Numbered from the stretch's first letter, positions 1-55,823 are shown. The stretch is DNA of 55,823 nt from Gammaproteobacteria bacterium (GCA_011374975.1 DRNU01000043.1:1-55823); one strand, 5' to 3'. Numbers and translations are program-made. The notes: generated by a model not told the origin, from the letters alone.

Positions 1-2
1 AC

Positions 3-1643
3 CTGCATCAGTCCGTCTCCGGTTTTCTGGCACCTGCCATCGATGCGGCTGCCCTGCAGCGCACGGAGTCATTTGCCGAACAACTGCTTCTTAAGGCGCG
101 CGAACAGCGCACACTGGCCCTGCTGGTTTTCCTGGCCCTGTTCTGCGCGTTGTCTTTCTGGCTGATTAAACGCGTTGCCAGGCTGCAACAAACACTGGAT
201 TATTACGCGCAGCGCCTGGGTATTCATTTGCCACAGGCGCCCGGGGGCGATTCCATCGAGCGCCTTGGCAAGCGCCTGGTGCGCCTCAGCGAAGAAGTGA
301 TTGCCGAGACCTCGGCACTGGAATACCAGGCCCAGCACGACAGCCTGACCAATCTCCCCAACCGCCTGCTGTTGCTGGAACGCCTGGAAGTCGGCCTGCA
401 GCATGCCCTTGAGCAGGGTGAATCGTTGTCCCTGTTTGTCATGGACCTGGACCAGTTCAAGGAAGTGAACGATACGCTGGGCCATCACGTGGGTGACCGC
501 CTGTTACAGGAAGTCGGGCGCCGGCTGGTGGCGGTGCTGCGCTGTACCGATACCGTGGCGCGCCTGGGGGGCGACGAGTTCGCGGTACTGTTGCCCGGCG
601 CGGATATGCAGCACAGTCGTGCGGTCTGCCACAAGATCCTGACGGAGATGGACCGCCCCATCAAAATCGATGACCTGCTGTTGCGCGCCTCTATCAGTAT
701 CGGCGTGGCACTGTGCCCGACACATGGCCGGGATGCGAACCTGTTGCTGCGGCATGCGGATATTGCGATGTACGAGGCGAAGCGCAAGCACAAGGGTTTT
801 GCCGTGTATGCGCCGGAACGCGACGAACACTCGATCAGCCGCCTGGGCCTGTCGGGTGAGTTGCGTGAGGCTATCGATGACAATCAGCTGATGCTGGAAT
901 ACCAGCCCATGGTGGACTTCAAGAGCGGGAAGATTTCCTGTGCCGAAGCACTGGTGCGCTGGCAGCACCCGCAGTTCGGTATTCTCCCGCCGGAAGAATT
1001 TATCCCCACCGCCGAGCAGACCGGTGTCATCCGGCCGTTGACGCTGTGGGTGATCGACCGGGCGCTGGCACAGACCGCCAGCTGGACGCGGCAGGGGATC
1101 AATCTTCACATCAGTGTCAACCTCTCGGTACGCAGCCTGCAGGACCGCCGGTTGCCGGGGCAGGTGCAGAAGCTGGTGGACAGGCACGGTGTCGACCCGC
1201 GACACGTTATCCTGGAAATCACCGAGAGTGCCATCATGTCCGATCCGCTGACGGCACGTCGCGTCATGCGGCGCCTGGCCAATATGGGGTTCCACCTGTC
1301 GATCGATGATTTCGGAACCGGGTATTCCTCACTGGCCTATCTCAAACAGCTGCCGGTGGACGAGATCAAGATCGACAAGTCATTCGTCACGCGGATGGAC
1401 AGTGATGAAAACGACGCGGTGATTGTGCGCGCCACCATCGACCTGGCGCATAACCTGGGGCTGAAGGTGGTCGCCGAGGGTGTGGAAAGCAGCGATGTCT
1501 GGGAGTTGCTGGAGATGCTCGGTTGCGATACCGCGCAGGGTTATTTCATCCACCGGCCTTTCCAGGCGCATGAGCTGACGGGCTGGATTAAATCCAGGGA
1601 GTGCCGGCAGTCGCGCAGGATAACGCCGCTGCAGATGGCCTGA
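3..1643 (+). CDS. Membrane-bound GGDEF-EAL cyclic-di-GMP protein (5' end outside window)
   Basis: The 3' part of a gene that begins before the window; the reading frame is open from base 3. The visible part encodes the end of a probable periplasmic sensor region and a transmembrane helix (about residues 37-57 of the fragment). These are followed by a GGDEF diguanylate cyclase domain with an intact GGDEF motif (fragment residues 189-193) and an EAL phosphodiesterase domain with an intact EAL motif (315-317) and the loop DDFGTGYSS. Both catalytic signatures look complete, so the protein could make or degrade c-di-GMP; bifunctional proteins of this kind usually favour one activity. A TTG at 150 could be taken as a start, but the in-frame helix upstream shows the protein is longer. 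It stands alone, and a REP-like element follows the stop. Confidence 0.9.
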   Translation: MHQSVSGFLAPAIDAAALQRTESFAEQLLLKAREQRTLALLVFLALFCALSFWLIKRVARLQQTLDYYAQRLGIHLPQAPGGDSIERLGKRLVRLSEEVIAETSALEYQAQHDSLTNLPNRLLLLERLEVGLQHALEQGESLSLFVMDLDQFKEVNDTLGHHVGDRLLQEVGRRLVAVLRCTDTVARLGGDEFAVLLPGADMQHSRAVCHKILTEMDRPIKIDDLLLRASISIGVALCPTHGRDANLLLRHADIAMYEAKRKHKGFAVYAPERDEHSISRLGLSGELREAIDDNQLMLEYQPMVDFKSGKISCAEALVRWQHPQFGILPPEEFIPTAEQTGVIRPLTLWVIDRALAQTASWTRQGINLHISVNLSVRSLQDRRLPGQVQKLVDRHGVDPRHVILEITESAIMSDPLTARRVMRRLANMGFHLSIDDFGTGYSSLAYLKQLPVDEIKIDKSFVTRMDSDENDAVIVRATIDLAHNLGLKVVAEGVESSDVWELLEMLGCDTAQGYFIHRPFQAHELTGWIKSRECRQSRRITPLQMA

Positions 1644-1654
1644 TGAAAGCTGTA

Positions 1655-1727
1655 CTCGTCATGCCGGACCTGATCCGGCATCCGGGTTTTTAGCCTCGAC
1701 GGATTCCGGCCTGCGCCGGAATGACGG
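1655..1727. repeat. REP-like doublet: two short palindromes in inverted arrangement
   Basis: Two perfect hairpins lie 21 bases apart. ATGCCGGA (1661-1668) pairs with TCCGGCAT (1674-1681), and ATTCCGGC (1703-1710) pairs with GCCGGAAT (1715-1722). The outer edges are also inverted (GTCAT at 1658-1662 against ATGAC at 1721-1725). This is the layout of REP doublets (REPINs), which are dispersed palindromic repeats in proteobacterial genomes. It lies between convergent genes and could also stop or protect the two transcripts. Copy number cannot be judged from one window. Confidence 0.65.
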
Positions 1728-1749
1728 TAACTCAATAATGGCGGCAGCC

Positions 1750-3156
<1,407 letters not shown>

Positions 3157-3186
3157 TCACCAGACCGAAAATACATCAAAGGTTTT

Positions 3187-3214
3187 CTTTGCGTACTTTG
3201 CGCCTTGGCGAGAG
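3187..3214. repeat. Short intergenic repeat with TTTGCG/TTGGCG units
   Basis: Three similar units follow each other in the purB-acnA gap: CTTTGCG, ACTTTGCG and CCTTGGCG, ending in AGAG. I recall similar strings as dispersed intergenic repeats in other bacteria, but copy number cannot be tested here. Confidence 0.35.
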
Positions 3215-3231
3215 CCTAAAAAAAGCCGTTA

Positions 3232-5895
<2,664 letters not shown>

Positions 5896-5968
5896 TCAAA
5901 GCTCCCGTGACCCGGTTTCAAGTAAGCGCGCAATTATGGGCTATTTGAAAGGGGCTGGGTAGAGGGAC

Positions 5969-6058
5969 ATTTAATCGGGGTCAGAGCACATATTTCGCTA
6001 ATATTCAAAGTTCAGACGAGGAATATTAGCGAAATATGTGCTCTGACCCCAATTAAAT
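5969..6058. repeat. Near-perfect 38-bp inverted repeat with 14-nt loop
   Basis: The left arm is 5969-6006 and the right arm 6021-6058. They are reverse complements with a single mismatch (C at 5976 where the other arm predicts T), around a loop at 6007-6020. Each arm contains GGGGTCAGAGCACATATTT and a smaller nested palindrome (ATATT...AATAT). The GC-poor tips and the GGGGTCAGAG string recall ends and palindromes associated with Y1 (IS200/REP-associated) transposases, but there is no transposase gene here. It would form a long hairpin in the transcript running from hflD towards acnA. It has no U-tract, so it is not a standard intrinsic terminator. Confidence 0.85.
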
Positions 6059-6082
6059 ACGGTGCATTTGTGAGGTGATTTG

Positions 6083-6706
6083 TTAGATATGGGCGAGCAG
6101 TCGCCCGGCGCTTTCTACCAGTTTGCGCCGGCCCAGCACCAGCCCCAGCCGGGTCCCGCCGCACTGCCGCCACAGCACGGCGGAGCGCATGGCGGCCAGT
6201 AGCAGGGCGCGTATCTGGTTGGCGACGGCGGTGTCGGTGAGGCGGGCGGGATCGCCCTTGACCAGGATGCGGGGTTTCAGAGTGCTGATGGTGCAGCTGT
6301 AGGTGTCGGCGAAGTTGGCCAGCAGGTTGGGGTGGCTGACCGCGAAGTGTTCGCTCTGTGTCTGGGCGCGCCGGATGCCTTCTCCGAGCGCATCCATGAG
6401 GTCGGAGCGCTTGCTCAGTTTGCGTTCCAGGTGCAGCAGGGTGACCAGGTAGCGGCTCAGTTCGGTGTCCGGCTTCGGTGCGCCGCCGACCAGCTGGGTC
6501 TGTATCAGGCGCAGGCCGGTGGCTACGCCGCCGGCGCCCCCGTAGACAGCCTCGACGCTGTCCGCATCGATGAGCAGGATGCTGTTCAGGGTGGTCTGCA
6601 GGGCATCCACGTCACAGGGTTTGCCGTTGGCGCTGTTCTGCACCAGCCGCAAGGCCTGCAGGATGCCGGCGAAAGCCAGTGTGCGGTCGCTGTGGTCCGG
6701 GTTCAT
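6083..6706 (-). CDS. hflD: High frequency lysogenization protein HflD homolog
   Basis: An all-helical, peripherally membrane-associated protein of 207 residues (E. coli HflD has 213). In E. coli it binds phage lambda CII and influences the lysis-lysogeny choice; its native role is unclear. Recognition rests on the N-terminal pattern ([13 protein letters not shown], and [15 protein letters not shown] near residue 60) and on conserved placement immediately after mnmA. Its ATG overlaps the mnmA stop (ATGA, 6703-6706), so the two are translationally coupled. Confidence 0.9.
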
Positions 6707-7782
6707 GTGGAGATCGTACCACCACCGAGGCAGATATCGCCGTCGTAGAAGACGATAGCCTGGCCGGGTGTGACGGCGCGTTGCGGCGTGTCAAAGCTGA
6801 CGCGCAGGAAATCGTCCCTGCATTCGACGATGTCGCACGCCTGGTCGGACTGGCGGTAGCGTATGCGCGCATGGCAGCGCAGCGGGGCCGGCGGCGCAGT
6901 GCCTGAAATCCAGTGCAGGTCTTTCGCTTCCAGCGCCGGTTTGAACAGGGCGGGGTGGTTGTTGCCCTGTGCGACGATGAGGCGGTTGTTGGCCATGTCC
7001 TTGTCGACCACGTACCAGGCCTCACCGCTGGTGGCGTGGATGCCGCCGATGCCAAGCCCCTGGCGCTGGCCGATGGTGTGGAACATCAACCCCTGGTGCC
7101 GACCCAGGCTGTCGCCTTCGACAGACACGATGTCGCCGGGCTGTGCGGGGATAAAGCGTTGCAGAAAGTCCTTGAATTTGCGTTCGCCGATGAAGCAGAT
7201 GCCGGTGCTGTCTTTCTTGGCGAAGTTGGGGAAGCCCTGCTGTTCGGCCATGGCGCGCACTTCCGGTTTGTGCAGTTCGCCCAGCGGGAACAGCGAGTGC
7301 GCCAGGGCGCGCTGGTTGAGACGGTACAGGAAGTAGCTCTGGTCCTTGTTGGGGTCGAGGCCTTTCAGCAGCCGGCACTGCGCGTCGCTGCGGTCGATGC
7401 GTGCATAGTGGCCGGTGGCGATCCGGTCTGCACCCAGGTCCAGGGCATAGTCGAGGAAGGCCCGGAACTTGATTTCCTGGTTGCAGAGGATATCCGGGTT
7501 GGGCGTGCGCCCGGCGCGGTATTCGTCCAGGAAATAGGCGAATACCCGGTCCCAGTATTCGGTGGAAAAACTGATGGTGTGCAGTTTGATGTCGAGGCTG
7601 TCGGCGACCGCGCGTGCATCGGCAAGATCCTGTTCGGCCGGGCAATAGTCATCCGCGTCGTCCTCGTCCCAGTTCTTCATGAACAGCGCCTCGACCTGGT
7701 AGCCCTGTTGCAGCAACAGGCTGGCGGCGACGGCTGAATCGACGCCGCCGGACAGGCCGACGATGACTTTCTGCCGGCTCAA
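6703..7782 (-). CDS. mnmA: tRNA-specific 2-thiouridylase
   Basis: Adds sulfur to C2 of the wobble uridine in tRNAs for Lys, Glu and Gln, using ATP and a Tus/IscS-type sulfur relay. The PP-loop SGGVDS is at residues 11-16. The catalytic cysteine pair is visible as Cys100 (in [12 protein letters not shown]) and Cys196 (in [10 protein letters not shown]). At 359 residues it has a normal length. The start overlaps the stop of the upstream Nudix gene by four bases and the end overlaps hflD, giving a tight nudJ-mnmA-hflD operon as in E. coli. Confidence 0.97.
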
Positions 7783-8240
7783 CCGGTACTTCCCTGTGGC
7801 AGGTCGGTGAGCAGTTCCAGCGGGTAGCGCTGGCCGTCCAGGTAGTCGTCGAGGGATTTCAGTACCAGCGGGCTGCGTAACAGTTCGCTGCGGGAGCGGA
7901 TGTCGTCGTGCGTCAGCCAGTGGGCGGCAATGATATCCGCATCCAGCTCGCGCCGGGTGTCTTCAGCGTCGCATTCACCGCAGAAGGTGGCGCGCAGGTA
8001 AGTGTCATTTTTCTCCGCATTGCGCCAGCGGTAGATGCCGACCAGTGCCGTGGGCCGGAAGTGCCAGGCGGTCTCTTCCAGACATTCACGGATGGCGGCC
8101 TCGACCAGGCTTTCGTTGTCTTCCAGGTGGCCGGCCGGCTGGTTAAAACAGACCTGGCCGTGCACGTGTTCCTCGACCATTAAAAAACGACCCTGTCGCT
8201 CGGCAACGACAGCAACGGTGACTCTAGGCTTCCAGACCAT
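7779..8240 (-). CDS. nudJ: Nudix hydrolase, NudJ-like
   Basis: A small (153-residue) Nudix phosphohydrolase. The E. coli counterpart hydrolyses nucleoside tri- and diphosphates and thiamine-pyrophosphate precursors. The Nudix box runs from GHLEDNE through REC to LEETA at about residues 37-58. All acidic metal ligands are present, but the usual last glycine is alanine. The stop overlaps the mnmA start (ATGA), and the gene holds the same place as nudJ in E. coli, which supports the name. A good sigma-70-type promoter lies 45-80 bases upstream. Confidence 0.88.
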
Positions 8241-8292
8241 AAGTGTACTGATACTCTGGTAATTTAGTGATTTAAAGTATAAACAATTAGTT

Positions 8293-8321
8293 ATTTTATG
8301 TTATTGATGTGATTGTGTAAA
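8293..8321 (-). promoter_or_regulatory. Sigma-70-type promoter for nudJ-mnmA-hflD
   Basis: Read on the minus strand, a -35 TTTACA (8316-8321) and a -10 TAAAAT (8293-8298) are separated by exactly 17 bases. Each differs from consensus at one position. The start point would be near 8286, about 45 bases before the nudJ ATG. Confidence 0.55.
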
Positions 8322-8348
8322 AAAATGCTTTGTCTGTGCGTCATAGAC

Positions 8349-8376
8349 TTGACATTATTCGGGATGTCAATAAAGT
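8349..8376 (+). promoter_or_regulatory. Palindrome overlapping a possible promoter
   Basis: TTGACAT (8349-8355) and ATGTCAA (8364-8370) form a 7-bp inverted repeat with an 8-base spacer, the size of a typical dimer operator. Its left half is also a perfect -35 hexamer (TTGACA), with TAAAGT 16 bases later (8371-8376) as a weak -10. It could be an operator over a promoter for the gene at 8558; this is inference. Confidence 0.35.
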
Positions 8377-8557
8377 AGCACCATGACCACGCCACTTTGC
8401 GCGGGTTCGCCTCCGGTACCCCAGGCAGCAGTTGTTCTGGCCCGGGGAACCGGCAGAGTGTCAAGGCCATAATAATAACGCTGGAATTGCCCCGCGCAGA
8501 TTCTGGTTAAATCTATACATAGTATAAAACACGACGATCACGTGAGGAGGAGTCATC

Positions 8558-9475
8558 ATGCATAAAGTCGTAAAATCATTATTCCTGTCCGGTGCCTTAT
8601 TGGCGCTCTCGTTCGGCAATGCCTTTGCCGCCGAGGTTCTGAAGCCTTTTGTCCTGGGCTACAAGACCAATGGCGACATGCAGACCATCGCCGATGAAGT
8701 GAAGGGTAAAGTGGAATCTGCCGGCTTTGAAGTGGTTGGCACCTATTCCCCCTATGACGGCGCCATCGTCATTGCCATCACCAATGACGGGCTGAAAAAA
8801 GCCGCCGCCAGTTCTGATTTTGGCGGTTACGAAGCCGGCCAGCGTGTCACCGTTACCCAGGTGGGTGACGAGATCCAGGTCAGCTATTCCAACCCGGTGT
8901 ACTACGCCAATACCTACCGTCTGGAAGATACCTCCGGTGCGGAAGCCGCGCTGAAGAGCCTGCAGACCGCCCTCGGCAATACCGAGGCTTTTGGTACCGG
9001 CGAGAAGCAGCTGAGTGCTGCCGACCTGCGTAAATACCACTACATGTTTGGTATGGAGTACTTCGACGATCCCAGCGAGCTGGCTTCCTACGACAGCCAG
9101 GAAGAAGCAGTCGCTGCCGTTGAAGAAGGCCTGGCCAAGGGTCGTGGCGGTGCTACCAAGGTGTATCGCATCGACATCCCCGGCAAGGACGAGACCGTGT
9201 TCGGTGTTGCCCTTAATGACAGCGGTTGCAGTGGTGACGAGTACATCATGAGCCGTGTCGACAAGGCCCCTGTCCGTTCTACCGCCCACCTGCCTTACGA
9301 GATCCTGGTCTCCGACGGCGACGTCTATGCGCTGTATGCCCGTTTCCGCATTGCGATCAGCTGGCCGAACCTGCCTATGATCCAGAGCGACAGCGGTGCG
9401 ACTTTCTTCAATATCATGTGCGCACCTAACGCCATTGAAGAAGCACTGATCAACGCTGCTGGTGGCGAAGTCTAG
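8558..9475 (+). CDS. Secreted protein of unknown function (possibly DUF302-related)
   Basis: A 305-residue protein with a clear Sec signal peptide (MHKVVK, then a hydrophobic stretch, cleavage near residues 24-25 after NAFA). The mature part begins with a segment (roughly residues 40-110: helix, then SPYDGAIVIAITNDGLK, then a region rich in turns) that faintly recalls DUF302 folds, but I do not recognise the family with confidence. Two cysteines remain in the mature chain (in NDSGCSGDEY and FNIMCAPN) and could form a disulfide. Expression looks strong: AGGAGG seven bases before the ATG and a strong intrinsic terminator just after the stop, so it is probably a monocistronic, abundant periplasmic or exported protein. 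Neighbours (nudJ, icd) give no functional clue. Confidence 0.8.
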   Translation: MHKVVKSLFLSGALLALSFGNAFAAEVLKPFVLGYKTNGDMQTIADEVKGKVESAGFEVVGTYSPYDGAIVIAITNDGLKKAAASSDFGGYEAGQRVTVTQVGDEIQVSYSNPVYYANTYRLEDTSGAEAALKSLQTALGNTEAFGTGEKQLSAADLRKYHYMFGMEYFDDPSELASYDSQEEAVAAVEEGLAKGRGGATKVYRIDIPGKDETVFGVALNDSGCSGDEYIMSRVDKAPVRSTAHLPYEILVSDGDVYALYARFRIAISWPNLPMIQSDSGATFFNIMCAPNAIEEALINAAGGEV

Positions 9476-9506
9476 AAAAAAACCGGGATATTCCCGTTAA
9501 TTGAAA

Positions 9507-9536
9507 CCCCCGTGACCGCTGGTCGCGGGGGTTTTT
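9507..9536 (+). terminator. Intrinsic terminator after the secreted-protein gene
   Basis: CCCCCGTGACC (9507-9517) pairs with GGTCGCGGGGG (9521-9531), with one G-U pair and a 3-base loop, followed by TTTTT (9532-9536). A smaller hairpin (CGGGA/TCCCG, 9484-9496) lies just before it. Confidence 0.9.
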
Positions 9537-9538
9537 AT

Positions 9539-9566
9539 TTGTCCGTCTGCAAGCCTCTGGTACAAT
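9539..9566 (+). promoter_or_regulatory. Possible icd promoter
   Basis: TACAAT at 9561-9566 is a good -10. TTGTCC at 9539-9544 with a 16-base spacer is a weaker -35. It starts right after the preceding terminator, as expected for an independent unit. Confidence 0.4.
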
Positions 9567-9599
9567 CCCGCGTTCTTTCTTTACCAGCCAGGAATTCAC

Positions 9600-10856
9600 A
9601 TGGGTTACCAGAACATAGTCGTACCTGACCAGGGCGAAAAAATCACCGTCAATGACAACCTGTCACTGAATGTGCCGGATCAGCCGCTGGTGCCGTTCAT
9701 CGAGGGTGACGGTATCGGGGTCGATATCACGCCGGTGATGCGTGATGTGGTCGATGCGGCCGTGGAGAAGGCTTTCGGCGGCGACCGGAAAATCAGCTGG
9801 CTGGAAATCTACGCGGGCGAAAAGGCCAACACCGTCTATGGCGAGAACACCTGGCTGCCGGCCGAGACGCTGGATGCGATCAGGGATTTCGTCGTTTCCA
9901 TCAAAGGCCCGCTGACAACGCCTGTGGGCGGCGGTATCCGTTCCCTGAACGTAGCGCTGCGCCAGGAGCTGGACCTGTACCTGTGCCTGCGCCCGGTGCG
10001 TTATTACGACGGCACACCCAGCCCGCTCAAGGAGCCGGAAAAGACCAATATGGTGATCTTCCGCGAGAACTCGGAAGACATCTATGCCGGCATCGAGTGG
10101 GAAGCCGGCACGCCTGAAGTCAGGAAAGTGATCGAATTCCTGCAGCAGGAGATGGGCGTCAGCAAGATCCGTTTCCCGGATACGGCGGGTATCGGCGTCA
10201 AGCCGGTGTCCTCGGAAGGCACCAAACGCCTGGTGCGCCGTGCGCTGCAGTACGCCGTTGACCAGGAACGCGATTCCGTGACCCTGGTGCACAAGGGCAA
10301 TATCATGAAATTCACCGAGGGTGCGTTCAAGAACTGGGGCTATGAGCTGGCGAAAGAAGAGTTCGGCGCCACGGAGATCGACGGCGGGCCCTGGTGCTCG
10401 TTCACGAACCCGAACACCGGCAAGGATATTATCGTCAAGGATGTCATTGCGGATGCCTTCCTGCAGCAGATCCTGCTGCGCCCCACCGAGTACAGCGTGA
10501 TCGCCACCCTGAACCTGAACGGCGACTATATTTCGGACGCACTGGCGGCACAGGTGGGCGGTATCGGCATGGCGCCGGGTGCCAACCTGTCGGACCGGAT
10601 TGCGCTGTTTGAGGCCACCCACGGCACTGCGCCCAAGTATGCGGGCAAAGACCAGGTGAACCCGAGTTCACTGATCCTGTCGGCCGAGATGATGCTGCGC
10701 CATATGGGCTGGAACGCGGCGGCGGACCTGATCGTGAAGGGACTGTCCGGCGCTATCGCTGCAAAAACAGTCACCTACGACCTGGATCGCCTGATGGAAG
10801 GTTCAACCAAACTGAGCTGCTCCGGCTTCGGGCAGGCCATCATCAAACATATGTGA
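9600..10856 (+). CDS. icd: Isocitrate dehydrogenase (NADP+)
   Basis: Oxidative decarboxylation of isocitrate to 2-oxoglutarate in the TCA cycle. At 418 residues it is the E. coli-type homodimeric enzyme. The substrate loop [16 protein letters not shown] contains Ser115, equivalent to the serine that AceK phosphorylates in E. coli. [11 protein letters not shown] near residue 340 carries the Lys-Tyr pair typical of NADP+ specificity. The ATG at 9600 has AGGA seven bases upstream. No aceK is in the window, so phosphorylation control is only possible, not shown. Confidence 0.97.
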
Positions 10857-10867
10857 AGCAGGATAAC

Positions 10868-10899
10868 CGCCCTGCCGGCTCATCCGGGCGGGCAGGGCG
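10868..10899. terminator. GC-rich hairpin between convergent icd and cspD
   Basis: CGCCCTGCC (10868-10876) pairs with GGCAGGGCG (10891-10899), a perfect 9-bp stem with a 14-base loop. There is no T-tract on either side, so termination is only a suggestion from its place between two gene ends. Confidence 0.35.
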
Positions 10900-10923
10900 T
10901 GTCCGCAGTACGGCTTCCGGGTG

Positions 10924-11139
10924 TTACTCGGTCGCTGTCGCAAACATAATCTTGCTGGCTTGCAGTCCCTTGGGGCCGGTTGCCACGTCGAATTCGACGC
11001 GCTGACCTTCCTTGAGACTTTTATAACCATCCATCTCGATGGATGAGAAATGGGCAAAGATGTCATCGCCCCCTTCGTCCGGGGAGATAAATCCGTAACC
11101 CTTGGCGTTACTGAACCACTTTACAATGCCTGTCGCCAT
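10924..11139 (-). CDS. cspD: Cold-shock-domain protein, CspD-like
   Basis: A 71-residue single CSD protein that binds single-stranded nucleic acid. RNP1 (KGYGFI, residues 13-18) and RNP2 (DIFAHFS) are intact. It is divergent from clpS-clpA exactly as cspD is in E. coli, which is the reason for the symbol; the sequence alone would fit any Csp. In E. coli CspD is induced in stationary phase and inhibits replication. A long leader (about 130 bases) is predicted, common in csp genes. Confidence 0.85.
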   Translation of the reverse strand: MATGIVKWFSNAKGYGFISPDEGGDDIFAHFSSIEMDGYKSLKEGQRVEFDVATGPKGLQASKIMFATATE

Positions 11140-11274
11140 GACTTTCGATCCTCACTGCTCTTCTCGCTTCACTGCTTTTTCTTGGCGGTGATGCGGCTGA
11201 TTATTTTTACACAGCATCGTTTCACGCTCTGCGGCATGGAAACGATTCCTCCTCTCGCCTTGCGGCACAGAATA

Positions 11275-11302
11275 TTGTTAGTCCGACAACCAAATTAGTC
11301 AA
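11275..11302 (-). promoter_or_regulatory. Possible cspD promoter
   Basis: On the minus strand TTGACT (11297-11302) and TAACAA (11275-11280) are separated by 16 bases. The -35 is one base from consensus and the -10 is weaker. Confidence 0.35.
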
Positions 11303-11429
11303 GTATTCCGAAAGGCCGGGTTTGCGGGGCTGTTCGGGGAACCGGGCATGGCACTTGCTTGTTCCTGAAGCAGGTGTATCCTGTCATCAAAGTGCTGGTT
11401 TTCCGGCGCTCGAGTTGATTTAATTTGGT

Positions 11430-11435
11430 TATAAT
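11430..11435 (+). promoter_or_regulatory. Perfect -10 element six bases before clpS
   Basis: TATAAT ends six bases before the clpS ATG, so transcription from it would begin at or next to the start codon. No good -35 lies at the right distance (TTGATT at 11415 is too close), and no ribosome site precedes the ATG. Confidence 0.4.
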
Positions 11436-11441
11436 TGGTCT

Positions 11442-11762
11442 ATGAGTAAGGAGAACGGGAATTCTGACGATCATGGGCTTTCTCTGCTGGAGGCAAAGCC
11501 CAAGGTAAAGCGGCCCTCCATGTATAAGGTGGTGCTGCATAACGACGATTATACCCCTATGGAATTTGTGGTATTACTGCTGGAAGAGCTTTTCAGCATG
11601 CCCAGGGAGAAAGCGACGCAGGTGATGCTTCAGGTGCATACCCGGGGCAAGGGTGTATGCGGGGTGTTCACAAAAGATATCGCGGAAACAAAGGTAGCGC
11701 AGGTCAACGACTTTTCGCGCCAGAATAACCATCCGTTACTGTGCGCCATGGAGGAGGCCTAG
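11442..11762 (+). CDS. clpS: ATP-dependent Clp protease adaptor ClpS
   Basis: The N-recognin of bacteria. It binds proteins with N-terminal Leu, Phe, Trp or Tyr and hands them to ClpAP. At 106 residues it equals E. coli ClpS. The conserved core [19 protein letters not shown] (about residues 26-44) includes the Asn-Asp-Asp that contacts the N-terminal amino group, and [10 protein letters not shown] closes the fold. ClpA follows after 22 bases. The aat and bpt genes that create N-degrons are 3 kb downstream on the other strand. Confidence 0.97.
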
Positions 11763-11784
11763 ATCGGGCAATGAGGTAGTCAAG

Positions 11785-14046
<2,262 letters not shown>

Positions 14047-14048
14047 GC

Positions 14049-14063
14049 CGGCGCTGAGCGCCG
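14049..14063. terminator. Compact hairpin between convergent clpA and infA
   Basis: CGGCGC (14049-14054) and GCGCCG (14058-14063) form a 6-bp stem with a 3-base loop in the 26-base gap between the two stops. There is no T-tract, so a role in ending either transcript is tentative. Confidence 0.3.
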
Positions 14064-14072
14064 TGCCGGGGA

Positions 14073-14291
14073 TCAGCGTGCGCGGTAGGTGATACGGCCC
14101 TTGCTCAGGTCGTAGGGTGTCAGCTGAACTGTCACCTTGTCGCCGGTGAGAATGCGGATGTAGTGCTTGCGCATTTTGCCGGAGATATGTGCGGTGACCA
14201 CGTGTCCGTTTTCGAGTTCGACGCGGAACATGGTGTTGGGCAGGGTATCGATTACCGTGCCTTCCATTTCAATATGATCTTCTTTTGCCAC
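14073..14291 (-). CDS. infA: Translation initiation factor IF-1
   Basis: A 72-residue OB-fold protein that binds the ribosomal A site during initiation. The sequence is almost standard ([19 protein letters not shown] to [13 protein letters not shown]). The start codon is GTG at 14291. It lies downstream of bpt on the same strand, keeping the aat-infA order of E. coli, and converges with clpA. Confidence 0.98.
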
Positions 14292-14368
14292 AAATAGTTA
14301 CTCGTGCCTGTTTGAATACAGCCGAGAAGTATAACTGATAGAAGTGGTTGTGGGTAGGCGGGTCTTGT

Positions 14369-15100
14369 CTACTCGTCTTCCAGCAGACCCCACTGTCCCT
14401 CGCGATAGGCCTCTATCGGTCGGAAGCGGCTTTTGTAGCGCATTTTCTGACTGTCCGCGATCCAGTAACCCAGGTACAGCCACTCGCAGTCCGCTTCCCG
14501 GGCCAGTTCGATCTGCTGCAGGATGGCGCAGGTGCCGAGGCTGCGGCGTTCCAGTTCGGGATCGAAAAAGGTGTAGACGGCGGAGTGGGCACGCTGCAGG
14601 CGGTCGGTCACGGCCACGGCGACCGGCCGGCCCGCCAGGCTGAATTCAACAAACAGTGTGTCGCACCAGTTGCTGGTCAGGAAGCGCATGTAGTCATCCG
14701 GCGTGGGGTCTTCCATGCCACCGCCGGTGTGGCGGCTCTTGAGGTAGCGGGCGTAGAGCCGGAAATGCGATTCCCGGTATACGGGTTCCAGTACGCTGCA
14801 ACTCAGGTCCCGGTTCCGGTTCCAGACCCGTTGCTGGTTGCGGCTGCGTTTGAATTTCGCCACCGGGACACGCACCGGGATGCACTCGGAACAGCCCGGG
14901 CAGGCCGGCACGTAGAGGTCATTGCCACTGCGCCGGAAGCCGAAGCGTGCCAGCTGGTTGTAGATGGCCGGGGATAATTGCGCCTCGGGATCGGCAAACA
15001 CCGATATGGCGTTGCGGCCCTCCAGGTAGGAACAGGGGCGCGGTGCGGTGGCAAAGAAGCGGAGGGTTTCCTCCTTGTCGTCCAGGTCGTTTCTGTCCAT
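14369..15100 (-). CDS. bpt: Aspartate/glutamate leucyltransferase (Bpt)
   Basis: Transfers leucine from Leu-tRNA to N-terminal Asp or Glu, turning these into N-degrons read by ClpS. It has 243 residues with the ATE-type N-terminal region (FFATAPRPCSYLEGRNA) and cysteines in ACPGCSECIPVRV near residue 75, as in arginyl/leucyl transferases. The C-terminal GNAT-like half contains GYWIADSQKMRYKSRFRPIE. The ATG at 15100 is eight bases after the aat stop; a much longer frame upstream (to 15253) only shadows aat. Assignment as Leu- rather than Arg-transferase follows the bacterial family. Confidence 0.93.
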   Translation of the reverse strand: MDRNDLDDKEETLRFFATAPRPCSYLEGRNAISVFADPEAQLSPAIYNQLARFGFRRSGNDLYVPACPGCSECIPVRVPVAKFKRSRNQQRVWNRNRDLSCSVLEPVYRESHFRLYARYLKSRHTGGGMEDPTPDDYMRFLTSNWCDTLFVEFSLAGRPVAVAVTDRLQRAHSAVYTFFDPELERRSLGTCAILQQIELAREADCEWLYLGYWIADSQKMRYKSRFRPIEAYREGQWGLLEDE

Positions 15101-15108
15101 GGCAGCGG

Positions 15109-15831
15109 TTACCAGTTGTTGTCCTGTGTGTCGAAGTTCCAGCGCCCGGGCGGCAGGCCGCTCTCGCACAGCGCGTCCAGGTGGCGGATAAACGTGCTGC
15201 GCGGGATTTCGGCGGCGCCCAGACTGGCCAGGTGCGGGGTATAAATCTGGCAATCGACCAGCCCGAAATCCCAGGCATTGAGCTGGCGCACCAGCCAGGC
15301 GAAGGCGACCTTGGAAGCATCCGTCACGCGGCTGAACATGGACTCACCGAAGAACACCCGGCCGATGGCCACGCCGTACAGGCCGCCGACCAGTTCACCG
15401 TCCAGCCGGCACTCCACGGAATGCGCATGGCCCTGTGCGTGCAGGGTGCAGTAGGCATCGGCCATTTCCTGTGTTATCCAGGTGCCGGGACTGTCGGGCC
15501 GGGGCTCGGCGCAGGCCTCGATGACGGCACGGAATGACTGGTCCAGACTGACACTGAAACGCGCCCGGCGCAGTGTCTTGCGCAGGCTGCGCGACAGTTT
15601 CAGTTGTGCGGGGAACAGCACGGTGCGCGGGTCGGGCGACCACCACAGGACCGGCTGGTTGTCGCTGTACCAGGGGAAAATACCGCGCCGGTACGCCGCC
15701 AGGATACGTTCGCTGCTGAGGTCGCCGCCCACCGCCAGCAGCCCGTTCGGTTCGCGCAGGGCGAGATTGACGTCGGGAAACGCGGCGGCGGGGTCACTCG
15801 GCTGAATCCAGTGCGGGCGCTGCGGGATCAT
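15109..15831 (-). CDS. aat: Leucyl/phenylalanyl-tRNA--protein transferase
   Basis: Adds Leu or Phe from aminoacyl-tRNA to proteins with N-terminal Lys or Arg, making ClpS substrates. At 240 residues it has family landmarks: [10 protein letters not shown] near 30-40, [40 protein letters not shown] and FFGESMFS. The start overlaps the stop of the upstream acyltransferase by four bases (ATGA, 15828-15831) and bpt follows closely, so the three form one operon. Confidence 0.97.
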
Positions 15832-16973
15832 GCCACCTCGCTGCGGCGGAACGGCGAGCGCCCGGACAGCTCGTCGATGTAGTCGCGCATGGTCCGGGTT
15901 TCCTGTACCAGGTGACGCGCGATGATGTCACGGAACCCGTCGTGCTGAATCCAGTGAGCGGACCAGGTCGGTGTGGGCAGGAAACCCCGGCTGATTTTGT
16001 GCTCGCCCTGTGCGCCGGGCTCGAACAGCGACAGGCCGTGCTCGATGCAGTAGTCAATGCCCTGGTAATAGCAGACCTCGAAATGCAGCGAGTGGTATTC
16101 CTCGCAACAGCCCCAGTGGCGCCCGTACAGGGCGTCGTCACCGCGCAGGCAGATGGCGCCGGCCACGACGCGCTGACCCTTGCGGGCTATGATAAAGACC
16201 AGTTGTTCGCCCATGGAGGTCGCGATTTCCCGGAAGAAGCCGAGTGACAGGGTCGGGTAGCCCCATTTCTTTTCAAAGGTGGAATGGTAGAAACCGTACA
16301 TCACTTCCAGTTCCGCGGCCGTGGCCTGGTGGCCGTGCACCACGCTGATCGCGATACCGGCTTCCCTGACATACCGCCGTTCCCGGCGCACCTTCTTGCG
16401 CTTGCGTGAGCTGAAGCCGGACAGGTAGTCATCGAAATCCCGGTAGCCCGCATTGCGCCAGTGGAACTGGCAGCCGAGGCGCAGCAGCAGGCCCGCCTGT
16501 TCCAGGCGTTGTGTATCGGTGCTGTCGGTAAACAGCCAGTGCAGCGAGGACAGGTTTTCGCTCGTGGCCCATTCCTGCGCCAGTTGTATGAGCTGTGCAG
16601 CGGCGGCGTCACCCTGGTCGCCCGGTGCTGTTAAAATGCGCGGGCCGGTCGCGGGAGTGTAAGGGATGGCGGCAACCGCTTTGGGAAAATAGGCCAGCCC
16701 GGCGCGCTGGTAAGCATCGGCCCAGGCATTGTCGAAGACGAATTCGCCATAGGAATTGTCTTTCAGGTACAGGGGCACTGCGCCGACTAGCTGCCCGGTG
16801 TCATCGCGGGCAAGCAGGTGCCGTGGCAGCCAGCCGTAGTGCTCGCCGACGCAGTCGTTGCGTTCCAGCGCGGCGAGGAACTCGTGGCGCAGGAAGGGAT
16901 TGCCGGTGCCGGCGACAGCATTCCACTGGTCAGTGCTGACAGTGGCGATGGAATCGGCAATACTGAGTTTCAT
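15828..16973 (-). CDS. GNAT/FemAB-like acyltransferase (DUF482-type)
   Basis: A 381-residue protein from the ATG at 16973. It resembles the bacterial DUF482 family, related to GNAT and peptidoglycan-interpeptide (FemAB-type) acyltransferases that use aminoacyl-tRNA; the substrate is unknown. Visible features are a basic stretch [14 protein letters not shown] near residue 190, an acyltransferase-like core ([20 protein letters not shown]) and [14 protein letters not shown] near the C-terminus. Homologs often sit beside aat. A possible tRNA-dependent role next to two aminoacyl-tRNA transferases is inference. An upstream ATG at 17021 would add 16 residues. The start region has TACAAT directly before the ATG and no obvious ribosome site. 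Confidence 0.8.
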
Positions 16974-17070
16974 GGTGCTATTGTACCTTCTGTTCCTGCT
17001 GCCGATATAGTTTCCGGTCAATAGGGCAGGCTGACGAAAGACGAACGAATCCGGGGTATTCTCGAGCGCA

Positions 17071-17742
17071 ATGGAACATCACGATCTGAAAATCCAGGTA
17101 GGTGAGGCAGTGCAGTTGCAGCCGCACGACGGCGAGGCCGGCCGTCGTATGAATGTGCGCATTATCGGTTATATGGCCGGGGTCAGCCTGCTGGTCACCA
17201 CACCCAGGACCGGTGACAAGGTGATGATCATCCGTGAGGGGCAGCCGTTCGTGGCGCGCATGATGGCGGGTAACCAGATTGTCGGTTTCACGACCACAGT
17301 GTTGCGTACCTGCACACGGCCGTTCCCCTATCTGCACCTGTCGTACCCGCAGGAGATGGAACAGATCACGGTGCGCAAGGCGCAACGTGTACGCGTCAGG
17401 CTGTTCGCCTCGGTGAAAAATTCCGGCCCGGATTTCCAGCCCGGCAAGCCGCATACCGCCACGATCGTGGATATCAGTATTTCGGGGGCGCTGCTGATCG
17501 CGGATGTGATGCTGGGTGAAGTCGGCGACAAGGTCAGCCTGAGCTGTGCGGTCAGGGTCGGCGATGTGGAAAAGCTGCTGAACATTCCCGCGATCATTCG
17601 CAGCCTGCAGGTCGAACACAGTGCCGAGCTGGGGCGTGAAAGCCATTTTCACGGCCTGGAGTTCGATGTGCAGGACAAGCAGGACCTGTTTGCCCTGCAC
17701 GGTTACGTCTACGAGCAGATCGTCAGGTCACTGTCGGAATAG
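17071..17742 (+). CDS. YcgR-like flagellar brake protein (PilZ domain)
   Basis: A 223-residue protein with an N-terminal YcgR-type domain (about residues 5-105) and a C-terminal PilZ domain. The c-di-GMP-binding signature is present: an arginine-rich RKAQRVR near 109-115, then VDISISGALL about 25 residues on (D-x-S-x-x-G). Proteins of this kind bind the flagellar motor when loaded with c-di-GMP and slow swimming. It is transcribed alone, divergent from the acyltransferase gene. No sigma-28 site was found upstream of this copy. Confidence 0.85.
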   Translation: MEHHDLKIQVGEAVQLQPHDGEAGRRMNVRIIGYMAGVSLLVTTPRTGDKVMIIREGQPFVARMMAGNQIVGFTTTVLRTCTRPFPYLHLSYPQEMEQITVRKAQRVRVRLFASVKNSGPDFQPGKPHTATIVDISISGALLIADVMLGEVGDKVSLSCAVRVGDVEKLLNIPAIIRSLQVEHSAELGRESHFHGLEFDVQDKQDLFALHGYVYEQIVRSLSE

Positions 17743-17763
17743 CGTCCGGCAGCGCCATTCCGG

Positions 17764-19890
<2,127 letters not shown>

Positions 19891-19942
19891 AGTACCTGAT
19901 CTTTTAATATCTTAAACCGCATAGTTACTGAAAAGTCTCACC

Positions 19943-22255
<2,313 letters not shown>

Positions 22256-22260
22256 CCCGT

Positions 22261-22902
22261 ATGTGTAACTCTTTCCGCTCCCTGTTGCGCCATGCCGGAC
22301 TGTTGCTATGCCTGTGGCCGGGCCTGGCTGCACAGGCCGGCAGTGACAACCTGGTAGGTCGTTATTTTGCCGATCTCAGGAGTTTCCACGCGCAGTTTGT
22401 ACAGACCGTGGTGGACAGCAACGGCGAGCAGGTACAGGACTCAAAGGGCGAGGTCTGGATCGAAAAACCGGGACGCTTCCGCTGGGATTACCGCACGCCG
22501 TACCGGCAACTGATTGTCGCCGACGGCAAGCGCCTGTGGACCTGGGATGAAGACCTGGAGCAGGCCACGGTAAAAACCATTGACGAGGCATTGAGCAGCA
22601 CCCCGGCCATGTTGCTGAGCGGCTTTCGCCCGCTTTCCGAAGTGATGACCTGGAAGCCGCTGGAAAATGAAGACAGCATGCAGTGGTTCAGTCTCAGTCC
22701 GCGCCAGGCCGACGCGGCCGTGGAGAGCGTGCGCATGGCCTTTGCCGGCGGCAATCTGTCCATCATTGAAGTGGTCGACGATTTCGGTAACCGCACCCGT
22801 ATCGTTTTTTCCGACACGCGCCGCAACCAGCCGGTCGACCCCGGCCTGTTCGAGCTCAAGCTTCCGCCCGGCACGGATATCATCGGCGCAGAGGAGCCAT
22901 GA
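22261..22902 (+). CDS. lolA: Outer-membrane lipoprotein carrier LolA
   Basis: A periplasmic chaperone that carries lipoproteins from LolCDE to LolB; 213 residues with a signal peptide ending near AAQA (residue 26). Family features include FHAQFVQTVVDSNG, GEVWIEKPGRFRWDY and DGKRLWTWDEDLEQ. It starts five bases after ftsK and its stop overlaps the rarA start (ATGA, 22899-22902). An in-frame opening further upstream lies inside ftsK and is not coding. Confidence 0.95.
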   Translation: MCNSFRSLLRHAGLLLCLWPGLAAQAGSDNLVGRYFADLRSFHAQFVQTVVDSNGEQVQDSKGEVWIEKPGRFRWDYRTPYRQLIVADGKRLWTWDEDLEQATVKTIDEALSSTPAMLLSGFRPLSEVMTWKPLENEDSMQWFSLSPRQADAAVESVRMAFAGGNLSIIEVVDDFGNRTRIVFSDTRRNQPVDPGLFELKLPPGTDIIGAEEP

Positions 22903-24215
22903 GCGAAGCCCCCCGGGTGCGTGAATTCCGGCCCCTGGCGGATCGCATGCGCCCGCGCAACCTCGACGAGTTCGCGGGACAGAAACACCTGCTGGGCGCG
23001 AGCAAGCCACTGCGTCAGGCGGTCGAATCCGGCCAGCTGCATTCGATGATCTTCTGGGGGCCGCCCGGTACCGGCAAGACCACACTGGCGCACCTGCTGG
23101 CGGAACGCTCGGGCACCGAGTTCGTGCCCCTGTCCGCGGTACTGGCCGGGGTGAAGGATGTGCGCCAGGCCGTCGAGATCGCGCAGCAGCGCCAGCAGGT
23201 GGAAGGGCGCCAGACCCTGCTGTTCGTCGACGAGGTGCACCGTTTCAACAAGGCACAGCAGGATGCCTTCCTGCCCTATGTCGAGAACGGCACCGTGCTG
23301 TTTGTCGGCGCCACCACCGAGAACCCGTCTTTCGAACTCAACAACGCGCTGCTGTCGCGGGCGCGCACCTATGTGCTCAAGCGCCTCGACGAGGCAGACC
23401 TGCTGCAGGTGCTGGAGCAGGCCCTGCAGGACAGCGAGCGCGGCCTGGCCGCACACGGCATCCATATCGAACGGACTGAACTGGAACGTATCGCCAGGGC
23501 CGCTGACGGCGATGCGCGGCGCGCGCTCACGTTGCTGGAGATTGCCGCTGACCTTACCGCTGACGGCGGTCATATCGACAGTGCCGTTATTGCCGAAGTC
23601 ATCAGCGGCGGCGTGCGGCAATTCGACAAGGGGGGGGAAGCGTTCTACGACCAGATTTCCGCGCTGCACAAAGCGGTGCGCGGCTCGTCGCCGGATGCCG
23701 CCCTGTACTGGTTCGTGCGTATGCTGGATGGTGGCTGCGATGCCCTGTACATCGCGCGCCGCGTGGTGCGCATGGCCTCGGAGGATATCGGCAACGCCGA
23801 CCCGCGTGCGCTGGCCCTGGCGCTGAACGCCTGGGATGTGCAGGAGCGGCTGGGCAGTCCGGAAGGTGAACTGGCTATTGCCCAGGCGGTGCTGTACCTG
23901 GCCTCTGCGCCCAAGAGCAACGCCGTCTACATGGCCTACAAGGCTGCGATGAAAGATGTCGCCGCGCAGGGCTCGCTGGATGTCCCGTTACACCTGCGCA
24001 ATGCGCCGACCCGGCTGATGAAAGAACTCGGCTACGGCAAGACCTACCGCTATGCGCACGACGAACCCGAGGCTTATGCCGCGGGCGAAAACTATTTCCC
24101 CGACGAATTGCAGGGCACGCGCTATTACCACCCGGTGCCGCGCGGCCTGGAAATTCGTATCCGTGAAAAACTCGATCACCTGCGCGAGCTGGACAAACGC
24201 GCGGCCGATAAATAA
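22899..24215 (+). CDS. rarA: Replication-associated recombination protein A
   Basis: An AAA+ ATPase acting at stalled replication forks; 438 residues. It has Walker A GPPGTGKT near 52-59, Walker B LLFVDEVHRFNKAQQD, and a C-terminal tetramerisation region. It lies in the conserved ftsK-lolA-rarA-serS order. An eight-G run (23630-23637) codes for part of the DKGGEAFYD segment; it is an obvious slippage spot but the frame is intact here. Confidence 0.96.
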   Translation: MSEAPRVREFRPLADRMRPRNLDEFAGQKHLLGASKPLRQAVESGQLHSMIFWGPPGTGKTTLAHLLAERSGTEFVPLSAVLAGVKDVRQAVEIAQQRQQVEGRQTLLFVDEVHRFNKAQQDAFLPYVENGTVLFVGATTENPSFELNNALLSRARTYVLKRLDEADLLQVLEQALQDSERGLAAHGIHIERTELERIARAADGDARRALTLLEIAADLTADGGHIDSAVIAEVISGGVRQFDKGGEAFYDQISALHKAVRGSSPDAALYWFVRMLDGGCDALYIARRVVRMASEDIGNADPRALALALNAWDVQERLGSPEGELAIAQAVLYLASAPKSNAVYMAYKAAMKDVAAQGSLDVPLHLRNAPTRLMKELGYGKTYRYAHDEPEAYAAGENYFPDELQGTRYYHPVPRGLEIRIREKLDHLRELDKRAADK

Positions 24216-24253
24216 ATGCGCGCACAGGGCGCATCCGGTAATATTGGCGCCCA

Positions 24254-24628
24254 ATGAACCAGGTCCTTGCCATAGCCGGCGGCGGCGCTATCGGCGCCTT
24301 GCTGCGTTACTGGGTGTCCAGTGGCGTCTACCTGCTGGCGGGGCGCGGGTTTCCCTACGGTACGCTGGCGGTCAACGTGCTGGGCAGCCTGTTGATGGGG
24401 TTCCTGTATATCTGGCTGCTGGAACGCAGCCTGGCCGGGGCGGCGACGCGGGCGTTCCTGCTGGTCGGCCTGCTGGGCGCCTTCACCACCTTTTCGACCT
24501 TCTCGATAGAGACCCTCAACCTGGTCGAGAGCGGGCAGGTGCTGCGGGCGTTGTTGAACATGTTACTCAGTGTCGTACTGTGCGTGGGCGCGGCGGCACT
24601 GGGTGTGATGCTGGCGAGGCAATTATGA
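24254..24628 (+). CDS. crcB: Fluoride channel CrcB/Fluc
   Basis: A 124-residue inner-membrane protein with four transmembrane helices that exports fluoride as a dual-topology dimer. Hallmarks are GALLRYW near 14-20, GTLAVNVLGSLLMG near 36-49 and GAFTTFSTFSIET near 75-87. The stop overlaps the DUF190 start (ATGA). No fluoride riboswitch was seen in the 38-base gap upstream. Confidence 0.94.
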   Translation: MNQVLAIAGGGAIGALLRYWVSSGVYLLAGRGFPYGTLAVNVLGSLLMGFLYIWLLERSLAGAATRAFLLVGLLGAFTTFSTFSIETLNLVESGQVLRALLNMLLSVVLCVGAAALGVMLARQL

Positions 24629-24930
24629 ACTGGGAAACTGTGACTTTTGTGCGCGTCTATCTGACGGAAGCCAACCACACACTTGAACCCCTGCTGAAAC
24701 GCCTGCACGACCGGGAGAAGGTGCGCGGTGTGACGGTGTTCCGTGCCGTGACAGGATTTGGCGGCAGCGGTGTGGTGCATACCGCCTCACTGGTCGACCT
24801 GTCGCTGGACCTGCCGGTTACAGTGGAGTTCTTCGATCTGCCGGACAAGGTCGATGCCATCCTGGAACACCTGTCCGATATCGTCGATACCGGTCATATC
24901 GTGCGCTGGCAGGCGCAAATGAATCTTTAA
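24625..24930 (+). CDS. DUF190 family protein
   Basis: A 101-residue soluble protein of the DUF190 family, which has a ferredoxin-like, PII-like fold. The pattern HDREKVRGVTVFRAVTGFGGSGVVHTA (in the first half) and DLPVTVEFFDLPDKVD is typical. DUF190 genes are often coupled to crcB, as here by a four-base overlap, suggesting a link to fluoride export; its biochemical role is not known to me. A longer open frame upstream runs through crcB and is rejected. Confidence 0.88.
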   Translation: MNWETVTFVRVYLTEANHTLEPLLKRLHDREKVRGVTVFRAVTGFGGSGVVHTASLVDLSLDLPVTVEFFDLPDKVDAILEHLSDIVDTGHIVRWQAQMNL

Positions 24931-26241
<1,311 letters not shown>

Positions 26242-26252
26242 CATATAGAGAT

Positions 26253-26284
26253 GTAGGTTGGGTTGAGCGCAGCGAAGCCCAACA
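26253..26284. repeat. GTAGGTTGGGTT palindromic repeat
   Basis: GTTGGG and CCCAAC flank a GAGCGCAGCGAA core, forming an imperfect palindrome. Near-identical strings are familiar as dispersed intergenic repeats in many proteobacteria (from memory; not searched). Confidence 0.5.
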
Positions 26285-26292
26285 GTGTTTTC

Positions 26293-26319
26293 AGGCCGGA
26301 TTTTCTATCCGGCCTTTTT
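26293..26319 (+). terminator. Intrinsic terminator of serS
   Basis: AGGCCGGAT (26293-26301) and ATCCGGCCT (26307-26315) form a perfect 9-bp stem with a 5-base loop, ending in TTTTT (26315-26319). Confidence 0.92.
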
Positions 26320-26406
26320 GCGCCGGGCCGGGGCTTTCTCACCCTTATCTCATATCCCATATCTGTTTCCTGGTGGCAGGGTTTACGAACTTCCTGCCGG
26401 AGGCTC

Positions 26407-26433
26407 TAAAGTCTTTTTATATCCTGACGATAG
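26407..26433 (+). promoter_or_regulatory. Sigma-28 (FliA)-type promoter for the chemoreceptor gene
   Basis: TAAAGTCT (26407-26414), an 11-base spacer, then GACGATAG (26426-26433). The enterobacterial FliA consensus is TAAAGTTT-N11-GCCGATAA; one mismatch lies in the -35 part and two in the -10 part. The spacing is exact and the target is a chemoreceptor, the classic FliA class. Confidence 0.7.
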
Positions 26434-26579
26434 GAGGTGATACTGCGGGAAAAGGGAATAAGCCAGGCGGGTTATCGCAGACTGGGTCATCGGCCCGACA
26501 GACCGGTTCTCAGATGGCTCATGCCTGAAGAAACAAATAACCTTCCAAATGTGAAGTGACAGAGATGTGGGGTTTTAGG

Positions 26580-28598
26580 ATGAAACTGACAATCCAGAAT
26601 AAATTATTTTTGAGCTTCGGTGCGGTGCTGCTGGTTGTTGCGCTGGTTTCGATCAACAACTTCGTCAAGATGGGCAAGATCTCCAGTGCCGAGCATAGCC
26701 TGACTGACTTGCGCCTGCCGACGGTGATGGCGGGCATGCAGCTCGCCGATGGTATCCATCAGTCCCTGTCCGGGCTGCGTGGTTATCTGATCCTGGGAGG
26801 GGATCCTGCCAAGGCTGATAAATTCAAGACCGAGCGTCAGCAGGGCTGGTCCCAGATTGACCATGCTGTGCAGGACATGGATGAATTCTCCATAAGCTGG
26901 ACCGACCCCGAAAATGTCGAGATGCTGGATGACTTGAAGGTGCAGATTGAAGCGTTCCGCACTGCCCAGCAGGAAGTGGAAGATATCGCGCATACGTCCA
27001 GGAACATCCCGGCTTTCAACATGCTGCTGACCGAAGCTACGCCACGTGCGTCTGAAATCCTCGCTGCTATTACCGCCATCATCGATGAAGAGTCGCGACT
27101 GAGCGCCACCGCGGAGCGCAAGAAACTGTTGAAGCTGCTGGCTGACAGCCGTGGTTCCTTTGCTGTGGGGCTGGCAAATATCCGCGCTTATCTGCTCTCG
27201 GGCGATACCCGGTTTGCCGATGCCTTCTACGCCAAATGGAAAGTGAATGAGGATCGTTTCAATCAAATCTCGCGCATGAGCGGTATGTTCAACGCCAAAC
27301 AGGCCAGTGCATGGAATACCTACAAAACCCGGCGTGCCGAATTTGCCCCGATGCCTGCCAGGATGTTTGAGTTGCGGGCCGCCGAAGACTGGAACCTGGC
27401 AAACCACTGGCTGGGTACCAGGGCGGCACCTCGCGCCGGCGCCATCATGGAAATTCTCGGTAAAATCCGTGAATCGCAGGATGCCCTGGCTGTAATGGAC
27501 CAGGAGGCGCTGGTAAACGATACCGCGGCCATGGAAACAACCATGATCCTGGGAACCTTGTTTGCCCTGGGGATTGGTGTGTTTGTCTCGATCTTTATCA
27601 GCCGCATGATCAGTGTGCCGCTGAGAGAAGTTGTGGCCCGCGCCAGGGCGATCGCCGGCGGTGACCTCAACGGGGATGCCCTGCGCCCGAAAGGTCATGA
27701 TGAGGTGGCAGAGTTGAGCGTTGCCATTAATGACATGAACAACAGCCTGCGGGATATGGTTCGGCAGATATCGGGCTCGGCGCAGCATATAGGCAGTTCG
27801 GCCGAGGAGCTTTCAGCGATCACCGAGCAGACCAGCCAGAGTATCTGCGAGCAGCAGTCGCAGACTGAACAGGTGGCCACGGCGATGAACGAGATGAGCG
27901 CCACGGTACAGGAAGTCAGCCGGAACATTATCGGCACGGCCCACGCTGCCGAGGAAGCCAACACGGAAACCGTCGAGGGCCGCAGGATAGTTGACGAAAC
28001 CATTCATGCCGTCCAGCAGCTTGCCGGGCAGATCGAAAGTGCGGCGGAGGTCATCCACCAGCTGGAACAGGACAGTGCCAATATCAGTACCGTCATGGAT
28101 GTGATCCGCGGCGTGGCCGAGCAGACCAACCTGCTGGCACTGAATGCGGCCATCGAGGCTGCACGTGCCGGCGAGCAGGGCCGCGGTTTCGCGGTGGTGG
28201 CGGATGAAGTGCGCACCCTGGCCGGTCGCACCCAGCAGTCCACGGAAGAAATCAACCAGATGATCGAAAAACTCCAGACCGGTTCCAGGAAAGCGGTGGA
28301 AGTCATGACCGGGAGCCGGGAAGAAGCACATTCCGTGGCCAGTCAGGCCACGAAAGCGGGAACTTCCCTGTCGGCTATCTCTGACTCGGTGAAACGCATC
28401 AACGACATGAGTACCCAGATCGCCAGTGCGGCAGAGCAACAGAGTGCCACGGCCGAGGAGATCAACCGCAACATAACGAATATCTCCGGCATGGCCAACG
28501 AGACTTCGGCCGGGGCGCAGCAGACGGCGACCGCCAGTGGTGATCTGGCCCGGCTGGGCGCCGAACTCCAGCACGTGGTAGGGCGTTTCAAGGTTTAA
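26580..28598 (+). CDS. Methyl-accepting chemotaxis protein
   Basis: An inner-membrane chemoreceptor of 672 residues from the ATG at 26580 (GTG 26556 and ATG 26565 are alternatives). It has TM1 at about 7-27, a large helical periplasmic sensor to about 320, TM2 at about 321-341, HAMP at about 342-394, then the signalling domain. The tip sequence [28 protein letters not shown] binds CheA/CheW. The sensor contains two related modules ([17 protein letters not shown] and [16 protein letters not shown]), as in helical-bimodular (HBM) sensors that detect small organic acids in other bacteria; the ligand here is unknown. No C-terminal CheR-tether pentapeptide is present. Confidence 0.93.
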
Positions 28599-28630
28599 AT
28601 AATGCCTCCTGCTGTCTGTAACGGACATGC

Positions 28631-28655
28631 AGGGAGGCCCGGTCATGTCGGGCCT
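28631..28655 (+). promoter_or_regulatory. Hairpin over ribosome site and start of the GGDEF-EAL gene
   Basis: AGGGAGG (28631-28637) is a strong ribosome site seven bases before the ATG at 28645. AGGCCCG (28635-28641) pairs with CGGGCCT (28649-28655), with GTCATGT containing the start codon in the loop. The stem would hide part of the ribosome site. No T-tract follows, so it is not an intrinsic terminator. Confidence 0.5.
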
Positions 28656-30927
28656 GGTTCAGTGGCGGGTCAGGCATGGCTGCTACAGGATGGCCGTCTT
28701 TTATATTCATGAGCAGGTAAATGGAAGTATGCGGGAAGAGCATGGACATGGTGAGTTTCTCGATCTCATCGATGCTGGCAATGCGGCCGGACTCAATGAG
28801 GCCCTGCACAGTATTCTGGAAACCATTCTCCAGCTGCCCTGGTTGAGTACCAATGCGGGCGGTATTTTCCTGAACGATACAGCGGCCGGCCAACTCGTGC
28901 TTACCACGCAGATCAATTTCTCCGACCCTATAAAGAATGCCTGTGCGCGGGTCAATTACGGCCACTGCCTGTGCGGGCGGGTGGCAGAATCAGCCAACTT
29001 GATGCATGTGTCCTGTGTCGACGAGCGCCATGAAATCCGTTACGAGGGTATGTGCAACCATGGCCACTACGTGGTGCCCATCACGTTGCGTGAACAGCTG
29101 CTGGGCGTCATGGTTCTGTATATCGATGTCGATCATGCCTACGATGCCGGCGAGGCGCGGGTGCTGGAGAACTTTGCCGGAATTATCGCCCGGCTGGTAT
29201 ATACCACCCAGATCAGCCAGGAGAAACAGCTTGCTGACCTGATTCTTGCGCACAGTTCCCACGGTGTGGTGATTACCGGCCGGGACAAGAAGATCCAGTG
29301 GGTCAACGAGGCCTTCGAAAAGGCCACGGGTTACGCGGCCGGCGAAATCATCGGCAAGGCACTGGCAATGCTGCGTTCGGACCGGCACGGGCCGGAATTC
29401 CATGCAGCTATATGGCGCAGCGTCAGGGAGCAGGGGTTCTGGGAGGGCGAGATCTGGAACCAGCGCAATAATGGCGAGATCTACCCGGAATGGTTGAATA
29501 TCGTTGCCCTGAAGAACCGGCGTGGCGAAGTGTTGCGTTATGCGGGCACGTTTATCGACCTGTCGCATATCAGGGCGGCGGAAGAGAAAATTCACCAGCT
29601 CGCCTATTACGACAGTATTACCGGCTTGCCCAACATGTCCCTGTTGCATGAAAAGCTCGAGGACATGCTGGCCCGTTCCCGGGAGGGTGGCGGCCGGGTT
29701 GTTATCCTGACGCTGGACCTGGATCATTTTCACGAAATCAATGCCGGCCTCGGCCGGCGGGTCGGTGATGCTGTACTGCATGAAGCGGCGCAGCGCATTT
29801 GCAGTGCCGTGGATAATGCTGTCGTGGCCCGCATGGGGGCTGACGAATTTGCGGTTGCCTATCTTGATTCGCAGCATGATGAAGCTGCGACATCGGCCAT
29901 GGCCGGGCGCCTGGCGGCGGACCTCAACGCGCGCCTGCAGGTGGCGCTTGAATTTGAACAACACGACCTGGCCCTCGACAGTTCGATCGGTTTCGCCTGG
30001 GCCAACGGCCGGGACGTGGATGCCGACGCCCTGTTGCGACGTGCTGCTGTCGCACTGGCCGGCTGCAAGAAACAGTCGCGTGGCGGGTATCTGTGTCATA
30101 ACGCTGAAATGGAACAGCAGGCAAATTACCGGCGCTTCCTGGGCATGGCTATCGGCAAGGCTGTCGAGCGTGATGAACTGTACCTGATGTACCAGCCGCA
30201 GGTGGACAGGGCGGGGCAGGTCATCGGTGCCGAAGTGCTGTTGCGCTGGCAGAGCGGGGAATACGGCAATATCCCGCCCGATGTTTTTATCGGTATCGCC
30301 GAGGAGCGGGGTGACATTATCGATATCGGGCGCTGGGTATTCGAGCGCACGCTCGACCAGATGGTCCACTGGCGCAATGAAGGTGTCTGTGACTGCGGTT
30401 ATTTCCCGCGCATGGCGATTAATGTGTCCCCGCACCAGGTGCTGTCAATAAATGCCGTCGAGGAATTCGCCAGGGCCTGTGCCAGTCGCGGTTTTACGCC
30501 GGAATCGATCGAGCTGGAGGTTACCGAAACCAGCATCATGCAGTATTCCGACTATGTCATCGAGCACCTGCAGGCGTTGTCTGAACAGGGTTTTAAAATC
30601 GCCATCGACGATTTTGGCACCGGCTACTCGTCACTGTCCCGCCTGCGTAATTTCCCGGTCAACATCCTGAAAATAGACCGCAGTTTCGTGAGCAGCATGA
30701 CAACCGGCGCATCGGATGCGGCACTGGTGAAATCCATTATCGACATGGCGCATACCCTGGGTTTCCAGGTTATTGCAGAGGGTGTCGAGGAGTTTGCGCA
30801 ACTGGAGATGTTGACGGGCTTCGGTTGCGATATCTTCCAGGGCTACTATTTCAGCAAACCTGTCTCGGCCGACGAATTCCTTGCCTACGCGAAACAGGGT
30901 GTCTGCAAGGCCGCCGGGGCTGTTTGA
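28645..30927 (+). CDS. GAF-PAS-GGDEF-EAL cyclic-di-GMP phosphodiesterase (probable)
   Basis: A soluble multidomain protein of 760 residues: GAF (about 45-195), PAS (about 205-310), GGDEF (about 325-480) and EAL (about 500-750). The GGDEF motif reads GADEF (398-402), so cyclase activity is doubtful. The EAL motif reads EVL (530-532), a variant also known in active enzymes, and the other catalytic elements are present (ELEVTETSIM, IDDFGTGYSS, EGVEE), so it is most likely a phosphodiesterase controlled by the GAF and PAS sensors. It starts 46 bases after the chemoreceptor and is probably cotranscribed from the sigma-28 promoter. I chose the ATG at 28645 for its strong ribosome site; starts at 28627, 28690 and 28729 are possible. 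Confidence 0.9.
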   Translation: MSGLVQWRVRHGCYRMAVFYIHEQVNGSMREEHGHGEFLDLIDAGNAAGLNEALHSILETILQLPWLSTNAGGIFLNDTAAGQLVLTTQINFSDPIKNACARVNYGHCLCGRVAESANLMHVSCVDERHEIRYEGMCNHGHYVVPITLREQLLGVMVLYIDVDHAYDAGEARVLENFAGIIARLVYTTQISQEKQLADLILAHSSHGVVITGRDKKIQWVNEAFEKATGYAAGEIIGKALAMLRSDRHGPEFHAAIWRSVREQGFWEGEIWNQRNNGEIYPEWLNIVALKNRRGEVLRYAGTFIDLSHIRAAEEKIHQLAYYDSITGLPNMSLLHEKLEDMLARSREGGGRVVILTLDLDHFHEINAGLGRRVGDAVLHEAAQRICSAVDNAVVARMGADEFAVAYLDSQHDEAATSAMAGRLAADLNARLQVALEFEQHDLALDSSIGFAWANGRDVDADALLRRAAVALAGCKKQSRGGYLCHNAEMEQQANYRRFLGMAIGKAVERDELYLMYQPQVDRAGQVIGAEVLLRWQSGEYGNIPPDVFIGIAEERGDIIDIGRWVFERTLDQMVHWRNEGVCDCGYFPRMAINVSPHQVLSINAVEEFARACASRGFTPESIELEVTETSIMQYSDYVIEHLQALSEQGFKIAIDDFGTGYSSLSRLRNFPVNILKIDRSFVSSMTTGASDAALVKSIIDMAHTLGFQVIAEGVEEFAQLEMLTGFGCDIFQGYYFSKPVSADEFLAYAKQGVCKAAGAV

Positions 30928-30938
30928 CCGGGTTTGCC

Positions 30939-32753
30939 TTAGCCGGAAATTTCTATCAGGGTTTCATCCGGGTTGACGCTGTCGCCCTTGGCGACATGTA
31001 TTGCCGTTACCTCGCCGGCAATCGGTGCCTGGATCTCGGTTTCCATTTTCATGGCTTCTGTCACCAGTACCGGGTCGCCGGCCTGCACGCTGTTGCCGAC
31101 TTCGACCAGGATGTCGATGACGGTGCCGGGCATGGAGGTGGTGACGTCACCGGGCCTGGTGGCCTTCGGGCGCTTGCTGCCCTTGACGGAGGCGCCGTTG
31201 GCATCTGCGCTGTCTTCGATTTCAGACAGCGTTTCGATCAGTACCTCTTCGGGGACACCGTCGACAGTCATGTAGAACGGGCGGTCCTGCTGGGTATGGT
31301 GCCCGGTGCCGGTGATCTGGATGTGGTGGGTTTCGCCATGCAGGGTGACATTGAACTCGGTGGGCCGTGCACGGCTGTCGCCGGCGCTAACGAGGGGTTC
31401 CAGGGGTTCCGGCACCAGCGTGCCGGCGGTGCGGTGTTCGAGGAAATCACGGCCTATATCGGGGAACATGGCGAAGGTGAGTACGTCTTCATCGCTGTCT
31501 GCCAGTTCACCGATGTCGATGCGCAGCCGTTCCATTTCATCTTTGAGCAGGTCGGCGGGACGTGTTTCGATCACGTCTTCGTTACCGATGGCCTGCTGGC
31601 GCACGATACTGTTGACGTGCCCGGGCGCACGGCCGTAGCGGCCCTGAAGGTAGAGTTTTACCTCGTTGCTGATGGTGTTGTAGCGTTCGCCGGTGAGCAC
31701 GTTCAGGACCGCCTGTGCGCCGACGATCTGCGAGGTGGGTGTGACCAGGGGAGGATACCCCAGGTCTTCGCGCACCCGCGGGATTTCCAGCAGGACGTCC
31801 TCGATGCGGTTCAGGGCGTGCTGTTCGCGCAGTTGTGTGTAGAGGTTGGAAATCATGCCGCCCGGCACCTGGTAGACCTGCACGCGGGTATCCAGCCCGG
31901 TCATTTCGCTTTCGAACTGGTGGTATTTCTTGCGCACCTCCCGGAAGTAGAAGCCGATGTCCTGCAGGGCCTTCAGTTCCAGCCCGGTATCCCAGGCGGT
32001 ACCGGCGAGGGCGGCCACCATGCTTTCAGTGGGCGGGTGCGAGGCGCCGCCGGCAAAGGCGGATATGGACGTGTCGATATGCGTGCAGCCGTTTTCGATC
32101 GCTTTCAGCTGGCACATCTCCGCGGTGCCGGCGGTGGCATGGCTGTGCAGGTGGATGGGCAGGCTGATGGCCTTGCGCAGTTCCGCGACCAGTTCGGCGG
32201 TCACCATGGGGGTCAGCAGGCCGGCCATGTCCTTGATGACGATGCTGTCGCAGCCCAGCTTGACCAGTTGCCCGGCCATGTCGACGAATTTCGGGATATC
32301 GTGTACCGGGCTGGTGGTGTAGCAGATGGTGCCCTGGGCGTGTTTGCCTGCCTCACGTACCGCGGCGATGGCGGTTTCCATATTGCGGACATCGTTCAGC
32401 GCATCGAAAATACGGAACACGTCGATGCCGTTTTCCGCCGACTTGTGCACAAAGGCGCGTACCACGTCATCAGAATAGTGGCGGTAGCCCAGCAGGTTCT
32501 GGCCGCGCAACAGCATCTGCAGGCGGGTATTGGGCAGTGCCTTGCGCAGTTTACGCAGCCGTTCCCAGGGATCTTCCTTGAGGAAGCGGATGCAGGCATC
32601 GAAGGTGGCGCCGCCCCAGACCTCCAGCGACCAGTAGCCGATTTTGTCGAGTCGTTCGCAGGCCGGCAGCATGTCCTCGGTACGCATGCGGGTTGCGATC
32701 AGTGACTGGTGCGCATCGCGCAGGATGACGTCTGTGATATGGACCCTGGACAT
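30939..32753 (-). CDS. pycB: Pyruvate carboxylase subunit B (carboxyltransferase and biotin domains)
   Basis: A 604-residue subunit that moves carboxyl from biotin to pyruvate, giving oxaloacetate. The N-terminal TIM barrel (about 5-300) starts DVILRDAHQSLIATRMR. A central conserved domain follows, and after a linker the biotinyl domain carries the EAMKMETE motif with Lys569 as attachment site. The same architecture occurs in oxaloacetate decarboxylase alpha (OadA), but no membrane oadB/oadG genes are near and a biotin carboxylase gene lies 23 bases upstream, so pyruvate carboxylase (anaplerosis) is preferred. It converges with the c-di-GMP gene. Confidence 0.88.
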   Translation of the reverse strand: MSRVHITDVILRDAHQSLIATRMRTEDMLPACERLDKIGYWSLEVWGGATFDACIRFLKEDPWERLRKLRKALPNTRLQMLLRGQNLLGYRHYSDDVVRAFVHKSAENGIDVFRIFDALNDVRNMETAIAAVREAGKHAQGTICYTTSPVHDIPKFVDMAGQLVKLGCDSIVIKDMAGLLTPMVTAELVAELRKAISLPIHLHSHATAGTAEMCQLKAIENGCTHIDTSISAFAGGASHPPTESMVAALAGTAWDTGLELKALQDIGFYFREVRKKYHQFESEMTGLDTRVQVYQVPGGMISNLYTQLREQHALNRIEDVLLEIPRVREDLGYPPLVTPTSQIVGAQAVLNVLTGERYNTISNEVKLYLQGRYGRAPGHVNSIVRQQAIGNEDVIETRPADLLKDEMERLRIDIGELADSDEDVLTFAMFPDIGRDFLEHRTAGTLVPEPLEPLVSAGDSRARPTEFNVTLHGETHHIQITGTGHHTQQDRPFYMTVDGVPEEVLIETLSEIEDSADANGASVKGSKRPKATRPGDVTTSMPGTVIDILVEVGNSVQAGDPVLVTEAMKMETEIQAPIAGEVTAIHVAKGDSVNPDETLIEISG

Positions 32754-32776
32754 GATGGTTCTCGGCTTCCTTGTGG

Positions 32777-34195
32777 TTAATACCCGGCGTGGGCGGCAAC
32801 GGCGGCGGCGACCACCGCGGCCAGTTCCCGGGTCGGCGGACTGGTGCGGTAGTTGACCAGCCGCGGGTGGTCCTCGACGAAACCGGTATCGAAATGACCG
32901 GCGCGGAATTCAGCCACCTTCAGGACTTCAAGGTAGTAGGGGATGGTGGTCTTGACGCCATACACACCGGTATCGTGCAGTGCCCGGCAGGCCCGGTTGA
33001 GCAGTTCTTCCCAGTTCAGTGCCCACACCGTGATCTTGGCGCACATGGAGTCGTAGTAGGGGGGGATGGTATAGCCGGTGTAGATCGCCGCGTCGGTGCG
33101 CACACCCGGGCCGCCGGGAGCGAAGTAGCGCGTGATACGCCCGAAGCTCGGCAGGAAATCATTCTTCGGGTCCTCGGCATTGATGCGGAACTGCATGGCA
33201 TAACCGCGCCGCTTGATGTCTTCCTGCCGGAACGAAAGCGGTTTTCCGTCCGCGATGCGGATCTGTTCGCCGACGATGTCGATGCCGGTAATACTTTCCG
33301 TGACCGTATGTTCGACCTGCAGGCGGGTATTCATTTCCATGAAGTGGAATTCTTCATTGCTGTCCATCAGGAACTCGACAGTGCCGGCGTTCTGGTAACC
33401 GACCGCGCGTGCCGCGCGGATGGCGTAGTCGCCGATCTGTGCGCGCTGTTCCTCGTTGAGCTGCGGCGAGGGTGCGATCTCGATCAGTTTCTGGTGGCGG
33501 CGCTGTATCGAGCAATCGCGTTCGAACAGGTGGACGACATTGCCGTGTGTATCGGCGAGTATCTGCACCTCGATATGGCGTGGCCGGTCGACACACTTTT
33601 CCAGGAAGATGTCGGCGCTGCCGAAGGCTTTGCCGGCCTCCGACAGCACGCGGTCGTAGTTGCGGCGCAGTTCCTTTTCATTATTGCAGCGGCGTATGCC
33701 GCGCCCGCCACCGCCGGAAGTGGCTTTCAGCATCACCGGGTAACCGATGTTGCCGGCCAGCGCTACCGCTTCGGCCAGGCTGGCCAGGTTGGCATCGCTG
33801 CCGGGCACGACCGGTACGCCGGCCGCCTGCATACTGCGGCGGGCCTCGATCTTGTTGCCCATGTTGCGGATCACGCCCGCGTCGGGGCCGATGAAAATGA
33901 TCCCGCGCCGCGCACAGATGTGTGCAAGTTCCGGGTTTTCCGACAGGAAGCCATAGCCCGGGTGCAGCGCATCGCAGCCGGTTGCGACAGCGAGATTGAC
34001 GATGCGGTGCGCGTTCAGGTAGCCGGCCACCGGGTCCGGGCCGATGTTGTAGGCCTCGCTGGCCTTTTTGACATGCAGCGCATGGCGGTCGGCATCGGAG
34101 TAAATGGCCACCGAATCGATACCCGCCTCCTGGCAGGCACGCACGATGCGCACCGCGATCTCTCCCCGGTTGGCGATGAGAATTTTCTTGATCAA
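32777..34195 (-). CDS. pycA: Pyruvate carboxylase subunit A (biotin carboxylase)
   Basis: A 472-residue ATP-grasp enzyme that carboxylates biotin with bicarbonate and ATP. Typical features are KKILIANRGEIAVRI at the start, the glycine-rich loop KATSGGGGRGIR, HIEVQILADTHGN, and MEMNTRLQVEHTVTE. The start is TTG at 34195, with AGGAG about 11 bases upstream; a TTG at 34228 is a weaker choice. AccC of acetyl-CoA carboxylase is closely similar, so the assignment depends on the adjacent pycB. Confidence 0.88.
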   Translation of the reverse strand: MIKKILIANRGEIAVRIVRACQEAGIDSVAIYSDADRHALHVKKASEAYNIGPDPVAGYLNAHRIVNLAVATGCDALHPGYGFLSENPELAHICARRGIIFIGPDAGVIRNMGNKIEARRSMQAAGVPVVPGSDANLASLAEAVALAGNIGYPVMLKATSGGGGRGIRRCNNEKELRRNYDRVLSEAGKAFGSADIFLEKCVDRPRHIEVQILADTHGNVVHLFERDCSIQRRHQKLIEIAPSPQLNEEQRAQIGDYAIRAARAVGYQNAGTVEFLMDSNEEFHFMEMNTRLQVEHTVTESITGIDIVGEQIRIADGKPLSFRQEDIKRRGYAMQFRINAEDPKNDFLPSFGRITRYFAPGGPGVRTDAAIYTGYTIPPYYDSMCAKITVWALNWEELLNRACRALHDTGVYGVKTTIPYYLEVLKVAEFRAGHFDTGFVEDHPRLVNYRTSPPTRELAAVVAAAVAAHAGY

Positions 34196-34363
34196 AGAGT
34201 GGTTATCTCCTGTCAGCACCCAGGCCAAGCATAGCGTTATTCCGGACGGCGCACCCGGGAATCGTCAAAAGAGCTTGTTTTTCTACGCAAAACAGGTTCG
34301 GCTGTCAACCGCCGGGGGGTGTGCGTGGCGACACGAACATCCCGATTTTTCAGCATCTTAGCT

Positions 34364-34393
34364 TTGACAGGGCGGCCATGCAGCAGGTATCAT
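34364..34393 (+). promoter_or_regulatory. Strong sigma-70 promoter directly in front of yceD
   Basis: TTGACA (34364-34369, perfect) and TATCAT (34388-34393, one mismatch) are 18 bases apart. The predicted start point is about 34400, only a few bases before the yceD ATG at 34403. Confidence 0.65.
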
Positions 34394-34402
34394 GCCGCGC
34401 TT

Positions 34403-34900
34403 ATGTTGGATTGCCTGCCGGAACGAATCGAGCCCGCAGGGCTTGCAGATGTCGGGCGTTCCTTTCGGGGCGAGGTTCCCGTCGGGGAGCTGGTGCGTCT
34501 GCTGCCGTCATTGTCGTGCAGCGACAATGCGCTGAAGGTGCAGCTGGTGTTTCGTCTTGACGAGCGGCGCCTGCGTACTCTGGAAGGCAGCATCGAAGGA
34601 CATGTGGACCTGGTCTGCCAGCGTTGTCTGGGGACCTTGCGCCTGCCTCTCGACCTGAAGTTCAGGTTGGGTATCGCCTCCGACGAGGCGCAGGTCGGGC
34701 GTCTGCCGGACGGTTACGAGCCGTTGCTGGTGACCGGCGAGCCGATGCGAACATACGATGTGATCGAAGACGAAGTATTGCTGGCGCTGCCGGCGATCCC
34801 GCTGCACGCAGGCGAGGAACGCTGTGAGACCGGTTACCAAAACCAGCCTGCCGCGGAGAAAAGGAATCCGTTTGCGGTGCTGGAGAAACTGAAATTTTAG
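34403..34900 (+). CDS. yceD: YceD/DUF177 family protein (23S rRNA accumulation)
   Basis: A 165-residue protein. In E. coli YceD is linked to 23S rRNA accumulation, and the gene precedes rpmF in most bacteria. Family marks are DLVCQRCLGTLRLPL near residue 70, VIEDEVLLALPAIPLH, and the C-terminal PFAVLEKLKF. The start follows from family alignment; there is no ribosome site and the promoter is so close that the mRNA would be nearly leaderless. It is the first gene of the fatty acid operon. Confidence 0.9.
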   Translation: MLDCLPERIEPAGLADVGRSFRGEVPVGELVRLLPSLSCSDNALKVQLVFRLDERRLRTLEGSIEGHVDLVCQRCLGTLRLPLDLKFRLGIASDEAQVGRLPDGYEPLLVTGEPMRTYDVIEDEVLLALPAIPLHAGEERCETGYQNQPAAEKRNPFAVLEKLKF

Positions 34901-34930
34901 AGCAAGTGTATTTGCAGGAGATAGAGAGTC

Positions 34931-35110
34931 ATGGCCGTTCAGAAAAGCCGGAAGACACCTTCACGACGCGGCATGCGCCGTTCGCACGACAGCCTGAAAG
35001 GCGCGGCCCTGTCAGTGGAACAGACCACTGGCGAAACCCATCTGCGTCACCACATCAGCCCGGACGGTTATTACCGGGGTCGCAAGGTCATTGATAAAGA
35101 TCTTGACTGA
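34931..35110 (+). CDS. rpmF: Large ribosomal subunit protein bL32
   Basis: A 59-residue basic protein of the 50S subunit ([20 protein letters not shown] at the N-terminus, [15 protein letters not shown] near the end). An AGGAG-type ribosome site lies 10-15 bases before the ATG. The position between yceD and plsX is universal in related genomes. It lacks the four-cysteine zinc site found in some L32 proteins. Confidence 0.97.
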
Positions 35111-35149
35111 TCCGCGTTGCGGCACCGCCGTTTCCGTAAATCATCCAGT

Positions 35150-35191
35150 CACACGCTGCTTTGCCCGGACCGGGAAGCGGCGTGTGTTTTT
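35150..35191 (+). terminator. Terminator/attenuator hairpin between rpmF and plsX
   Basis: CACACGC (35150-35156) pairs with GCGTGTG (35180-35186). The stem continues through a T-G pair, GCTT with AAGC, and a C/G-rich top after a 2-base bulge. TTTTT follows at 35187-35191. The U-tract ends five bases before the plsX ATG. Confidence 0.75.
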
Positions 35192-35196
35192 ATGGT

Positions 35197-36225
35197 ATGA
35201 CTGATCGTCTGACAATAGCGCTCGACGCCATGGGCGGGGACCACGGTCCCCAGGTGGTGTTGCCGGCGGCCCTGCGCGTGCTGAAAAAACGCAACGACCT
35301 CGACCTGTTGCTGGTCGGCGACCGCGAAATACTCACGCGCGAGCTGGCGGCGCTGGGTGGCGGCGATAACCCGCGCCTGCATATCGAGCATGCCTCGCAA
35401 TGTGTGGACATGGACGAGTTACCGTCGCATGCCCTGCGCTTCAAGAAAGATTCCTCCATGCGTGTCGCCATCAACCTGGTGAAGGAAGGGCGCGCGCAGG
35501 CCTGTGTCAGCGCCGGCAACACCGGTGCCTTGATGGCGACCGCGCGCTATGTGCTGAAGACGCTGCGCGGCATCGACCGGCCGGCGATCTGCACCGCACT
35601 GCCCAGTATGACGGGGCATACCTGGATGCTGGACCTGGGCGCCAATATCGACTGCACGCCGGAACAGCTGTTCCAGTTCGGCCTGATGGGCTCGGTGCTG
35701 TGCGGCGCTCTCGACGACAACAGCAGCCCGCGTGTCGGCCTGCTGAATATCGGCGAGGAAGAAACCAAGGGCAACGAGACGGTCAAGGAAGCGGCCGGCC
35801 TGCTGTCGACAGGCGCCATGAACTATGTCGGTTTCATCGAGGGCACGGACATCTATGGCGGTGAGGTCGACGTGGTGGCCTGTGACGGTTACATCGGCAA
35901 TATTGCGCTCAAGAGCAGTGAAGGCATTGCCAGGATGATTGCCTTCTATATCAAACGCGAGTTTTCCCGCAACATTCTCACCAAACTGGTGGCGCTCATC
36001 GCGCTGCCGGTGTTGAAGAGCTTCCGCAAACAGATCGATCCGCGGCGTTATAATGGCGCCAGTCTGCTGGGCCTGCGTGGTATCGTTATCAAGAGTCACG
36101 GTGGCGCCGATGTGCTGGCGTTCGCCAATGCTATCGATGTCGCTGCGCTGGAGGTTGAACATAACGTTCCCGAACTCATCAGCTCGCAGTTGCACAACAT
36201 ACTTTCCGAGAGGCAGGCAGGTTGA
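35197..36225 (+). CDS. plsX: Phosphate acyltransferase PlsX
   Basis: Makes acyl-phosphate from acyl-ACP for phospholipid synthesis; 342 residues. Family signatures include [15 protein letters not shown] at the start, [24 protein letters not shown], and GEEETKGNE in the middle. No ribosome site is visible because the terminator hairpin lies directly upstream. The stop overlaps the TTG start of fabH (36222-36225). Confidence 0.96.
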
Positions 36226-37190
36226 CGTATTCGCGCATTACAGGCACAGGGGGTTATCTTCCTGACAAGATCCTGACCAATCACGACCTGGAAAAAATCG
36301 TCGATACCTCGGATCAATGGATTCGCGAGCGCACCGGTATCAGCAAGCGGCATATCGCGGTCGACGGTCAGAATACCGTGGATCTTGCCGAAGGCGCGGC
36401 GCGCCGGGCGCTGGAAGCGGCAGGCCGCGACGCCCAGGATATTGACCTGATTATTGTCGCCACCACGACACCGGACCGCGTGTTCCCGAGCACCGCCTGC
36501 CTGTTGCAGAAGCGTCTCGACAGGCACGGCTGTGCGGCGTTCGATATACAGGCGGTTTGTACCGGGTTTGTCTATGCGCTGAGCGTGGCCGACAAGTTCA
36601 TCAAGACCGGCGCCGCGAAGTGTGCGCTGGTGGTCGGTGCCGAAACCCTGTCGCGGGTGCTGGACTGGACCGACCGCGGCACCTGTGTGCTGTTCGGTGA
36701 CGGCGCGGGCGCCGTGATTGTGGAAGCCAGCGACGAGCCGGGTATCCTGTCCACACACCTGCACGCGGACGGCGCCTATGAAAGTCTGCTGATGGTGTCC
36801 GGCGGTATCAGCCAGGGCTATGACAGTCTCAAGGACGGCAATGGTTATGTCACCATGAAAGGCAACGAAGTCTTCAAGGTGGCGGTCAACACGCTGGGCC
36901 GTATCGTCGACGAGACGCTGGAGGCCAACAATATGCAGAAGTCGGATATCGACTGGCTGATCCCGCACCAGGCCAATATCCGCATCATCCAGGCCACCGC
37001 CAAGAAACTGAAAATGTCCATGGACCACGTGGTGGTGACGGTCGATGAGCACGGCAATACGTCCGGTGCCTCGGTACCGCTGGCGCTGGACGTGGCGGTA
37101 CGCGACGGCCGTATCAAGCGTGGGGAAACCCTGCTCATGGAAGCCTTCGGTGGCGGTTTTACCTGGGGTTCCATCCTGCTCAAATTCTGA
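36222..37190 (+). CDS. fabH: 3-oxoacyl-ACP synthase III
   Basis: Condenses acetyl-CoA with malonyl-ACP to start fatty acid synthesis; 322 residues. The catalytic triad is visible: Cys113 (DIQAVCTGF), His in [11 protein letters not shown] and Asn in [10 protein letters not shown]. The TTG start overlaps plsX, with AGGCAGG just before it. Confidence 0.97.
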
Positions 37191-37199
37191 TTGACCGTT

Positions 37200-38153
37200 A
37201 TGAACGATACTGCAAAAACAAGCGCGTTTGCCATGGTCTTCCCGGGCCAGGGCTCACAGTCCGTTGGCATGCTGGCGCAACTTGCCGCTGCATTCCCGGA
37301 GGTCGAGGCGACCTTTGCGGAGGCTTCCGATGTGCTGGGTTACGACCTCTGGCAGCGCGTCAGCGACGGCCCGGTCGAACTGCTCAACCAGACCAGTTGT
37401 ACGCAACCCGCCCTGTTGGCGTCAGGCGTCGCTACCTGGCGCTGCTGGCAGGCGCGTTCGCAGCAGGTACCGGCGATGATGGCCGGGCACAGCCTGGGTG
37501 AATACACGGCACTGGTGTGTGCTGATGCCATCGCTTTCAAAGATGCCGTGGCGCTGGTGGAAAAACGCGGCCGGCACATGCAGAGTGCGGTGCCGGAAGG
37601 CACGGGTGCGATGGCGGCGATACTCGGGCTGGATGATGCGCAGGTTGTCGAGGTGTGCGAACAGGCGGCGCAGGGCGAGGTGGTCAGCGCGGTGAATTTC
37701 AATTCACCCGGGCAGGTCGTGATCGCCGGTAATGCGGCCGCTGTCGAGCGGGCCATGCAACTGGCGAAACAGGCGGGCGCGAAACGGGCGCTGCCATTGC
37801 CGGTATCGGTGCCTTCGCACTGCAGCCTGATGCAACCGGCGGCAGAGGCCTTTGCCGCTGACCTGGCCGCTGTCGAAATTCGTTCGCCGGCTATCCCGGT
37901 GTTGCACAATGTCGATGTCGAGGTTCACACTGAACCCGACACGATTCGCGCGGCCCTGTCCGGGCAGTTGTATAATCCGGTGCGCTGGGTGGATACCATC
38001 CGTGCCATGCGTGCCGCCGGTATCGATACCGTCTTTGAAATGGGGCCCGGCAAAGTGCTGGCGGGACTCAACAAGCGGATCGACAAATCCATGCCGGGCA
38101 TCGCCGTGCAGACCGCAGAGGACCTGGACAAGGTCCTGGCGCTGGCCGGGTAA
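37200..38153 (+). CDS. fabD: Malonyl-CoA--ACP transacylase
   Basis: Transfers malonyl from CoA to ACP; 317 residues. The nucleophile is Ser98 in GHSLGEYTAL, with the N-terminal FPGQGSQSVGM loop and the catalytic His in PVSVPSHCSLM. The ATG at 37200 is ten bases after the fabH stop; a TTG at 37191 is an alternative. Confidence 0.97.
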   Translation: MNDTAKTSAFAMVFPGQGSQSVGMLAQLAAAFPEVEATFAEASDVLGYDLWQRVSDGPVELLNQTSCTQPALLASGVATWRCWQARSQQVPAMMAGHSLGEYTALVCADAIAFKDAVALVEKRGRHMQSAVPEGTGAMAAILGLDDAQVVEVCEQAAQGEVVSAVNFNSPGQVVIAGNAAAVERAMQLAKQAGAKRALPLPVSVPSHCSLMQPAAEAFAADLAAVEIRSPAIPVLHNVDVEVHTEPDTIRAALSGQLYNPVRWVDTIRAMRAAGIDTVFEMGPGKVLAGLNKRIDKSMPGIAVQTAEDLDKVLALAG

Positions 38154-38174
38154 ATAACCAGGGAGTTGATGAGC

Positions 38175-38918
38175 ATGTCTTTGTCTGGAGAGGTTGCGCT
38201 GGTTACCGGCGCCAGTCGTGGAATCGGGCAGGCCATTGCCCTGCAACTGGGCGCCGGGGGCGCCAGTGTGATCGGGACGGCGACCACCGCACAGGGTGCG
38301 GCCTCGATTCAGTCCACGTTTGATGCGCAGGGGGTAAAAGGCCTCGGCCTGGCGCTGAACGTGACCGATGCGGATTCCATTGACGCTGCCATGAAGCAGA
38401 TCAAGGATGCCTTCGGCAGTCCGACCATCCTGGTCAATAATGCCGGCATCACCCGCGACAACCTGTTGATGCGCATGAAAGATGACGAGTGGAATGCGGT
38501 CATTGATACCAACCTGAGCTCGGTGTTCCGCCTCAGCAAGGCCTGCCTGCGCGGCATGATGAAAGCGAAACGCGGCCGTATCATTAATATTGCTTCCGTG
38601 GTGGGCGCCACCGGTAACCCCGGGCAGGCCAACTATTGTGCTGCGAAAGCCGGCATTATCGGCTTCACCAAGTCGCTGGCACGTGAAGTCGGATCGCGCA
38701 ATATTACGGTTAATGCCGTCGCACCGGGGTTTATCGATACTGATATGACCCGCGGTCTGCCTGACGATCAGCGCGCGACGCTGGTGGGCCAGGTACCGCT
38801 GGGCCGCCTGGGCCAGGTGGACGATATTGCCCACGCCGTCGTGTTCCTGGCCTCGCCGCAGGGCGGCTACATCACCGGTGAAACACTGCATGTGAATGGC
38901 GGCATGCATATGGCATGA
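38175..38918 (+). CDS. fabG: 3-oxoacyl-ACP reductase
   Basis: An NADPH-dependent short-chain dehydrogenase of the elongation cycle; 247 residues. The cofactor motif TGASRGIG is near residue 12, and the catalytic residues are Ser141, Tyr154 and Lys158 (NYCAAKAG). The ATG at 38175 lies nine bases after AGGGAG; ATG 38169 and TTG 38166 are less well spaced. Confidence 0.97.
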   Translation: MSLSGEVALVTGASRGIGQAIALQLGAGGASVIGTATTAQGAASIQSTFDAQGVKGLGLALNVTDADSIDAAMKQIKDAFGSPTILVNNAGITRDNLLMRMKDDEWNAVIDTNLSSVFRLSKACLRGMMKAKRGRIINIASVVGATGNPGQANYCAAKAGIIGFTKSLAREVGSRNITVNAVAPGFIDTDMTRGLPDDQRATLVGQVPLGRLGQVDDIAHAVVFLASPQGGYITGETLHVNGGMHMA

Positions 38919-38941
38919 TAAAGCAATTTTTTAGAAATGCT

Positions 38942-38971
38942 TTGTAGTTACATGTTTTTTATAGTTATACT
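38942..38971 (+). promoter_or_regulatory. Possible acpP promoter
   Basis: TTGTAG (38942-38947) and TATACT (38966-38971) are 18 bases apart in the AT-rich 202-base fabG-acpP gap. An extra promoter would fit the high demand for ACP. Confidence 0.45.
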
Positions 38972-39120
38972 TACGTAATTAAGTGCGTGTTAACAGTTGT
39001 TGAGCGATGCAGGCCAGGATTCTTGCAGCCGGATATCTTGCTACTGGAATGGTTATACGCTTTTCAATAAACTACGCGCGCAGACTGGACTGATCACAAA
39101 CAACTGAGGAACTTTCAGCC

Positions 39121-39357
39121 ATGAGTAATGTTGAAGAACGCGTCAAGAAGATTGTCGTCGAGCAATTGGATGTCAGTGAAGACTCTGTCACCAATGAAGC
39201 GTCTTTTGTAGATGACCTGGGCGCGGATTCTCTCGATACCGTGGAACTGGTTATGGCACTCGAAGAAGAATTCGAATGTGAAATACCGGATGAAGAGGCG
39301 GAGAAGATTACCACTGTCCAGCAGGCGATTGATTACGTTTCAGCTCACCTCGGTTAA
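39121..39357 (+). CDS. acpP: Acyl carrier protein
   Basis: A 78-residue acidic four-helix protein that carries growing acyl chains on 4'-phosphopantetheine. The attachment site is Ser37 in [10 protein letters not shown]. The long upstream gap with its own promoter candidate and a strong hairpin downstream suggest separate, higher expression than its neighbours. Confidence 0.98.
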
Positions 39358-39375
39358 TTTTCACTTCCCTGATAA

Positions 39376-39408
39376 CCAGGTCGCCGGGATACATGTCCGG
39401 CGGCCTGG
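39376..39408 (+). promoter_or_regulatory. Strong hairpin between acpP and fabF
   Basis: CCAGGTCGCCGG (39376-39387) pairs with CCGGCGGCCTGG (39397-39408): a 12-bp stem with one G-U pair and a 9-base loop. No T-tract follows. It could protect the 3' end of a short acpP mRNA or reduce read-through into fabF. Confidence 0.5.
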
Positions 39409-39453
39409 CGCAGTCCTCTGTTCAACGTACAGTCAGGGGATGGAGAAATTCCT

Positions 39454-40692
39454 GTGTCACAACGTCGCGTCGTGGTCACCGGACTGGGCATTATCAGCCC
39501 GGTCGGGTTGTCGGTAGCAGAGGCCTGGGACAACATCGTTGCCGGTAACAGCGGCATACGCCCGATCACTGCATTTGATGTCTCCGATTTTTCGGTGCGC
39601 TTCGGCGGTACCGTAGAGGGTTTCGATGTCGCCGATTTTGTGCCCCGCAAGGAGGCGCGCAGGATGGAAACTTTCATCCACTACGGGTACGCGGCCGGTA
39701 CCCAGGCGATGCACGACGCGGGACTTGAGGTTACCGAAGAAAATGCCGAACGCATCGGTGTTTCCATCGGTTCCGGTATCGGCGGCCTGCGCGGTATCGA
39801 GAAGAACTACGATGCCTACCTGAAAGGCGGCCCGCGCAAGATCTCCCCGTTTTTTGTGCCTGCCAATATCATCAACATGATAGGCGGTAACCTCTCGATC
39901 AGCTACGGGATCAAGGGGCCGAATATCGCCATGGTAACCGCCTGTACTTCCGGCACCCACAGTATCGGCGAAGCCGCACGCATTATCGCCTATGGCGATG
40001 CCGACGTGATGCTGGCCGGCGGTGCGGAGATGGCGACCACACAGACCGGCCTGGGCGGCTTTGCCGCTGCCAAGGCTCTGTCCACGCGTAACGACGACCC
40101 ACAGGCCGCAAGCCGCCCCTGGGACAGGGACCGTGACGGGTTTGTACTGGGCGACGGTGCCGGCATCATGGTGCTGGAAGAGTACGAACATGCCCGGGCA
40201 CGCGATGCAAAAATCTATGCGGAAGTCGCCGGCTACGGCATGAGTGGCGATGCCTACCACATGACCCAGCCCTCGCCGAACGGTGAGGGTGCTGCACGCT
40301 GCATGCGCAACGCCATCCGCGATGCGGGCCTCAACCCGGAACAGATTGCCTACATCAATGCACACGGGACATCGACGCCCGCCGGTGATGTGGCAGAAGT
40401 GCAGGCAGTTAAAACAGCACTGGGTGAGCATGCCCGCAAGGTGGCGGTGAGTTCGACCAAGTCCATGACCGGGCACCTGCTGGGCGCCGCCGGTGGCGTG
40501 GAGGCTATTTTCTCGGTGCTGGCCCTGCGTGACCAGATTGCTCCGCCAACCATCAACCAGGTGACCGCCGATCCCGACTGTGACCTGGACTTTGTGCCCA
40601 ATGCGGCCCGCGCAATGAAAATCGATGCCGTGATGTCCAACTCCTTCGGCTTCGGTGGTACCAACGGCGCACTCGTCTTCACCCGCCTGTAG
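39454..40692 (+). CDS. fabF: 3-oxoacyl-ACP synthase II
   Basis: The condensing enzyme for chain elongation and temperature-dependent unsaturated acid control; 412 residues. The active-site Cys lies in [14 protein letters not shown], and the two histidines are in [11 protein letters not shown] and TGHLLGAAG. The start is GTG at 39454 with GGAG upstream. Confidence 0.97.
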
Positions 40693-40714
40693 ACCGGCAC
40701 GGCAGCGTTGTTCT

Positions 40715-42055
40715 GTGAACAGCCGCGAGACTATCCAGCCGGTACCTGTGGCAGCGGATTTCGACCTGCTCGACCTGCATGCCCGGGATCCCGCACGTTA
40801 CCCCCACTTGCTGGAAAGCTCCGCCTGCGGACCGCAGGGTCGCTATGACATCCTGTTCGCGTTCCCGGGTGACAGCATCACCCTGCATGACCCGCAGGCA
40901 TTCGATTTCCTTGCGTTGCTGGATCAACGCTGGAAGGAAGCGGCGGCCGCGACGGTCCCGTACACAGGGTCATTGCCGTTCCACGGTGGCTGGTTCCTGT
41001 TCCTGGGTTATGAACTGGTGCAGCAGATCGAGCCGCAACTGAATCTCCCGGCCGACAGTTCCGCCTTGCCCGTCGCCAGTGCAACCCGGATTCCGGCGGC
41101 GGTCATCCACGATCACCGCAGCGGTGAACGCTGGATAATCGCCGAGCAGCAACACTACATCGATGCGATCGGTGCGGATATTGCCGGTTTGCAGGCGCCT
41201 GAACCCGCGGCAGCGCTGCCGCGGTTTGAACCGGTCGAGGATCAGGCGCCGCCTTACCTGGCGGCCGTGGAGCGTATCCTGGGCTACATTCGTGACGGCG
41301 ATGTTTTCCAGGTCAATCTGTCGCGGCGCTGGCAGTGCGACTGGCCCCTGGCCCTGCGCAGCGAAAGACTGTACCGTCGCTTGCGCGTCACCAACCCCGG
41401 CCCCTATAACGGGCTGGCGACCTGGGGCGATACGGCGGTGCTCAGTTCTTCACCGGAACGACTGGTCGAGGTACGCGGTGACCGGGTCCAGACACGGCCT
41501 ATTGCCGGCACCCGGCCGCGCAGTGCCCGGGCCGCTGCCGACCGGGCCTTCTCCGATGAGTTGCTGGAGCACCCGAAGGAGCGCGCGGAACACATTATGC
41601 TGATCGACCTCGAGCGCAACGATGTCGGCCGTATTGCGATACCCGGCAGTGTGCGGGTGAGTGAGCTGATGACGCTGGAATCCTACGCGACAGTGCACCA
41701 TATCGTCTCCAACGTCGAAGCGACAAAACGCCCGGAGATAACGCCGGGGCAGGTGATCCGCGCCGTGTTCCCGGGCGGCACCATCACCGGCTGCCCCAAG
41801 GTGCGCTGCATGGAAATCATCGCCGAACTTGAAGGCTGCGGGCGCGGTGCCTATACCGGTTCCATGGGCTACCTGAACCACGATGGCAGCATGGACCTGA
41901 ATATTCTTATCCGTACCCTGGTGCGCAGTGAAGGCAGCCTGACATTCCGCGCCGGTGCCGGGATTGTCAGCGATTCCGTGCCTGAAAAAGAGCTGGAGGA
42001 AACGCGTGCCAAGACACGCGGCATGCTCAGCGCGTTGCGTGGAGATGAGGCATGA
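40715..42055 (+). CDS. pabB: Aminodeoxychorismate synthase component I
   Basis: A chorismate-using enzyme that aminates chorismate for folate synthesis; 446 residues from GTG 40715. The chorismate-binding fold shows FPGGTITGCPKVRCMEII and YTGSMGYL. The motif at 262-266 is PIAGT, with Ala264 where E. coli PabB has its nucleophilic lysine (PIKGT). This makes it look partly like TrpE, but the overlap with pabC and its place in the fab operon support PabB. The partner amidotransferase (PabA) is not in the window. Confidence 0.87.
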   Translation: MNSRETIQPVPVAADFDLLDLHARDPARYPHLLESSACGPQGRYDILFAFPGDSITLHDPQAFDFLALLDQRWKEAAAATVPYTGSLPFHGGWFLFLGYELVQQIEPQLNLPADSSALPVASATRIPAAVIHDHRSGERWIIAEQQHYIDAIGADIAGLQAPEPAAALPRFEPVEDQAPPYLAAVERILGYIRDGDVFQVNLSRRWQCDWPLALRSERLYRRLRVTNPGPYNGLATWGDTAVLSSSPERLVEVRGDRVQTRPIAGTRPRSARAAADRAFSDELLEHPKERAEHIMLIDLERNDVGRIAIPGSVRVSELMTLESYATVHHIVSNVEATKRPEITPGQVIRAVFPGGTITGCPKVRCMEIIAELEGCGRGAYTGSMGYLNHDGSMDLNILIRTLVRSEGSLTFRAGAGIVSDSVPEKELEETRAKTRGMLSALRGDEA

Positions 42056-42899
42056 GCGAGGTGCAATGCTGGATCAACGGTCAGTCGGGTACGCAGCTCG
42101 ATGTTGCCGAGCGCGCCGTGCAGTACGGCGACGGCGTGTTCGAAACGCTGCGCATACGCAACGCGGTCATGGAATACCCGGACTTGCACCTGCAGCGCCT
42201 GCGCGCCGGTTGCGAACGTCTCGGCTTCCCGGCCATCGACTGGTCGCTGCTGCGGCAGGAACTGGAAGGCCGGGCCGCGCAGTACGAGGCGCATGTCATG
42301 AAGGTCATACTCAGTCGCGGTACTGCCGGCAGAGGTTACCGTCCGGCACCGGATGCCGGTGTGAACCGTATTGTCAGTATTCACCCATTGCCGGTACAAC
42401 GGCATGCCCCTGACGGTGTACGTGTGCGTATCTGCCGGACGCGGCTTGCCCACCAGCCCCTGCTGGCGGGCATCAAGCACCTCAACCGGCTGGAGCAGGT
42501 GCTGGCGCGGGCGGAGTGGGATGATGCGGAGACCGCCGAGGGCCTGATGCTGGACTATGCCGACCACCTGGTGGAAGGGGTGATGAGTAATGTGTTCCTG
42601 GTGCGCGACAACAGCTTGCTGACGCCGGAACTGTCGGCCTGTGGCGTGGCGGGTGTGATGCGATCTGTTATCCTCGACCTGGCGGAATCACTGGGCATCG
42701 GCGCGCAGGTTCGCCCGGTTGCAGCGGGCGAAGTAAAAAATGCCGACGAGGTATTTGTCTGCAACAGCCTGATCGGCATCTGGCCGGTCACGGAGATCGA
42801 GAACACGGGCCGTTATGCCATTGGCCCGGTCACCCGGCAGTTGCAGGCTGCACTGGAACACAACAGGCTGACGGCTAACAACAGTAACTGGCGCATGAC

Positions 42900-42903
<4 letters not shown>
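42052..42903 (+). CDS. pabC: Aminodeoxychorismate lyase
   Basis: A PLP-dependent fold-type IV enzyme that releases pyruvate from aminodeoxychorismate to give p-aminobenzoate; 283 residues. Landmarks are RAVQYGDGVFETLRI near 20-34, the PLP lysine in GIKHLNRLEQVLAR, and EGVMSNVFLV. The start overlaps the pabB stop (ATGA) and the end overlaps the mltG GTG start. Confidence 0.95.
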
Positions 42904-44602
<1,699 letters not shown>

Positions 44603-44604
44603 GC

Positions 44605-45603
44605 GTGTACACCTGGCTGGAGGCGAGCTGGCAGCAACTCAACCAGGCGCGGTTGCAGGACCGCCTGCCGCATGCCCTGCTGATCCGGGGGCAGGACGGG
44701 GTCGGCAAGCAGGCGCTGGCGCTGCACACCGCCGGCGCCCTGCTGTGCGAGCAACCGGATGCCGAAGGCAATGCCTGCGGCCGTTGCGCGGCCTGTGGCT
44801 GGTTACAGGCCGGCACACACCCGGATCTGATCCGGCTGGAACCGGCGGAGGCCGGCAAGGCCATCAAGGTCGACCAGATCCGTGAGCTGGGCAGTGCGCT
44901 GGCGATGACCAGCCACGGCGGCCGCCACAAGGTGGCCATTATCCGGCCGGCCGAGGCGATGAACGTCAATGCAGCCAACAGTCTACTCAAAACGCTCGAG
45001 GAGCCGGCCGCTGACACGCTGTTGCTGTTACTGAGTGCTGCACCGGGGCGTCTGCCGGCCACGGTACGCAGTCGCTGTCAGCAACTGGCTGTCGCTACCC
45101 CGGACACGGCACAGGCCCGGCAGTGGTTGCAGAGTGAAGGTTTGGGCGCGGACACAGTGCTGCGTTACCTGGAGCTGGCCGACGGTGCGCCGCTGCGTGC
45201 CAGGGAGATGGCGGAGGCGGATTCCGCGGCGTTGCGCGACCAGCGCCTGGAGCAGCTGGCGGCGGTCGGCAGCGGCCGGATGGACCCGTTGCAGGCGGCG
45301 AAAGACTGGCAGGGCGATGCGCAGCGCCAGTCGCTGGAGTGGTGGCGTCTGTGGTTGCAGGCGTTGATCCGCTGGAAGCTGGCGGACCGGCCGCCACAGG
45401 AGCCGGACGTGGTGCAGAAGTTGCAGCAATTCACAGAAAGGGTAGACTGTTGCCAAATGTTTGACTTATCAGATCGTATCGCTAAGGCACTGAACAGTAT
45501 GGGTTCTGGTCTGAATCAGCAGCTGGTACTGGAGGACTTGCTGATTTCCTGGGCAAGGCTGCCAAAACGTACTGGTGCCCGGACGCGGGCAGGAAACAGG
45601 TAA
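44605..45603 (+). CDS. holB: DNA polymerase III subunit delta'
   Basis: A clamp-loader subunit; 332 residues. The zinc module (LCEQPDAEGNACGRCAAC) is near 50-67 and the AAA+ sensor region includes MNVNAANSLLKTLEEP. The GTG start is two bases after the tmk stop. The gene order tmk-holB-pilZ-tatD is conserved in related bacteria. Confidence 0.94.
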   Translation: MYTWLEASWQQLNQARLQDRLPHALLIRGQDGVGKQALALHTAGALLCEQPDAEGNACGRCAACGWLQAGTHPDLIRLEPAEAGKAIKVDQIRELGSALAMTSHGGRHKVAIIRPAEAMNVNAANSLLKTLEEPAADTLLLLLSAAPGRLPATVRSRCQQLAVATPDTAQARQWLQSEGLGADTVLRYLELADGAPLRAREMAEADSAALRDQRLEQLAAVGSGRMDPLQAAKDWQGDAQRQSLEWWRLWLQALIRWKLADRPPQEPDVVQKLQQFTERVDCCQMFDLSDRIAKALNSMGSGLNQQLVLEDLLISWARLPKRTGARTRAGNR

Positions 45604-45612
45604 ACGCAAACT

Positions 45613-45972
45613 ATGGTAATCAAAGCAGGTGGTGGCGCGCGACAGGGCATCCTGTCATTAACCATCAAGGACAAGAGTGCGTTGTACGCGGCCTATATGC
45701 CATTTGTGAAAAACGGCGGCCTGTTCATTCCCACCAATAAAAGCTACCAGCTGGGTGACGAGGTTTTCATGTTGCTGACGCTGATGGATGAACCGGAAAA
45801 GATCCCGGTCGCCGGCAAGATTATCTGGATCACACCCAAGGGTGCGCAGGGTGCACGTGCGGCCGGCATCGGTGTGCAGTTCAGCGACAAGGACGACGGT
45901 TCGGCACAAAAGAAAATCGAAACCTATCTCGCCGGCGCACTGGCCGCGGATCGCCCCACTCACACCATGTAA
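45613..45972 (+). CDS. pilZ: Type IV pilus assembly protein PilZ
   Basis: A 119-residue single PilZ domain. It lacks the arginine motif needed for c-di-GMP binding, as is usual for the true PilZ of type IV pili, which works with PilB/FimX-type partners. Family marks are MPFVKNGGLFIPTNKSYQLGDEVF and GIGVQF. Its place between holB and tatD is the standard position in gammaproteobacteria with type IV pili. Confidence 0.92.
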   Translation: MVIKAGGGARQGILSLTIKDKSALYAAYMPFVKNGGLFIPTNKSYQLGDEVFMLLTLMDEPEKIPVAGKIIWITPKGAQGARAAGIGVQFSDKDDGSAQKKIETYLAGALAADRPTHTM

Positions 45973-45996
45973 AGCGCTATACCGCGCATCACTTCT

Positions 45997-46776
45997 ATGC
46001 TGGTCGACTCACACTGCCACCTCGATATGCTGTGCCCGGAGCATCGTCCCATCGACGATGTGCTCGCCGAGGCCGCGCAGCTGGATATCGAGCATATGCT
46101 GTGTGTTTCGGTTAGCCTGGAACGCTTCGGGCCGATGCTGGAACTCATTGCGCCCTATGCGCAGATTTCCGCTTCGGTAGGCATTCACCCGGACGGTACG
46201 GATGTGAAGGAAGCCGATGCGGATGAGCTTGCCGCACTGGCGCAGACGGACAAGGTGGTCGCCATCGGTGAAACGGGGCTGGACTATTTCCGGGTGGAGG
46301 GGGATGTCGAGTGGCAGCGCGAGCGCTTCCGGCAGCATATTCGTGCCGCAAAGGCGGTCGGCAAGCCGCTGATTGTGCATACGCGCGCGGCCCGGGACGA
46401 TACGCTCAGGATTCTCAGGGAGGAGGGTGCCGCCGAGGCGGGCGGTGTGTTGCATTGTTTCACGGAAGACTGGGAGATGGCACGGGCGGCCATGGAGATG
46501 AATTTTTATATTTCTTTTTCCGGTATTGTCACGTTTAAGAATGCTGTTGAACTGAAAGAGGTTGCCCGGCAGGTGCCGGCTGAGCGGCTGCTGGTTGAGA
46601 CGGATTCGCCGTATCTGGCGCCGGTGCCGAAGCGGGGCAGGACGAATCAGCCGGCGTGGGTGCGGTATGTGGCGGAGTATGTTGCCGGGTTGCGGGGGGA
46701 GTCGCTGGAGCAGTTGGCCGGGACGACTACGGAAAATTTCTATCGGTTGTTTTCTGCGGTTCCGGGCCGACGGTAG
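45997..46776 (+). CDS. TatD family metal-dependent hydrolase/DNase
   Basis: A 259-residue TIM-barrel hydrolase related to TatD/YcfH, with 3'-5' exonuclease activity known in the family. Metal ligands are visible: DSHCHLDML near residue 4, GETGLDYF, VHTRAARDD, LHCFTE and ETDSPYLAP. It is the last gene of the long plus-strand run. No clear intrinsic terminator follows. Confidence 0.93.
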   Translation: MLVDSHCHLDMLCPEHRPIDDVLAEAAQLDIEHMLCVSVSLERFGPMLELIAPYAQISASVGIHPDGTDVKEADADELAALAQTDKVVAIGETGLDYFRVEGDVEWQRERFRQHIRAAKAVGKPLIVHTRAARDDTLRILREEGAAEAGGVLHCFTEDWEMARAAMEMNFYISFSGIVTFKNAVELKEVARQVPAERLLVETDSPYLAPVPKRGRTNQPAWVRYVAEYVAGLRGESLEQLAGTTTENFYRLFSAVPGRR

Positions 46777-47170
46777 GGTGTCGCAAAGCCTGGCGTTGTT
46801 TGCTGGTTGTTTGTTCTGGGGGGGGCCCGGCGCAAAAAACTGGAGGCCTGGGGGGCATTAAAATATATAATTTAGTTTAAGTTTATCATTTAATATTATG
46901 TAATAAATAGATTAATTATCGTTTTCTCTGGCCGGTATTTTTTTCTTGCGGGCATAAAGTTACTTCTCTATCCGCCGCTAAATTGTGGACCAGGACACAG
47001 AATCCCGGGTAACCACATTCTGTTGGAGCAGGACTGCTCCGTCTTTAATGAAGTACAGCAAGTATTACCTTGAGTGCGTCAGGACGATGCAGGGACGGGA
47101 ACGGCGACGGTTCTCTATTTTGCTTCGCCTGTAACGAAGTTCCGCTAAATGAACTGGCCAGGGGTGGATT
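46777..47170. other. Intergenic region with AT-rich block and structured leader
   Basis: 394 bases without a convincing gene. It holds a G8 run (46818-46825), a strongly AT-rich block (46857-46927), a sigma-28-type promoter (46955-46981), then a leader of about 180 bases. The leader includes a perfect 7-bp hairpin GGAGCAG/CTGCTCC (47025-47040). Confidence 0.6.
46955..46981 (+). promoter_or_regulatory. Sigma-28 (FliA)-type promoter for the PilZ gene
   Basis: TAAAGTTA (46955-46962), an 11-base spacer, then GCCGCTAA (46974-46981). Only one base in each half differs from the FliA consensus TAAAGTTT-N11-GCCGATAA. The next gene on this strand is a PilZ protein. Confidence 0.75.
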
Positions 47171-47575
47171 GTGGACAGAAGAAAATCACAACGTAATTGT
47201 ATTCAGGTTGATATTGAAATCGCCCAGCCGGGCGTCAGCCGTTGCCGTGGTCATGCCGAGAATATCAGCCGCACCGGTGTCTCTATTGTACTGTCGGAGG
47301 GTTCGCTGGAATTGCAGCAGCGTTCGGTCATTCTCAATTTCAAGGTGTGGACCGGGAGTGAGACGCTGTACCGCAGGATTTATGCGCGTGTGCTGCGGCG
47401 TGAACAGGACAGGGTTGCGCTGGAGTTTGCCGAACACGATTTTATCGCGGAGGCGATTGTCCAGGATCTGATGTTTTATCAGGGTCGTGAACGCCGCGCG
47501 ATGGCACGTGACTCGCGGGCATATACCGAGGGTGTTATCGTCGGAACCGGCCGGGCGGAGCGGGCTGTCTGCTAG
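47171..47575 (+). CDS. PilZ domain protein (c-di-GMP receptor type)
   Basis: A 134-residue protein with one PilZ domain. The binding motifs are intact: arginines in RRKSQR at residues 3-8 and ENISRTGVSI near 30 (N-x-S-x-x-G). The start is GTG at 47171 with AGGGG upstream. A FliA-type promoter precedes it, suggesting a role in motility. Its TAG stop shares the CTAG palindrome (47572-47575) with the stop of the convergent acyl-CoA synthetase gene. Confidence 0.85.
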   Translation: MDRRKSQRNCIQVDIEIAQPGVSRCRGHAENISRTGVSIVLSEGSLELQQRSVILNFKVWTGSETLYRRIYARVLRREQDRVALEFAEHDFIAEAIVQDLMFYQGRERRAMARDSRAYTEGVIVGTGRAERAVC

Positions 47576-49389
47576 TGATCCTGGTACATCCTTTCGATGT
47601 CTGATTCATAGCGCTCGTAGATTTTGTTGCGCTTCAGTTTCAGTGTGGGGGTCATCAGGCCCTCGTCGATGCCCCAGGGATCGAGCTGGCAGCGTACACG
47701 CCGGATCTGGGCGTAACCGGGGAAGGCGCTGATCTGTCTGGCGACACGTTCCAGTACCACCTGGTTGACGCGTGAGCTTTTGCAGGCTTCTTCGCTGTCC
47801 GGGTCGACATCCAGTTCACGGGCCAGGATTTCCCACTGTTCCGGGTTCAGTACCAGCAGGGCTGTCAGGTACGGCCGGCTGTCGCCGATGATCATGGCCT
47901 GGTCGAACAGGGCGTCTGCGCAGATCGCCATTTCCATATCCGCGGGCGGTACTTTCTCACCATTGGCGAGCACGATGATTTCTTTCAGGCGGCCGGTGAT
48001 GTACAGCTGTCCGTTTTCGATGCGCGCCTTGTCCCCGGTATGCAGCCAGCCTTCCGCGTCGATCATGTCGTGGGTGGCTTTTTCGTTGGCCCAGTAGCCG
48101 AGCATGACGCCGGGGCCGCGTACCAGCAGTTCGTCCTTGTCGCCGATGCGTGCTTCCACGTCCTGCAGCAGGCAGCCGACACCGGTCGGGTCGTTGTTCT
48201 CGATCGGGTTGACGCTGAGCACCGGGCTGGTCTCGGTCAGGCCATAGCCCTGGATCATGGGCAGGCCGAGGCTGATAAACAGTTGTGCCACATTGAACGG
48301 CAGTGGTGCGCCGCCGACCACGGCGAGCCGCATGCGGCCGCCCAGTTTGTCCATCACTTTCTTTGCAACGATTTTTTCCAGCAGCGGCCACAACAGCAGC
48401 TGCGGGCTCCAGCCGGCGCGGCCCTGCTGGTGTTCGAAGCGTTTCCAGCCGGTGCTGACGGCAAGTTTGAACAGGGCGCGGGCGACCGGTGATTTCTCTT
48501 CCAGCCCGGCCTGTATCTTGTTGTAGACGCGTTCGAAGATGCGCGGTACTGACATGAGGATAGTCGGGCGTACGGCGAGCAGGTCTTCGGCCAGTTGCGG
48601 GATGGAGCGGTTATAGGCGACCTGTGCGCCCAGCATCATCGGCAGGTAGTAACCTGCGGTGCGTTCCAGGGTATGCGACAGCGGCAGGAAGGAGAGGAAC
48701 AGTTCGTCCGGGCGGCACTTGACCACCTGCAGGCTGCGGTAAGCGTTCCAGAGAATATTGTAGTGACTCAGCATCACGCCTTTGGGACGGCCAGTGGTGC
48801 CGGAGGTGTAGACGATGGTCGCCAGTGCATCCTTGTCCCAGTTGACGCGCATCAGCTCGGCCTCGTCGGGCAGCCATTCGCCGGCGGTCTTCAGGCGCGT
48901 GTCCGGGTGGCCCGCCACGTCGATATGCGACAGGCTGATAATGCGGTTCAGGAAGCCCAGCTGGTCGCGTACCGGTTGCAGGCTGTCCCAGTGTTCCTGG
49001 TTGCCGATCAGCAACAGTTTGACGCCGGCGTTCTGCAGGATATAGGCGACGTTTTCGGCGCGGTCCTGGGTGTAGAGCGGGACCACCACCAGGCCGTTGG
49101 CCAGTGCCGCCTGGTCGAACATCACCCACTCGGGACAGTTCTGCATCATGATCGCAACACGGTCGCCCGGTTGCAGGTCTTCAGCGGCCAGTGCCGCCTG
49201 CCAGCGCGCGACCTGTGCGCCGGTCTCCGCCCAGCTCAGGTCCTGCCAGGCTTCGCTGACGACGTCGTAATAACGGTAGGCCGGTTTATCGGGTGTACGC
49301 TGTACCCGCTCGTAAAACAGGCCTGCCAGCGTGCCGGCGTCCTCGGGGGTAATCAGATTGCTGCTCTCGTTTTTTGCCATGCTGCTCAT
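47572..49389 (-). CDS. Long-chain acyl-CoA synthetase (AMP-binding, FadD-like)
   Basis: A 605-residue adenylate-forming enzyme that activates fatty acids to acyl-CoA. The P-loop-like motif YTSGTTGRPKGVMLSH is near residue 215, GYGLTETSP near 390 and GWLHTGDKA near 455. It resembles FAA1/FadD15-type synthetases rather than E. coli FadD. The ATG overlaps the stop of the upstream FadJ-like gene (ATGA), and it is the last gene of the beta-oxidation operon. Confidence 0.92.
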   Translation of the reverse strand: MSSMAKNESSNLITPEDAGTLAGLFYERVQRTPDKPAYRYYDVVSEAWQDLSWAETGAQVARWQAALAAEDLQPGDRVAIMMQNCPEWVMFDQAALANGLVVVPLYTQDRAENVAYILQNAGVKLLLIGNQEHWDSLQPVRDQLGFLNRIISLSHIDVAGHPDTRLKTAGEWLPDEAELMRVNWDKDALATIVYTSGTTGRPKGVMLSHYNILWNAYRSLQVVKCRPDELFLSFLPLSHTLERTAGYYLPMMLGAQVAYNRSIPQLAEDLLAVRPTILMSVPRIFERVYNKIQAGLEEKSPVARALFKLAVSTGWKRFEHQQGRAGWSPQLLLWPLLEKIVAKKVMDKLGGRMRLAVVGGAPLPFNVAQLFISLGLPMIQGYGLTETSPVLSVNPIENNDPTGVGCLLQDVEARIGDKDELLVRGPGVMLGYWANEKATHDMIDAEGWLHTGDKARIENGQLYITGRLKEIIVLANGEKVPPADMEMAICADALFDQAMIIGDSRPYLTALLVLNPEQWEILARELDVDPDSEEACKSSRVNQVVLERVARQISAFPGYAQIRRVRCQLDPWGIDEGLMTPTLKLKRNKIYERYESDIERMYQDH

Positions 49390-51467
49390 CCGTTGCCGTG
49401 GGTTTCTTTTTCGTCAGTAAAGCCGGCGACATACTCCCAGCCGGGATCGGGCTTGAAGCGGTCACCCAGTTTTTGTTCCAGGTTACGCAGGCGCTGTAAC
49501 AGGGTATCGGCGCCCATGGCTTCGATATAATACAGCGGCCCGCCACGGAACGGCGCGAAGCCGGTGCCGTAGACCATGCCGGCATCCAGGTGGTCCGCTT
49601 CCTCGATAACCTTCTCACGCAGGCAGGCGACGACTTCGTTGAGCATGCGCAGAATCATGCGGTCGCTGATGTCGGCGTGCGGGTGATAGCCCTTGGGCAG
49701 TGCCGGTTTGACGGCCTTGCCTTTCTTGTACTGATAGAAGCCGGCGCCGCTCTTGCGCCCCAGCCGGCCCTGGTTGACCAGGTCGCGCAGGCGTTGCGGT
49801 ACCGGGGTGTTGAGGTGCTTGCCCAGGTTCTCGGCCACGTGCAGGCAGATGTCGAGCCCGACCGTATCGGCCAGTTCGATGGGCCCCATGGGCATGCCGA
49901 ACTCCAGTGCCTGGCGGTCGATCTCGGCCGGCGGGATACCTTCGTTCTCCAGCTCCACTGCTTCCAGCAGGTAGGGCATCAGCACGCGGTTGACCAGGAA
50001 GCCCGGGGTGCTGGTCACCGGCAGCGGCAGGCGGTCGATCTTGCGCGTGAAGGCAATAGCCTTTGCCACTACCTCGCTGTCGGTCTCATCGTCGCGCACG
50101 ATTTCGACCAGCTGCATCTTGGCCACCGGATTGAAGAAGTGGATGCCGACCAGGCATGCCGGGTCGTCGAGTACATCGCGCAGTTCCGCCAGCGGGATGC
50201 TGGAGGTGTTGGTGGCCAGTATCGCGCCCTTGCGCATGCGCGGTTCCAGTTCCCGGTACAGGCTGCGTTTCACCTCGGCATCTTCGAAAATGGCCTCGAT
50301 GACCACGTCCGCCTGTTCCACGCCCAGCCCCTTGTGGTCCGGCATCAGGCGATCCATGGCTTCCTGTATCGGGCGCGGGCGTTTCAGGCGGCGCTTGAAC
50401 AGGGTGTGGGCGCGTTTGATGGCGGGTGCGATGCGTTCCGGTGACTGGTCGGAGAGTGTGACCTGCATGCCGCGTAGTGCGCACCAGGCGGCGATGTCGC
50501 CGCCCATGATGCCGGCGCCGACGACATGGATGCATTTCGGTTTGAAATCCGTGCCGCGCCCCAGCGCCTTGAGCTGTTCCTGCAGCAGGAACACCCGGAT
50601 CAGGTTCTGCGCGGTCGGCCCGGTGATCAGGTTGGCGACCGACTCGGCCTCGGCGTGCATCATGTCGCGTTCGTTGTCGGCATGCTGTTGCCAGAGATCG
50701 ATCAGCGCGTAGGGCGCCGGGTAATGATCCTTGCGCGCTTTCTTGCTCACCTGGTGGCGGAACACACGCGCCAGTACCGGGCGTACCCAGGCATGGTTGC
50801 TGAGCGCCTGCAGCTTGCTGGGGCGGTGCGGGAACGGCGGGTCGAGGATCAGGGCGCGGGCCGCCGACTTCAGGTGCCGTTCAGGCACCGCGTGGTCGAC
50901 AATGCCCATGCGTTTTGCGGCGCGGCCGTCGACGCTGCGCCCGCTGAGCATCAAGTCCATGGCGTGCAGTGCGCCGACCAGGGGGGTCAGGCGTACCGAG
51001 CCGCCGAAACCGGGGTGGATGCCGAGCCGCACTTCCGGCAGTCCCAGACGCGTGCCGGGATCGTCGCGTGCCACGCGGTAACGGCAGGCCAGGGCCATTT
51101 CCAGGCCGCCGCCGAGGCAGAAGCCATGGATCAGGGCAACGCTCGGGAACGGCAGTGCCGCGAGCCGGTCGAACACGGCCTGGCCGCGCTGGATGGCGCT
51201 GACGGCCTCGTCGTGGTTGGCCAGTTGCGTGAACTCGCGCACATCGGCGCCGGCGATAAAGCCGTTGCGCTTGTCGGACAGGATCACCAGCCCGCGCGGT
51301 GCGCGCTCGACCAGCTCTAGCAGTTCCTCATAAAATGCTTCGAGTATAGCGGCAGACAGCACGTTGGTGCCGGTGCCCTGTTTATCGAAATGCAGCCAGG
51401 CGATGTTGTCGTCATCGATGACGGTGTAGAGGTCGCGTTTTTCGTTGGTTTCGCTTGCTGTATCCAT
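49386..51467 (-). CDS. Bifunctional enoyl-CoA hydratase / 3-hydroxyacyl-CoA dehydrogenase (FadJ-like)
   Basis: A 693-residue fusion that performs two beta-oxidation steps. The N-terminal crotonase domain has the oxyanion-hole elements AGADVREF and GFCLGGGLEMALACRYR. The NAD-binding domain begins VVGAGIMGGDIAAW near residue 320, followed by HFFNPVAKMQLVEIV and the C-terminal dehydrogenase repeats. The ATG at 51467 overlaps the thiolase stop by one base. The symbol is left open because FadB and FadJ types are hard to separate by eye. Confidence 0.92.
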   Translation of the reverse strand: MDTASETNEKRDLYTVIDDDNIAWLHFDKQGTGTNVLSAAILEAFYEELLELVERAPRGLVILSDKRNGFIAGADVREFTQLANHDEAVSAIQRGQAVFDRLAALPFPSVALIHGFCLGGGLEMALACRYRVARDDPGTRLGLPEVRLGIHPGFGGSVRLTPLVGALHAMDLMLSGRSVDGRAAKRMGIVDHAVPERHLKSAARALILDPPFPHRPSKLQALSNHAWVRPVLARVFRHQVSKKARKDHYPAPYALIDLWQQHADNERDMMHAEAESVANLITGPTAQNLIRVFLLQEQLKALGRGTDFKPKCIHVVGAGIMGGDIAAWCALRGMQVTLSDQSPERIAPAIKRAHTLFKRRLKRPRPIQEAMDRLMPDHKGLGVEQADVVIEAIFEDAEVKRSLYRELEPRMRKGAILATNTSSIPLAELRDVLDDPACLVGIHFFNPVAKMQLVEIVRDDETDSEVVAKAIAFTRKIDRLPLPVTSTPGFLVNRVLMPYLLEAVELENEGIPPAEIDRQALEFGMPMGPIELADTVGLDICLHVAENLGKHLNTPVPQRLRDLVNQGRLGRKSGAGFYQYKKGKAVKPALPKGYHPHADISDRMILRMLNEVVACLREKVIEEADHLDAGMVYGTGFAPFRGGPLYYIEAMGADTLLQRLRNLEQKLGDRFKPDPGWEYVAGFTDEKETHGNG

Positions 51468-52780
51468 CAGGCATTTTCCCTTTCCAGCAGCATGGCGCCG
51501 CCCTGGCCGCCGCCGATACACAGGCTGACTATGGCGCGCTTGCCGCCGGTACGCTGCAGTGTCTTCAGCGCATGCAGTGCGATACGCGCGCCGCTGGCGC
51601 CGACCGGGTGGCCGATGGAGACACCGCCGCCGTCGATATTCAGGCGTTCCTCGTCGATCGGGGCGAAGGGTTTTTCCAGCCCCAGTTCATCGCGGCAGTA
51701 GTCTTCGTCCTGCCAGGCGCTCAGGCAGGCCAGCACCTGGGTGGCGAAGGCCTCGTTGATTTCCCAGTTGTCGATGTCGCCGCTGTCGAAGTCGTGGCGT
51801 TTCAGGATCGGGGCGATGGCGTGTACCGGTCCCAGGCCCATCTGGCTGGGGTCCAGCGCGGCCCACTGGCTATCGACGACCCGGCCGAGTACCGGCAGGT
51901 CATATTTCTTTACGGCGTCTTCGGAAGCGAGTACCAGCCAGGCGGCGCCGTCGGTGATTTGTGCACTGTTGCCGGCGGTAACCTTGCCGAACGGCCGGTC
52001 GAACACCGGTTTCAGCTTCGCCAGCTTTTCCATGCTGCTGTCGGCGCGCAGGCCGTCGTCGGCCGGGTAATAGTGGCCCTTGTGGTCGTAGACGACCTCG
52101 ATTTCATCCAGGTGACCGTTTTGCTGCGCGTGATCCAGGCGCTGGTGGCTGCGTACGGCATAGCTGTCCATCAGTTCGCGGCTGATGCCGAAACGGTGTG
52201 CGAGAATTTCAGCCGTCTGGCCCATGTTGAGGCTGACGATGGGGTCGGTCAGGCCGCACAGCAGGCCGATGACCGGTTTGAGGAAGGCGGGCCGGAAAGC
52301 GGTCAGTGCCTTGAGTTTCGCCCCCGTGGTACGGGCGCCGCTGAAGCCGGCCAGCCAGTTGACCATGGCGGTGCTGAACAGTAACGGTGCATGGCTCATT
52401 GCCTCGGTACCGCCGGCCAGCACCAGTTCCGAGCGTCCGCTGGCGATGTCCTGTGCGGCACAGTCCAGTGCCTGCAGGCCGGAGGCGCAGTTGCGTTGCA
52501 CGGTCCAGGCCGGGACCCGGTCGCCGCAGCCCAGCCGCAGCGCGACCACGCGTGCAATATTGACTTCCTGGGGGCCGGGCATGACGCACCCCAGTATCAC
52601 CTGGTCGAAATCCTGCGGCGTGAACGGCTGGCGGTAGAGCAATGCGCGCCCGGCCTGGAATGCCAGGTCGGAGGCATGCAATGGGCCGGGTTTGCCGCGT
52701 GCGCGCAGGAACGGTGAACGGCTACCGTCTACGACGAAGACCGGCCGGCCTGTTGCGAGGGGGTTGGGTTGGGCTGCCAT
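51467..52780 (-). CDS. Acetyl-CoA acyltransferase (thiolase, FadI-like)
   Basis: The last step of beta-oxidation: thiolytic cleavage of 3-ketoacyl-CoA; 437 residues from the ATG at 52780, with GGAG upstream. The nucleophilic Cys is in QRNCASGLQA near residue 92, the His in GGGVSIGHPVGASG, and the second Cys in SLCIGGGQGGAM. At this length it is nearer FadI than FadA. The start lies inside the 3' end of the FadE-like gene (52-base overlap). Confidence 0.93.
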   Translation of the reverse strand: MAAQPNPLATGRPVFVVDGSRSPFLRARGKPGPLHASDLAFQAGRALLYRQPFTPQDFDQVILGCVMPGPQEVNIARVVALRLGCGDRVPAWTVQRNCASGLQALDCAAQDIASGRSELVLAGGTEAMSHAPLLFSTAMVNWLAGFSGARTTGAKLKALTAFRPAFLKPVIGLLCGLTDPIVSLNMGQTAEILAHRFGISRELMDSYAVRSHQRLDHAQQNGHLDEIEVVYDHKGHYYPADDGLRADSSMEKLAKLKPVFDRPFGKVTAGNSAQITDGAAWLVLASEDAVKKYDLPVLGRVVDSQWAALDPSQMGLGPVHAIAPILKRHDFDSGDIDNWEINEAFATQVLACLSAWQDEDYCRDELGLEKPFAPIDEERLNIDGGGVSIGHPVGASGARIALHALKTLQRTGGKRAIVSLCIGGGQGGAMLLERENA

Positions 52781-55209
52781 GAACTGTTCTTCTCCTTCTG
52801 CCAATAGTCAGCGGGGAACTCATCGACGCCGATGACCCGTTGTCTTGCCGCGGTGGCGGCACGTACCTGCGCCGCTTCGCGTTCATCGATCACGCCGGCC
52901 GAAACCGCTTCAACCAGGCAGTGCTCGGGATCTCCTGACGCAAGTTGACCACTGCGCATGGCTTTTCGCAAGTGCGAAAGTATCGGTTGTGCGCTGGTCT
53001 CTTTCTCGAAGGCATGTTCCAGCTGTGCGAGCGGTTCATGATCCTCACCCGGGATGTACAAACCCTCGGTAAGACGCTCGCGTGCGCTGCCCCAGCGCAG
53101 CACGACATTGGCAGCACGTTGCAGCAGTGCATCGTCGGGTGCGCGGTAGCTGGCGCCATAGGGGAACAGCAGCCATTTCAGCAGCCGGCCAAGGGCACGG
53201 CTGGGCAGGTTGTCGTACACTTCGAAGAGTCTTTGCTGTGCCGTGTAGAGGGCATCGCGCACCGCCCATTCCAGCAGCGGCCGGTCGGCCGGCTGGCGGC
53301 CCTGGTCGGCAAAGCGTTTCAGGGCGGCGGAGGCAATATATAACTGGCTCAGCACATCGCCAAGACGTGCGGACAGCGATTCCTTGCGTTTCAGCGCGCC
53401 ACCCAGCGTCAGCAGTGCGGCTTCGGCCGAGACCTCGAACATCGCGCTCAGGCGTGTCAGCTGGCGGTAGTAGCGGGCCTCTTCGCGCTCCACCGGCGCG
53501 CGCGCAAAGCGTGCCCCGGTCAGGCCGTGGAATATCGCACGGGCCACGTTGCTGGTGAGCAGTTTAATATGCCCGAACAGTGCATGGTCGAAGCTGTCCA
53601 GATCACGTTGCTGCGCACTTTCCATTTCCTTCAACAGCCAGGGGTGGCAGCGGATCGAACCCTGACCGAAGATAATCAGGCTGCGGGTGAGAATATTGGC
53701 GCCTTCCACGGTGATGCTGATCGGCATGCCCTGGTAGAAGCGCCCCAGGTAGTTGCTTGGCCCCATACAGATACCCCGGCCGCCGTGTATGTCCATGGCG
53801 TCGTCGATCACCTTGCGCCCGCGTTCGGTGAGGTGGTACTTGACGATGGCAGAAGCTACCGAGGGCTTCATGCCGCTGTCGACCGCCAGTGTGGTCAGGC
53901 CGCGCGCGGCATCCATGGCGTAGGCATTGCCGGCGATGCGGCCCAGCACTTCGGAAATGCCTTCGAACTTGCCGATCGGCGTCTTGAACTGTTTGCGCAC
54001 TGCGGCATAGGCCCCCGCGGTACGTGCCGCCAGCTTGCCGGCGCCGGTGCCCAGCGCGGGCAGTGAAATCGAGCGGCCGTCGGCGAGGCATTCCATCAGC
54101 ATGCTCCAGCCCTGGCCGATGCGTTGCTGGCCGCCGATGATCCAGTCCATGGGGATAAATACATCGTGCCCCCGGTTGGGACCGTTCATGAAGGCCTGGT
54201 TGAGCGGGAAATGACGGCTGCCAATCTCGATGCCGGGGGTGTCCGTGGGGATCAGCGCCAGCGTGATACCCAGCTCTTCTTCGCTGCCCAGCAAATGGTC
54301 GGGGTCGTACAGTTTGAATGCCAGGCCGAGCACGGTGGCGACAGGCCCGAGGGTGATATAGCGTTTTTCCCAGTTGAGACGGATGCCGAGACGCTCTTCG
54401 CCCTCGAACGGCTGGCGGCAGACTACGCCCCGGTCCGGCATGGCGGCGGCGTCACTGCCGGCTTCCGGCCCGGTGAGGGCGAAGCAGGGCACTTCCTCGC
54501 CGCGCGCGAGGCGTGGCAGGTAATAGTCTTTCTGTTCATCGGTGCCGTAATGCAGCAGTAATTGCGCCGGCCCGAGTGAGTTGGGGACCATGGCGGTGAC
54601 CGCCGCCGAAATGCTGCGGCTGGCGATTTTCAGTACCACGCAGGAATGGCCGTAGGCCGAGAACTCCATGCCGCCGTACTGCTTGGGGATGATCATGCCG
54701 AAGAAGCGTTCCCGCTTGAGGAAGTCCCACACCGGTTCAGACAGGTCATGCAGGTGTTCGGTGGTTTCCCAGTCGTCGATCATGCTGCACAGTTCGTTCA
54801 CCGGGCCGTCCATGAAGGCCTGTTCGTCTGCGCTCAGGCCGGGGCTGTCGAGTTCCAGCAGCTTGTTCCAGTCGGGCCGGCCGCTGAACAGGTCGGCTTC
54901 CCACCAGGTGCTGCCGGCTTCCAGTGCCTCGCGCTCGGTGTCCGATATGCCGGGCATCAGGCGCCGGTACAATTCCAGCATCGGCTGACTGATGACGCTG
55001 CGGCGCACTGCGGGTATGCCCAGTATCACGGCGGCAGGAATAAAGATCAGCCAGACCGGAGTCAGCACCCAGGCGCTCATGCCGTGCAGGCCGGGCCATG
55101 CGAGCAGGTACAGGGCGATACTGCCGGACCAGGCCCAGGCGGGTGCGCGCCATGCCGTGAGTGCCCAGAGGGCTGCGAGAACTGCCGTCAGTTCCAGAAG
55201 TGTGGCCAT
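52729..55209 (-). CDS. fadE: Acyl-CoA dehydrogenase (FadE-like)
   Basis: The first dehydrogenation of beta-oxidation; 826 residues, the long FadE form. Two or three N-terminal hydrophobic segments (about 5-70) suggest membrane attachment. The flavoprotein core includes CFALTGPEAGSDAA near 245 and DIHGGRGICMGPSNYLGR near 490. A C-terminal DUF1974-type extension follows. The tail of about 17 codons overlaps the thiolase gene. The ATG at 55209 is 18 bases after the upstream hydrolase gene. Confidence 0.94.
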   Translation of the reverse strand: MATLLELTAVLAALWALTAWRAPAWAWSGSIALYLLAWPGLHGMSAWVLTPVWLIFIPAAVILGIPAVRRSVISQPMLELYRRLMPGISDTEREALEAGSTWWEADLFSGRPDWNKLLELDSPGLSADEQAFMDGPVNELCSMIDDWETTEHLHDLSEPVWDFLKRERFFGMIIPKQYGGMEFSAYGHSCVVLKIASRSISAAVTAMVPNSLGPAQLLLHYGTDEQKDYYLPRLARGEEVPCFALTGPEAGSDAAAMPDRGVVCRQPFEGEERLGIRLNWEKRYITLGPVATVLGLAFKLYDPDHLLGSEEELGITLALIPTDTPGIEIGSRHFPLNQAFMNGPNRGHDVFIPMDWIIGGQQRIGQGWSMLMECLADGRSISLPALGTGAGKLAARTAGAYAAVRKQFKTPIGKFEGISEVLGRIAGNAYAMDAARGLTTLAVDSGMKPSVASAIVKYHLTERGRKVIDDAMDIHGGRGICMGPSNYLGRFYQGMPISITVEGANILTRSLIIFGQGSIRCHPWLLKEMESAQQRDLDSFDHALFGHIKLLTSNVARAIFHGLTGARFARAPVEREEARYYRQLTRLSAMFEVSAEAALLTLGGALKRKESLSARLGDVLSQLYIASAALKRFADQGRQPADRPLLEWAVRDALYTAQQRLFEVYDNLPSRALGRLLKWLLFPYGASYRAPDDALLQRAANVVLRWGSARERLTEGLYIPGEDHEPLAQLEHAFEKETSAQPILSHLRKAMRSGQLASGDPEHCLVEAVSAGVIDEREAAQVRAATAARQRVIGVDEFPADYWQKEKNSSWQPNPTPSQQAGRSSS

Positions 55210-55227
55210 TTAAGTGCTCCTGTCTGG

Positions 55228-55823
55228 TCAGGTGGTTTTTTCCACCGTTACCGGTTCGACTCCGGGATCATCGCCGGAGTTCTGTTGCTCTTCCTGCTGA
55301 TCATCATGAACCCGGTCGGCCTGTATGCCGGCCTGTGCCTCAGGTTGCATGGTGGGTACATAACATTCTCCGTCGGCATTACATACCCGGCCTTTCCGGT
55401 CCCACGGCAGTTCACGGTAAGTCGGCTGCTTGCCAAAATCCAGGTGCGGGCACTTGATGATGTCAAAGTAGGGTGAATAGTCAAAGTCGCGCGGCGTGAA
55501 CAACCTGGTGTTGCGCGGCACCATGCGCAGTGACCCGTCATGCCTTTCTTCCAGTACCGGCAGTACCGGGAATTTTACCGAGGAGAAAGCGGCCGCAATC
55601 ATCGATGAGCATACCGAGCGGGTCGGTGTCCCTGCGTTGCGTTCGAACAGGCTGGAGCGCCAGCGGCGCGGGATGATACTGTAGGGGAACAGGAAGCGCG
55701 CCAGGTCCAGTAACTGGCGCAGGTCATATTCGAAACCGAGATGGTGCAGGGCGAACTTCAGGATGTGCTGGGCGTCCTGGCGTGCCAGTCCGGTAGGACG
55801 GCACACACGCAGTGAGTCGTTAC
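55228..55823 (-). CDS. YiiX-type permuted papain-like cysteine hydrolase (N-terminus outside window)
   Basis: The C-terminal 198 residues of a gene that runs past the right edge. The pattern DSLRVCRPTGLARQDAQHILKFALHHLGFEYD, then RSVCSSMIAAAF with a likely catalytic cysteine and FTPRDFDYSPYFDIIK, resembles the 'lipo-like' YiiX/YebB family of permuted papain-fold (NlpC/P60-related) hydrolases. The histidine half of the site would lie outside the visible part. The C-terminal 40 residues are polar and probably disordered. Being 18 bases upstream of fadE on the same strand suggests cotranscription; a role in lipid or amide cleavage is inference only. Confidence 0.7.
   Translation of the reverse strand, partial: NDSLRVCRPTGLARQDAQHILKFALHHLGFEYDLRQLLDLARFLFPYSIIPRRWRSSLFERNAGTPTRSVCSSMIAAAFSSVKFPVLPVLEERHDGSLRMVPRNTRLFTPRDFDYSPYFDIIKCPHLDFGKQPTYRELPWDRKGRVCNADGECYVPTMQPEAQAGIQADRVHDDQQEEQQNSGDDPGVEPVTVEKTT

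Follow-up and report, generated by a model that had tools for sequence, protein, structure and literature searches.

A FliA-type promoter upstream of a chemoreceptor gene and a predicted c-di-GMP phosphodiesterase gene in a gammaproteobacterium, and similar boxes at type IV pilus genes

Background

Several described systems connect the flagellar sigma factor FliA with c-di-GMP turnover, chemoreception or pili. In Escherichia coli, pdeH (yhjH) encodes a FliA-controlled class 3 phosphodiesterase that is co-regulated with flagella (PMC6119863), and in Pseudomonas putida the promoter of the receptor gene mcpG strictly needs FliA, while that of morA needs it partly (PMC5026340). Pch/DipA (PA5017) of P. 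aeruginosa, a phosphodiesterase with GAF, PAS, degenerate GGDEF and EAL domains, is associated with CheA (PMC3861689), and a review on Legionella names lpp0952, a GGDEF-type gene, among the FliA-dependent genes (PMC5655016). Concerning pili, the TAD (type IVb) pilus operon of Bdellovibrio is driven by FliA, while its type IVa pilus genes are described as independent of FliA (PMC5430801).

Here we analyzed a stretch of 55,823 nt (the window) from Gammaproteobacteria bacterium (GCA_011374975.1 DRNU01000043.1:1-55823), in which a sequence-only reading had proposed that a FliA-type promoter links a chemoreceptor gene with the gene of a GAF-PAS-GGDEF-EAL protein, coupling motility to the lowering of c-di-GMP. 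The locus was compared with the rest of its genome, with members of the same genus and with other genomes of the class.

Results

Promoter site and chemoreceptor gene

The box proposed upstream of the chemoreceptor gene, TAAAGTCT-N11-GACGATAG, was found at 26407-26433 on the + strand, with TAAAGTCT at 26407-26414, an 11-base spacer and GACGATAG at 26426-26433. It is identical to the consensus TAAAGTTT-N11-GCCGATAA at 13/16 positions, the three mismatches being counted over the -35 and -10 elements combined, and the TAAAG core of the -35, the 11-base spacer and the CGATA core of the -10 are all present. The T-to-C change in the -35 element (TAAAGTCT) recurs upstream of pilB in one genome (G014) and of pilG in another (G040). 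The box is intergenic and lies on the sense strand, with 146 bases between the end of the -10 and the chemoreceptor ATG (26580), and transcription of the receptor gene would be expected to start near 26440. The upstream neighbor is serS (24949-26241; Seryl_tRNA_N and tRNA-synt_2b domains), and an intrinsic terminator at 26293-26318 (+ strand, 9-bp stem with a T-run, fold of -16.6 kcal/mol, z -4.5) separates it from the promoter and chemoreceptor unit; as this terminator lies in between, read-through from serS into the receptor gene is unlikely.

The gene at 26580-28598 (+ strand) encodes a methyl-accepting chemotaxis protein of 672 aa with a sensor, a HAMP and an MCP signaling domain, an identity already assigned by the sequence-only reading and borne out by the Pfam domains 4HB_MCP_1, HAMP, and MCPsignal. 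The sensor region (about 290 aa) is all-helical and HBM-like, and its predicted model best matched the helical bimodular domain of McpS, followed by the periplasmic part of PilJ (PDB 2yfb and 7zjr); since the TM-scores were low (< 0.5, with sequence identities of about 15% or less), this likeness is only a hint of a helical bimodular fold. Neither the 140-base leader nor the gap between the receptor and EAL genes gave an Rfam match above the gathering score, and a c-di-GMP riboswitch or another known RNA in these two places was rejected. The receptor has no close ortholog; in its closest full-length homolog (L002, 37%), a box of 13/16 is located some 150 nt upstream of the start, and FliA-type boxes of 13-14/16 are also present at three other receptor loci (L008, L009, and L014).

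Significance of the motif

At a limit of three mismatches to TAAAGTTT-N11-GCCGATAA, the window holds two sites; dinucleotide shuffling (100 shuffles) predicts 0.06, and two sites never occurred in one shuffle. Genome-wide, 39 such matches were counted compared to 19 for the reversed pattern, so that about half of them are noise, a single match needs further support and the score alone is no proof. This background, together with the three mismatches of the box, is what would speak for a chance match, with the receptor gene transcribed by sigma-70 or sigma-54 instead; we consider this quite improbable, because the site is not only intergenic, in sense direction and upstream of a chemoreceptor gene but also of exactly the sub-type that is conserved upstream of pilG, and 0.06 or fewer such sites are expected per window. 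With a matrix built from the fliC and flgM promoters of the genus itself, a window length would be expected to contain 0.017 sites as good as 26407-26433, and the score of the box (18.9) falls just below that of the weakest training site (range 19.5-27.1). Across 274 class genomes, the exact form TAAAGTNT-N11-GACGATAG was encountered seven times, two of them in the source genome, namely in the chemoreceptor box and in the pilG promoter.

The genome encodes FliA (TIGR02479, 269 bits, over the cut-off) as well as FlgM and flagellin, and of the 17 genus genomes that were searched, 15 have a FliA above the TIGR02479 cut-off. At 10/10 flgM loci of the genus the promoter is TAAAGTT[AG]-N11-G[AG]CGATA[TC], and the fliC promoters are mostly TAAAGTTT-N11-AACGCTAA, so that both TAAAGT and GACGATA occur in promoters of genuine class III genes. 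Based on the motif statistics, the fliA gene, the -10 core of flgM and the box at the closest homolog, the proposed FliA-type control of the chemoreceptor gene is well supported at the level of sequence, and the FliA-type promoter at 26407-26433 is very probably real.

The EAL protein and its start

The second gene encodes GAF, PAS, GGDEF, and EAL domains according to Pfam, which confirmed the architecture proposed earlier, with the GGDEF motif reading GADEF. This degenerate form is shared by the window protein and both close orthologs (3/3), in which an intact GG(D/E)EF is absent. On the other side of the protein, the EAL residues E502, N565, E597, D627, D628, K648, E684, and Q704 are intact in the three orthologs and align with those of EAL proteins of known structure, of which 4rnh, a 'motility regulator' that we take to be MorA, matched best; metal- and substrate-binding residues are thus present, and E502 belongs to an EVL motif. 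Given a degenerate GGDEF motif and preserved EAL catalytic residues, the product is predicted to be a c-di-GMP phosphodiesterase with a degenerate cyclase domain. The GAF domain additionally contains a Cys/His-rich stretch (GHCLCGRVA...VDERHE..YE.MC.HGHYVVPI) at residues 79-113, counted on the 732-aa form, which is conserved in 3/3 orthologs and might hold a metal or a redox cofactor.

The start of this gene had been placed at 28645, only 46 bases behind the receptor gene, and this did not hold. Within the frame, the earliest ATG is found at 28627, and the extension upstream of 28729 has a coding-like G+C content by codon position (0.59/0.41/0.68), which was given no weight because the extension comprises only 34 codons. 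In one ortholog (L075, 61%) the first possible start is at the position equivalent to 28729, with none further upstream in its frame, and the similarity to the other (L076, 68%) also begins there, hence both 28627 and 28645 were rejected. The gene accordingly spans 28729-30927 on the + strand (732 aa), and with this ortholog-supported start the gap to the receptor gene amounts to 130 bases.

The gap and the question of an operon

The receptor and EAL genes lie on the same strand, and the gap between them opens with a strong 35-nt hairpin lacking a U-tract (28604-28638, + strand), directly 3' of the stop codon of the chemoreceptor gene. Its fold (-22.2 kcal/mol, z -4.1) was equaled by 0/200 shuffles, and it may be an attenuator, a 3' end or a stabilizer. 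Within the gap, a strict scan detected no sigma-70-type promoter, and FliA-type sites did not exceed 10/16; a relaxed sigma-70 scan reached 8/12 at best, and a weak TATATT element with a poor -35 is located at 28702-28707. The terminator scan in the region remained at chance level. The order of the two genes is not conserved in relatives, and other members of the genus yielded no close ortholog of the pair. The two closest orthologs of the EAL gene (68% and 61%) adjoin unrelated genes, tolB/exbD/YkuD or waaA/thioredoxin, with no receptor beside them, so that the EAL gene can be expressed there without the FliA promoter.

Such a context could mean that the FliA-type promoter serves the chemoreceptor gene only, that the hairpin ends or uncouples transcription and that the phosphodiesterase gene has a weak promoter of its own within the gap. 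The strength of the hairpin, the lack of conservation of the pair with free-standing EAL genes in close relatives, and the TATATT element are in line with this arrangement, which we nevertheless regard as rather unlikely, given that the hairpin has no U-tract, the terminator scan did not rise above chance and the strict sigma-70 scan delivered no promoter in the region and the relaxed one 8/12 at best. Co-transcription of the receptor and phosphodiesterase genes is possible and the simplest arrangement, although gene order in relatives lends it no support, and it is plausible, with somewhat better than even confidence, that the promoter extends to the phosphodiesterase gene. The proposed coupling of motility to c-di-GMP is therefore upheld only in part: the kept EAL residues, the degenerate GADEF and the absence of a better promoter in the gap speak for it, while the misplaced start codon, the hairpin and the two nearest EAL orthologs without a chemoreceptor speak against it.

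A second box in the window

A second FliA-type box, TAAAGTTA-N11-GCCGCTAA, lies at 46955-46981 (+ strand) in the window, upstream of the gene for a PilZ-domain (c-di-GMP binding) protein (47171-47575, + strand; PF07238, E 9.8e-9). Among 15 congeners with a PilZ ortholog, the best box in most is found 190-231 nt upstream of the matched start and has an 11-base spacer, although these boxes are often weaker or degenerate (11-13/16). Two c-di-GMP-linked units of the window thus carry FliA-type boxes, that of the PilZ gene being supported by relatives.

Boxes upstream of type IV pilus and other genes

Elsewhere in the genome, FliA-type boxes are located upstream of flgM, cheV, a gene for a cytosolic CZB-domain receptor, a GGDEF-EAL gene and an HD-GYP-like gene, as well as of the type IV pilus genes pilG, pilB, and pilM. 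Both pilB and pilM were over the NCBIfam cut-offs, while the name pilG is our assignment from the strong match pattern and the context of Pil-Chp regulator genes, and not from a dedicated family model. The pilG box of the source genome (G000:C222:13000-13026, L027) reads TAAAGTTT-N11-GACGATAG, and these elements are identical upstream of pilG in 15/17 genus genomes (loci L027, L156, L157, L166, L170, L171, L178, and L240-L247), while the spacer is variable. The flanking leader sequence is conserved too, therefore selection at the pilG leader is not confined to the promoter. Among families outside the genus, 4/28 showed a box scoring 13/16 or better no more than 450 nt from pilG; shuffled consensus sequences gave 0.09 families on average and never four in 200 trials. 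Upstream of the pilus ATPase gene pilB, boxes are present in five genus genomes (G000, G002, G010, G013, and G014; G000:C113:11053-11079 at L024, and also L165, L172, L248, and L249), with G/C and T/A variants in the -10.

The invariance of the pilG box in the genus, together with its recurrence at pilB and in other families, suggests that FliA may also drive type IV pilus chemosensory genes, beyond flagella. In the literature searched, which was largely without subscription papers, no report of FliA acting on pilG was found. The invariant sub-type upstream of pilG that recurs at pilB in the genus might instead be read by another sigma-70-family factor with FliA-like specificity, in which case the pilG/pilB/MCP sub-type (GACGATAG/GACGAAAA) would mark a type IV pilus regulon and not a flagellar one. 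This appears very improbable to us, as the GACGATA core is shared by flgM, the diagnostic target of FliA, and the search for FliA gave no second sigma factor over the cut-off.

Two further boxes were noted in the source genome. One is a FliA-type box at G000:C151:57289-57315 (L025) upstream of a Ser/Thr protein kinase gene, and the same 27 bases are found upstream of a 93% identical kinase in G015 (L256). The other, TAAAGTTTTAAATGCAAACGCCGTAAC at G000:C112:15769-15795 (L041), is situated upstream of a lysine/alanine-rich histone-H1-like gene; very similar 27-mers, spacer included, are present in G002, G009, G011, and G013, and since the spacer also recurs in these congeners, this may be another kind of element.

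Discussion

The explanation that we favor, and hold to be probable as a whole, is that 26407-26433 is a class III/IV flagellar promoter that would be read by FliA and drive the chemoreceptor gene, and that read-through past the hairpin and the 130-base gap would probably lead to some transcription of the phosphodiesterase gene. Completion of the hook-basal body and export of FlgM would let FliA increase expression of the receptor and, more weakly because of the hairpin, of the phosphodiesterase. The latter would hydrolyze c-di-GMP through its EAL domain under the control of its GAF/PAS sensors, with a presumed effect on swimming.

More tentatively, and with a probability that we would put somewhat below even, FliA of this genus could jointly regulate flagellar chemotaxis, the turnover and sensing of c-di-GMP, and the chemosensory system of type IV pili, with the receptor-phosphodiesterase unit being part of a swimming and twitching regulon. 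Its c-di-GMP part would consist of the EAL protein and the PilZ protein of the window and possibly a GGDEF-EAL protein, and its type IV pilus part of the pilG operon and pilB. The boxes upstream of type IV pilus genes are the less expected part of these results, and the wider pattern matters more than the local unit; if this holds true, a pilG box that is unchanged despite the drift of its spacer would imply that type IV pilus control is likewise licensed once the flagellum has been completed.

The lowering of c-di-GMP driven by FliA is a known logic, to which the unit in the window would add one more case. It would share with pdeH of E. coli the combination of a c-di-GMP phosphodiesterase and the flagellar sigma factor, but pdeH is driven directly by its promoter, whereas the phosphodiesterase gene of the window comes second, after a chemoreceptor gene and a hairpin. 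It resembles mcpG of P. putida in having a chemoreceptor promoter of the FliA type; mcpG and morA were reported with separate promoters, whereas the two genes of the window form an adjacent pair, and MorA, as assigned above, is the best solved-structure match of the window EAL protein. Compared by architecture, Pch/DipA has the same domain order, a degenerate GGDEF and an EAL domain predicted to be active, and it shares the link to chemotaxis. The predicted receptor model is similar to McpS and PilJ (PDB 2yfb, 7zjr) in the all-helical, two-module fold of the periplasmic sensor. The likeness to Bdellovibrio lies in the extension of the flagellar sigma factor to pilus genes, with the difference that type IVb pilins are concerned there, while the boxes described here are placed upstream of the type IVa genes pilG and pilB.
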